The notes under the pieces are model-generated. The model worked only from the letters and a program-made list of their open reading frames with translations, made no database searches and had not been told where the DNA came from. From positions 3,658,001-3,722,000 of the forward strand of contig NC_037310.1 in assembly GCF_000143535.2 (NCBI RefSeq): 64,000 nucleotides of DNA, given 5' to 3'. Source of the stretch: Botrytis cinerea B05.10. Taxonomy: Eukaryota; Ascomycota; Leotiomycetes; Helotiales; Sclerotiniaceae. The stretch's first letter is position 1, and every line of letters starts with the position of its first letter. Below are positions 1 to 64,000 of the stretch, one piece after another. The translations under genes and the position numbers were made by a program.

Positions 1-1823
1 TGCTGAATATAGGTGATTGTGGTAACAGATAGACCTGGCGGACAACCTCATCTTTCAGCTTCATATTCTGAGGAAGAACATTTAGTGAGATTTTAAACCC
101 AACTTCGTTTGATTTGATTTAAATGTAACTCTATTTGTTCCCTTGCACTTGATGGGGGAAATGAAGAATTCGTAACAAATTCATCTCTAGTCATGACGAC
201 TCAGACGGTACAGACTACATAACTACATAACTACAATATCTCATCACAGACTACAAGATCAGTTCATGAAGTAACCTCCGGTCATACTAAGGCACAAAAA
301 GGCGAGGCTGGTTATGCAGCGTCGGACACTACTCAAACATAACCGGATGTGATTTTTATATGTAAACATACCATGTTGTCATCAAAAGTGATATTCCAGC
401 AACGCAATCAAGACATTGAATGTTAGCTTGATTTTTAAAATCTTCATTTGATAGATACGCCGACTCCGTCGAAGTTCTTAACACCGAATATATAGTTTCA
501 TTTAATTCATTTGAGTATTATCGTCTCTCTGTTTATGCATCATTTTCGTCGAAGTCAGAGAACAAACATAAGAGGGACCCAAAACTGGAAAGTGTCTGGA
601 TAGAAGCAGAACCTTCCATCAGCTAACCACTGACACATCTTCATCTGGGCTCTTTCTTGGGAATATGCTGAAGGCTCGCATGCAAAGCTGTGGCTCAGTC
701 GCACAACTGACAAGGGTATCAGAAATGATAGCATGGCTCTTTAACTCCATAAGCAGAATCCAGCCTATTTGAGATCCAGTTAACACGAAATGTTCAATGG
801 GGAGGTTTGAAAAAAGAAAAGAGAAAGCTATCCCCTCGATCATCACACAAGAAGCCAGAGAACTACTAGGCTCGGCAATTCTTGGCATGGTCAGCTGGTC
901 TCGTGAAGACTATCTTGATAGGAGCTGAATGTAGCAGAGCAAGAACTCGACGCGTTGCCAAATATCCAGTGTAGTACTCAACTATCAAGTGACTGACAAC
1001 TTCTGCATTAAGGCTGGGCAGAAAAGGCGTGCTACACACCCCAAGCATCAGCATCCCGCACACCACTCATTCAATTCTTGAACATAGCCGCTTTACCCCT
1101 CCAACCCTTACCATTTGCCCATATTTGGTTCAACTCGAGCTGCAAGAGTGAGATAGTTACATAATATCATGACATGCAACCCAAGCAATGCCATGCGTCT
1201 TGGCATTACCCTGCATATTGCTGGGTGTAATACAGGCTGAAAAACGTGCCGAATTATCCGTCTTATGTACGACTGTTTGGTTCGCAGGAAGATACTACCC
1301 GCGAACTTCCGTTACGAAACCGATGGAGGGGTTGATGTGAATCCGTGATTCTCAAGAGGAAGGTGGGGAGGTACTGGTGAGAGGGAAATGTAATTGGCGC
1401 TAATGTGGTCTGAGCGGGGTAGAGAAGATTGCCAAGCTAATGTCAACGATAGAAGACTTGTAGAAAATCTTTAAGGATTGTAATGTATTCCTCGCACCAT
1501 ATACGGTGTGCAAGAGGTCATGACTGAGATTTTAATAAAGGACCAGTTTGATGCTATAAAGCACTTGCAATGTGTTGAAAAAGGAAGAATTTGTCGCCAA
1601 GATATCAATCATCCTATCATGATGACAACTAATGGCAGAAGTAGATTGAACTTGGTAACATGAGGTGTAACATTGGATAATCAAGACGCGTAGAATCACA
1701 TAGGAGTCAAGATTCAATGATCATCAATGCACGAAGACATAGGAAAGACTTTTCAATCATGCAGGCAATGTTGTGATGCACCAAAACGAATATTTGTAAC
1801 GCTTGAAAAGATATTCTCATTCT
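1..1823. other. gene-poor stretch, no gene supported
   Basis: Only short ORFs without recognisable motifs occur here (the longest is about 89 codons, minus strand, near 619-888). None joins into a plausible spliced model and stop codons are frequent in all frames. I see no RNA gene or repeat. The right end probably holds the 3' UTR of the minus-strand lectin gene that follows. Confidence 0.6.
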
Positions 1824-2298
1824 TTAGACTGCACTAGCTAAAGCATATAACATTTAAACTAACCACATATTAGCAAACGTCTTCGTAAACTCCAATGACT
1901 AGAGGGCACATACCATAAACAAATCGTCCGTTGTGGTTCTCAATGCGCTCAGCAAGGTTGACATCACGGCTGAACTCTTCACCGTCTCTGCTGCGGAGGA
2001 AAGTGCGGAGAACTGGGACTTGTCCACCTCCCTCAATGGAGAATGTGACATTCTCAGCGCTGTGGGAGAAGTCTATATGAAGTATTAGACAATGACGATT
2101 GGAAAACAAAGATGTTTTTTTCTTTCAAAGATTATACGTACTAACGCCGTCCCAGTGGATCATGCCATCTTCGTTTCCAATGTGTTCGTTGAGATCGATC
2201 TCAGCATCTTCCCAGTCACCGTTCTCGTTTCTGAGACGGGCTCTGAGGATGTGGTTGTCATCGATGCGGATATCTTCGGCGGAGAGATGGAAAGACAT
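1824..2298 (-). CDS. cyanovirin-N homolog (CVNH) lectin
   Basis: A small soluble protein of the CVNH family, sugar-binding lectins found in filamentous fungi and ferns. The model has three exons: 2298-2142, 2072-1914 and 1828-1824, giving 106 residues, the usual size for single-domain fungal CVNH proteins. The protein starts [10 protein letters not shown] and shows the two tandem sequence repeats of the fold. The first half carries [20 protein letters not shown] and IGNEDG, and the second carries [24 protein letters not shown] and [14 protein letters not shown]. The first intron uses donor GTACGT and is placed by the conserved NFSHSAEN junction. The second intron leaves a last exon of only 5 nt (ending VYV, stop). 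Reading through instead adds about 12 unrelated residues ([13 protein letters not shown]). No signal peptide is visible, so the protein is probably cytosolic. Family assignment is firm; sugar specificity cannot be read from the sequence. Confidence 0.9.
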
Positions 2299-5200
2299 TT
2301 TGAGTTATATAGAAGAGGGTTGTTTTTGTTTTGAGAAGAGTGTTTGAAAAGTTATTGAGAGTTGAGAGATTGGGAATGAGAAGTGAAGGGGAGGAGAGGA
2401 GTAGATATATGTGTCTTTTGTAGTCTGATCTTCGACTTTGGTAACGCCTCAGGGTCTACCCCTCCGTGCATGTTTGCAGCAATGCAGAGCCATCATCAGC
2501 CACTCATCGACGCATTTATGGAACCCCCCGCTGACAATGCTAGTTGAATTTCACACATAAGGTGGCATCTCAATGGCTTGGCACCTCCTTGGCTCACACG
2601 TTTTCCACAAACATTGGATCAGAAGCTTCACCGTATGTGGCACGACCCGCTATGGCCCACTTGATGTGGGGTAGGGTTTCGAAATGTCACCACTGCGGCG
2701 GATTTGGTGGCTATGAGTGATATGCATTACAGGATTCTAAGTCAAATGATGGAATACGATGGACAGACCCACACTAGCTTGTAGCTACCCTGGTCACAAA
2801 GTGGTTGTACCTGGATAGCCAACCAGTTTTGAAGAAGATTAAGAAGGACTTATTAGTGAGACCATGGAAGCTCTGAGAAACTATTAGCGTAGACGACTGA
2901 CTACACGAAGGTATATCCTCAAGACTCAAGTAGTGTTACATCACTCAGGGGTAATTTCAACGCATGTGTATATGCACCTATAGCAGAAAGACCTCAAAGA
3001 GGGCTTATCCTATTGATCCTTAAGAACATCTTACATTGCTCAAGGAAGTGGCACAGTCAAGCCACGTAATTCCTTAATGGATGGTTTAGTGTAACATGCC
3101 TCACACTCCGTAAAGAATGCTCACTTGAGCTGTCAATCTAGATCAGTAGCAATCTCAAACCATCTCAGCGATGATTGCTCCAGAGTACACAATAACAGCC
3201 CGCAGTTTAAAGTTCACAACAACAGCGCATCAACGCTGAGCTACCTACTGATATGATTCAACAGATCCTACACCTCACATAGATATCTGCCAATCGCTGG
3301 TAGAATACCACGACTGTGTTCATTACCCCACTTCACCCCACCAGTGTAAATTAATCATGTCGGAGAGGGGCACACGAGGTATACGATGGATGTATGGAGA
3401 TGTGCTTTGGCAACGCTGAATGATTTGGTGAAGTCTGTGAGGTCGGTGAGAAAAAGGGGTTGAATCTGGAGCCATCGATTCATTTCGATGCATTGTAGAA
3501 CTGCTTGATCATCGAATCAAGCAAGTAGGAAGTAGTATCGCAATCAAACGCAGCATGACCTTTGAGTATCTAGTGACCAAATAAGTGGTTGATAAAATGT
3601 ACAAAAACTGTGTGCACAGAACGGCAGATGCTAAGTTCAGATCCTTGGTGTTTTCTTCGAGTAGGGCTGCGAAAGAAAGTTTGACTAGCTCAGTTTGCTG
3701 ACTAAGCGAGTTACATGTTCATTTCCCTCAAACGTCACTTATTGTGTCGCTCACAGCGCATTGATGAGACCGGCAGTTAATCAGGAATCCAGTGTATCAC
3801 ATTAGATGTGCAGCACATTGCGAGAAGATCTTTTTCATCTATATGTGAAAGTGGAAACGACGGTGTTCATAATAGACCTTGAAAATATTCACGAATACCT
3901 TTTTAATCCCATTATTCGCGACGGCGGACGAGAGCGGTAATGGAGTTTCCAAAGGCCTCTGCTTGAACATAGATTAGACAGGTTGATCTGCTATTGAAGC
4001 TATCATAATCAGGCGATACATCCCCTCAAATATGTCACTGGTGTATCCAACGCTGCAGTCCACAACGAGAGTTGTGAATAAGGAAGCTCTCTCGAATGTT
4101 AAGTTCCCTTTGGTCACCGGTTCTGCTTAGAACCATAAGAATATCAAAATGATTGAAATATGTCACAGATTCAAGCTTGAGATGTCGAATTCGAACTTCA
4201 TTCCAAGCTGTTGGGTACACTGAGTAGCGCATGTTACGCCAAATCTCGACATCAGCGAGAGAATTCACCATGCAACGGGTTCTTTGCACTTGCGCTGTGT
4301 TGGGAGATTCGCAAATTTTTGCCTGTCAACCATCTGCCATTTTCTCTAAGAAGGTGTGATGATTGTATGGAAAAACGCAGTAGTGGCAACGAAGCTACAT
4401 ACCACGATTCCCTTGTTGGATGGTGAGGTTGCGTATGTTTCCATAGGATCTAGGGATACAATTAGAAAGACAAGTTGGGAGATCAAGATAGAATTGCTGG
4501 CCCAAAGTTTAGGTCAACGGCAGCTGTCAAAAGGGCCAAGTGAGCCGGCTAAAAAGATCAATGAACATACCGTCGAGTCGAAAAGCTCATTCTGCTTTAA
4601 CTGGATAAATGCCAATGCATCGCTGGTAGGATAGAGGTAGTGATCATGAATCTTCAAGTCTTCACTAAGAATCATTTGGTCCAACAATGAGAAGATGAAA
4701 GTCGCGCCAATACATGTTCAACAAGTTTGTGATTATCACAATCAAGATACCACAAAGTGTCATGCAATACTATATTAGCATGATAGCAATCTTGGTCTTC
4801 AATATTCAGAGTTGCATCACTCACTATGCGATATGGACTAGACCTGATGAAACCTCCGCTTCTTAATGTGTGGGATTGGGCCATGCAATGTCAAATACCA
4901 TCCGACGTAATAAAATATCAGTCAAAGATGTCCTATACTCTTCTCAATGTTATTAAAGTGATTGAAAGGCATCTTGTCCGGCCATTGAATTGGGATCGTG
5001 CGAATTCAAACCGACTTGTTATGAACTATATTCACGCCCTTCTTGCAAGTAAGCCAAGCAACTCAGGTTTACTCTTCTTTAGGATAACTAAACATATACG
5101 AAGCAAACTGATACCAAAATCCAGGTTATATGCACGTGACGAGACGACGTACTAAGGCCTTGAGTTCCTTCCTCATTTTGATATTTGGATGGGACGCTTC

Positions 5201-5905
5201 GCTGCAAGGGACTTCCCACATTTGATTCGCTCCACCCAATTTCGTTCTCCAACTTCCTCAACTTCTGTAATCATTCACCTAAAGCACGTCGGCGAAATTT
5301 ATTTCACAATCCATGCCCTCTCTGTTGATCTCTTTCTCTGGTTTCTTCTGCCAACACTGCAAACTACGATTCTATCGATTTTCTCTTCGGTTGCCTTCAA
5401 ATTCCATCCTGATACCTTTTCTTTGAGAGGGTGGCCCTCAATTCCTCCAAATTCACCTCACTGTTCGAAGCGAAAGTCTCCTCGATGCCGCCTTAATTAA
5501 ATTCCTTCAAGAGCTTCCTTGGTTCCTTCAACAATCAGATCACAAATTTTATATCTACAAACTTTTTGATTCAGCATACTGACCTTTTGTTGAAAGTGAA
5601 CCTCTTGAGTACCTGTAGAATCTGCCGCGGCTTCTTTGTTGGCAATAGTCTTTCGCACCTGCCAATTTGGCATTATTAGGACGCTGATACCAGACATCCA
5701 TCGACAAAGGTTCGTGTTTCTTCAATTTTTCATATTACTACTCTGTCACTCCGCGATTGCCCATCACTTCTCAAATCATATGCGAACAAATGGTGTGGTT
5801 TATCAACAGAATGGGCGCGATATTCCGAATAACCTTTTGTTTACGTTTTACTCGCAGTTGTGAAGGTACTCGAGTTCGAACAAAAGTACCTGCCAGTCAA
5901 AATCA
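2299..5905. other. 3.6 kb region without a supported gene; possible decayed gene at about 4.0-4.9 kb
   Basis: Most of this stretch is short ORFs with no motif. On the minus strand between 4884 and 4035 several open pieces look protein-like: one segment ends at a GTATGT donor near 4571, and an 84-codon piece occupies 4289-4035. They cannot be joined into one frame without stops, and I do not recognise the family. The plus-strand ORFs at 4826-5155 and 5189-5500 show no domain and probably include 5' leader of the next gene. Confidence 0.4.
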
Positions 5906-5923
5906 ATGCTAATCGTTTCCAAG

Positions 5924-8900
5924 ATGCCTCCAGGTCGCGGGCTGAAAGAGACCTCGCAAGGCTCAGCACTTGAGAAGAGCGTTGAAAAGTTGTGTCAGGA
6001 ACTCGACAGAACTGTCAATGCAAAGGACAGGGAAGGGTGAGACAGGTTTGCAGTGTCCATACATCTATAGCATGCTAACAACTAACAGAATCGCCGAAGA
6101 CACTCTAATATCAATCGGTGATGCTCTACGCACGGCGAAGGCAACGGAAACAATAACTGAGCCAGCCGTAACAAGTCTTCTTTCAATATTGGAGAATGAT
6201 CGCGGCGAGTTGTGTTGTACTTTTGATATAAAAGTGTTTTCTGCCATTCTTGAATTTGCACTTAGGAGCGAAGAGTGTCGAGGAAGTGAGCGTATTCTCG
6301 TCTTGCTTGCCGTAAGTACTCGCACCACAAAGACTACAATGTTCTGGGCATTGACGGAGTTTTACAGAAGGAACTTCATACGCAATTAGCACCTCAGGAA
6401 ACTGAGAGCTCCCATGGTATTTTGGTCGAGATCGCAAAACAAGTGAACGTTGCTCGCCTTATTGAATACTTTATCGATCATTCGAAGCCAGATGGAATGA
6501 GAAGATGGGTAAGCTGCCATATTTTGAAATATTATGAGAATATACTAACACATAGATAAGGTTGGTATCATCATGCAACAGCTTTTGAGAGGCCCAGAGG
6601 CAGTTTCTGAGCAGTTTCAGCATACACCCGAGGACGTCAGGTGAGAAATCCTCCACAGTAAAACGAACAATTAGCTGATAGATTGCTGGAAAGACGCAGC
6701 ATTGGTCCCATGATTATCAGTGAAGATAATGAAATCCTTAGGTTGATTTGTGGACGGGTTTTTGCGTTACTACTAAACTCTGATATTCTGCCGGAAGAAC
6801 TCTGCCCTGCAAGGACTAACCAAAGGGAATACGAGGATTTTCCAGTTGATTTGCAGAACACAAATGAGTGGAAATCGCTATTCCAGCAGTGGGTAGACCG
6901 GAAATGGCCCGATAATGAAAGCCAAACGTAAGTGCATTCAAGATTGACAATTTTCTGGCAGCTGATGACTCTGCAGACCACCGCATATGCTTTATTATAG
7001 TCTTAGTGTTGTGGCTATACCCCCATTTCGATTGGGAACATTGGGTGAGAGCATAGAACTGGTTTTAGAAGACGGCTATATTCTCCTGCTGAAAAGTTCG
7101 ACGGAACAAGAATTGGATCAGATACTACAAGTGCCATGTAGTTCTATCTCCCGAGTTTCTCTCATTGACAACTCTATCATAATCAACGAGAGAGAAGTTT
7201 ACGACATTGTTTTTGACATCAAGAATGGCCAAGAGCGTTCCTCTTATCTAAATTCCCGACCTATCACTCTTCAGCAACTACGTTTGACCACAGATTCGAA
7301 CAGGAACGAACTGATGATTGATCTTCGCGATGAATGTCTGGAAGCAGAATTCCAACCGGAGAGGGTTCAAGTGTCTCAAGCTGAAGATGATATACTAGTT
7401 CAAGGAAAGGGAAGTTCGCCAGATGCCGAGAGTTACGAGCAACCTTCTGAAGACGAGGGTCAACCAATAAGAAGTGATCCAATAACGTTCGAATCCGAGG
7501 ACGAAGCGCTAGACACCTTGCTCGCCCTCGAACGTCAAATTCAAGCCAAAAATTCTCGACATCAATCATATGATAACATATCTTTGAATGAGACCGATGA
7601 ATTGGAACAGCCCCAACAAAAGTTGAGCAAAAATTATGCAGCCAATAAAGTCAATTTACCTGAGCGTGGTGATGTTGCAAGCTTCAGTGATTCACCTACG
7701 ATGCCTGCCCGTCAAAAGCATATCCCATCTTTCGACGAGGCTTCAGAATTAAATGACAAAATTCTTGAAATAAGTGGTCGGACACTTCTTTCGAGGCAGG
7801 AAGGCAAATCTTGCTCTCAAGCCTCTCAAAATCTACCTATCACGGAAACTCCATCCCAAAAGATTGCAATCAATGTCGCCCTTACTGTCAAGACTAAAGA
7901 CAAAGCGTCTGTCAGTCTAAGAAACGGAAGAGAGGCACTCATACCAGAAGCACCAACAAACCAAAGTGCTAATCTGAAAGCTAGCAAACTGCCAAAGAAG
8001 TATTCTGTTAAACCCAAGACACCAATCGTGGGCGTGAAAAGCGTTAAAGTGGATAACCCTCTACCAAATGTACCAGAGACGGCAATTGCGTCTTCCGAAA
8101 ATAATAAGAGATCCGATGAAGGATCTTCACAAGTCCAGACAAATATCTATGACTTACCAGGGATCAAGGAAGACGGTGGAAGAGAATTCAAGACGGGAAG
8201 TCAAGGCTACCAGGGGACAAGAAAAAAAGCTGGTAGTTCTAAACAAAAAGGCAAACAGAATACCAAAGGCAAGGGGAAGAACGTGAAGACCTTTCAAAAA
8301 CCCAAGCCTACCCTGACAGCAGTCGAAGAGCCTATATTCATCAAGAGGGGTAGCCAAAGGGCGGCTGCAAGTCAAGCCAAGCTTAGCATGAGCAAAATCA
8401 ATGACGACTTGGAGGACATTGAAGATGATTTCTCTGATGGTCGAGATAGTGGACCAGCGCAGCCCAATGTCTCGCGAAAGCGTAAGACGGCCGAGCAATC
8501 ATCCGAGCTAGTCGAGCCAGTTTTATCGGAGATCAAGCTCGCTTCATTGCCAGAGTCGGCTACAGATGAAAACAAGGAAGCATCGATTCTTCAGCAGCAA
8601 GACGCTCAGGTTTCAAGTCTACTTGATGTCAATCTCCCTCCTGGTGACCCATTCGCGCTTGATGACTTATACACTGCGAGTCCGCCTTCCCGAAAGACGG
8701 CCGCAGTAAATTTCGCCAGCCAATTGGATGATCTCTTAAGTGATGACACTAAGGGCGATAAACAGACAACTCAGATCAAAAGTTCGAACAAGGGTCACTT
8801 CAAGAAAAATCTGTCTCCAATCACACCACCGGAAAAGTCAAGAGATCTCGTGCATAGTACATCAGATAATGAACCGAGCGTCCTCAACAAGGGCTTACCA

Positions 8901-10873
8901 AAAGGCGTGGTCGAGAATGCTGAATATTGTAATAGTCACAAAAACCAAGAAGTAGATCCAGAGGAACTACAGTCAGAGGATAGAAACCCAAGCCAGCCAG
9001 CTCAACGTGTTGAAGAAGTGATACCCGTCATTCCATGTGAGACGGAAGCCAAGAAAAGTCAAATGATCAAAAAGACAGATGATCTTGAAGAAGTGTTAGG
9101 CACTAAGCCTCCCACCAGAGCAGACGAGAAGGAGGTTAAGAAGATGGACGAGCAGGCGCTCATCGCAAATATAATCGATCCAGTACTTTCAGTTCCCAGC
9201 CATCCTTCACACAGATTTTCGATTGACTCCAAGCAGGAAGTGATTCACGAACCAGTTGCTACAAAGGCATCAGCTTCTACTGACCATCAATCAAAAGGCC
9301 TGCTAACCCTACAACTGCCGGATGTAGCTTCGATCGAGGAAAAAAAGCGAAAGGTTGCAACAGAGATTACTATACCACCCAAACGCCGTAGACAAATTGC
9401 GACAAGTAACTCAGGAAGCCCCTCAATCTCACCATCTGGCCCTCGCGCGCAAGGAAATGCGTCTCCCGAAAGCTTAGCTAGCAAGAAGATAATGCTACTT
9501 GACGATCGAAGTATTCGCAAACCAAATTTCATACACTTTAATGCCAAAGGTGCACAAAATCAGGGTTCTTCTGGCACGTCCATACCTGTTCCAAAACGCG
9601 ACTCTGAGCTACACATCAAAACATCAAATAGTGCAAAATTCAAGTCACAGGACATGATAAAAAGTAAAAGAAGACACGATTATGGTCATGGCTCGAATGA
9701 AGAAAGTATATTTGTCTCTCAAAGTCCACCCAGAAAGCGTCAGAGTGTTAGTCCGCCGGATGAAGCTTCACTAAAAGATACGTCCGTCTTAGTAAATGAT
9801 ACAACTAGGCCTATAATTCCCACAGCTCTTAAATCAATCTCACAAGGATCCCGAGTGGATGCGTTCGGTAGTCCACAAGCACAACACAATGTACCTTCTA
9901 TCGGTCATGCTCTCCGAGTCGAGCAAAGAGATTTAGCACTAGAATTCGGCAAGGCAGGGTCACCAACTATGAACTCTCACCAGGATTTAGCTACAATCAA
10001 AGTTCTATCTCCTGAACTTGACGCCAAGGACACTGCAGAGATTTTTGGTCCGCGTGTTAAAGTAGTAAGTATCCCGAAAGTACGTCCTGCTCCGCCAGGA
10101 GAGTCTTCTGTTCGATACGTCCCGCACACAAAAACCCAGAACGGATCTTATAAAGACATTTCAACCATGGAAGATATTCAAGAGGTAAAAGTTCTGCCGG
10201 ATCCGTTTATTGATGCCGCCCATCACAAATCGAGTGGGTTTACAGAACGATTACGGACACGTGAGGCCGATGGAGGCTCGAATGTTCGTTTCAGCAATCC
10301 CGAAAAAACTCTAGTGGATGTTAAAGAGCAAATCTTTAGTAGAGAGTCATCTTCACCGAGTGAATTTTCGAGTAGTTCATCTTTCCGATCAGGCATTTCG
10401 AACACTTTAAGACAAGGATTATCTCCCCATAGTCGATGGTTGGAGGGTGTTAGACCACATTACAAGGGATATGCAGATGCTGTTCATAAAATTGCCGATG
10501 TAAGTCTGACTTATTGTACGATTCAATATTGATGACTGGAATAGCTGACACTGAAATTTAGGAGATGGTGATTAGATTGACTAATGAAGAGGATGCATCA
10601 GAGCTGGTCGTTCGTCAATACAAGGGGAACGCTGCGAGAATGCTCGAGGATTTGAGTAGCAAGCGAGATGTGGAGAAGCTTAGTATACGTCAACAAATCG
10701 AAAACAAGAAGACAGAATTGATTCGAATGTATGCTGAAGCTGGGAAAGTCGTGAAGCAAATCGAAAAGGATATAAAAATTTCTCCCGTGGGTGATGTTGA
10801 TGGAAAGTGGCAGGAGAGACAAGAGTTCATACAAAGAGAATTGAAGGGAGGGAAACGCACATTGGATTCATAA
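5924..10873 (+). CDS. large nuclear protein with Red1/SYCP2-like meiotic axis architecture
   Basis: The seven-exon model is 5924-6036, 6089-6311, 6368-6508, 6561-6640, 6682-6927, 6977-10499 and 10562-10873. All junctions are in phase and give 1545 residues. An in-frame ATG at 5906 could add six residues; I chose 5924 (MPPGRGLKET) because of its cleaner A-rich context. Order of regions: an all-helical N-terminal region (about residues 1-270, split over small exons); a beta-rich segment at about 285-390 (LGTLGESIELVLEDGY, then SISRVSLIDNSIIINER) that reads like a PH/Spt16M-type domain; about 1000 residues of charged, Ser/Pro/Lys-rich, probably disordered sequence with basic patches such as PPKRRRQ; and a C-terminal coiled coil at about 1450-1545 (Leu/Ile heptads and KKTELIRMYAEAGKVVKQIE). 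This order, and the length, match human SYCP2 and the scheme of yeast Red1. That is inference from architecture: I see no decisive motif. If correct, it would build the meiotic axis and bind a HORMA protein. Confidence 0.5.
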
Positions 10874-11632
10874 CTCAGTGGACCATTGCTTGATTGGCTT
10901 TCTCATTCTGTATTTGAGAACGATGGGGAGTGGTGCGTAGATTTCAAATTAGGCTTTCGGTAGCTTTTCATCTTGTTTGCCTAATGGGAGTGAGTGAGTA
11001 GTCTGTGAGCTGTGTGGGCCGAAAGGTTGAAGGATACCACATAATTATTTAGAAACCTGAGTACTAGCTTTGAATGATATATAAAATTGCTATGATAATA
11101 ATAAATAAGATTGAGACGTCGATAAATGGATATGATCTATCGGTAGTACTCTTCGTTTGCTAGGACATGCATACGTATTTGTACGAATATACATCCATCT
11201 ATCCAAGTACTGGGTAGTCAGTCATTCGGCCAACCAAAGAAAAACTGACCATGTCGGCACATCTTGAAAACAAACACTAACAAGGGATGACGATTGCCCA
11301 TACCCCCACAACCGCAGCAGCCCAGATTCCAGACCATTTTACTCAATCGATACTTGCAAAACTTACGACGACGATCTGATTTTTCTTAAGTCGCAAGGTT
11401 CGTTAGGAATCATCGACTTCATCCTTCACCTCTGTTTTTTTCTTTCATTGTTTGATCATTACTTGGCTAGCGATATACCTATCTATCCTCGAAGAATCCG
11501 ATTTCCCCGCGTTCCGAAGCCCAAAAAGTCTTTTCGTCTTACAATAAAGGGCAACCACACGGCCACCTGCATTTGAAGCAAAAAATAAGAAAAGAGAACT
11601 TTCATACTAGAAAAGAACAGAAAAGAAAAGCT
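10874..11632. other. intergenic, 3' UTR and 5' leader
   Basis: This lies between two plus-strand genes. It contains AT-rich 3' UTR sequence and, towards 11580-11632, an A/G-rich leader (repeated AAAAGAA) before the ATG of the protease gene. No ORF of note. Confidence 0.6.
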
Positions 11633-12951
11633 ATGCCACAAGGAAGTGGTTTCCACCCATTCGGTGGCAGATTATCCAAGCACATGGGCAATTCGGTATG
11701 TATCAAGCACATGCGGACTCTGCTTGACAATTGATGACTCCGGTGGAAGGGCAGTCGCAGCAATAAAGCAATGCGCAACTTGGGACTGACAAACACAATC
11801 ATTGTAGCTCTCTCCTGAAGCTGCATATCTGAGTTGTGAGTTTGCCTGTTCATGGTCGCTTTCGCGTCGCTGCGGGGTTGCTCCGGCATATTTGCTAATG
11901 CTCACTTTTTAGATTATGATGTACGATGTAGGTTTGCTCAATAATTCAGAAAAACACACCCACGAACTGGTAGACTAAACTATGATGGTAACAGTGACAA
12001 GAGAAGACGTTAATACGTTGAAGGATGATTGGCTTACGGATAATGTATACTTTGGCATTATTCCCTTCTCTCCAAATCATTACTGACGCACTCTTTGATA
12101 GACAATAGCCTTCTGGCAGGAGTACGTGAATTCTACTACACCTTTCGCAAACAAGTGCCTTTGAAAAAGCCACTGCTAAACATTCCCTTCAAACAGATAT
12201 CTCGAGAACGAATACCTCAAGCGATACCCCTCCTCCCACATCGTCCTACTCCGCCCCTCCATGGCATATATGCTACGAATGCAGGACAACCCCACTCAAC
12301 TCCGTTCCGCTCTCCCAGACTTTCGTCTCACCACCCATATCTTCCTCCCCATAAACGATAATCGTAATGTTTCCCAAGCAGAAGGTGGATCTCACTGGTC
12401 ACTCCTCCTCGTATCCGTTATCGACGGTGTAGCATTCCACTACGATTCTCTATCGCCCTCAAATTATGAAGAAGCGAACACGACAACTTATAAGCTAGGT
12501 CAGTTATTGGGTCGTCAGTTGAGGTTTTTGAATCTGCAGGATACTCCGCAACAGCAGAATGGAAGTGATTGTGGAATTTACGTGTGTATTATCATGCGCC
12601 ATTTGTTGTTGAAGAGATTGCTGTGCGCGAACGCGAGGGAAAAGGTTTCCATGAGTATGGGAGGCAAATTGGTGGATGCGAGTGGAGCGAGAAAAGAGAT
12701 GTTGAAGATTATTGAGGGGTACAGGAAGGAGGGGGAGAGAAGGCGATCGTAAGTTTTCACCATCTTCAAAAGTTCCACTACACAGATTTGGGCGACCGAA
12801 GTGAATTCCTCCTGACAGAATCACAGACAAGACGAAAGTCGCAGCTCGTCCCCTTTCCAGAAGGGCAATCGAAGCCCTCCACGAATCGATTCATGAGCTA
12901 CGCGTATATGAACACGACTACAGGAAATCATCAGGCGTTATGGAATTATGA
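11633..12951 (+). CDS. Ulp1/C48-family cysteine protease, SENP8/Nep1-like (deneddylase)
   Basis: This protease family removes the ubiquitin-like proteins NEDD8 or SUMO from targets. Seven exons: 11633-11695, 11808-11835, 11913-11927, 11995-12044, 12102-12121, 12197-12748 and 12819-12951, in phase, 286 residues. Four exons are only 28, 15, 50 and 20 nt; they restore the conserved run YYDVRLTREDV..LKDDWLTDN..IAFWQEYLE. Visible catalytic residues are His125 in GGSHWSLL, Asp142 in HYDSLS and Cys184 in QNGSDCGIYVC. Short length, the DWLTDN..I..W motif and a lone catalytic domain fit SENP8/DEN1 and fission yeast Nep1 better than the large SUMO proteases. A simple reading stops at 12752, but a GTAAGT donor at 12749 leads to a further 44-residue exon (ITDKTKVAARPL to SSGVMEL). 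I consider that the true C-terminus. NEDD8 specificity is inferred. Confidence 0.85.
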
Positions 12952-13452
12952 CAGGGCTGCATTGGGACAATGAGCGAGACGAGCTACACGATACGATGCA
13001 CAAGAGATATGATTGCATGTTATTTCTTTTCTATACGATCACACGAGACGAGTTTTGCGTTCTGGCAAATGGGGATGAAATGTGCTTTGTGAGTCGAGTT
13101 GCGAGCTTTACGAGCGATGAGTTCAGATTGGGGGCATGTAATGGTACGAGTTGTACGAAGTGGTGAGACTTTTGCTATGGTTAATGGTTGCTTGGAAGTG
13201 GCTTCTTTATATCTGAGGAAGCGAGATAAAACCCAGGCTACTTACTGGAATCAATGAAATTTTAGCATGATAATAAGGTCAACTTTGGGTGGTAAATGTC
13301 AGTTTTGGTATTCGTGCTGTTGTCCCGCCAAGTATATGTTTGAACGTAACTCCATGGATGGATGTCATTGTCTAGAATGACGCCATGGGCAACCGATATT
13401 TTGTTTGTACAATTTTGATATTCCCAACATCCTCGTCAACTTCGCTTCCTCC
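12952..13452. other. intergenic between convergent genes
   Basis: Contains the 3' ends of two convergent genes. A 72-codon plus-strand ORF (12948-13166) overlaps the 3' UTR and has no motif. Nothing else is visible. Confidence 0.6.
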
Positions 13453-14644
13453 TCAACCCAGAAGCTTCTTCACCGTACTAGGAGGATTCCCACATTCTTC
13501 CAACAGCTTTTTATGACCCTCCATAGCCCCCTTACAAAATGCTTCTAAGTCCATATTCTCAACTCCCTCCCATTTTCCGTTCGCACCCCCATCAAAAACC
13601 TCCATGCTGAACCATCCTCTGAATCCCGTTCCGAGCACTGCTCTCGCTACTTCTACTATTGGTAGATAACCTCCGTTGTATGGATATGGTCTAAAATCAT
13701 GACTCCATTTACCCCTGGCCCTCAGCTCTTCCTTTTCCTTCTCAGCAGGGGTGGTGGGGATAGGTACGGGCGGTTTATACGCGTCGGAGATTTGGAGAAG
13801 GTAAATTTTCTCAGGGGGGACGGTGGTGGTGAGGGATTGCAGGGATTGGGTGAAATTCATGTGGAGTTTCGCTTGGGTTCCTAAGTGCGAGATGAGTCCT
13901 GAAGAAGTGGTTGGGTCGCCGTATTCGCCGCCAGCGGTTTGGAAGGTATCGAGACAGAGGCCGATGTTAGAGCGGTCGACTAGTTGGACGATTTCCCAAG
14001 CGGATGACCAGGTGGGAGCGTGGGTGGCCCAGCACCTACAGCGAGGAGTGTTAGGACGGCGTTGGTAAAGAATGGGTAGGGGGGTAAAGGGAGGGGGACG
14101 GGATGAAAGATAGAAAAAGAGGAAGAAGATGGGGATCATACCAATTCTCGTAAGCAAGACGAAACTTATGTTCCGCAAGCAAATCACACAACTCCCTCAA
14201 ATCATCCGCCAAAACATGGAAATCTGACGAGATATCTGGCGAATCCGAACTCCCCACTTGCAACATATCGGTACCCACAGCCTCCATGATACGAATCCAC
14301 CCCTTCGCCCGCTCAAAAGCATCTTTTCTTTCATTCGATCCCTTTGGCCATCCTTCGAAGTTCGAAAATGGTTGTAACATCATTATCCCCAAATTGTTCT
14401 TCTCGCATAGCTTTTTGACTTCGGTTCCGGCTGAACATAATGAATCGTAGTCATTTTCTTTGATTTCCTTTTTATGAAAGGTCGAAGCGAAGGAAAGGAG
14501 ATCAGGAAATCCAAGTTCAATGGCTGTGAAGCCTGCGGAAGAAATTGCAGCAAGTTTTGAAGGAAGAGGGGTTGAAGATGTTCCAACAGAGACACTGGCG
14601 AATGACGCCGGAATTTGAGCGAGAGATTCTGGAGAGATGGCCAT
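13453..14644 (-). CDS. 3-dehydroshikimate dehydratase-like TIM-barrel protein (QutC/Qa-4 type)
   Basis: The protein belongs to the xylose isomerase-like TIM-barrel superfamily (AP endonuclease family 2). Two exons: 14644-14142 and 14035-13453; the junction restores YENWCWATHAPTW. The 361-residue length matches fungal QutC/Qa-4 enzymes, which convert 3-dehydroshikimate to protocatechuate in quinate catabolism. Features shared with that family are GFTAIELGFPDLL near the start, LQPFSNFEGW, a YEN-W..A..W box, NIGLCLDTFQTAGGEYGDP (metal-site region), LLQISDAYKPP and a C-terminal GFRGWFSMEVF. No other qut/qa cluster gene is next to it, so the role could be in aromatic catabolism outside a cluster, or a related sugar-phosphate isomerase activity. 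The superfamily is firm; the exact substrate is inferred. Confidence 0.8.
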
Positions 14645-15181
14645 ATTGAAGAATCGAATTGTTTAGAGAATTTGTGAATCCCAATTGAGCTTATAAAGTA
14701 TGAACGAGGTCAAAACACTGAAGGTGCTGTCTGCTTTTTATATAGCAAGTGACGTCAGGAAAGTGGTGGGGCAGTTGCTTCACGTGATTGTTAATCAAAT
14801 AAAAGAGTTTCGGAACCATTCGGGAAAGCACTGTTGTTTCCCTGTGTCAGACGTTTTGGGGGATCTAAAGTTTGACGGTGGTGGAGAAGATTGTATGTTT
14901 GCCAATGTTTGGGTAACATCGGCAGTCTCATCGACCGGCTGCAATGTGCTTCTACGCGATTCGTGATATACCCAACCATCTCATCCACTCGAATGATACG
15001 TATTACTCCGCCCAGTTGCATGAAATGTATCTGTGGGTATTCTTTCATGAGAGAAAACAGGCTTTTAGGTCCATAGATTGTAGATTGATAGAAAGTAAAA
15101 TAATAACACGTACCATACTTGTGGTAACTGGGTATCTCAAAACAGAAAATATGTCCATGTCCGTTGGAAAAAGTAAAAGAA
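14645..15181. other. intergenic between two minus-strand genes
   Basis: Holds the promoter of the dehydratase-like gene and the 3' UTR of SLX9. Short ORFs on both strands overlap each other and carry no motif. Confidence 0.6.
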
Positions 15182-15806
15182 TCAAGGCTTTTTGAACTCC
15201 TCCTTCTGCTCCATGGTTTGTGAAATGAATCCTCTCAATGCGGCCCATCTACTCGCAGTCCCTGAAGCAGCTGGCACTTCTTGACCCTCCACAGCAGTAA
15301 CTTCTTTCGGTTTCTCCTCCGTAACTCCAGCCAATTGTGCCATATTCTTTCCAAATCTCTCCCTCTCCATAGCCTCCAACTTCTCCCTCTTCTTCGTTGC
15401 TCCAGGTCGACTCTTCATACTCTTTTGTTTGATCTTTCCACTCTCTCCTCTGCTAATCTTCTCCAAGCCTTCTCCCTCGAAATCCGGCAGTGCATCTGCG
15501 AGACTTTCTAATGTGGTAACCAATTTCTTATTTGGACGTCTACGCTTGAGGGGCTTTGAACTGCCTTTTTCGATACGGTTGACAAAGGCGGAATGCTTGA
15601 TCGTTCGTTTGTCTTTTTTGGACTCGATGAATGAATCGGATATAACAGCACCTTCGCGATGCACAGGTGGAACATGGATACCTGAGCCTGCTTGAGAAGC
15701 TTTTGCGCGCATAGAATTTCGCTTTTTGGGTGCGGTGGGCGCCTGCGAAGATAGTTAGTTTTGCAACTTCAAATGGGGAAGATAAAAATTCTTTTGGACG
15801 TACCAT
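15182..15806 (-). CDS. SLX9: ribosome biogenesis protein SLX9
   Basis: SLX9 is a nucleolar factor of 40S (pre-18S) maturation and export. The first exon is just the ATG (15806-15804), followed by a GTACGT intron and the main exon 15742-15182, giving 187 residues starting MAPTAPKKRN. The main exon alone has an internal ATG, but the spliced start restores the basic N-terminus expected for the family. Family marks are HSAFVNRIEKGSSKPLKRRR, KKLVTTLESLADALPD, the basic KSMKSRPGATKKREKLEAME and the C-terminal block SRWAALRGFISQTMEQ. The protein is highly basic. The start codon faces UBA4, whose ATG is 237 bp away, so the two probably share a promoter region. Confidence 0.88.
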
Positions 15807-16043
15807 GATCGCGAATTGATTATATTTTGAAGTATTCAAGTGCTACGAGAAAATTTGCTTGAAAATCGGTGAAAGACGTGAGTGAGAGCTTTGGAGGTAA
15901 AAATGTTCACTGGTGCATTGGAAAGCTCAAAGATCTAGGTAAACTTAGCGAATAAAAAAAAGTTGTCCGAACTATTGTTATGAAGCGACTTTCATAATTT
16001 ACTACCCACCCGCACTATAAAAATCACAACCATAGAACCCAAC
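15807..16043. promoter_or_regulatory. short divergent promoter, SLX9 / UBA4
   Basis: The 237 bp separate two divergent start codons, so the 5' leaders and promoters of both genes must lie here. There is an A-rich run near 15953-15962. I recognise no specific factor site. Confidence 0.6.
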
Positions 16044-17611
16044 ATGAATTCCGCAGAGGAAAAGGCGAGTGCTTTACGGCGTCAAATAACTGACACCGAG
16101 ACTGAACTTGCTTCCCTAAAACTACAATTATTGAGTATCGAAGGAAAAGATGTCGACTCAAAAGATCTTGAGGTTACAGAAGAAGGTCTCGTGACTCATG
16201 GCGAAAGCAAATGGCCCATGAGTTTGGAAGAATACAAACGTTATGGAAGACAAATGATCGTGCCCGATATTGGTATTCAGGGTTAGTTGTTAAATATCTG
16301 GAGATGTTTCTTTTCGATTTCGGGATATCCTACTAATCATGATTCAGGACAATTACGACTTAGATCAACCTCTGTTCTCCTAGTTGGAGCTGGAGGTTTG
16401 GGATGTCCGGCCGCTGCATATATCGCCGGTGCAGGAGTTGGTACTATTGGAATTGTCGATGGAGATACTGTAGAAGAGTCGAATTTACATCGTCAAGTAT
16501 TGCATAGTACAGACCGAGTGGGGGTTAATAAAGCTGTCAGTATTGCTAAATATATATCAGGGTATGGATCTTCCTTTAAAATAAGGACGAGTGTATTTAT
16601 TGACAAACTTCCAGCTTGAATCCAAATGTAAAGACAAATACCTTCGAAACACATCTTACGCCTCAAAATGCAGAGGATATAGTCAAAGACTATGATTTAG
16701 TTCTTGACTGTACTGATCATCCCACATCCCGCTATCTCATTTCAGATATATGTGTTCTTCTCCAAAAGCCACTCGTTTCCGCCTCCGCTCTCCGAACAGA
16801 TGGCCAGTTAATAATATTAAACAATCCTGCCTTACCTCCTGGCGATCTATCAGGTGGTCCATGTTACCGCTGTGTCTTCCCCAAACCGCCTCCGCCCGAA
16901 GCCGTGACAAGTTGTGGCGACGGAGGAATTATTGGACCTGTTGTAGGTGTAATGGGTGTTTTACAAGCTTTGGAGGCTATAAAACTCATTGCATCTGGAA
17001 AGTTGGCCACGGTTGGGGAAAAGAATGAGACAAGTTCTACCCCCAAGACGAATCCTACTACGATGTTATTATTCTCTACAAATGGAACGTCGCCATTCAG
17101 AAATGTCCGTTTAAAGGGTAGAAGATCGACTTGTTTCGCTTGTGGAGAGGAACCTCAGTTGTCTCTTGAGCAACTGAAATCTGGCTCTATGGATTATGTC
17201 TTATTTTGTGGCATGACGCATCCCGTCAAGTTATTGAGTGATGAAGAGAGGGTTGAGGCAAAAGATTACGAAGAGTCGATAAGAAAGGAAGAACAAGATC
17301 ATTTGTTGATTGACGTTCGAGAGAAGGTGCAGTTTGATATCTGTAATATTGAGGGATCACACAATATACCTTTCTCATCATTCCAAGGCAACAGAATCAA
17401 CGAAGATCGCTCACTATTAACGCTCACCGATGGCCTGAGCCCGAAAGCTCCTATATATGTCGTTTGTAGGCTCGGTAACGATTCCCAAGTAGTCACAAAA
17501 AAGATGAAGGAAATGGGATTGGATCTCAGAGGCGACAGATATATTGGTGATATCAAGGGAGGTTTACGATCTTGGAAAGAACAGGTAGATAGTTCTTGGC
17601 CCGAATACTAG
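16044..17611 (+). CDS. UBA4: UBA4, E1-like adenylyltransferase and sulfurtransferase (MOCS3)
   Basis: UBA4 activates the ubiquitin-like protein URM1 by adenylation and thiocarboxylation, for tRNA 2-thiolation and urmylation, and in many fungi also serves molybdopterin synthase. Exons 16044-16281, 16348-16561 and 16615-17611 are in phase, 482 residues. Order: an N-terminal coiled coil ([18 protein letters not shown]); a ThiF/E1 fold from about residue 70 with [20 protein letters not shown] (ATP loop) and [12 protein letters not shown]; zinc cysteine pairs in CYRCVFP and CFACGEE; the likely catalytic Cys251 in [17 protein letters not shown]; and a C-terminal rhodanese domain (about 365-482) with [13 protein letters not shown] and active-site Cys435 in [10 protein letters not shown]. 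All key residues are intact. It converges with PAM17, the stops lying about 230 bp apart. Confidence 0.95.
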
Positions 17612-17845
17612 ACTATAGCGGCAAAATTAAGACATGTGAATACTTGAAAGAGGGAGATTGATATTTGCGTTGGTATTTTGCGCAAAAAGTGAATAATGGA
17701 AGCACCATAAGGAGTAGTTCAATGAACGCCAAAATCGTACAACTGCTTGCTAAGTTGATTTCCTTGCTTGCCATAAAAAATGATAATCATTACAACCTGC
17801 CACCCCTTCCACCATTTTTCTATCCGTCCCTAGTTGAGTTGAGTT

Positions 17846-18640
17846 TTACACGTATGTTTGTCGTTTCCTGTTGAAAGCTCTTTGATCCTTCAACCATTGC
17901 CTATAGCCGGCTACACTTGAGATTTTCTCGCCGTAATAATCTAAACAAATCAATTAGCCATGCTCTTCAATCGTTCATTCCCCTCTTCACATGAACCTCG
18001 AATCAAACTTACCAGGCACTGGATTCGCCATCGAACTCGCACTAGGGTCCACCCTATACTTCTTAACCCTCGCATAAAACTCTTTCTCCTTTATATCCAT
18101 CTGCTGTCTAAACTTCCTGTTCTTCACATTGAACGCCGCAGTCCCCAAAATTGGTCCGGTCAACCATCCAGCTCCTCCACATGCGAATGTTACTAATCCC
18201 AATGTAATGAATGGATCCAATGGAATTTGTCCCACCAGTGCATCCATATCCGTATGTGTAAGAATCTGCGCACCAATTGCGAAACCACCAAATCCGGTAC
18301 CGATAGAAGAACCGAGTTGAAACCAGCGACGGGTTCGACGGAGCTTGAAAAATGTGTTCCAATCTAGAACTTCTGTTTGCGCAGCACTAGACTTTGAGGT
18401 TTTGGTTGAAGGGGGAGATGTAGTTGTGGATGCAGAACGAGTAGAGGAGGTACTGGGTTTGAATGTGACATTGCGTTTATAGTTAGGAACCAGGACTCGA
18501 CGTCGCGAACTTGGGGTTTGAGTATCTGGAGTGCGAAGAGGGGTAGTTGATGCAGTTTGGTAGGTGCATGATGTGAGGAATGACGGTTGCATGCGGCAGC
18601 TAGCTGCTGCTGTTCTTAATGTTGGCGCTGAATACAGCAT
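17846..18640 (-). CDS. PAM17: PAM17, presequence translocase-associated motor subunit
   Basis: PAM17 is an inner mitochondrial membrane protein that helps dock the import motor on the TIM23 channel. Exons 18640-18013 and 17940-17846 give 240 residues. The N-terminal 80 residues are rich in Arg, Ser and Thr and nearly free of acid residues, as in a mitochondrial presequence. The conserved core is DWNTFFKLRRTRRWFQL, followed by two membrane segments, around GSSIGTGFGGFAIGAQIL and ITLGLVTFACGGAGWLTGPI, and the block MDIKEKEFYARVKKYRVDPS. The second exon supplies the expected tail DYYGEKISSVAGYRQWLKDQ, which a single-exon reading would miss. Confidence 0.93.
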
Positions 18641-18996
18641 TTTGATAGAGAGGGTGATTGCAATTTCTGGTGAGTTTTTGTGGTGATGACGAAAATTGAG
18701 AGCTTTCTAGAGAGCTTGTTGATCCTGGTATTTTGATATCAATGGACGGGTTCAAACCGGTTATTATTTTTCTTAGAGCGGCGGTACTATGTACGAGCTT
18801 TGAGCTAGCGCAGCAAGAGCATAGAACTACCCAAGACAATGACGGTTCAGTTTAGTCATCAGAGTTCGTAGAGAAGGAATACAAAGTAAATAGACTGAAT
18901 AATAAGGAGTCATTAAAAACAACGTAATCATTTTCATTACGTTATTAAAGATAAAGAGCGACTCTCTAAGAATACTACTTAGACTATTTAGATTAA
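18641..18996. other. PAM17 promoter and left flank of the retrotransposon
   Basis: Contains the 5' side of PAM17. A small perfect inverted repeat (AACGTAAT, 7-nt loop, ATTACGTT) lies near 18919-18942. The last five bases (ATTAA, 18992-18996) are one copy of the target-site duplication. Confidence 0.6.
18992..18996. repeat. target-site duplication, left copy (ATTAA)
   Basis: The five bases directly before the left LTR are identical to the five directly after the right LTR (25610-25614). This proves that the two LTRs bound a single insertion with no later rearrangement between the ends. Confidence 0.9.
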
Positions 18997-19566
18997 TGTT
19001 ACGGGAGCTGCCTCTAGGGTCACGTGGAAGTGTCTAGAGATCTCTCGAGGTGGTTTAGACTAGACTTCAAGTAGGAATTCGATAAGGTTGTAACTGATTG
19101 CAATTCTCGTAACTATAGTAATGAAACTAATGATTGTTCTTGAGCACGAAGCTCTACATTGTAATGAAACCCATTCCCTATATAGACCTTCGTCCTGAAG
19201 TCGACCGACAAGTCGATCGGCAAATCGATCGATAAGTCGATCGGCTTTTGATCACATGACACTTGTCCTGTGATTCCTATTGTCCTAGCTTGTCCTTTTG
19301 TCCTGGGGCTAATCCCCTGGGATATTACTAATATAACTTCGCGAAAAGTTTGCAAAGTTATGTTCAGTGCTTCCTAGGACCTATTGTCCTAGGAGCTGTA
19401 TCCTACGTTTCTAGGATATCCTATGACTAATACTATATACATGCCTGAGGCTTTCCTTGGGTGCCTAGTGTCCCCCGGTATACTGCAGCTGAATCACTGA
19501 GGCCTATAATACCATTATAGCCTATACGTTGGTGATTCTACAGCCTGTTACTAATCCGTCGTAACA
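18997..19566 (-). repeat. left LTR (3' LTR in coding sense), 570 bp
   Basis: Begins TGTTACGGGAG and ends CGTCGTAACA on the plus strand. Compared with the right LTR it keeps C or G at dozens of positions where the other has T or A, so it is the less mutated copy. In coding sense a TATATA box (19184-19179) lies about 32 nt before GTGCTCAA (19147-19140), a plausible RNA start; see the primer-binding site entry. Confidence 0.95.
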
Positions 19567-19579
19567 CTATCCCCTTCTT
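19567..19579 (-). other. polypurine tract next to 3' LTR
   Basis: In coding sense the 13 bases AAGAAGGGGATAG abut the start of the 3' LTR. A purine run at this place is the expected plus-strand primer for reverse transcription. Confidence 0.75.
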
Positions 19580-19662
19580 AGCCTAGCGCTTGTCCCAAGC
19601 GTTTATATTAGTACGTCTTCCCTTTCGTTTACTTAAATGATTGTGATGTTTTCTTCTTCAGT

Positions 19663-20259
19663 ATGCCTCCTACACGAACAGCTTTTGTTCACGATATTCT
19701 TAACTTGGTTCGCCGCGTCGAGCGTTCTGGTACTGAAAGAGATTCTTGCGATTTGTATATCAAATCCAATCGTCGTTGCATTGTTGACGATAGTTTATCA
19801 CAGCGTTGTGCCGAGTATATCCGTCATAAAAAAGGTCGTTGCCGTCCTGGATCAGAGATACCTACAAACTATGAATCTTTGGAGTGACAGCAGGAGCTGC
19901 TGCGCTTGGAGGAAGAAAAGGCTTTCGCTCAGTCGCAGGAGATTAATGCCCGGATTCTTCGATTGCGCAAGCAACAAGAATTTCTTCGCAAGTGTGAAAA
20001 GGAGATGATTTGTCGAGATCTTCGTACGCTAGAAGAGCTTGATCTAGCTGAGGAGAATGAAAGATTGGAAAAGGAAAAATTGGAAAAGGAGCGTGCAGAG
20101 AAAGAGACAGCAACCACTATTACTACATCTACTCCTAGTAGTTCTTCTTTTGGTTTCTTCGACCCCTCATTGCCTTTGTTATCTGATACGAAGCTTGAGG
20201 CTTTGTTGGCAGATGTGAATACTTCAGATAGAATGCCCGTAGTTTCTCAAAGCAGCTGA
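19663..20259 (+). pseudogene. accessory ORF antisense to gag-pol, one internal stop
   Basis: A plus-strand reading frame of 199 codons starts MPPTRTAFVHDILNLVRRVE and ends DRMPVVSQSS. It is open except for one TGA at 19885-19887, directly after the 74th codon. That stop could come from a single G to A change, in line with the rest of the element. The N-terminal part has several Cys residues (RDSCDLY, NRRCIVDD, QRCAEYIRHKKGRCRPG). The middle is a charged coiled coil (EELDLAEENERLEKEKLEKE). Its 3' end overlaps the pol C-terminus tail by roughly 100 bp, tail to tail. Base composition is normal, unlike the AT-rich gag-pol. I do not recognise a family. Extra genes have been reported in some fungal gypsy elements, but whether this is one is not shown here. 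Confidence 0.6.
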
Positions 20260-23200
20260 GATCTTCCTTGAGTTCCTATATGTTTTCTGAATGTAGGTAG
20301 TCTAACCATTTGATCAAATACTTGGCCTTGTTTCTGATATATTTGCAATCTAGTATTGTTTCGACATTGTATATAGCGTTTGGGTTGACTAGTTCAATTT
20401 CTGTAAATGACGCATTTGGCACTCCTGGTAATGCTGGTTCGAGTAAGGATATGTGGAATACTGGGTGGATATTTATTGTGTCTGGTAATTTCAATCGATA
20501 ATTAACCGTTCCTATTATCTTATCAATTTTGAATGGTCCTAGTTTCCTGTGATCGAGTTTATTGCTTGGTCTCTTGGTTTCGATGTTTCGTTGTAGCAAA
20601 TAAACTTTATCCCCCTCTTTAAGCGTAGGTTCTATATTATGTTTCGTATTATAATACGCTGCTATTCTGGAAGATATAAATCTTAGATCAAGAGCCAATT
20701 GCTTTTAGAGATCTTTCAACTATTCGACTTGTATTATCACTGATTCGGCATTAACTTCTTGTGATATCGGGATTTTATATGCTTGTGGATTAAACCCAAA
20801 ATTAGCTCGTGCTGGTGTGATTTTCGTGGTTTCTGTTTCCGATGTATTGTATGCGAATTGTGCCATGGGTAATAGCTCTACCCAATTGTTTTGTCGATAA
20901 TTTACATAGCATTTAAGATATGCTTCTATTATCTGATTGGTCCTTTTTGTTTGATTATCTGTTTGTGGGTGGAAAGATGTCGATAGCTTTCTTTTGATAC
21001 CCATAAGTGCTAATAAGGTAGTCTAGAATTTCGAGGTAAAGAGCTTGTCTCGATTTGAGATTATCTTATCTGGTACTCTGTGTATACTTACTATAACTCT
21101 TAGGAATATATATACTAGTTGTTCAGTATCCCATGTTTCCTTGAATAATATTATATATATAAATTTCGTTAGCCTGTCTACTATATTGAGTATTGCATTG
21201 TATTCAATTCCTGTAGTAGGATCCTTTGAAAGTGGTAGTTTAACTACAAAGTCTTATGTGATGGATTTCTATGACTGAGAAGGTATGTCTGGGGTTTGGA
21301 GCTGACCATACGAAGCATATCGCAATAACTTGTTTTGTATACAGGTGTTACAATTTCCAACAACTTTTTCAACTATCGTTTTCATTTGTAGGAAGTAATT
21401 GATTTCCCATATTCTTACAAATGTCCTTGCAATTCCTTAATGTCCATATGCCAGCAATCTATGTTGTTCCATCACAAATTCCTTAGTCATTTGATTCGGA
21501 ATATATACTTTTCCATGAAAGTATATGGTATCATTTTCTATAGTGAATCCTGGTTCTATTGTCTTGCGTATGCGTGTGGCAGTAGCATCCTTGTTGTAGT
21601 ATGATTGGATCTGTTTTCTGAGGTGGTTGTCTCCCAATAGGTGTGTTGCTGCAAGCTGTAGTGCATTGTAAACTAGTGATTCGCCGTCTTTCTTAAATAT
21701 AATATATAACTCGTACATTTTGTTTTCTTGATATTCTGGTTTTCGGTTAAGAGTGTCGGCTTTAGCATTTTCTGATTCTTTGATATATGAAATTCTAAAG
21801 TTGTAGTTGGCTATGGTCTCCGACTATCTGACCTGTCGTTTATTTAACTACTTCGTTGTAGTGAAGTAAATCAAGTTCTTATAATCTGTATACACCTGTA
21901 CTGTATATTTCGATCCTTCCAAATATACTCGCCATTTTCTAAATGCATCGATTATCGCCAGTAATTCTTTGTCATATATCTTGTAATTCAATTCAACTAG
22001 TAATAGTTTTCAGGAGTAAAATGCGATTGGCTGGTATTTTTCATTCTGGCCCGGTTAGCTCAAAACTGCTCCTATAGCGAAATCCGAGGAGTCCATCTCC
22101 ATTATGATTTCTTTCTCTAAATCAAAAGTCAATAGTATTGGCTTTTCTGCCATTGCTTGTTTGAGTATATCGAATGACTCCTATGCTTTGGCAGTCCATT
22201 CGAAGCTTCCTTAATCTTTTCTGATTAACATAATCAAGGGTATAATAATTCCTGAATAACCTTTGATAAATCTTCTATAGAAGTTGACGAATCCTAAAAA
22301 GGATTGTACTTCCTTGATTGTGGTTGGCTGCTTCCATTCGAGTATTATTTTAATCTTGTTTTTGCTCATCTTGAGTCTTTGGCTTGATACAGTGAATCCC
22401 AAGAATTCTGTTTCTGTGATATGGAATTCGCATTTGCTTGGTTTGTACAGCAAGTCTGTTTTGGATAGGCTTTCGAGAATGTTGCTAACATCCTTAATAT
22501 ATTGAACCTTGTTGTTTGAATATACTAGAATGTCGTTCAAATAGTATATACAGTAAGTATCCAAATATTGTGACAATATATTATTTATAAGCCTTATGAA
22601 AGTAGCTGGTGTATTAGTTAGCCTGAATGGCATAACTTGGTACTTGTATAACCCGTATCTTGTTTTGAAAGCGGTCTTCCATTCTTCGCCTTCCTTCATT
22701 TTGATCAAGTGGTAACTATTACATAGGTTCATCTTGGTAAATATCGTAGCTCTGCTTAATCGATCTCTTAATTCCGTAACTAATGGAAATGGATATCAAT
22801 CCTTTTTAATGAGTGTGTTAAGCTTTCTATAATCTACAATTAATCTATCGGATCCATTCTTTTTGGGTACTCATATAGTTGGACTAGCCACTTGGGATAC
22901 GGATTCCCTAATCCATCCCTTGGTTAAATTGTTATCGATATATTCTTTAAACCTTTTTAATTTATCGGCTGATATTAAATAAATTGGGGTGTATACAGGC
23001 ATCTTGCCTTCCTTTAATATTATCTCATAATCCTATAACTTATATTCCAGTAAAGCCTTATGGATTCCTGGTTCTTTGAAAACATGTTCATAGTTCTTGT
23101 ACTGTTCTAATATTGTAGGCTTTTCTTTTACCTTGATTGTGATTTCGTGCCGTATCATTGGCTTCTGCATTTGTAGAGGAGGTATATTGGCTTTCGCTCT

Positions 23201-23830
23201 TAATGAAGAACCCTGGATTGAGTGTCCTATATCGCCGGTGTTGTTCGCGTTCAACTCTCCTTGACGCGTGTTACGTTTCGCGAATGCCTCTAGTATATCC
23301 CTGTGACCGCTTTTGCACTAATCAAATGTTACAATTCCTTATGCCCAATCTATTTTCGAATTATATACCTTTAACCATGGCATTCCTAAGATAATCTATT
23401 ATTGGTCCAATGGTACAATATCAAGCTATATAACCTTTATATATTGGATTATGCCTATTCGTATTGGGATTGTTTCCTACAAAATCTTTCCATCAGACCC
23501 TACTAGCTATCCATCAATTAACTGCAATCGATAGGGGTATTGTTTTATCTGAAGTGGTATTTCCAAGTACTTTGCAGCTTTTGGTACAATAAAATTTCCT
23601 GTAGCCCCTGAATCTATTATGGCTAATTGTATATGTCCATTTATTTGAACCTTGCAGTATATCTATCCTGCCTGTCCCGTAGCATTTAACTGCTGGGTAA
23701 CTTTGCGAACTTCTTGCGAAGTTATATTTGGAGTTAAATCCTTGCATGTTACTTTATTCTGATGGTTCTTCGTCTTCCTTTTCTTAAGGAACCATCCGGT
23801 TGCTTCTTTATCTGATCGATGGATTCCGCA
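20142..23830 (-). pseudogene. degenerate pol: protease, reverse transcriptase, RNase H, integrase, chromodomain
   Basis: Broken by many stops; boundaries are approximate. Protease keeps the DSGATGNFI active-site box (near 23600). In reverse transcriptase the catalytic box reads YLND at about 22532-22540, with Asn (AAC, 22537-22535) in place of the first catalytic Asp, and nearby FRLTNTPATF departs from the family pattern at two transition sites. In integrase the box HPQTDNQTKRTNQ (about 20935-20970) has Lys (codon 20947-20945) where the third catalytic acid of the D,D-E triad is expected. The C-terminal chromodomain is visible as IYNVETILDCKYIRNKAKYL and IKWLDY, with a stop a few residues later at 20278-20276 and a Lys/Pro-rich tail beyond. 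These substitutions fit G to A changes on the coding strand. Confidence 0.85.
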
Positions 23831-25010
23831 GAATTCATTATAGCAGACTGTCCAGCTCATTATGGCGTGGTCTGCTTCTGCCTCGTTCTAATAACTTTCT
23901 TCTGTTACAGAGGGTATTGGGATTCTGTAATACTCTTATTCCCATAAGTCTATTACATTCATGTTCTCTTGATTTCGTGGTAATTCCTTTAGTAATTGCT
24001 GGAATTCTTTAATGGTGAAAGTCTCAGTATTTTCGGATTTAGTTGAGTTTTCTGAGATGGCAAAGGTGGTATTAAGTTGGCCCTTGCCGAACTTAGGTTT
24101 GAAATTGCCCCTTTTTTCTCCTGTCTTTTTGCTTCAGTACTCTGCTACTCAGTGCCCTGCTTTTCCATATTCAAAACATAAGTTGTTTTTTCATCTTCAT
24201 CTTTTTTCTGAGTTATCATTTTCATTTGTATAGTGTGTAGCGTTTAGTTTTATGGGGTCTCCATATCTCTATGGATTGTAATGTGATCTACCCTCATTCT
24301 TGCAATAACACCCTTGCTTCTGATTTCCTTAAAGTTTGTATGATCTCTGACTTTGTCGATATCTGTAGAGACGATTATTTGATTCGATGGAGTCCTAAAT
24401 TAGATCGTTTAGATCTATACTTTCAACAAATCTTTCTAATTCTAATCTGACTTCTGATTTGAGTCCCTTGTGGTAATAACTTATAATAGCGATTTCATTC
24501 CACTTAGTTGTTCCAGTATATCTTCGAAATTCCATAGCATATTTCAATATTGATCCTATCTACTTAAGATTAAAGATCTTATCTTCCGTTATCTCTAACT
24601 TGTTGGAATTTCCGAAGATTCTATGAATCTCTGTCTTAAATCCTTCAAAACTATTGAAGATTGTTCGGGTGGGTTGTATACAATCCTTATCATCATACTC
24701 GAAATAGTCGCACAAATATGGTTGGATCCATTTGGTTGCTTTACCTCGAAGGTATGATGCAGTCTATATACTTTTGGATTCCTTGGTAATGAACTTGTCC
24801 TCATTGAATCGGAAGTAGATCTTAAGTTGTAAAAGGAAAGTATCGAGTTCTTGTTGATTACCTTGGTATTTGTTTGGTAAGACAATCTTAAGAGTTTTGT
24901 TGATAATGATTTCCTTTGGGGTATTGGTTATTTCGATATCGTTAATATCTCCGGTAAATTGACCTGTAGCAATATCTCTGGATGTTATATTAGTGGTTGG
25001 TTATCGAATC
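23830..25010 (-). pseudogene. degenerate gag with zinc knuckle
   Basis: Boundaries are approximate. The frame reads VLPNKYQGNQQELDTFLLQL and FRFNEDKFITKE near the 5' end, a retrotransposon Gag core, then at about 24180-24130 a zinc knuckle in which the second and last cysteines have become Tyr and a stop lies inside (CFEYGKAGH, stop, VAEY). Further stops are scattered through the frame. No start codon could be chosen because the region next to the primer-binding site also has stops. Confidence 0.75.
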
Positions 25011-25027
25011 GGTATTTGAAGTAGAAA

Positions 25028-25039
25028 GGGTGCTCAAAG
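25028..25039 (-). other. primer-binding site, apparently self-priming type
   Basis: In coding sense the bases after the 5' LTR are CTTTGAGCACCC. They do not begin with TGG, as a tRNA-primed site would. The core TTGAGCAC starts two bases inside the element and is the exact complement of GTGCTCAA, which lies in the LTR about 32 nt after a TATATA box, i.e. at the likely 5' end of the RNA. This is the geometry known from Tf1/sushi elements, which prime on their own RNA end. Confidence 0.65.
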
Positions 25040-25609
25040 TGTTATGGGAGCTGTTTTTAGGGTTACGTGGAAATGTTTAGAAATCTTTCGAAATAGTTTA
25101 GATTAGATTTCAAATAGGAATTCGATAAGGTTGTAATTGATTGCAATTCTTGTAACTATAGTAATGAAACTAATGATTGTTTTTGAGTACGAAGTTCTAT
25201 ATTGTAATGAAACCCATTTCCTATATAGATCTTTGTCCTGAAGTTGACTGACAAATCGATTGGCAAATCGATTAATAAATCGATCAGCTTTTGATCATAT
25301 GACACTTGTTCTGTGATTCCTATTGTCCTAGCTTGTCCTTTTGTCCTGGAACTAATCCCCTGGGATATTACTAATATAACTTCACGAAAAGTTTGCAAAA
25401 TTATATTCAATGCTTCCTAGAACCTATTGTCCTAGAAGCTGTATTCTACATTTCTAGGATATCCTATAACTAATACTATATACATACCTAAGGCTTTCCT
25501 TGGGTGCCTAGTGTCCCCCGGTATACTGCAGCTGAATCACTGAGGCCTATAATACCATTATAGCCTATACGTTGGTGATTCTACAGCCTGTTACTAATCC
25601 GTCGTAACA
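25040..25609 (-). repeat. right LTR (5' LTR in coding sense), 570 bp, heavily mutated
   Basis: Begins TGTTATGGGAG and ends CGTCGTAACA. It aligns without gaps to the left LTR over 570 bp. The differences I could follow by eye are transitions, with C or G in the left copy and T or A here. They stop about 117 bp before the outer end; from GGCTTTCC onward (about 25493-25609) the two LTRs are identical. Confidence 0.93.
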
Positions 25610-25614
25610 ATTAA
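25610..25614. repeat. target-site duplication, right copy (ATTAA)
   Basis: Identical to 18992-18996; it directly follows the right LTR. Confidence 0.9.
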
Positions 25615-26148
25615 GTGGTTATTATTAATCTTGTTATTATAAAGTCTATCAAGTAATCAAAAAACTATTAAGTATTAAATATTCAAGTAAAAAAATAATA
25701 ATCTCTAATTGGATATTAAGTAATTGTAAAAAAAAATAGTGTAGATAATAGAAATCATTCATTAAAGACTAGTATTTTATTTAGTTGACTAATAATATTT
25801 ATTCTCATTTAAATCAATTATGAATTCTTCTCTTATTATATATAAGTTTGTAAAACTTTTCTTAGTATGAATATAAATTTTTCTTAATTTATTCTTCATT
25901 AAAATTTAAAAGGGCTACTTAAAAAGTGTTCTCTTGGGTTTTATTTTTGTCTCTAAATGAAAGTTGAAGATGAATCTAAATTAAGTAGAAAGATTGGCGT
26001 TTTTATTAATCTTAGATTGAGTTAATCTGATCTCTAAAACAATCTCAACTTTAATTTTGCTCAACTCAATTTCGATTTATCTGACGGAATCAATTTTCTT
26101 ACGGAGAGAGAGGAGTCTCCTTCAAGAATAACTCCTTCAATCTATTCA
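25615..26148. other. AT-rich island between retrotransposon and chromodomain gene
   Basis: By eye the first 350 bp contain very few G or C, with runs such as AAAAAAATAATAA. It holds no ORF. Composition rises to normal near 26100, where a CT-rich leader of the next gene begins. This could be mutational spill-over from the element, or an AT-rich promoter. Confidence 0.6.
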
Positions 26149-28065
26149 TTGGACTTCCCAATGTCTTCCGAAAATAATCCAGACTTCACCGGGGAAGATA
26201 CATGTTTACCAAGATCAAAATTGGCCTTCGATTTCAGAGTGGTCGAAAGACCGATTTATAAACCAAATAGCGGTCCACCTCTTCAACCAATCTCACTCAT
26301 TCCTCCTCACGAGTTAAAAGGAATTATTCTCGATTGTTTTCCATACCCAAAGCCAAACAACCCTAGCCACTTCCTAGTGGGCTACGAACAAGAGCCACAT
26401 AATCGCATTATTATACATCCAAACAATATTCGCAATTATGTATCAGAATACACTTTGGAAAACTGGGAGCATGACCGAAGTTCCGCAGAAGAGAGTCGTC
26501 TCATTGAAGAACTTCAACCTCGGTTGATAGCGTCAGAAAAGGCAAGAGTATTGCGAGAATTGAAAAAAGCTGGAAAATCACGTGATGATCTCAGGGAGGA
26601 GGATGCCGAACAGTATCAGGCTTTGGGAATGCCGAAGAAGAGGGGCAGGCCTAAGTCTATGGCGAGTGTTTTCAAACCAGCGCCTAAGCCAGTATCCGAT
26701 CAACCAAGTGGGAAGCGTGGACCTGGACGACCTCGGAAAGTGGTGCCAGTTCAAGTGGTTTCGCCTACTACCTCACATCATCACCGGCCTTCTTTGTCTC
26801 AGCCATCCTTATCCCAGCCATCTCTATCTCAGCCATCTCTATCTCAATCATTTGCTAATGCACCAAGAGCAATGTTGGAACATACAATTGCCGACTCAAC
26901 GAGCGAAGAGGAAGATGAAGATACCAACTTAGCGCTTGACGATCAACTCAACCAAGAGGCAACCCACATGTCTAACACCGCTATGAATTTGTCTGCTATA
27001 CTGAGAGTTACGAGTCCGGAAATGCAGCGATCTAGTCAAGGTCGGGTAAACAAGACTCCTGTTCATTCACCTCAGAAGTACAAGATGTCACCCCACGATC
27101 GTCCCAAGAAAGCTGCAATTCTCCCTGGCATGAGTGTTAACGCATATCCATACGAGAATTTAAAAGCCAATGCTAGCATCAATAAAAAGAGCATGAAAGT
27201 CGGCGAAGGCTCAAGCACGCAGAACCAATTTTCAGCAAGCCTTCAGTTACCCATTCTATCAAGTGGCGAACAGCCCACTGGTCGCAAATTTCAAGGCACA
27301 GGTCAGAAGCCTCAATCTAAAATTGTCGATTACTTCAAGGATTTTGGTACTAAAACTCCTACTTCAAAGACTCTTAATGTAAACCGAAATCACGAGCCTT
27401 CGTCTAGTTTGAAGCGCAAATCTTCTCCATCCATAGGACGAGAAGGTGAGTCAAGTGGGAAGTCTCGAAGTAAAACCCGAAGACTTGAAAAGGGCTCCGA
27501 TGATTATTTTGATGCCGAATATAAGAAACCTTGGAAAAAGATATCTGGATCACCCACCGTTGAAAATCATGAAACAAGCTTCGAGCCAAGATCAAGTGCA
27601 CGGCGTGGAAGTGATGCTTTCAATCTCCGTAGTTCTAGAAGCAGAAGTCGAAGGCTTGGATCCTCTCCTAGTAATAGAATGGAGCTCGAGGATGAGGGCG
27701 AGGATGCGATTGAAGATATGGATGAAGATGAAAGCGAACAGGAAGACTCACGAAAACCTTTTGCCGAAGAACCGTCAACATGGGATGTAAAATCAATATT
27801 GGATCATAAGTACGAATGGAATGCCAGTCACAACAGGCAAGAACTATGGTATCTTGTCGATTGGGAGGGAGATTGTGACGCGACATGGAAGCCTGCTAAT
27901 GGTGTCTCGAAAGGGGCCGTCGATGAGTACATCGCTTCGAGACAAGCTCGGGGACTTGGTAATCTCTCTGTTTCGATTGACGCGATAGATATAGGGGGAA
28001 ATGATGATTCGTTATCACGAGGCGATAATCTAGAACGCAGTATTGAGGACAACGCATACTCTTAG
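26149..28065 (+). CDS. chromodomain and AT-hook protein
   Basis: A single-exon gene of 638 codons; an in-frame ATG four codons later (26161) is an alternative start. A conserved-looking N-terminal block (LAFDFRVVERPIYKPNSGPP to IHPNNIRNYVSEYTLENWE) is followed by a helix rich in Arg/Glu, two AT-hooks (KKRGRPKSMA at about residue 163 and KRGPGRPRKV at about 187), a Leu-Ser-Gln-Pro-Ser tandem repeat, a long disordered Ser/Lys-rich region and an acidic stretch (EDEGEDAIEDMDEDESE). The C-terminal chromodomain (about 545-600) reads WDVKSILDHKY..., ELWYLVDWEGDCDATWKP, with aromatic residues where histone methyl-lysine cages sit. AT-hooks plus a chromodomain suggest binding to AT-rich, methyl-H3K9 chromatin, as for Chp1-like silencing factors. 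That role is inferred. Notably it lies next to an inactivated AT-rich transposon. Confidence 0.8.
   Translation: MDFPMSSENNPDFTGEDTCLPRSKLAFDFRVVERPIYKPNSGPPLQPISLIPPHELKGIILDCFPYPKPNNPSHFLVGYEQEPHNRIIIHPNNIRNYVSEYTLENWEHDRSSAEESRLIEELQPRLIASEKARVLRELKKAGKSRDDLREEDAEQYQALGMPKKRGRPKSMASVFKPAPKPVSDQPSGKRGPGRPRKVVPVQVVSPTTSHHHRPSLSQPSLSQPSLSQPSLSQSFANAPRAMLEHTIADSTSEEEDEDTNLALDDQLNQEATHMSNTAMNLSAILRVTSPEMQRSSQGRVNKTPVHSPQKYKMSPHDRPKKAAILPGMSVNAYPYENLKANASINKKSMKVGEGSSTQNQFSASLQLPILSSGEQPTGRKFQGTGQKPQSKIVDYFKDFGTKTPTSKTLNVNRNHEPSSSLKRKSSPSIGREGESSGKSRSKTRRLEKGSDDYFDAEYKKPWKKISGSPTVENHETSFEPRSSARRGSDAFNLRSSRSRSRRLGSSPSNRMELEDEGEDAIEDMDEDESEQEDSRKPFAEEPSTWDVKSILDHKYEWNASHNRQELWYLVDWEGDCDATWKPANGVSKGAVDEYIASRQARGLGNLSVSIDAIDIGGNDDSLSRGDNLERSIEDNAYS
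26794..26853 (+). repeat. coding minisatellite, four 15-bp units
   Basis: Four tandem 15-bp units encode Leu-Ser-Gln-Pro-Ser three times and then Leu-Ser-Gln-Ser-Phe, beginning at residue 216 of the chromodomain protein. Units differ only by few transitions, so the array is probably prone to length change. Confidence 0.85.
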
Positions 28066-28773
28066 TCTTTGTTCCAGGGGAGAAGTTAAGAACTTTGGGT
28101 TTTGAAAGAAAGGAGATAGCAAATTAATTGTCAAGGAACGACTCAAAACTCGGGATATGAAGCTGGGGGTATGCGTGACAGTTTATTTGGCATCGGTGGA
28201 TCATCGGAAGAAGCGTAGCGGGAGACGTCTGAGGCTATGTTTGGTAGATGTGAGGCACATTTGGTCATTATCCGCAAAACGACTCAAAGTCTTAAGTAGG
28301 CAACAAGAATGGTAATTTTCAAAATGATTAGAGATACCCAATAGCATACCCCAGCAGCTGTTTTCCTGAAATTTTCGCGGTGGTATTCGTGTAAGGTGTT
28401 TTCGAGATCTAGTCTATGCATGAAATACTAGGAATAGCAAGTGCTAGCGGGATTTATGACATTTAGGCAATTGATCGCTAATATGGGAAGTACCCCGCCT
28501 TTGACCCCCACGCGTAGCTCCCATTCTCGGCGTTGAGATTGAGGACTTGGGCTCACGGTATATAAATTATCACAGCTGTTCTGTCTGCATTCGCTTGAAA
28601 CAAGAACATTTCTCTTCCTTATTTCTGAACCTGTCTTCTAATATCATTATCTGAAAGCCAAATCTACGCTCATCTGCTTTGTCTGGGCATGCTGAGCCGA
28701 ACACCAGATTTATTCATTCAGATAAGCAAATTCATATATAAACATTGCCACTCCACTCCTGCCTATTTCAAAA
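28066..28773. other. intergenic; 3' UTR and promoter
   Basis: Contains a TATATAAAT-like site (near 28560) about 210 bp before the next ATG and an AT-rich leader. No ORF with a motif. Confidence 0.6.
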
Positions 28774-29861
28774 ATGGCATCTACAAAAGTGGATCTCACC
28801 TCTCCCGAACCCTACATCACTCCCGCTGAGATCTACAGCGGTACCTCATTCAACATTGGCGACAATTCCAGCCCAAATTCTCCGACATCCGCCCCACCAA
28901 TAACTCTCCGCATCGCAACTGGAGGAGCTGGTCAATCCGGACTTATTCGCGCTCTTGCCAATAAGTTCATAGAGTTCGAGATAGACACAACAGGTTGCCC
29001 ACGGTTCAGCATCGCGTGGTTATTATCAGATACGTCTGCAAGTTTCAACTATTTGGGAAGTAGAGCGGCGGATTGTAGCATCACTTATCATAAAACTGCG
29101 GAGGAGATAGCTTTAAAGCAGGGGATTGCTGAGAGGAGGAATTATGCTTGGAGAGATCACTGGTTGCTTGTTGGTAGGTTGTTTGCTGATTATGTGTGGC
29201 TGCTATACTTGTGGTCCCGTTTTGATGATAACATCCAACTTTCTTTTGAAATGGTCCACTCCGCTCTGATAATTTCTAGGACCGAGACAGAATCCTGCAG
29301 GTCTTCCACTTGATGGTACAGCGGACTCTACAATATTTGATCTATTCAGCCAGTTATTTATGGCTTGTGTTGAAAATCCAAATATTAGATTCTTGTCCCG
29401 ATACGATAAATCGGCCGCCAATATTAAAGAATCTTCTATTTGGACAGCTATCGGTCAAACTCCTTGGGCACACCCATATTCAAGTTGGTATCATCGCTAC
29501 ATAGAGTTTCCATTTGCTGCTTTGAGAGCTGCATGTGCGCTAGGCGAGTACACACTTACGGATAAGGGTACATGGTTAAGTATTGAAGAAGAGATTAGAG
29601 ACAAGATGAGTGTTTTTGTATGCTATGGGTTCGTTTCTAAGACGTGTGTTGAGCTAATGTATGGTGTAGAAAGCGAGCACAGATGCCCCAGATGATCCAT
29701 TATTGAATCCTGCGCATATCTTAGTAGGCACGAGAGGGAAAAACATAGCCATGGCTCACAAATTTGCAGATTGGATGATAGCAAGAGATGGTGGACAGAA
29801 GGTTATTGAGGAGTTTGAAGTGAATGGTGCTATCTTGTACACTGGTGCACCAAACTCTTAG
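28774..29861 (+). CDS. TupA-like tungstate/molybdate-type periplasmic-binding-fold protein
   Basis: Exons 28774-29173, 29280-29617 and 29670-29861, in phase, 309 residues. The protein resembles the solute-binding subunit of bacterial tungstate ABC transporters (TupA, PBP family). Marks: LRIATGGAGQSGLIRALANK near the start (binding-loop Thr/Ser-Gly), the helix-strand pattern through SRAADCSITYHKTAEEIALK, RRNYAWRDHWLLVGPRQNPA, LSRYDKSAANIKESSIWTAI (the D-S--xxKE-xxW block typical of TupA), and a C-terminal LVGTRGKNIAMAHKFADWM with GGQKVIEEF. No signal peptide and no transporter partner are visible nearby, so in fungi it may bind an oxyanion or other ligand inside the cell. Bacterial ancestry is likely but was not tested. 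Confidence 0.8.
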
Positions 29862-30398
29862 GAAAGCAAATGGAATGATTCAGGTCCCTTCTTGAGTTCC
29901 TTCGTTAAAACTACCCGAATGATTTGATTTGGAGCACCCAAAAAAGAATTGATGCTTTGGTCCAAGGTTCAAGGGACTTGGGAAACGTAAAGACTTCAAG
30001 TGCTTCGCCAAGTACAATGTTATTGAAGAAATATAAATTTGCATTCGAGTTGAATTCTAGATGATGTGTCGCATGGATCACGTTTGGTATTGTTATTCAC
30101 TCGTATTGAGAAAAGCATCCTCTTTCTTCCACTTGATATGCTAATAAATCAGAGGGGCCTACACGACAAAAATCGATATTCTGAAACACCAAATCTAAAT
30201 GAATCTAATGAAAGGTCAATAAATATCTTTCTAGTGGGCCTTGCTTTTTCTACAATAAAGAACCCTTGAATGTCAAGGGAATCAGTACAATCGCATATGC
30301 ACCTCAGAGAACGTGAGTGAGTTGAAAGTTGGCTCTTTCTTGTCAATTCTACGATCTAATTTCTTCATAGCATACGAATCCCCCATAGTCTTACAGTC
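29862..30398. other. intergenic
   Basis: 3' UTR of the TupA-like gene and promoter of the F-box gene. Only short motif-free ORFs. Confidence 0.6.
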
Positions 30399-31442
30399 AT
30401 GAACGCACAGAGAAAGAAGGAGGTGTTGGATCTATTAACCAAATTACTCGCTACTCCCACAGTTGTGCACGACAGAAGGAAAACAGCGAAAGTCAGATAC
30501 CTCCCATTCGTCAAGGCTATCATCAAACAACCAGTAACCCCAAGACAATCGTCCGCTGGCGTATTCGACATCTTTCCACTTGAGATACGACAGGAAATAT
30601 GCAAGCACCTCGACTTCGAAAGCATAGTAAAGTTTAGTCAAACAGGCTACGCAGCAAAGAGCATCGTCGACTCATTGCTTTCCTTAACGGAGATTACGTC
30701 AAAAGTTCCTCAGTTCTTGAAGGCTATGGCTAAACTGGGATTATTGCATGTCCAATCGATAGCAACCATAGCTCAAGTATTAAGCTCATCCTCTTGCGAC
30801 TTCTGTCCAAATTTTGGTTCTTACTTTTTCCCCTTGACTGGTAATCGGTGCTGTTTCTTCTGCTTGTCAACCCAACCAGAGTTTTCCCTCCTACGCAAAG
30901 ACCAGGCAATCAAATACTTCGGTTTATCTTCTATCGAAGGCCTGCCATCTATCATCGTAAAGAAATTTTGTCTCGGAGTTAAAACTAGAAGGACAGAGTT
31001 AGCCGAATGTGTCAGCGCTCAGAAAGTCGTCGATATGTACTATAGCAGAAGACATAAAACAATACAACACGATGCTGCTTCCGAGGATCAATTACAGTCC
31101 CCCCAACACGGCCTATGTTGGGACCTACAGCGGCGTTGTGATTCCTCTTATGCAGCAGCTGTTGCGATCCCATTGCTAAGAGATTCCATATGGCCCCGTT
31201 ACAGTGGAGGATACTATTGTACACCATGTATGAAGTCTTGGCAAGGACCGAAACATTCCTATCGGCATTGCTTTTTTGTAGTAAGCGCAATGATCCCACG
31301 ATATGAGGATGGTTCAGCAAGAGAGACTGTAGAAGGAAGGATGAATATCCCAGCTAGAACGATGGATGAGCATCTTGAACATACAAGAACTTGTTCGAAA
31401 GCTCAGAAAGCTCGATTACGGCAGCAAGATCTCATTTCATGA
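30399..31442 (+). CDS. F-box protein with cysteine-rich segment
   Basis: A single-exon gene of 347 codons. The F-box lies at about residues 54-95 (VFDIFPLEIRQEICKHLDFE, then SIVKFSQTGYAAKSIVDSLL). At about 128-155 is a cysteine cluster, CDFCPNF..., GNRCCFFCL, a pattern seen in a large family of fungal F-box proteins and probably metal-binding. A second Cys/His group (YYCTPCMKSW, then HSYRHCFF) and a C-terminal HLEHTRTC follow. F-box proteins link substrates to SCF ubiquitin ligases; the substrate here is unknown. No intron is needed. Confidence 0.82.
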   Translation: MNAQRKKEVLDLLTKLLATPTVVHDRRKTAKVRYLPFVKAIIKQPVTPRQSSAGVFDIFPLEIRQEICKHLDFESIVKFSQTGYAAKSIVDSLLSLTEITSKVPQFLKAMAKLGLLHVQSIATIAQVLSSSSCDFCPNFGSYFFPLTGNRCCFFCLSTQPEFSLLRKDQAIKYFGLSSIEGLPSIIVKKFCLGVKTRRTELAECVSAQKVVDMYYSRRHKTIQHDAASEDQLQSPQHGLCWDLQRRCDSSYAAAVAIPLLRDSIWPRYSGGYYCTPCMKSWQGPKHSYRHCFFVVSAMIPRYEDGSARETVEGRMNIPARTMDEHLEHTRTCSKAQKARLRQQDLIS

Positions 31443-32884
31443 AGAATTTGAGTTGAGAGTTTAGACAATACCATTGCATCATTTCTTCTCGATTGTGATG
31501 CAAACAAGGTTCGCTTGGGGGATAAACATGTTGCGATGGGGATTTTGGGCGAGGCAGTGGATCAAACGGGCTTTTTGCGGGTATGCTGGCATACGTCCAG
31601 CTGAAGTTTTATGAATATTTAAGTTGGGAGAAATTATTCGGAAGATACGAACGTGTTGAGGTTCGCAGTCAGTAGGGGTATTTTGACAGCACTGGATGTT
31701 CTCTCCTCTTCGATAGTATTATAAAGATAATAGTTTGAGCGACGAAAATTACTTTCATCAGATCTATCAATTAATCATAGTTTCTGTGGCATCGACACCA
31801 AATCTACGCCTAAAATTGATGATGGATGAAGGACCGTTAGCCCTAACTCTTGCTCGTTATGGTATTACCCAAAAGAACATAACCACTCGTGGAAGCAATC
31901 TACTAGTGAGAGATGAAGTCTCATCCACCGAGCCCACATTGGATAGTAATTATCTCCAGCCGTCGCAATTTCCATTCCCATTCCCATTCCCTCCCCATCG
32001 CCGAACCAAACATCTGAAAGTAATTGCGAAAATGCCTCCTCGGCTGAAAGACAGTCTCTTCTTCTAACACAATATATTCAACCTTCTGATCCCAAGCAAT
32101 AGCTGTCCCCTGGACAATAGGTTACCGTTTCTTGAAAATGAATAGTAAAGCTCCTATTCGGCAAGGGAATGGATTGAATATCAAATTAGAACATGTTCAA
32201 AAGGAGCACACAAAGGCTTTGACCTCGATACACAAGTTTGAACGTGAGCTTCAGTATCCATCTTTGTAGCCCAAATGGACGCCAATAATATTCCGACAAA
32301 GAATGTATGAATGATTCGAAGTTCATAAATGTGCACGAACAGCGACTGTTGTATTTCCAGTTTGGATTCTCATAACGACTGTTCAAAATAAAGACAACTA
32401 AGATGCGATGCTGCGCTCTTTCAAGGATTAATGTGCACTTGCAATAGCATCCTGGCATCTTCACACCTTTGTATCAAAAACCAATGAGCAACCCAAGCTC
32501 GATTTATCGAGAAGCCACGAGTAGGTGGTGGGAGAGAACTGAGCCAATATAAATACTTCTTACCTATGCCAGCTCCTCATACCCAATGGGTGTGAAATGA
32601 AATGCAATAGTCTGCTATACTGTACTAAGTTTAACGCGGATCAAAAGAAAACAACGAAATCATTCTTACATCCTGTATTTCTGCCCTAGCATGACCAGGG
32701 TGCTCAGTAGTTTAGACTAGAAGACTACATATAAGTTCTCAATTTTTGAAAGTAGTTCAATATTAGAATCAGATTCGATATTATAAATTGTGTGAATGTT
32801 ATAATTAGATTCGGAAAGCATATGCCTTAGATTTTCAGACTGTAGTCCAGATTATTAAGATTCCTGACCATGCCATATTCTACC
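31443..32884. other. 1.4 kb intergenic, no supported gene
   Basis: A 110-codon plus-strand ORF (31735-32067) and a 92-codon minus-strand ORF (32464-32186) have biased, motif-free sequence and no recognisable splice extension. I call neither. Confidence 0.55.
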
Positions 32885-35800
32885 CTACATTAAACTCGAC
32901 CTCCCACCAACCTCCGTTCCTCCTTGTCCATTTGGCATATCCCCACTTCTTCCCACAACAAACTCCCTATATATTCCCTGTAACCTCCTTCGCTCGTCAG
33001 CACTGATACTTGGTCTTGTACCCTCCAAACTCTTTACTAGATGTTTCCAGAGAATAGTGACTTCTTGTTGACTCTTAACTTCCTTCTGCTCTCCTCTGTC
33101 TTCACTCGAAACATCAATACCCTTTGCTCTCAATTTCTCCTTCTTCTTCGCCTTTTTGATCTCTTCCAACTTGGCGGTAATTGCAGCCTTTTCAGCAAGT
33201 TGTTTGGAGCGATTGTTACCAGCTTTTGCGCGCGTCTCGGCTTCCGTCCGATCTTCATCTTCACCATAGCGGAACTGGACAAAACTTTGAGGTCCGCCGG
33301 ATGCCCCATTTGTCTTAGCGCCGTTACGTTTTCCTCCAACTTCAACTTGTTCATGATCACCAAGTACATCGTGAATGGCTTCAAGCTGCGCATTGGATAT
33401 CAAGGCCTGGAGATCTGCACCAGAATAGCCTTCAGTTCTACGAGCAATCTCAAACAGCCCACCTTCAGGACTATCTCGTACTTCTTCGGATAATTTCAGC
33501 TTTTTGCCCAATGCCTTGAGAATATCAAAACGATCATCCACATTTGGAAGATCACATATAAGAGACTTATCCAAGCGACCCGGACGGAGCAATGCCGGAT
33601 CGATCAAATCTGGTCTCGAAGTAGCTGCAAGTACATAAACTCCAGATAAACCTTCAGCACCATCCATTTGTGTCAACAATTGATTGACTACTCGATCAGT
33701 TACACCAGTAGAATCATGACCACGCTTAGGAGCTATAGAATCGAACTCGTCGAAGAATAGCACACAAGGTCTAGCAGCTTCGGCTCGCTCGAAAAGATCG
33801 CGAACAGACTTTTCAGAAGCACCGATATATTTGTTGAGAATTTCGGGCCCTTTGACACTGATGAAATTCAAACCACATTCTCCTGCAACGGCACTTGCAA
33901 GGAGCGTTTTACCACAACCTGGGAATCCATACAAAAGTAGACCCGATCGCAATCGTAGTGGACATTGTGCGAAAATTGGCGCATAAGTTGTAGGATATTG
34001 TAAGGTCTCAAGTAGAATTTTTCGTGTCTCCTGCAATCCTCCAATCGAATCAAAAGTTGTAGTGGAAGTCTGAAGGGTAACATTTCGAAGCGAGGCTGGC
34101 GTAAACCCTTTCAAAGCACTGTCAAAATCTTCTCTGGTGAGTCGAATAGAACCACTATCCGCGTTTTGCAGGGAGCTTGAAACTGTCCGAATCATTGCTT
34201 CGCTCCTAGCTCGTGCTACGAGAAGAACGAGGTCACCAGGCATGTAACCATCAGTTTGGCCAGCTAGGTCTAAGAAATCAAGATCTTGATCAATGACATA
34301 ACCATCACCTTCCAATTTCTTGGTGCCTTCAAGACTCGAACCACCCATCCAATCATTATCATTTTGTCTCTCGCTATTATCTGCTGTGCTTGGGCGGCTA
34401 CCCGATGCCACTGGTTTTGTCGCAATCTCCGAAATTGCATTTTGCATCGCAACCTTTTCCATAACTCTTCTTCGCCCTTCTTTGTTTGGAGCTTTCAAGG
34501 CGACAATCTCTCGCACGCAATGACAGCCGATGATATTTTTATGGAGTGACTCTTTCGCTTGAGCGGTGGCAAGTAGAACAACGTTACTGCGATGCCCAAT
34601 TAAATATTCTCTAGCGATTGCAATTATCTTCTCGCTAATTAAATCACTTCGAAGGTTGTCATTGCCTACTTCAAGCTCTGTTTCTGCGGGACACAATTTG
34701 TCAAGATCATCCAATATCACAATGGACTTTCCACCGATTCTTGCACCCCATGAGGCAGCCAAAAAAATCCGATCAAATGTTTCACGTATAGTTGAGACAC
34801 GTGCCTCATCGGTAACAAATTTTCGACATGAAAGATATGTGGTATGGTACCTGCTATCTTGCCGTAACCGATGTGCCAAGTGTTGAACCACTGCTGTCTT
34901 TCCAGACCCCAAAGCACCAGTTAGCAATACTGAAGACAGGTGCGAAAGATGTGAGTATAGTTGTTCCATGAGATTATCAATGCCCACAAGAACAGGAGGT
35001 TGTGAGCCAAGACCATCGATCGCATTTGCTGCCAGGGTTAAGGGTTTTGGAATAGCGGCTTGAACCTCAAGATTGAATTTCTTTTCAGAACCAAGAAACC
35101 AATTACAAGGCTGCTTTCCGGACTCTTGTGGTCCTTGCTCTAGACGAATCATTCCGCCTTCCCAGCTTGATGGGAAGTCAGAACCTGATGGTTTGCCGAG
35201 TACTAAGCCATCAGTCAATGGCCCTTCCAAAATGCCACTATTAGAACCATTCTTGCTATACATTTTCATGATTGATTTTGCAGCTTCTTCCCTCTCAGCT
35301 TTCGACTCCCCGCCAAATTTGAGACCTTCGTTCGCTTTTCCTGTACTAGATGTATAGGGAAACACCTTGATGTGTGGAGTACCAGATTTAGAAGTGGGTT
35401 GAAAAGTCGGCTTCGAAGTCTGGGACGGGGCAGGCGCAACCCTTATAACACCTCCAACCATATTTTTACACCCCATAGAGGCACAAAGTGAACTCGATAG
35501 GGCCACATGGTATTGGTCTGGCGGTTCATCCCATGTCATCAGCCTAGCTACTACCTTTGATGCAGGCTTCCCGGCAACACCGGTATTTTCATCTTCTTGT
35601 TGTTGTCGTTGTGGGTCGATTGGCTCTTGCAAAGTAGCGGGCTTGACAACGGTGACGGTGACCCAAGTGAGCCCTTTCAAAGAGTCCCCGAGAATGAAGT
35701 CCCCATCAACCCAGATTTTCAGTCCTCCATCATCTGCATCTTTCTCTTCTTCAAACCACTCCCCACAAAGTGCCCTGTCAATTCCTCTATAATACATAGC

Positions 35801-36670
35801 CGGCTTCGTCTCTTCACTTCGTCCACTTTTCCTACGTACCGCACTAGAAACACTTCGTCCGCCAACGCTCTTCCTCGAAGATACACTCACATTTTCGCCC
35901 AAACTTCGTGATGGTTTTGACCTTGTTTTCGGGGCCACAATAACTTCTGCATCTGGTGCTAGTTTCGTGAACGCAATATTTGAAGGCGGAGCAGGGAGGA
36001 GGGATGTGACTATAATATTGGCAGTCGAGGTTGGTGAAAGGTGCAACGTCAGAGGATGCGGCAGGTGCGATGAACCACTCGGTGAAGTAAAGCTTGGATT
36101 TGGTAATGCACGTATTTGATTGATGAAATTGAGCTCGAGGAAATTAGCATGCAATTCTATAATCTCCCAATCTTCTGGCGTCAAAGGTTCGATATTAATT
36201 GTATGGGCGACGGGAGGGTCGACGTGTATAGTCGCTGTAATTTTCTGTCCATCTGATATCCCCAATGTTCGCGCAAAGGTTGCATCTATCTCTACAACCT
36301 GTACTTCTTGCTCTCTACCAGATCCCCTAGTGCCACTTATACCATCCCTCCCGACAATTGGTGCAAGCTTGCGCTTGCTCTGCATACCCGTCCATCCCAC
36401 GAAGATAGATCGTTGAGTCGGGGCGCCATTCGTTTGATTTGGGCTCTGCGGAGGTGGAAGTCGGTAGTTCAATTCTACAATCACATTTTGTGCAAGCTAT
36501 GGAATGTGAGTGTCTGCTCATAAGGTAAATTCGTTGCGACTTACGGCGTTGATATTAACTAGTAATGAAGACAATGATGAAGGCAAGTTCACCAAGCAAT
36601 TCTTTAGATGAATTAATGATATCTCTGCAGGTGTAGCTTGACTGCCACGTCCTTTTAAGTTTGAGGCCAT
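32885..36670 (-). CDS. PEX1: PEX1, peroxisomal AAA ATPase
   Basis: PEX1 forms a hexamer with PEX6 that extracts the import receptor from the peroxisomal membrane. Exons 36670-36545 and 36496-32885 give 1245 residues, normal for filamentous fungi. The short first exon (MASNLKGRGS..., LIHLKNCLVNLPSSLSSLLV) is essential for the N-terminal double-psi-barrel region. D1 AAA domain: Walker A GALGSGKTAV (about 568) and Walker B SIVILDDLDKL. D2 domain: Walker A YGFPGCGKTLLAS (about 900), Walker B VLFFDEFDSIAPKRG (about 955), sensor VLAATSRPDLIDP and arginine fingers LLRPGRLDKS. D1 is the degenerate ATPase and D2 the active one, as in the family. The C-terminal extension is basic and helical. It is divergent from MCM7. 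Confidence 0.96.
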
Positions 36671-37323
36671 GATTAAAAAGTATAATAGTACAAATCAATA
36701 TACCATAATGAGGGAGAAAAAGATTAAAAGGAGTAAGATCCTAAAAAGATGAAATGCCTTAAGCAATTCGACTGACCGTCACAAGTTCACCTCGGTATAT
36801 CATTCTGGAGCGCATACCCACCCGTACCTAGATTTGAGAGCTACCAATGCGGTTCCGCTTATTCATGGCACTCCAAAATTGAATGAGTCTTGACATTCAA
36901 TATTTTCTGAAATGAAATAAAAATCAACAATGTATTGTTTTGCCATTGAAACGACTGTCAATTATTGTTTTTTCATTTTGGAATCTATCAGTCTAATTTG
37001 AACACTTTTGGATTATACAATTGATTTTAGATGTCAATTTTAACATATTTTGAGCAATGTAACCACGATTAAACGGAGCTGCGTGCCACAAATAGCTTGA
37101 TTAGACACGAAAATTCACGAACCGTTGACAGGGGGATTGAACTTTACTATCAGCGCGTGAATTTCAATTTAGAGATTTGACTGAGAGATTCCTCAATTCA
37201 ACCTCATAAATCTTTGCGCCCTCAACCCCTCCATAACAATTCCTCTATTGCAGTCTTCCGTCACTTGCGCAAAGTCTCAAATATTGGATTAAGTTCTAAG
37301 AGTGCCAAGGGGTTCTAAGCAAG
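36671..37323. promoter_or_regulatory. divergent promoter, PEX1 / MCM7
   Basis: The 653 bp between two divergent start codons are AT-rich in the middle (about 36900-37060). A perfect inverted repeat, ATTGAATG and CATTCAAT with an 8-nt spacer, lies at 36878-36901. A GCGCGTGA near 37154 resembles, but is not, the MluI cell-cycle box. Factor binding is not claimed. Confidence 0.55.
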
Positions 37324-39990
37324 ATGGCGCTGCTTCAATACAAAGCTCCCGTCAACTATGAAGCTCATCAAGGTATGGAGCTTTCAATTATTGAGACTTT
37401 CTATGATACTAATCCAACTACTAGAGGCTTTCGAAGACTTCCTGTCCACGTTCAAAACTTCTCCAACTGCGAACATTACCCATGCTTTGGGCGGCATGAA
37501 CATTGATGAGGATGATTTCAGCGATGACAACGACATGATGGATGATGATGACGACGACCAGACCTCAAGGAGGCAGACCAGAGCTCAAGCAAAGGTTCCC
37601 AAGTTGAAGTATTTGGAGTTATTACAAAAAGTTGCAGACAGATACGAGGATGAAATCACAATTGAACTTGACGATTTAGCCAAAGTACAGCGACCGCCCC
37701 TCCATCTGTTTGATATACTGACAGTTGTAGTATGATGACTTACTGGATGAAGCTGGAACTCCCCTCAATCTAGTCAACTCGATTGAAACAAACGCAAAGC
37801 ATTATCTGGACATTTTATCCAAGGCGGTCGATGCAGTGATGCCACAACCTACAAGAGAAATCAAGTGAGCTGAGCTGTAAACCTGCTGTGGTTTACTTAC
37901 TAATTAAATCGCAGTTATAAGGATGATGTCCTTGATGTTCTCATGTCGCAACGAACAGCTCGAAACAACGCCTTACGCCGTGCTGCCGCCGAACAAAGCG
38001 ACATAACAGTTGAGCCCGAACTATTCCCTGCCGAACTTACAAGAAGATATACTTTGAACTTCAAACCATTAAGCGCTTCCGGAGATAATTCCAAAAAAGC
38101 TTTGGCAGTGCGACAAGTTCGTGGTGAACATCTTGGTCATCTTATTACAGTTAGGGGTATTACTACAAGAGTTTCAGATGTCAAGCCGACTGTGGAAGTA
38201 AACGCATATACTTGCGATAGATGTGGTTGCGAAATTTTCCAACCTGTTGGATCCAAGACATTCGGACCATTAGTCGAATGTCCTTCTCCCGATTGTACTA
38301 CAAATCAAACCAAAGGACAACTCCACCATTCCACTCGAGCATCAAAATTCCAACCATTTCAAGAAATCAAGATTCAGGAAATGGCCGAACAAGTTCCAGT
38401 TGGTCACATTCCTCGAATGTTGACTGTCCTTTGTCACGGGGCTCTAGTTCGACGTATCAATCCTGGAGATGTTGTCGATATTGCAGGAATTTTCTTACCC
38501 ACACCATATACTGGTTTCAAGGCCATTAGAGCTGGCCTTCTCACCGATACATATCTCGAGGCACAGCACGTCACTCAACACAAGAAGGCTTACGAAGATT
38601 TAACCATTGATAGCCGAGTTTTCAAGCGAATTGAGCAATACAGAGCATCTGGTCACGTTTACGAATACCTTGCAAAATCCATCGCGCCTGAAATTTACGG
38701 TCATTTAGATGTGAAGAAAGCATTACTTTTATTGTTGGTCGGTGGTGTCACTAAAAGTATGGGTGATGGAATGAGAATCAGAGGTGATATCAATATCTGT
38801 CTAATGGGTGACCCGGGAGTGGCCAAATCTCAATTACTCAAATATATCACCAAAGTGGCACCAAGAGGAGTTTACACGACCGGTCGAGGAAGTAGTGGTG
38901 TTGGTCTTACTGCAGCGGTTATGAAGGATCCAGTAACTGATGAGATGATTCTGGAAGGTGGTGCACTCGTACTTGCTGATAATGGTATCTGCTGTATCGA
39001 TGAATTTGACAAGATGGACGATACTGATCGAACTGCAATCCACGAAGTTATGGAACAACAAACAATCTCCATTTCCAAGGCCGGAATTTCTACGACTTTG
39101 AACGCTAGAACTTCCATTTTGGCAGCTGCCAATCCTCTTTATGGCCGATATAATCCCAGGATATCTCCAGTGGAGAACATCAATCTTCCAGCAGCTTTAC
39201 TCTCCCGTTTCGATGTACTATTCCTTATCCTTGATACTCCTACTAGAGACAACGATGCTCTCCTCGCTCGCCACGTCACCTACGTTCACATGAATAATAA
39301 ACATCCCGATACTGAAGGTGTTGTTTTCACACCACAAGAAGTTCGTCAATACGTCGCTCAAGCTAGATCCTATCGCCCAACGGTTCCAACAAGCGTCTCT
39401 GAATATATGGTAAAAGCCTATGTCAGAATGCGTGATCAACAATCCCGTGATGAGAAAAACAAGAAACAATTCGCTCATACTTCCCCCCGTACCCTTCTTG
39501 GTGTTCTTCGTCTATCACAAGCTCTTGCCCGATTACGTTTCAGCGAAGAGGTCGTTCAAGATGATGTTGATGAAGCTCTTAGACTTGTCGAAGCATCGAA
39601 AGAGAGTTTGTATGCTGATCAAGATGGATATAGAAAGGATTCTAGTCCAAGTAGTAGAATTTACAATATGGTTAGAGCTTTGGCCGAAGCTGGTCAATGC
39701 AGACCTGAAGAGGCGGATGATGAAGATGATGAGACTTTGGGTATGGAATTGAGTATGAAGAAAGTCAAGGAGAGAGTTATTGCCAAGGGATTTACTGAGG
39801 ATCAATGGCGAGCTGCTGTTATGGAATACACTGATCTTGACGTAAGTTCTCACTTGATTTACCCCTTTAATAGGATTTTTGCTAACAATATCATCAGATC
39901 TGGCAAACTGCTGGTAATGGAACGAGATTATTATTCGTCATGTCAGAGGCGGCACATATGGCAAGGGATGAAGAATATGAAATGGAATAG
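37324..39990 (+). CDS. MCM7: MCM7, replicative helicase subunit
   Basis: MCM7 is one of the six subunits of the MCM2-7 helicase that unwinds DNA at origins. Exons 37324-37372, 37425-37684, 37731-37864, 37915-39841 and 39898-39990, in phase, 820 residues. The N-terminus ([16 protein letters not shown]) and acidic stretch are followed by a zinc motif CDRCGCEIF...C..C (about 247), an OB fold, the MCM box with Walker [10 protein letters not shown] (about 444), Walker [11 protein letters not shown] and the arginine finger LLSRFDVLF (about 578). The last exon supplies [12 protein letters not shown], which a single-exon reading replaces with an unrelated tail. [20 protein letters not shown] is diagnostic for MCM7 among the paralogues. 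Confidence 0.96.
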
Positions 39991-41151
39991 ATATATCCGA
40001 AGATATGAGATAAGATCATATATGTGCATGTAATCCAGGCGTTTGTGGATTAAGGATATCCATGTGGCGTTTTATTGTATCAGTTGTGGTGAGATACCGA
40101 TGGAAGAGAGCATTAGTTGAATACCTATTGTCAATTCAGTTAATTGTATCTTTCCTCTTGACCAGTTCCTTGTCTGATTTGACCCTGCAGTCCTATTTGG
40201 ATACAACCACGATGAAGCTAAATTCATAGAATAAGCATAACGGTTCTTCATTCACTTGTAGCACTTTTACATTCAACTGTTTTGAATCACCGTTGGCTAC
40301 TAATAATGTAATTTCTAATCATAGAATTTTGTGAATTGTTATTTCCTCGCCAACCCTTTATGGGTAGGGTGGACAAGGTGAGACTAAGGTTTTCGTTTCG
40401 TCGAATCGTATTGACTTGGTTTGGTGCCACCGAAAGATGTTGAGCTGGATGGTGACTTCCTATACGGATTGCATTGCTAAGCTCTTGCAACAGATGGATT
40501 CAATGATGGCTTTAGGGATAATTATAGCACATGTATATTGTAAACGAGGAAAATGGAGGCGGTGGTGGTGATGGTGGTTGTAGTGGAGACGGGCTGTTTC
40601 AATCGTGGTGAAGAAGGGTATTGTTTCTAATGTTTCATTTAATTACTTCAAGGCCGGATGAGTAAAAAGGTACGATCTTGCTACAACAATTCGAATATTC
40701 ACAACCTCCAAAGGCACGAACGGCCATGCTACAACAATAATGAAAAAAGGCACACTAAGATAGATTATATCAATCCTACAATTACTCATGAATCCAACAG
40801 CAGCACAGCTACACAGCTACACAGACTGACTTTGAAATAATGTTGACAGAGACACAATTCCTTCTAATTCCCACGGTGCAACCTAACCTCACCGACGCGG
40901 GGAGCGGGTGAGTAGAAGAAACCAGCTACAAACCCCCAACTATAATGATTTAAAGGTTATCAAGTATGCAAAGAATATCGATCACCCCCACGATTGCTTG
41001 CCCACCACTACCATCACCAACATCAACATTTTGGGTGGTTTCACTTTACAAAACAAAAATAAAACGAATCAGCAACAGCATATAGAGACTGAGAAAAGAG
41101 CTTTTTATTCTGAGCCGAAGCTCCAAAAACTATGTAATTCCTTTGGGCGGC
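39991..41151. other. intergenic between convergent genes
   Basis: 3' UTR of MCM7 and downstream region of the zinc-knuckle gene. Contains GGT-rich sequence near 40558-40590 and a short CTACACAG tandem at about 40808-40826. One copy of the CCGCCCAA octamer lies directly after the stop codon of the next gene. Short ORFs carry no motif. Confidence 0.55.
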
Positions 41152-42127
41152 TTAGAGGCCCAGCCCCCCAATAGCTTCAGTTCCTCCAGTGGCAGATTGG
41201 GCGGGTCTGGCGGATGGATCAAGATCCAAATCATCTTCATCATTTGGCGGAAGTGGTGTGGCATTGGCAACAGCCATTTCTAATTGCTCAGCATGAGCTT
41301 GGGCGGCTGCGGCTTTAGCCAACCTCACCTGCAAGTCAGCTTGGGCGGCTCCGGCTTCAGCCTCTGCCACCTCTAACCTTGCTTGGGCGGCAATTGCTTG
41401 GGCGGCAAAAAAGGCTTGCCCCAGTTCCTCAACATTTGTTTGGGCGGAAATTTGGCTTGGTCCCGATGGACCAGCGTCCCCAGCGACGCTTTGGGCGGGT
41501 TGGCGAGAGATGCTATCTACAGAAAGTCAATATCATACATCTCATGAGAAAGAGAATCATTACCCTCTGGGCGGATCATGGCCGTGCCCTGTTCACGTTG
41601 GGCGGTTTGCTGGCGGTTCCACGCCCCTACAATTCATCAGTATGATTAGATTCAATAGAATCAAAATGCATCTTACTTGTCCACTCCACCCCCCTCCTCC
41701 CCTCACTCCCCCCCTCTCCCCCATCACCATCCCTGGGCGTTGGGCAGTTTCGGGCTAGTGCCCCCGACCCCCACACTATATATCAAAATGTTAGTACTGT
41801 AAATATTTATCAAAGCCTCAACTCAACTTACAACAAAACACTGTGGTCCATGACCACTTCCCCCCCTCTCCCTCCTCTCCCCTCTCTCCCTCTTCCTCCT
41901 CCTCTTCCTCCCCCCCTCTCCCACCCCCCCTCTGAGGGGCAGCAACACTACTACTGAGGTTTCCCTCAGTAGCAATGAATGCTACACCCCCAGAAGAGAG
42001 GGCGGAGGCCGTCAAAGCCAGACTGAATTGGGCGGGTTGTGCGGGGCGTTGTTGGGCGCCTGTGAAAATCAGATTAGTCAAAACATAACACGTATTACAG
42101 ATTGTAGATCAATCCTACATTGGGCGG
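41143..42127 (-). repeat. eleven exact copies of the octamer CCGCCCAA
   Basis: On the minus strand CCGCCCAA (plus TTGGGCGG) occurs at 41143, 41197, 41299, 41341, 41383, 41398, 41440, 41491, 41598, 42028 and 42120 (left coordinates), plus near-copies. All but one lie in exons, where most encode Ala-Gln; the first lies just past the stop codon. Eleven exact copies of one octamer in under 1 kb is far beyond chance. Confidence 0.9.
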
Positions 42128-42229
42128 CTCTGTGGCCTGTCGTGCCACAAATCCAGCATTTGAGCTAAATGAGATAAGTATAAGAGTAATGATGCATAAT
42201 AATTCGAACTCACATCTCGAAGGAGGCAT
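41152..42229 (-). CDS. CCHC zinc-knuckle, Ala/Gln-rich protein (5' end unresolved)
   Basis: Six exons are supported by consistent phases: 42229-42214, 42164-42119, 42059-41832, 41775-41677, 41626-41564 and 41516-41152. The first complete motif is a zinc knuckle, CWICGTTGHRAAQC, of the C-x2-C-x4-H-x4-C type; its last Cys codon is split by an intron. Next come many Ala-Gln pairs (QQRPAQPAQFS, TAQREQG, RQPAQSVAG, AAQAIAAQAR), a Gly/Glu-rich low-complexity part encoded by a purine tract, a degenerate second knuckle (FCLWGSGALARNC), and an acidic tail (NDEDDLDLDPS, ending GGLGL). The first listed exon must enter in phase 2, so upstream exons exist, perhaps among the open pieces at 42640-42830 (poly-Gln; LNRRIVKSEGDGLTPNKM), but I could not join them. 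A nucleic-acid-binding role is inferred from the knuckle. I know no named family. Confidence 0.5.
41857..41936. repeat. polypyrimidine/polypurine tract inside an exon
   Basis: About 80 bp of almost pure C/T on the plus strand (CCCCCCTCTCCCTCC and similar), encoding the Gly/Glu/Arg-rich part of the zinc-knuckle protein on the minus strand. A second C/T-rich run lies at about 41682-41730 in the next exon. Confidence 0.8.
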
Positions 42230-44059
42230 CTATGAAAGAGTCGGGTCAGTATGCATGAAAGTGTAAGTCATAAAGCGAAGATGAGTAAAGGGAAAATCAA
42301 AAAAAGATTGTAACTTACTGTATGTGTGTGTGTGTGTATGTGGTTTTTTCTATAGCCAAGAGTCAGTCCATGTATCCTTTGATAGAATGGCTCAGATCCA
42401 TATGTATCTACAATATGTACATACAATTGGAACTTGGCCGAAGAAGAAAAGAAATCTATGTGTCCAAGAGTCAGCTTCGGAGGTCAAAAGAAAGAGAAAC
42501 CAAAGCGAAAGATCGTAGAAGAAGTGAAAATGGAAGCCAGGATGCTGAACAAGAAAAAAGACAACTGTGCCGTAGCAGAGAGAGAGTCGGGTGAATGAAA
42601 ATGGAGTAAGAGGTCTGGAACGCGGTCATGTAACTTACCATCTTATTGGGAGTCAACCCATCGCCTTCGCTCTTCACTATTCTTCGATTCAAGCTTTGGA
42701 TGGCATGGTTAGTATTCGTGCCTTTCAGTGTATGATTGATTGAGGCTTACAAAGTGGATGGTAATGAGATGATTCCAATGTCTTGAGGAAGCCGATTGTT
42801 GTTGCTGCTGTCGTTGTTGCTGATAGAAAATGTTGTTGTTTGAATAAGATTTAAGAAACGAAAGGAGAAGAGAAGAGAAGGGAAATGGAATGGAATGGAA
42901 TGGAATAGAATGGAAAGGGAGTCAGAGAGGAGCCTTAAAAATTGCCTAGTTCGATTTTTTACTTAGCAGGTACCAGGTAGGGTAGGTACCTTATTTGTTT
43001 ACATCACTTCTACCTATTTGGAAAGAACGAAGGATTCAAAGGTGAGCGATTCACGTGATGATATTCTTATATGCTATTACTCAGATGAAGCTTCGACGGT
43101 TTTGAATAGGCAGGAACTCTTCAACCCGATTTCCCCAAGACAATCATTCTAATGCTTATTCATCACACTACAAGATTTCTCGGGTATGCTCGCTTCGAAG
43201 GGGGGACTGACTTCGTCTTGGATGAACTATGCATAGGTCATCTGTTGTAATATATTGACGTTGACTTTTTGGGGGATTGGGCCTGATGGGCTGACACGGA
43301 TTTCGAGTTGACAGATATTGATTGATGTTACAACTTCAGATTGACGGCTAACCTTCAGCTCTACTCAGATGAGACTTCACAACCAAGCAATCTTTTACAC
43401 TTGACACCTCACATCACACTCCCATGTTGAACTACAGGACTGGTTGTGAAACAGAATTTTGGCAGTAACTTTCCAAAGTAGGGCTTCATAAGAAGCAGTT
43501 GTAGTGATGCATTCCGTAAATCGCATTGGTGACCCAATCGCTACTTAGCCACAATCCTCAGGAATACGGACTATTCCGAATGATAATCATTTAATCAAGA
43601 TATTCAGTAGAATAGAAGAGCCCCAAAGCGGAGGTTGTGTAATAGATTGAGTGTATTCGAGCTATCAAGCCATACTCGGTAAATCTACAACTTTGCGAAT
43701 GTTGGAAGTTGTGGCTCTAGTGATCCAAGCAATTGTAAACTTTGAATTGCACGTTGAAGATACGATATTTACCGGCAGCTCGAGGTAGTGAGAGCTAGTA
43801 GACGACCCATCTCTTGATGGCATGCGATGTCCTCAAATATACTCTTGGTCTCGGCAAACGAGACGTGGTTCCGATGCGAGATATTACAAGAAATCGCTAA
43901 ACATTCGATCGATAATGTTAAAATGGAAGAATGAATAGGATGAATAATAATTGGATACCCGTTGATAGACCAAATTTTACTCACATGCAGCCTTTTTAGC
44001 TATACGGCGTTCGACTTGCCATGGAGGGTTAAATATTTCCACTTGAATTCTCCTAGTCG

Positions 44060-44080
44060 GGGCTTGCCTGCGGCAAGCCC
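44060..44080. repeat. perfect hairpin beside the inverted repeat
   Basis: GGGCTTGCC, loop TGC, GGCAAGCCC: a 9-bp perfect stem that ends one base before the first arm of the 88-bp inverted repeat. It could be a terminator-like or mobile-element end structure; function unknown. Confidence 0.6.
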
Positions 44081-44081
44081 T

Positions 44082-44534
44082 CAATGGAGGACTCGTATCA
44101 TAGCGCTCTCAATTCTTGATCTGAAAACGCTCCGAGAAGGTAAGGATGAGGAGAAGAGAAAGAGAAGAATAAGAATATTGAATCTGGGGAGTGTGGTGAT
44201 TGTGAAGTTCAGTAGGATACATCAGAAGCGAGCCCCGAATGGAATGGCACCCACTTCCAAAAAAATTGGAACAAAGAGATTAGATGATTTGAATTAAAAC
44301 TGTTCACTTGACCACTACAGCCAAGTTCAAAAGGCGCTTTACCGTTTCCAGCCATGATTGTCCTGTTTGCACCGAATGGCCCCCTCCGAGCCCGCACGCC
44401 CCATCACCAATTTTCTATATAAACAGCTCAAACTCCCCTCTCCCTCTTCTTCTCTTTCTCTTCTCCTCATACTTACCTTCTCGGAGCGTTTTCAGATCAA
44501 GAATTGAGAGCGCTATGATACGAGTCCTCCATTG
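44082..44534. repeat. 88-bp inverted repeat with 277-bp loop
   Basis: The arm 44082-44169 and the reverse complement of 44447-44534 match over 88 bp with one mismatch (GTAAGG against GTAAGT). Both arms, read outward in their own sense, encode the same open peptide (QWRTRIIALSILDLKTLREG) followed by a perfect splice donor. A transcript across the region would fold into a long stem. Confidence 0.85.
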
Positions 44535-44816
44535 CACATCGGGGCGACGAGAATCGTTGGGTATCCTTCGGGGTCCCCATCGGGGGAATTTTTGATTGCT
44601 TCCTTCGGGATAACCTTTTTTCATTATGATTGCGGTCTTGTACTGTAACATGAAGAAGAATTGCTTGGTTTGAATAAACGTCTTTGGGTGTTGTCGTGGA
44701 GAGAACGTTGGAATTATGAGATAGATGTTGGGTGTTGGTGTTGGGCAACCCCAACACCCACAGAACATCATCTAGGTAGCTATTGATCGAACAAATTGCA
44801 CAGAAGCAGAAGAGGT

Positions 44817-44839
44817 GTGTTCTGCGTTCCTCAGAACAC
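44817..44839. repeat. hairpin, copy 1 of the TGTTCTGCGTTCC element
   Basis: GTGTTCTG, 7-nt loop, CAGAACAC. It shares TGTTCTGCGTTCC with the hairpin at 45029-45050. Confidence 0.7.
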
Positions 44840-45028
44840 TGAAGAAAGAACACTTATAAGTTATATGTCTATCGCATTTTGGATGTTTGTTGTTGTTATG
44901 GGTGTTCGATCCAAGTGATTATTAGGGACAGCAACGAGGCTGAGATGAAACCCCCGTCCAACATCTATGAGAATGGCTTCCTTCACATTTAAGATTATCA
45001 TTACTCTACACAGAAAATTCTATTGATT

Positions 45029-45050
45029 TGTTCTGCGTTCCCGCAGAACA
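45029..45050. repeat. hairpin, copy 2 of the TGTTCTGCGTTCC element
   Basis: TGTTCTGCG, loop TTCC, CGCAGAACA: a 9-bp perfect stem sharing its left half and loop with the hairpin at 44817-44839. Confidence 0.7.
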
Positions 45051-45413
45051 GGTTGGGTGTCTAGGATATTCGTGTTGTGGTTGCCACCAAACCAGGATAT
45101 CTCGACAACAACATGATATGCCACATCAACGCGACAATCATATAGACATGAAATAAATAAACCACTCTCCCCCCCCCCATAACATTCTAAATATACAAAG
45201 TAGAGTAATTACACACTTCCTTAAACTCCTCTTTTCCCCATCCAAAAGCGAAACCTTGCCGCAGATCTCCAATTTAACCTCTCCCTATTGTTCCTCCACG
45301 CCGAGGTAAACTTTCACATGTTGATTAGGGAAATTACTCAACTTCAAAGCATCTATCCACCGTAATCAACAAAACAACATCACTCATGCGACACCCATAA
45401 CCACTCCAGAACT

Positions 45414-47227
45414 ATGGATTCAGCACCGAACGGGGCTCCAGAAGCTCCTAAACCACCTCGCGATCGCATCTCCGCTAAATCTACTGCTGATCCTATCCTC
45501 CGCAATGCGATTCGTTATACCATCTCCGCGAAAGAATATGAAACCCTACACAAATACATAATCTCACGATCGAAAGTCTTGAAGAGAAATGCACCTACAG
45601 TTACAAAGGTAGAGAAATTGGTCGAGAGACCAGGTCGCGACGATTACAATGCTGCAGCTGTGAGGGGTAGTTTGAGGTTATTCCTTGCTACAAATGCGGG
45701 ATTGAAGATCTGGAGTTTGATCTCGGAGAAATTCATGGGAGCTGGTAAAGCTGGGTATGTTTGTTCGATTCGTTTGCTTCCAGACCTGGAACTCAAGATA
45801 AACGAAAGCTAATCGACGTGATAGGGGGAAGAATGTCTCGTTATGGAAGTCACCAAACTTCCGCCTCTCTCTTTCCCTTTCTACGATACTCCTTCTTCAT
45901 CGGATTCTTTTCCGCTTCTTCACCCGACTTCGCGCACATCTCCTTACATCCGAAGCCGAACCTTTTAGACAGCGAAATCCGAAAACAAGTAAGACGCTTA
46001 CATCGAGTTTGGCACCAGCGGTTGGAGCAAGTTTGGCTGGGTTTATGCTGGGGGTTTATCCAAGTGATCAGTTGAGAGTTACAATTGCGATATATGCTTT
46101 GAGTAGAGCTGCAGAAATATCGTATAATTTGGCAGAAGATGAGGGCTGGATTTGGGGTAAGGAGGGAAGTAGATGGGAGAGACCTTGGTGGTGGGGAAGT
46201 TGGTTGCTTTTCCCATTGACTTGTGGTCAATTGCTTCATGCTTTTGTTTTTGATAGAGATTGCTTTCCAAAGGTATGATTTCCAGTTGCTTTGATAGACG
46301 TCGGTGCTAATGATGTACAGCAATATGGAGACTTCATTCTCAAAAACTCCCCACAGTACATCCAAACTCGACCAGAGGATTATCCAGCCAATCTACCATG
46401 GCCAAACACTTACGGCATCGTTGATAACCTTGCCGAAATGGCACGTCTTAATTATCCGTATGTCATCATCACTCTCACAATTTCATATCAAGTAAACTAA
46501 CATCCATACCAGACCCTTCGTGTCCCCAATTCTTTTCCCCAACAACCCTACTCTACCACAGTCTCTCAGCGGAATTTCTCCCATAACTTCTCCCGCCCAC
46601 CCTCTAATCACATCCCTCACATGCGCTACTCTCCACCCCTCAGATCCTTCTTGTCTCCGCACTTACCTCACCTACTGGATCCAAGTTTTCCCCCGTCTCG
46701 CTCGAGTCTTCACTCTAATTCTCTCCCTCTTCTCTATCCCCGCCTACCGCAAATTTTATAATTCCCCCATCTCTTCTCTCAACGCCCTCGCTATCCGTAT
46801 CCTCAAATCTACCCTCTATATTTCCGGCGCCATCGGTACCAGCTGGGCTAGTATCTGCGCTTTCCAATCGATTCTACCCAGACATGTCCTACCTACCCAG
46901 AGATTTTTCCTAGGAGGTGCATTAGGCGGTCTCTGGGGTTTTGTAGTCAGAAAAGATGCAAGAAGCGAATTCTTGTACAGTGCGCGTGCATCAATGGATT
47001 CGCTATGGAAGGTTGGCAAGAAGAGGGGATGGTGGAAGGGAATTAAGGGTGGTGATGTGTGGATTTTTGTCATTAGTTTGATGGCTATTGAGATGGCTTA
47101 TGAGAGGGATGGAAGAGCGTTAAGGAGCGGTATGTTGAGAAAGATGCTTAGTGGGATGAGGGGTGAGGGTTGGAGAGACTATGTCGCCGAGGAGGAGAAG
47201 AGATTAAAAGAGGGGAAGAAGTTGTAG
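45414..47227 (+). CDS. TMEM135-like integral membrane protein
   Basis: Exons 45414-45754, 45825-46272, 46321-46457 and 46513-47227, in phase, 546 residues. The protein has several hydrophobic segments: around SLSLSTILLLHRILFRFFTR, LAPAVGASLAGFMLGVYPSD, WWWGSWLLFPLTCGQLLHAF, VFPRLARVFTLILSLFSIPA and GAIGTSWASICAFQSILPRH, plus FFLGGALGGLWGFVVRKDAR. The WGKEGSRWERPWWWGSWLLF block followed by HAFVFDRDCFPK, and the Cys-His signature (LTCATLHPSDPSC) in the third quarter, are typical of the fungal relatives of TMEM135/PMP52. These are linked to peroxisomes and mitochondria in animals. Location and role here are inferred. It lies between the repeat-rich region and PEX20. Confidence 0.8.
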
Positions 47228-48949
47228 AAGCTGATTAGGTGAAAATGGGGAGTATTGCGACAAGCGTGCATTGCGTTTGAAGTACTGGCTAGATCATAAA
47301 TCTACGATTGAAAGACCGAGGATCAAAAAATGGGATTGATGAAGGGTCGGGTATCAAATTCGGATAGAGGATATGGAACTCTGCAATGAAAGCAGAGTCA
47401 TGATTCTAGATCAGCGCTGAGGGAAACCTGAGGAAGAGCTGTACTTTGCAACTTTATTTATAGGGGGCGATTTGGGAGTTCACGAGTATTATTCGCTTCA
47501 CGTCATTCATGTTTGGAGGCGCAGATGAAGATGTTTTATATATCCAGGCCAAGGCCATTTGCTTCAATATTCATTTTTTGTTAATTGTTAAATTTATTTA
47601 TTTCGATATTTTTGAGTGTTTGAGATTCATTGTGGCTACTTTCTTTCCTATTTCTTGAGATGAATGTTAGACAATGTAGGTATTGTGATGTGAGTATTGC
47701 AAATACAATGAGAGGGCATCAGTATAGGGAGCAGAAATTCTCACTGCGCTACTCGTATTCTGGAAGTAGGTAGTTCGTCTGGATCCATATTTCACTCATA
47801 GAATAGACCTAGCCAGTGTAGGTAGTAGCATAAAGAATCCTTCTCCTCAAGAAAACGATCTGAAGAAGTCGAATGATAAGTTTGATGATGACTTTTAAAT
47901 TGATACTAAACATTATCTATCTATCCATTACCAGTTATCTCTCAATCCAAGATTCTAGCTCTATATCTATATCTGAGAGGTGCTGAATATATATCCAGAT
48001 ACCCGACCATCTATTCGACTCGATTCCTCATGTGAATCTTGATCTTGCTCTTAATCTCAATCTCAATCTCACCCACTCACTCTCCTTAATGCGATCCACA
48101 AGCCGATCCCCAAGCCCAGCAATACAGAGAAAGAGAACAACGACCTCCTCATCCCTCTCCCATACCAAACACCAAACACCAAACACCAAAGCAAACTCCA
48201 ACCCCCAATCAATAGCAATCACCCTCTTTCTATCCCCCCCTGCCCCCTTCCCCCTATCCATCCTTCTAATCTCTCTCCTACTCTCCCGCATCATTCTCGT
48301 CGCCATCACATATTTTTCCTCCATAACATCACCCTTCTCTTCTCCCGCGCCATCTCCGATACATTCTCGAGCCGTTCTCTCTCCTCCACATCATCCACAT
48401 CATTCATATGCATATGCATAAGACCCATGCGCGACACGCCATCGCCATCTAATCGCTCTGTATGAGATTCTGTCCCTGCTGCAGTCTTCAAATGCTGTTT
48501 GGAGGATGTTTTTGCAATTTGAGCCATTCGATCTCTAGCTGTTTTTTTGCTCTTATGTTTTCCTGTCTTCCTCTTCCCGAATTCTTTTCTGTCGCTCTGT
48601 TACTTCCACCATAAATCGTGTAACCATATCTAGTATTTCCGAAGATGGGTTTCCGCTACATTTTGCTAGCTCGCGTCCCTCTACTGTTTTCGCTATATCT
48701 GGTACAAATAGATTTAGTATTTTCAAGGGTGTTTTTCCGGTTTCTTTTGCTAATATGAGTGTCTATTATGTATAATTTCGGATTAATTAATTAATCTATG
48801 AAGTTTTGGAAATATTTCAATTACGCATAAGCAAACAAGTAGGTATGTACAGTTCAAAATCAAGAAACGGAGGGCCAATCGAGATGCAAGTAGGCAAGAA
48901 CTTCAACGGCAAAAAGTCCACAGGGAGAGGATCAATCCAATAAACTATG
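47228..48949. other. 1.7 kb region; one orphan exon candidate
   Basis: 3' UTR of the TMEM135-like gene, then low-complexity C/T-rich sequence at about 48000-48400 whose ORFs on both strands reflect composition. The only protein-like piece is the exon candidate at 48762-48553 (listed separately). Confidence 0.5.
48553..48762 (-). CDS. orphan terminal exon, unknown product
   Basis: On the minus strand a 69-codon open segment begins right after an AG acceptor; the acceptor lies in an in-frame TAG, so the frame must be entered by splicing. It reads TLILAKETGKTPLKILNLFV, then DIAKTVEGRELAKCSGNPSS and a charged C-terminal helix ending EEEDRKT. Composition is that of a real globular protein end. 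I could not find its upstream exon; the space up to the PEX20 stop is only 190 bp. It may be an alternative 3' exon of a transcript starting in or near PEX20, or a broken gene. Confidence 0.3.
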   Translation of the reverse strand, partial: TLILAKETGKTPLKILNLFVPDIAKTVEGRELAKCSGNPSSEILDMVTRFMVEVTERQKRIREEEDRKT

Positions 48950-50095
48950 CTAGGGTGCTCCAACCGTATCAAAATACTGTTGTTCAAATCTAGTTTGATT
49001 CCCAAAACCGCCTTGTTTAGTTTTCATAGGCCCATCTACTACTTTGTCTCCCTCAACCGTAACCTCCTTATCGCGGAATTGTCGCATGAGTTGTAGAAAC
49101 TGACTGTTCTGAAACTTGTCGCTTTGGTTATTACTAACACTAGATAAAAGCTCACCAGCTGTGCGTGATAGCGCATCTGGTGCATGTGCATTTTGTTCTG
49201 ATGTTGCGGTTGCGGGATCTTGAATAGTATCTGCGCCGAGTAAACTTTGGCCGAGTAGTTGCTTTTCCGCTCTGTCGAGTTCCAATTCTGCCTCCTTTGT
49301 AACATGTTGTTGATCCATAGCATGAATTTCCTCATTTTGGGCTTTAGCAGCTTGTGACTCTAGTTCCTGTTGTTGCATCCTTTCACTTTCTGCATTAGCT
49401 GCTTGTTCAAAAGCTCTAGCAAATGCCGCATCATCAAAGGCTTCATTGTTTTCTACCAATGACTGGCTCGTGGATGCAAACTGATTTTGTTGCATGAGAA
49501 CTCCAGGCATTGGATTGTATCCGACATTCATCATAGAAGGGCGATTCATTGCCATAACAGGTTGACTTCCTTGCGCAATCAATCCCGGGGCTCCATGACT
49601 TTGCGCAAACTCCTGATGCCACCCTGCTCCCATTTGCGGTTGATTTATTTGATGTACCCCTTGTTGTTGAAATTGTGCTTGAGGACCAGATATGCTCATA
49701 TTTTGGAAATCACTAGCCCATCCTTGACCTGTAGAATTTTGTGGTGCAACGTTCTGAAAGTGTTGAGGAGGTGGAGTTTGAAAATGATGAGGAGAGAAGT
49801 TTTGCACTGATGGTGAGGGAATAAGTGATTGATGGCCGGCTTGGAAAGCTGCAAATTCAGCATCTAGATGCCCTGCATTTGGACCTGGAGAAGCTCGGAA
49901 ACCCTATTGTGTTGTTAGCAAAATTATGGCTAATAATTTGATGCGATTAAGAGAGATTGAAGAATAATGCATGATACATACTTGCGACGACGGCGCTCTT
50001 CCAACTAATCGGTCTTGTTGTAGAGTGCGATCAACATTCGAATGCTTTTGGAAATTCTGCAAAGCATTAGATGGACCACAAAGATTGTCCGCCAT
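48950..50095 (-). CDS. PEX20: PEX20, peroxisomal PTS2 co-receptor
   Basis: PEX20 works with PEX7 to bring PTS2 proteins into peroxisomes of filamentous fungi. Exons 50095-49982 and 49903-48950, 355 residues. The start MADNLCGPSNALQNFQKH has the conserved Cys for cycling (monoubiquitination) and the CGPSNALQ block of the family. Repeated aromatic motifs that bind PEX13/PEX14 are visible as WASDF and WHQEF (the WxxxF type). A Gln/Met/Asn-rich linker and a helix (DAAFARAFEQAANAE) precede the C-terminal PEX7-binding region (FLQLMRQFRDKEVTVEGDKV, ending FDTVGAP). It is divergent from SEC13. Confidence 0.9.
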
Positions 50096-50671
50096 TATTG
50101 GGAGGTTTGTTCCGAAGAATTGATTTGGGTTGATTGTGGTTGAAAGATGTCTGAATTTCCTATAGTTTGATGATCCGGGAATGTGAGCTTAATTATCGAA
50201 CCGAGGCTTATGAATGGAATCTGTGAAATTGTAGAAGATGTAAGAAGAATGGAGATGTTTATTAGAAGATTAACAAAAGTGCATTATTATACTGAACGGA
50301 TTGATACGAATCTATCTCCTCAATTAATTACCCTCTAAATACCATGAGAAGAGTAAGGAAAGGAAAGAAAGGTAAGAGAAGAGAAGAGAGAAGATGGAAA
50401 GATGTCATCGCGTACCTACTACTACGACTACTACACGAGAATAAGACTCGGGATTTTGCCTCTCTAATGAGTAAGCGGTGAGGATAACAACATCCTTATC
50501 ACAGAAATCACATGCATGCTGAATTCTGCCGGGGAAATGTTTTCCCGATATGTACCCAAAGCGGTAAGTGCCGCTTAGATACGATCTGGCAGCATCAATC
50601 AGTTGAGAGCTTCAAGAACTCAGAAGGTGTTTCGAAATACATATACATTCAATTAATTCCCCTGTGTCATT
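50096..50671. promoter_or_regulatory. divergent promoter, PEX20 / SEC13
   Basis: 576 bp between divergent starts. A purine-rich run (AAGGAAAGGAAAGAAAGG) lies near 50355-50400, and a small inverted repeat around ATTCTGCCGG/CCCGATATG lies near 50521-50550. No factor site is claimed. Confidence 0.5.
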
Positions 50672-51936
50672 ATGGCGCAAACAATAACCAATTCGGGTCA
50701 TGATGACATGATTGTATGTATTTTCTTACTCTTATTGTCCTGGCTTCACCTGAAACTGGTCCATCATTAGCTTTCAGCGCGTTATCGAAAGTCAATAAAC
50801 TAATTGCTTGTTGTATAGCACGATGCAGCATTGGATTACTATGGTCGCAGACTCGCAACATGTTCTTCGGATCGTACAGTAAAGATCTTTGAAATCGAAG
50901 GGGAAACACATCGTCTTACAGAAACACTGAAGGGGTATGTTGCTTTATGAATTTCCTCAAATACTTCACACACGGGCTTCGTGCGCGCAACACACCGGTT
51001 ATTGCACATTGCACATCGCACATCTTCTGCATCTTTATGATGACCTATCTTCTTAACCACCTGCTGTTATACCCTCTACCTAACTGACACATCCACTCTA
51101 GCCACGAAGGAGCCATCTGGTCCATCTCCTGGGCTCACCCCAAATACGGCAACATCCTCGCCTCCGCAGGCTACGACGGCAAAGTTCTCATCTACCGCGA
51201 AACCTCATCAGTGTGGACGAAGATCTACGATTTCGCCCTGCACACCGCATCCGTCAATTCTCTGTCCTGGTGTCCCCATGAATCCGGATGTCTCCTCGCA
51301 TGCGCATCCTCGGATGGAAATGTTTCGGTTCTAGAATTCAAGGATAATTCCATGGATCATAAGATTTTCCATGCGCATGGTATTGGTGTGAATAGTGTTT
51401 CCTGGGCGCCATCTTCGCAGCCGGGTAGTTTGGTCAGTGCGAATGCGGGAGGAAAGGAAGGTGGTGTTAGGAGATTTGTTACGGGAGGAAGTGATAATCT
51501 TTTGAGGGTTTGGGGTTGGGATCAAGCTAGTTTGAGTTACAAGGTTGAAGGGGCTCCATTACAGGGACATGGTGATTGGGTTAGAGACGTTGCATGGAGT
51601 CCTACGGTTTTGCAAAAGAGTATGTTTCCCTCTTTCATTTCCATCATTTCGCCTCCCTCTACAACGAACGATTCAAAGGTTCAAACCGCTGACACATCTA
51701 TAGGTTACATAGCGTCCGCATCCCAAGACAAAACTGTGCGCATCTGGACTTCCTCGGCAGCTTCCAGTCCAGGTCAATGGGAATCTAAAGTTCTCCAATT
51801 CGAACGCGAAGTGTGGCGCGTATCGTGGAGTTTAAGCGGGAATGTATTGGCAGTCAGTGGAGGTGATAATAAGGTTTCTTTATGGAAGGAAAATTTGAGG
51901 GGCGAGTGGGAATGTGTTAAGGAGATTGAGGAATAG
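50672..51936 (+). CDS. SEC13: SEC13, COPII coat and nuclear pore WD40 protein
   Basis: SEC13 pairs with SEC31 in the outer COPII coat, with NUP145C in nuclear pores and with the SEACAT complex. Exons 50672-50713, 50819-50934, 51102-51619 and 51704-51936, in phase, 302 residues, the family's usual length. It begins [20 protein letters not shown], then [20 protein letters not shown] (the near-invariant first blade). WD repeats follow: [94 protein letters not shown] and [20 protein letters not shown]. The six blades form the open propeller completed by a partner blade. A single-exon reading would wrongly include the last intron. Confidence 0.96.
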
Positions 51937-53511
51937 ATTTTAGATGGGGAAAGGGGGCAGGAGTAGGTGCGGGGAGAAGACGGGGGCAGTAGATGAGAAG
52001 TTGATCAAGCGTTCGTACGAGTAGATGAGGCGTTTTGGGACAGATACCGTAGGTAGGTAAAGATAAAGATAAAGACAAAAGACAAACTTCAAATAAAATG
52101 ATATAAAAAGTACAGAGAAGCGAAACCGGGTTGGAAGCATGAAAGAAAAAAGAAAACCAAACCAAACCAAAGCCAGAAAGCAGAAAGCAGAAAGTTATAA
52201 TGTCATAATGTCAACAAAGCGAAGAGCAGAAAGTGAAAACAAAGTCGGCAAACCTCCACCCCCTTAAGAAAACCATCTCTCCTACCCCAAATCTCAATCT
52301 CAATCCCAATCACAATCGCATTACTCTCTCCTGCCCTAAATCCCATCCCCATTCCCATTCATCATTCTCCCTTCCTCTGGACTTTCCTCCCTCCTCCCTT
52401 CACTCCTTCATTCCTCACTTGATGGTTACTTAGCGACAACCCCCTTTTCATCCCACTTTTACAAACTATTTATTCTTCCGCAATCTGTTTTGAATGGTTC
52501 ATCCTTCATGTCTTATTGTGATTATCAATTTACGAATCATCTCACTCCTCTCTCACGTCGATCTTTCATAATGTACGCGTTAGACTCTTTCTGCAATTCA
52601 TAAAGATTTTCTAGAAAGGAAACGAAACCAAAGGAAAGTACATCGCACGCTGACCAATGCCCGCCCGCGTGCATACATGCATACTTTGAATTAGATGGAT
52701 CTAAGTCTAGGTCTCGATCTCATTTGCATTCAACCGTTACCAAGTCTTGCTGTCTTCCACCTCCACCACCAACACAAAAGACAAAATGCAGATGCGAATA
52801 CAAACGCGGACCTTGAAAGCAGAAACCCATATATTCGAAGGATACCACCCCATTTTCAACGCCAGATTGTGAAAAAAAAAGGGAGTATATCCACGATGCA
52901 GATCCATTTATATCCATCCAACACCCCAATTCCAATTCCAATCCCTCAAATGAAACTCCCTCCCTTTTGCATACCAGTCTACCCACATAGCCTCCCTACT
53001 ACCACCAGAGAAAACCATCAATAAGAGAGTTGAAAGAAGGAAAGAGATTTGTGCCCCAAAAAGTGCGAAAAGAGAATACCGAAAGTATGTCGAAGAATAT
53101 CTGTCTGAAAAGAATGTCGAAAGTTGGTAAAATATGTGCAAATTGAAGCGAAAAAAAAATGTGTAAACGATGCCCGAGGTTCGCTGTTAATTATGAAAAA
53201 AATCATATTGTTGGTCCAAAATAATACTATTTGTTAAAATGAAATGAAGTAACTGAGTTGCGTTATGGCTCTATATTTCAATGCTTGTCGCCAACTGCTG
53301 TGTCGGGTACATTAGAACGGTATGCTTGTTGCTGCTATGCTGATGCTTTGAAAATACGCTCATGATCTTGGATCGATACATCGTAAGAATCTCTAATTGG
53401 TAGTCTTATATTGAGGAAATTGATCCCCAATTTACCATGTTAAATATGACCGGCTCTGAAAACTCGTGGCAAATTAGTAGATAAAATGTGGTTAGCCAGA
53501 AAGAGCACAAG
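51937..53511. other. 1.6 kb intergenic between convergent genes
   Basis: Contains simple, compositionally biased sequence (AAGCAGAAAGCAGAAAG near 52170-52192; C/T-rich blocks at 52270-52420). ORFs on both strands here are low-complexity and I call none. Confidence 0.55.
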
Positions 53512-55784
53512 TTAACAATGGTTGTCGCGTTTCAAGAGTTCGAAAAACTTCAACGCTTCCTTGCCATCGATGGGCTCTGGTGCATCACTCTCATCTGTAT
53601 TCCAGAAAACGAATGGTCCTGACATCACGTCCCTAGAAGAACGAGATTGGGCATCGAACCATCGACCAACAATAATGCGACCGCCAGGTAGGACACAACC
53701 TTCATAGCCCCAGGACTGTTCTGGATCATAAAATCCATTATGATCTGGGAAAAACTTCATGATGGTGATTCTTTGAAAGCCAGGAATCCCATGTTGTGGG
53801 GGGATGCCATGTACAGCTCCATAGAAATGGGCAGTTGAAGAAGAGTCATGTGAAGAACCGTAAAAATATTCCACGCCTGGGTTAGGGTTCTCTTTTGGCT
53901 TCTTGATGTTCTTTTTCGATCGAGTAGCACGTCTCGAACCACGACTTTGATGGGAGTGTTCAGGATCAGCATTGGAAAATGGATCACTATGAAGGACATT
54001 TTCCCATGACTTGGGCCAATGTTGCTTTCCGAAAACTCGATCGTCGAAAAATAGAGATATATCCTATTGCAACACTTAGTTAGTCATCCTGCACCACCGA
54101 CACATTTCGTGATTGGCTTACCTGGAATGACTCCCCACCATCTAGTTCATCCGAGTAAGGGCCATCATCAGTATCTTCTCCAGCTTGTCTCATTCTCGCC
54201 AATTCATCAGTATTGACATAAACTAAAATCGAATTAGTTCCTGAAAGTTTGAGGCATAATTCATTGACTGCACTTACAATATGCTCCTTTCCAATGGCTT
54301 CCTAGCTTTTGTGTTCCCGACTTCAATCGACCCAACCATGGTTGTGGTAATTGGCTTTGTTCCAATTCGGCATAGGCATGAGCGAGAAGTCCTTCACCCT
54401 TTTGAGCTTTGAGGTGGAACTTGAAGAAATTCGCCACATGTAAACACCAACGGACGTTGAGGTCATCCTTCCACTTTCCAAGAAACAATGGTTGTCTCTC
54501 TGGTGGCGCATAGACCTCCAATTGAGACAAGTCGAATTGAGAGGTTGTATTTGTGCAATATCTTGGGTCCCAAGAAATGGACGTCAAGCATAGTTGAATC
54601 AACAACACCCGGGTGTTGACATTACTATCGACGGAACAAATAGATTTCAGGTTCCAATCATTATGAGTCTTCGCGATGGAATCAACGATATCAATTATGT
54701 CTCCAGCATGAGTTGTGCCCGACACGAAGGATCCTTCAACGTATTGTCTAATATAATCGATGTTGCGACTTACAATCTTCTCATCGCCGTTGTCGTCATA
54801 ACCTTTGTGGGCATCGGATTCTATACCATCCAATTAGTATTTACACTTGACCAAAACAGTTTCAAAAGAGACATGCCAATGATAAGGTTTTGGAGCATAT
54901 CAAGGACCCTTTCTTGCGCCCTTTCAATTCGTGCAATGTCTGCACTGCAAAGGTACCTGTACTTGTTGAAGTCGAACTTGGTGTAAAGTTTTGTGGTCCT
55001 GTGTCTGACTTGATACTTCTCTCTCAAAATTTCTACAGGCGCATCAGGTACCGCATCAAATCTCTCCAGAAATCGATAACGCCAGACACTATCCGACATA
55101 GCACTGCGAGTGCCTCGACAGATTTGAGAATATCGTACGATGTCTCGATCGTGGGGCAGAAACTTGGCGATATTTTGGTGCACCTGCATTTGAATGGTTA
55201 GCAAAGACAGTTGACGGAGAAGCAAACGAAAATCTTGGTCTACTATCTGTAATAGCTTCAACGGTGCCGCTCATAGCCCGAGGAATAGCAGATATGATCA
55301 AGCGATATTCGGGTCATCGCATCAGACGAATGAATCCGAGGTATCTGTCGGCACGACGACATGCGTGACTGACGAATGTGAGTGAAAAACGTACCTCTGT
55401 TGGGATAACTCCCTTGAATAATTTATCCAGGTTAGAATTTGGAGCAGCAACTGTTGCAGCAGCTCCTTCTTCACCTTTTGCTTCCACTGCAAGAGGTCTC
55501 GAGTCAACGACAATAACCGATCCAGTATCGGAGTCATCATCATCCTCATCACTCCATGTAGTCAAACTACTATCGAGTGCGTCGATCTGGGAAGACTTGT
55601 TGTCATCATCAGCTTCGTTTTCTACCCAGGAGGACTCGTCGCTTTCCGAGATTTCTAAATAGGCCTTGGCTCGCTTGGATCGAGAAATTTCAAACGATTC
55701 ATCCTTCTTTCTCTTGGATACGGCATAGGGAAGTCTTGTTGGGTTAGACAGCCGAGTAACATTCTTCTTCTTCTTGGTAGGCAT
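53512..55784 (-). CDS. F-box protein of an uncharacterised fungal family
   Basis: Five exons: 55784-55395, 55183-54877, 54820-54278, 54222-54122 and 54063-53512, in phase, 630 residues. I chose MPTKKKKNVTRLSNPTRLPY; an in-frame ATG 25 codons upstream (55859) is possible. An acidic, basic-tipped N-terminus leads to an F-box at about 126-170 (GVIPTE joined to VHQNIAKFLPHDRDIVRYSQ, then ICRGTRSAMSDSVWRYRF). The rest is a large domain with AHKGYDDNGDEKIVSRNIDY, PRYCTNTTSQFDLSQLEVYA, PQPWLGRLKSGTQKLGSHWK, and a C-terminal beta-rich part (HFYGAVHGIPPQHGIPGFQR, GYEGCVLPGGRIIVGRWFDA, SGPFVFWNTDE). The second intron begins GCATGT: only a GC-AG intron joins the frames (LIIESDAHKGYDD). The first intron, 211 bp, is long for this window. 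Likely an SCF substrate adaptor; target unknown. Confidence 0.8.
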
Positions 55785-58546
55785 CTTGAGGTGTGCAGGC
55801 GGTGATGAATGCAAGCCGAAGATAAATTGCAACGGGATTGCAAGTGCGAGAACTTTCAATTAAGATGTGTTGATAGAAGCTGAAGGCACAGCAACAGCAC
55901 GAATGAAATCGAGGGAAGTTATTTAATGTTGGAATGGTGGATGTGAGGGTTGAGGAGGAGTTGAAGGTGATTAATTTTGGAAGAGTTGTTAGGGTAGGCT
56001 AGAAAGCTAGAAGTGAATCTGGAGCCTTTAGCTAGCGGATCTAAGTTTTGAAGCAAGAATCAATATGTATTGGCAAAGATCAAATCGATAATGTCGACGA
56101 GAACACTGGCCATGTAAACGATATGTTTCTAATGAAATATAATTAGATCCAGAGATATTTTGCGAGGTGTGATATATGAGGAAGGGGCACGAAGGAGAAA
56201 AAGAGGAAGGCAGTCTGTCAGCCTTACCCCTCATGCCCCTAGTCCGCGCTATAATTGGAAAGACCACACTAACCTGCATAAGCCACACATATTTGGTGGA
56301 ATTTGATTGGCTGAAGGGAGGAACACAGACGAGTGATGGACGAGGCTCACAATTGGCCAATCCTGGGTGACCAATACTGGGCGAGGAGATATTTCGACGG
56401 TTCAAAGGCACAATGTAAGGTACGTCGGTATGATATGATATTATTGATGGTGGGAAACACGAGAAGAACAGCAAGCTTTCGAGGCGTCAATTCTATCAGA
56501 ACCTCAGACGATACCTTCGTTACCAAAAATGACCCTTTTTGCAGTGGTGAATGATTGTATGGTGTAGTAGGCCTTCCCTTCCCTACCCATGTCTGCACAA
56601 CAGTAATTCCAACGTGCAAACGACCATAATGACCTTGGTCTGGCCATTGCAATTCGTGGTCGAGCAAGCAGGAAATTCCACGAGGTTGCTAGAATAACCT
56701 CTTGCGATTTGGATTTGGATTTGAATGTGGCCTTTGACGTCAACGATAATGTGATATCAGGGTGCACCGTCGTGCTGGGGTTTGGGTGGTTTGGCTGGAA
56801 GTACACGAGGTGGTATGCACCCTTTGATATCATTTCACCGAGACAAAAAGAATGGAAATGGCGAAGAAAGAGCAAGATCAAAGACAAGGAATTGGGGAAG
56901 ACCTTGCCGCGACACCTTGATTACCATAAAGGTGTTCTGGTTGTTTCTTTTTTGTTCATTGTATCTGCAGGTGGTAGGTGGTGGGAATCTCCTTGGATTG
57001 AGGTTTGTTTGTCGTGATACTTCAACAAAGGAAGAGGAATGAATCAACAATCGCTTACGACTCGACTCATCTATTCAATTTTATATATACAACGTGTTGA
57101 TACCATACAATCTAATAAATCACCTCTCCAACAATGTTCAACGTCGATACTTTCCATGCCGAGGTCTGCCAGCTTATATAGAATCAATCAATCAATCAAT
57201 CAATCAATCACCTCGATGTCTCACTTCGCTTCACCTCCCTTCACTCCCTCTCCATCTCATTTCCGTTCGCCTCTTATCCCTTCCTGTTCCCCATTTTTGA
57301 TAATGAATGACATCTCTTTCGAGCTGCTGGAACTTTATCTCTCTTTATCTTCGTATCTCACCACTCACCTGCTTCCTCTTCCCCAGACCGTAATCCAATG
57401 GACGGCCTCAGAGGTTGCAGAGTCCGGATGTCGCCTCTCTCCCTGAGTGTGGCTGATGGCTGGCGTATGGCTTTCCCGGAAATCTCTCCATGATCTGCTC
57501 TCCGTCTGGGCAAATCAACGGTAAAGCTATGCTCGACATCTCTCGGCACAAACTTTATGCACCTTTCCATGATCTTGGTCACACTCCCGTCTGGGCAACA
57601 GGCATCACATCGCAGGCCCAAGACGGAAGCCATCAACGGAAGTCTGGGCAATCTGCACCTCATCTTCATCTTACATGAAAATACAACAACTTCATGATCC
57701 ATCGTTGACATCCACCATCACCCATTGTCATCCATCCACGCCCAGATTCGATTCCTCAACTTGATACATTTTCGCATTCGCCACATGAATTCTTCTTCTG
57801 ACTATCTACTAGGGACCAACATGCACACCTGATATGCGACGGGCAGATCCACCTCTCGTGCGGCACATCAGTGCTTATCTGTGGCTCATGACTTCGTTTT
57901 CTTGACCAACCTTCATTGTTAAGAGACCCTCAGCGACCCTCAGAACGAAACCTGGAATTAGAAAGTTCAAGGGAGAAAATGGATACCTCGTCTCGACAAT
58001 CCCCGAGTCTCCCAGATTAGGACAAGATAGGCATGACTCGAGGAACCAGAAACCAATCAAGAATTTTGATTGCCTCTTCATTGCTGACCCTTCCTAACCA
58101 TTCCATCCGTCCCTTGCCCAAACGCAGCTATTCCGATGAAAATGTTCTCCATACACCAACATGGATAAACCTTTCCAAATCGTTGCAATGCTACCGATAG
58201 TAGGGCTTCGCGGCACGGCCGATTTTTCAATTTTCTTATCGAAATATTCCCTCGTTCCGTTTTCTTCCCATGAACTTCCAATTTCACAAAACTCATCATC
58301 CTTTGGAATCATATATTCCTATCTCTTGCATACATCTCCAATGAATTGATCATCCAACCTTCTTATCTTCAAACCGTCAGCCAAGGACGTTAAAATAGTG
58401 CCCATCTTCCTCTGCTACATTGTCCATTCCTGCCTATATATACACTCTTTGGTATATTCCAATATTCTTACTTTTTTGGCCAAGCGTCCCCTTCAAGAAA
58501 AGTTCACCGTTTATTGTGCGTTCGTTCGTTCACTCGCTCGTTCGCC
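55785..58546. other. 2.8 kb intergenic, no supported gene
   Basis: ORFs of 60-148 codons occur on both strands but overlap one another and carry no motif. There is an (AATC)n microsatellite at 57182-57210, and the phrase GTCTGGGCAA occurs three times between 57500 and 57655. The last 250 bp are C/T-rich leader of the transporter gene. Confidence 0.55.
57182..57210. repeat. (AATC)n microsatellite
   Basis: Seven tandem AATC units without interruption. Confidence 0.9.
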
Positions 58547-60311
58547 ATGGCTACTACCGACAATGCCGAGAAGAAGATCGACGAACATAACCGTGCTTCA
58601 GATTCATCCAACGTCGAAAAGGGTGATATCATTCCGCGAAACGAAAATGCTGCGACGAGACACGAAGATCAAACAATTGCCATTCTCGAACTCGTAAAAG
58701 CTCAAGATGAACACCACCCTATGCATTGGCCCGCCTTCAAACGATGGGGCATCGTGGTGATTTACTGCATGTTGCAGACATTTGTTACTCTTACCAGTAC
58801 AACTTATGTATCTGCTGAATTCTTGATCCAAGAAAAGTTTGGAGGAACTACTCAAGTCGTCACTCTGGGCCAGAGTATGTTCATTTTGGGAACAGCTGTT
58901 GGTCCTATATTCTTGGGTCCATTATCGTAGGTTGAACACGACACATGACGCACGCTGCGATCATCGTGGTTGTGAGCAAGAATTATAACTGAACATTCAC
59001 AGTGATCTTGGTGGCCGCAAATGGATTTACGTTATCAGCATCGCATTCTATGCAGTCTTGAACTTTGTGAGTTGTTTTCAGAGCAATTTTCAACAATTTC
59101 ATTCTAACAAGTCCTAGGGAACCGCATATGCTCTTAATCTTCCTATGCTTATTATCTTTATGTTCCTTGCTGGCACGGCAGGTTCCACTGCTCTTTCTAA
59201 TGTAGCTGGTACAATTGCGGACCTGTTTGGTGACATTGATGGTGCCGGACAAGCAATGGCACTCTTCGTCATGTGTAAGTACTGGATTATACTCTAACCC
59301 TTGATGTCATACAAAGAAGGCTAATGATATACACACAGCTGCAAACATTGGTCCATCTCTTGGATCTCCCGTTGGAGAGTGGATCGCGGACAATGCGAAT
59401 ATGGGTCTCAAATGGATCTTCTTGATTAACGTGATTATCGGATTCGCATTCTCTATCGTGTTATGTTTCATCCCAGAAACACTACCAAGATTGGTTATCG
59501 CTAAAGCCGCCGCAAGGAGTGAAGCTGTCGATGAGCAAGAAGCTGCCATCTTGACAAGTAGACTCAATGTTCTCCATGAGATGAAGTACATCACAACCAT
59601 GACATTCCGAATCATGTTCACGGAGCCGGTCGTTATATTCCTCGGGTTGTACAATGGTTTCGCCTACGGCATTCTCTTCTTATACCTCGACGGTGTATTT
59701 GATGTTTTCGTTGTCAACAATGGTCTCTCTTACATCGGTGCCGATCTTACATATCTTAATTTCGTTGTCGGAGTAGTTGTCATGTTTCTCTTCGTTCCGG
59801 TTCAAACTTGGTTCTACGCGAGAGATCGTAAGAAGCATGGTATTAATCGTCCCGAAGCTAGATTCATCACTTCTTTGGTTACCGTTTGGCTTTTCCCAAT
59901 CACGCTTCTTTGGTTCGCATTCACATCTGATGGAAGCGTATCTTACTGGTCACCAGTTGTAGCAGGCGGTGTTCTTGGTTTCGCAGATCCATTATTGTGG
60001 CTTAGTATGCTTAATTACATTACTGGTATGTTACCCCTTCATTATACCGCTTCCATCTCGCTAATTTTTATCTCTCTTCAGACTCTTATCCCAACGTCGC
60101 CGGTGCAGCAATCGCAGCTTTCCTCATTCCATCTTTTGCTCTCGCAGCAGGTCTCGCCCATCTCGGTGTCCTCATGTTCGACAACATGTCTACGAAATGG
60201 GCAATGGGTACTATTGGATTCATTAGTATCGGTCTTTGTGCTTTGATTTATTTCATCTATTTCTTTGGTGCAAAGATCAGAGCGAGATCGACTCTTGCGA
60301 GAAAATATTAA
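58547..60311 (+). CDS. MFS transporter, DHA1 (drug:H+ antiporter) type
   Basis: Exons 58547-58926, 59003-59066, 59118-59274, 59339-60025 and 60082-60311, in phase, 505 residues. The start MATTDNAEKKIDEHNRASDS was preferred over an upstream non-ATG extension. A hydrophilic N-terminus precedes twelve membrane segments in two halves, with the MFS motif A GPLSDLGGRKW after segment 2, an intact loop before segment 3, motif C-like SANIGPSLGSPVGEWI at segment 5 (typical of antiporters), and a central loop PETLPRLVIAKAAARSE. The second half (FRIMFTEPVVIFLGLYNGFA, NFVVGVVVMFLFVP, the Arg-rich loop ARDRKKHG) is like the yeast Tpo/Flr1 group. Substrates could be polyamines, fungicides or plant compounds. 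It has no cluster partners here. Confidence 0.88.
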
Positions 60312-62129
60312 ATGGGATGGATAGAAATGAAGGATGAAATGTAACAGTATGGCCGAGATTGGATAGTGTGTATGAGATTTGTATTACATTGCATTGGGTT
60401 GCGCTGGATTGGGATGGGATAAAAGCTCTTGAGCAGCGGATGGATATTTTGGTATCTGGAATTCTGGATTGGTTGCGAATGTTATCATTCACGATATGTT
60501 TACGCATACATGAAAGACGAATTTGTATGTTATGTTATGAACTGGGTGGGAGATTTTTGATTCCTTTTTTTTATTCATACATTTAATACCCTGTTGTATA
60601 ACTAGCGCGAACTTGTCGATAATCGAATTACGAAACACATAGAGTAGATATAGAAATCAAATCATTCCTAATTTTCTTCTCCAAAACTTGGATTTTGTGA
60701 TGTTGAATGGCGAAGTACTTTTAGTTGTGAGATTGAGTGTGATGGATGTCAGAACATGAGAGTAAAAAGGTTAGAATAACATATCTGGAAATCTCTCATT
60801 CAGAGATGTATTCAAAACCCAGTAGATTTGTCAAATGTCTAAAGAACCTAAAGAAATTTGATAGTTTTGATTGATGACGTCTGCGCCTTTACATATGAAC
60901 TCGCTTGTACAAATCCTCGTGCTCAAATCATGCACCCTCGGAATCGAGAAAGGACATTTTGTAGAAGCATATTCGTCGTGGCAGCCGGATCAATGTTCGG
61001 CGAGGAGGAAGGAGAGGTGTATAAGTGATGGTTCGGCGAGAAGTTGGGGATCGTGTATCGTCCGTCTCTTAACATTGTGGAAATGACTTGCGAATTGAGG
61101 GTGGCGATCGAGGGGTATTGTGCTAATTGGGACTGCATAGTTTACTACTTTCTTTCGCTTCCTCTATCGCGAACCATTTGATGTCAAGTAAACATCATAT
61201 CGCCAAGGGGCCGGGAAGTATGTACTCATCACATGGGAAGTTGCTCTTGTGCTAATTAATACAATGGTAGGTAGATAGCTAGCCGAAAAGAAGTTGGGTG
61301 ATGTGATTTGATGATGCCGGTTGAGACGACAGAGAAACAATGTCATCCTACAAAATGGAATTCTTCTATCTTGCTTTGTCGCTTCCTTTGTCAAGCAACT
61401 TCCAAGAACAATAAGATTGTATTGAGAACATTTCCTCACGTCGACGGCGTAGATACATCATCATCATCATCATCATGAAAAGAGGAAGAACGAGAATGGA
61501 ACAAACTAGCATGTGGAAGGTCAAATACCATACCTTGGCTATGTCTGAGATGAGCTATTTCTTTAAAGCCTCGAATCTCACTTACAACTATCCTACTATT
61601 CACACATTCGTAAGCTACGTACATATCAGTCATCTTTTCATCTAAGATTTGAGGAACTCTACTAGAAGTTATGATTATCACCGATGCCATCATGCAAGAC
61701 ACTACCACGCAAGATACTGACATTCCGGACGCCGAGCGAAGAATAGCAAAGATGAAAACACCCAGGAAAAATGAAAAGGAAACTCTCATCCGCAACAACC
61801 ACTGGGTACCTACCGAAAGCCTCCACCTTCTCCATCTCTACACCGTCAACAACAACAAGATCTCGACGCACAAAGACAGCTTTCACCACCGTACAGGCGT
61901 AGTCGCTAGCTTAACCCGCGACATGACGGCTCGGGTCCGTAAAACATCACCCCGGAGGCTTCTTTCACGCATCTGATCCATGGCTTCCCAGAGCTTACAC
62001 CGACGGGGTGATTCGTTTTACGTTGCGATGTTTGCTTGACGAAGAAGATGAGTTGGCGGACGAGTTGGAGGCCGAGTTGAACGCTCGCTATGGTATTGAT
62101 TCGAACTCCACGGCAAAAACAACCCGCAG

Positions 62130-62131
<2 letters not shown>

Positions 62132-62167
<36 letters not shown>
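62132..62167. repeat. (GA)n microsatellite, 18 units
   Basis: An uninterrupted GA run of 36 bp. Confidence 0.9.
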
Positions 62168-62171
<4 letters not shown>

Positions 62172-62225
62172 AGCACTGGAGCGGCAGTCAAAAAGAGCCG
62201 AGAAGAAGCAGAAAACCATACCCAG

Positions 62226-62246
62226 AAAAAAAAAAAAAAAAAAAAA
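62226..62246. repeat. A21 homopolymer
   Basis: Twenty-one consecutive A residues, 58 bp after the GA run. Confidence 0.9.
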
Positions 62247-63123
62247 GTAAATCCAAGACGAAAAGCGCATACCATACTTAGAGAAAAGGAACTTCGAGGA
62301 ACAAATCAGGCACCTAGATTAGCATTTACGAAAGTCCAGAAAGCCTGGTATCATTGATTCGGCCGATGCTGGATCAACTCTGGACCTCCATCTCCTATAA
62401 GCCGTGCTCTCAAATCTAGGCTGGCCCTAGATTTTCCACGCATATCTTCTCTTCTCATCTCTCCACTGCTTAAACCATGGTAAATCTGCAATCCAGAATA
62501 AGAATTAACCGCTCCTTTCAAAAACATGACCATGCGCCAGTAAAAATGGACAGTGACCATAGTGCCTTGCAATAGTACATAATACATATTACATCTTCCC
62601 AATAAATGACATTGAAATTCGTACGACGAGGAGCAGAACATTAGTCGTCCTATAAAGGATTCTAGAAAATCAAGCCAGAAATTAGACAGTTTCCGTCTGA
62701 TCTAGTATGTATCCATACAAAAACGAAGCAACGGAGGACCTATCTTGCGATAAATTAGTTTATAGCTAGTTTAAATATCAAGACACATAACACCAGTAGC
62801 TCTATCTAGTCTTCACAAAAATATTTCTTTTTTCTTCTTAAAATCATCATCATTATCATCATAATCTTAATTGTACCATCAATCCCAACTGATCTTTTCA
62901 ATTCATGCCGTACCATACACACTCAAAGATTCTCCACTCCCATACAGTACAATCGTACCAATGTACCTCGACCCCTGAGGTCACAATGTAACCGCACTCC
63001 CACGAGTAGAAACTTCCAAAGAAACAGAAATCAAAACAGACCAGATGATGATCAGTAAATCCCGTTCAAACGCCCATTGCATATCCTTATGTCCAAAGTT
63101 CATCATACCTCAAGTTGCCATGA

Positions 63124-64000
63124 TTACTCGACTGTAATTTCAGCAGTTGGATCTTTCCTGATATCCAATTCCATTAAACCTTCTTTCTTCTCAATGACAA
63201 GACCCTTCTCGTTGGCCAAATGCAGAAGACAGATAAAACAATAACTAGTCGAAATATCATTCAAAACTTGTTTTGGATATACAGTCTGAAGGTTTTGCAT
63301 AACTGTTGTGAACTGGAGGGTCTCGTTTTCATCCGTAGGAATTTTGACAGGTGCGGTTGGGAGTCGAGATGAAGAAAGTGACATGTCCTGTTTCAATTTG
63401 TTAGTGATAGCATTCGGGTACTGCAAGGAACAGATAAACTTACTGGTTGTTCAGGCTCATTAAATCCAATGCCCTTCCATAATTCCTCCTTTAACCTCCT
63501 GACATCAACCTTCTTGGCAACCCTAGCATATTGCACATATTCGGGCCTTAATCTTCTACTTTGTGTGACCAGCTGTGCACCAAACGCGCCCTCTTCCCCG
63601 TCCACGCCTTGAGCTCCAGCATTCAATATGGCAGCAATACCACCAATACCTACACCTTGTCCTTCAGCTCCAGGTGAAAATTGTTCACGTGCGTCGGCGA
63701 ATTCCATATCGTCATCATCATCTATACCTGGCATTGCCAAACCGTCATCTTGAAAGAAGTTGGCGTCATAATCCCCATGAGGTGGGGCTTCATCCTCTAA
63801 TGTGTGAGCGGGTTCTTCTTTTCGTGCCCAATAATCTTCACCAATCTCGCCTTCAGGGATATCATCTTCCTTCTTTTGACCGAAAGTTCCGGGTTTGGCA
63901 CCGAACCCAGATTTTCGACTACCCATCCTAGCTTTAGGTTTGAGGAAAAGGCGTAACAGTTGTTTGGAGTTGAAATGCTTGTCATCGGGAAGAAGATTTC
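63124..64000 (-). CDS. BRN1: condensin subunit BRN1/CND2 (kleisin), C-terminal part
   Basis: The kleisin of condensin I links the SMC2/SMC4 heads during mitotic chromosome compaction. The gene runs off the right edge of the window, so only the C-terminal roughly 275 residues are present, in two exons: 64000-63444 (partial) and 63387-63124. The piece begins in DDKHFNSKQLLRLFLKPKAR, then MGSRKSGFGAK, an acidic stretch (GIDDDDDMEFADAREQFSPG), LRPEYVQYARVAKKVDVRRL and KEELWKGIGF, and a last exon with the winged-helix end: LQFTTVMQNLQTVYPKQVLN, DISTSYCFICLLHLANEKGL. These match the barren family C-terminus that contacts the SMC head. No break is seen. Confidence 0.92.

Follow-up and report, generated by a model that had tools for sequence, protein, structure and literature searches.

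The window analysed here, a 64,000-nucleotide stretch of Botrytis cinerea DNA (C1:3658001-3722000 in an assembly of 42.6 Mb and 18 contigs), carries a plus-strand gene with a main exon of 3.5 kb, whose features are collected in Table 1. The earlier note had joined the frames of this gene into a product of 1545 residues. The spliced plus-strand frame does give 1545 residues when intron 4 ends at 6681, but this end adds four residues (LLER) that are absent in all of the 16 (out of 21) database proteins covering the junction, these being gene models rather than cDNA. The most likely end of intron 4 is therefore 6693, which gives a product of 1541 residues, as in the predicted splicing of Table 1. 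In three of the 21 proteins (P0017, P0018 and P0021) the block IAD runs into VS and the protein ends soon after, as expected if their gene models read on into an intron located where intron 6 lies here. Their C-termini look truncated by annotation, and the position of intron 6 (10500-10561) looks conserved as far as Cadophora. Elsewhere in the window, an Ulp1/C48 peptidase match (12180-12749, plus strand, E = 7e-14) lies downstream of this gene, and there are genes for a ThiF plus rhodanese protein (Uba4/MOCS3-like; 16604-17611, plus), PEX1 (32885-36496, minus) and MCM7 (37904-40033, plus). A 675-residue frame at 26038-28065 (plus), with no Pfam match at E 0.01, contains GRP motifs resembling AT-hooks, and its C-terminal stretch looks, by eye, like a chromodomain.

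Table 1. Features of the axis-protein candidate gene and its predicted product (window coordinates)
Feature	Residues	Position	Strand	Remarks
Whole gene		5924-10873	+	7 exons, spliced open frame, 1541-residue product
Coding exons		5924-6036, 6089-6311, 6368-6508, 6561-6640, 6694-6927, 6977-10499, 10562-10873	+	
Armadillo-like helical domain	~15-256	5966-6904	+	13-14 predicted helices, introns inside
PH-like barrel	~269-390	6990-7355	+	strands plus closing helix
Conserved linear segment (RVQVSQAEDDILVQGKGSSP)	393-412	7362-7421	+	conservation profile, alignments; directly after barrel
Middle of disordered-type composition	416-1420	7431-10445	+	conserved islands, NLS-like basic clusters
Most conserved 15-residue window (RPAPPGESSVRYVPH)	1300-1314	10083-10127	+	tied with 1430-1444
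C-terminal amphipathic helical stretch	1425-1512	10458-10783	+	candidate oligomerisation (axis filament) segment

The spliced product gives a 99% match to P0001, a hypothetical protein of B. cinerea, which together with 20 relatives makes up a family of 21 database proteins. Eighteen of these were collected with the sequence as a query and the same 18 were retrieved again with a 16-protein profile, both queries scoring only the ~8000 database candidates richest in shared words; a composite of conserved blocks added P0019 (Clarireedia), P0020 and P0021 (Cadophora gregata, E = 2e-4). All 17 relatives with an assigned taxon belong to Helotiales, a distribution to be read with the dependence of the search on shared 5-residue words, which relatives outside this order may escape. 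They come from Sclerotiniaceae (Botrytis, Botryotinia, Stromatinia, Sclerotinia, Monilinia and Ciborinia), Rutstroemiaceae (Clarireedia) and Ploettnerulaceae (Cadophora). Identity to P0001 is 77-80% within Botrytis and falls to 22-30% in P0019-P0021. For none of the 21 proteins is a Pfam domain precomputed, and their names are uninformative; the plasmid collection gave no match. Within the assembly, the conserved N-terminal part produced three matches, all at the window gene, which is thus the sole locus found; a match of the C-terminal part at C9:678917 was dismissed as chance (E = 0.99).

Sequence searches against known families gave no match that could be accepted. Pfam searches with a 1537-residue variant, the N-terminal part and pieces of the relatives yielded nothing over the cut-off (best E 0.04-0.16). 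Against the PDB, the single N-terminal sequence found no match, the N-terminal profile had MafG as its best hit (E = 0.32), and the C-terminal profile returned 36 rows, the best being Sen54, stathmin-4 and APC at E = 0.19-0.2. Tromer 2021 takes significant profile similarity over the end of ARM plus PH as the criterion for the family; here, comparison with two SYCP2 sequences by hhalign, using shallow alignments, gave a probability of 0.1 and no detectable similarity. The Pfam models Red1, SYCP2_SLD and SYCP2_ARLD had no match in the B. cinerea genome, and the controls gave none either, so that this result carries little weight. Known members of the SYCP2/Red1 family are described as highly diverged (Tromer 2021; PMC8131943), and with alignments as shallow as those used here the lack of a sequence match weighs little against membership.

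Two AlphaFold2 models are available for the N-terminal part: model 1, of P0001 with 11 sequences (mean pLDDT 57.1), and model 2, of P0010 with 14 sequences (mean pLDDT 56.6). Both agree with the helical N-terminal domain read by the earlier note, predicting 14 (model 1) or 13 (model 2) helices between residues 15 and 256, and the order of elements is the same. Directly after the helical domain both predict a PH-like (Spt16M-like) domain, in agreement with the beta domain proposed at about 285-390: strands extend up to residue 368/369, a closing helix spans 373-383, and the topology is that of a PH domain. In blocks of ten residues, pLDDT is 63-90 for residues ~11-120, then 32-72 in the helical domain, and 24-82 in the barrel; confidence is low beyond approximately residue 170, model 2 having pLDDT below 50 over 174-288.

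Structure searches with these models returned no Foldseek match at E ≤ 0.001 (0 of 709 matches for model 1 and 0 of 944 for model 2). In both cases the first match was the DH-PH unit of Ephexin4 (E = 5.7e-3 and 9.2e-3), as if the protein were Rho-GEF-like, its PH domain being preceded by a helical DH domain. However, the Ephexin4 alignments have an rmsd of 17-22 and TM of 0.18-0.20, the VIA alignments of ECT2, another DH-PH protein, are confined to the PH part (267-396 and 268-394), and a filtered Pfam search up to E 10 contained no RhoGEF family, so that this identity is highly improbable. The helical part has weak Foldseek matches to CNOT9/Rcd-1, mDia1, MO25 and importin-alpha, ARM/HEAT proteins including CNOT9/Rcd-1 reaching an E-value of 0.046 or worse with models that are of low confidence beyond residue ~170; ZYG11B was aligned by VIA to residues 78-173 (model 2, among the matches listed). 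FACT is a structural neighbour of the barrel. FACT for the barrel and CNOT9/Rcd-1, weak here, for the helical part are also the neighbours published for SYCP2 (PMC5498334). Moreover, the crystal structure of SYCP2 itself, 5iwz, is the only chain aligned across both domains among the best 50 VIA matches of model 2, with an rmsd of 8.1 on a model of pLDDT 57; it is not among the best 50 VIA matches of model 1 or the best 50 Foldseek matches of either model. The structural comparison of residues 1-400 with SYCP2 proposed by the earlier note is thus moderately in favour, through 5iwz, FACT and, weakly, CNOT9/Rcd-1, and we regard the predicted fold resemblance as moderate.

One way to account for this resemblance is convergence, the protein being a nuclear scaffold with ARM-like and PH-like domains that is unrelated to meiosis. 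In favour of this are the frequency of both folds, the weakness of the models and the lack of any link to SYCP2 by sequence methods; yet the domain order, the FACT-like barrel, the length and the C-terminal helix all fit SYCP2, and no other chain, among the matches listed, was aligned over the whole stretch, which makes convergence unlikely. We consider it probable that the window gene codes for the axis core protein, of SYCP2/Red1 type, in Botrytis and related fungi. It is the modelled fold and the domain plan, rather than sequence or experiment, that point to this identity. The family call of the earlier note is partly supported, by the domain plan and a moderate fold resemblance to 5iwz, but sequence similarity to the family went undetected.

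The rest of the protein was considered by conservation and composition. Scored in bins of 25 residues over 8 of the 16 aligned proteins, conservation is high at 150-225, across the barrel, just after it and in several islands of the middle, with a peak at 1426-1450. Two of the middle islands, residues 1111-1127 (RKPxxIxFxxxGxxNQG) and 1300-1314, are kept even in Cadophora. In Red1 and SYCP2, the N-terminal domain is followed by a closure motif to which the HORMA domain of Hop1/HORMAD2 binds (West 2019; PMC6349405), and in mouse the removal of residues 395-419 disrupts SYCP2-HORMAD2 complexes (PMC13396342). Residues 393-412 of the Botrytis protein occupy the corresponding place and are conserved in Sclerotiniaceae, but have diverged in P0019 and P0020, and nine other 15-residue windows, five of them in the middle, equal or outrank them. 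The position is therefore the main support for this segment, whose role as a candidate HORMA-binding closure motif is suggested by where it lies.

The middle (416-1420), described earlier as basic and disordered, has a composition that fits disorder, with 41% S/P/T/Q/N/G and 22% large hydrophobics in P0001, but it is neutral overall (140 K+R versus 139 D+E, pI 7.7), basic residues being gathered in local clusters. A motif scan of P0001 found no [FY]xF pattern, the cohesin-binding motif of SYCP2. At the C-terminus, a coiled coil of about 95 residues had been expected. There is indeed a proline-free stretch of 88 residues (1425-1512), interrupted in the DNA by intron 6. Averaged over 16 of the 21 family proteins, the hydrophobic pattern of this stretch peaks at a period of 3.62 residues, with 6 of 3000 permutations as strong, and has almost no power at 3.5. 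Windows of 28 residues inside it score well for the heptad, but over all 88 residues, for each of eight sequences tested, 1795-1995 of 2000 shuffles did at least as well as the best heptad register. The period of 3.62 and the lack of a single heptad register suggest that the stretch forms a long amphipathic helix, perhaps hendecad-like, rather than a continuous heptad coiled coil.

Presumed partners of an axis core protein were searched for in the same genome. Two HORMA matches exceeded the cut-off, L001, which by eye reads as Mad2, and L002 (G000:C8:2453413-2456841, minus strand), which is read as Hop1. A downstream frame of L002 has a PHD-like match (E = 0.004, below the cut-off), and by eye the C-terminal tail of L002 is unlike the post-barrel segment 393-412 of the window gene. 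Two kleisin (Rad21/Rec8) C-termini were also found over the cut-off, with three bacterial controls matching below it. Cor1 (SYCP3) had no match in the genome, and one control matched below the cut-off.

Among known axis core proteins, the closest in plan is SYCP2, with an ARM-like and then an Spt16M-like domain, a long middle and a helical C-terminus, as predicted for the Botrytis protein. Mouse SYCP2 has 1500 residues (PMC6349405, PMC5498334) against 1541 here, which upholds the similarity in length noticed earlier; the C-terminal stretch is of ~175 residues there (West 2019; PMC6349405) versus ~90 here. Further differences are the undetected sequence similarity and the missing Cor1 and [FY]xF matches described above. 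Red1 of budding yeast and Rec10 of fission yeast have a disordered linker and a C-terminal helical segment like those predicted here, and in Red1 an ordered N-terminal domain is directly followed by a Hop1-binding motif (PMC6349405), for which the Botrytis protein has only a candidate; Red1 is also shorter, at 827 residues (PMC6349405), and its Pfam model has no match here. The combination of ARM, PH and coil defines SYCP2-type genes (Tromer 2021; PMC8131943) and is kept in the related ecRED1 of Ectocarpus and KKT17/KKT18 (PMC12678776, PMC8131943), whereas ASY3 of seed plants, also of this family, has lost ARM and PH (PMC8131943).

The view of the earlier note that homologs in filamentous ascomycetes are easily missed is partly out of date, divergent members having been reported in N. 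crassa and F. oxysporum (Tromer 2021; PMC8131943). In addition, a paper of December 2025 identifies Red1 of Sordaria macrospora (SMAC4_01425) and reports on its deletion and tagging (PLoS Genet; PMC12758814). According to the text of that paper, the deletion strain grows normally, 41% of its asci are aborted or vacuolated, and Hop1 and Pds5 are not loaded on the axes. Like the Botrytis protein, Sordaria Red1 comes from a filamentous ascomycete and has a C-terminal helical part, and it acts as an axis scaffold, the role proposed here. Compared by description, it differs in having 839 residues, a Hop1-binding region at 1-30, a Mek1 region at 170-191 and a longer coil at 583-769, and the accessible text of its description makes no mention of ARM or PH domains (PMC12758814).

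These differences would fit a scenario in which the window gene is an SYCP2-type paralog that serves a different function, perhaps at centromeres or as an axis partner, and a second Botrytis gene is the ortholog of Sordaria Red1; 12 recurrent duplications are reported for the family (Tromer 2021; PMC8131943). We find this fairly unlikely: the family search of the genome returns only the window locus, no match comes from the Pfam models Red1 and SYCP2, a result qualified by their probably missing a divergent Red1, and the extreme N-terminal Hop1-binding region of Sordaria Red1 fits a loss of the upstream ARM-PH module. Indeed, had ARM-PH been lost, as in ASY3, the Hop1-binding region behind it would now be expected at the very start of Red1. 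Tentatively, then, Leotiomycetes may keep the ancestral ARM-PH module, while Red1 of Sordariales may have lost it and may start at the former closure motif, in parallel to ASY3 of seed plants.

If the window gene does encode the axis core protein, its product would be expressed in meiosis (a fruiting-body transcriptome of Botrytis exists; PMC5821092). In meiotic prophase, the N-terminal ARM-like and PH-like module would dock on chromatin or cohesin at the bases of chromatin loops. The HORMA domain of Hop1 would hold the segment directly after the barrel, by which Hop1 would be recruited; a long flexible linker would follow, and the C-terminal helical segment would assemble the protein into tetramers and filaments that make up the axis.

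This kind of protein is already known, and no description of the Botrytis member was found in the article texts searched on Botrytis, SYCP2, Red1 and the axis. Control of meiotic breaks and crossovers takes place on the chromosome axis, which is anchored by axis core proteins; these evolve too fast to be recognised by ordinary sequence searches. With a candidate gene in Botrytis and its relatives, tests of the meiotic axis become feasible in a large group of fungi. What the N-terminal module binds was described as mysterious in 2019 (West 2019; PMC6349405), and a comparison with Sordaria Red1, which is shorter, could reveal the purpose of ARM-PH. A loss of the module in Sordariales, if true, would account for the location of the Hop1-binding region at the N-terminus of Sordaria Red1 and would offer, within filamentous ascomycetes, a natural comparison of axes with and without a docking module.
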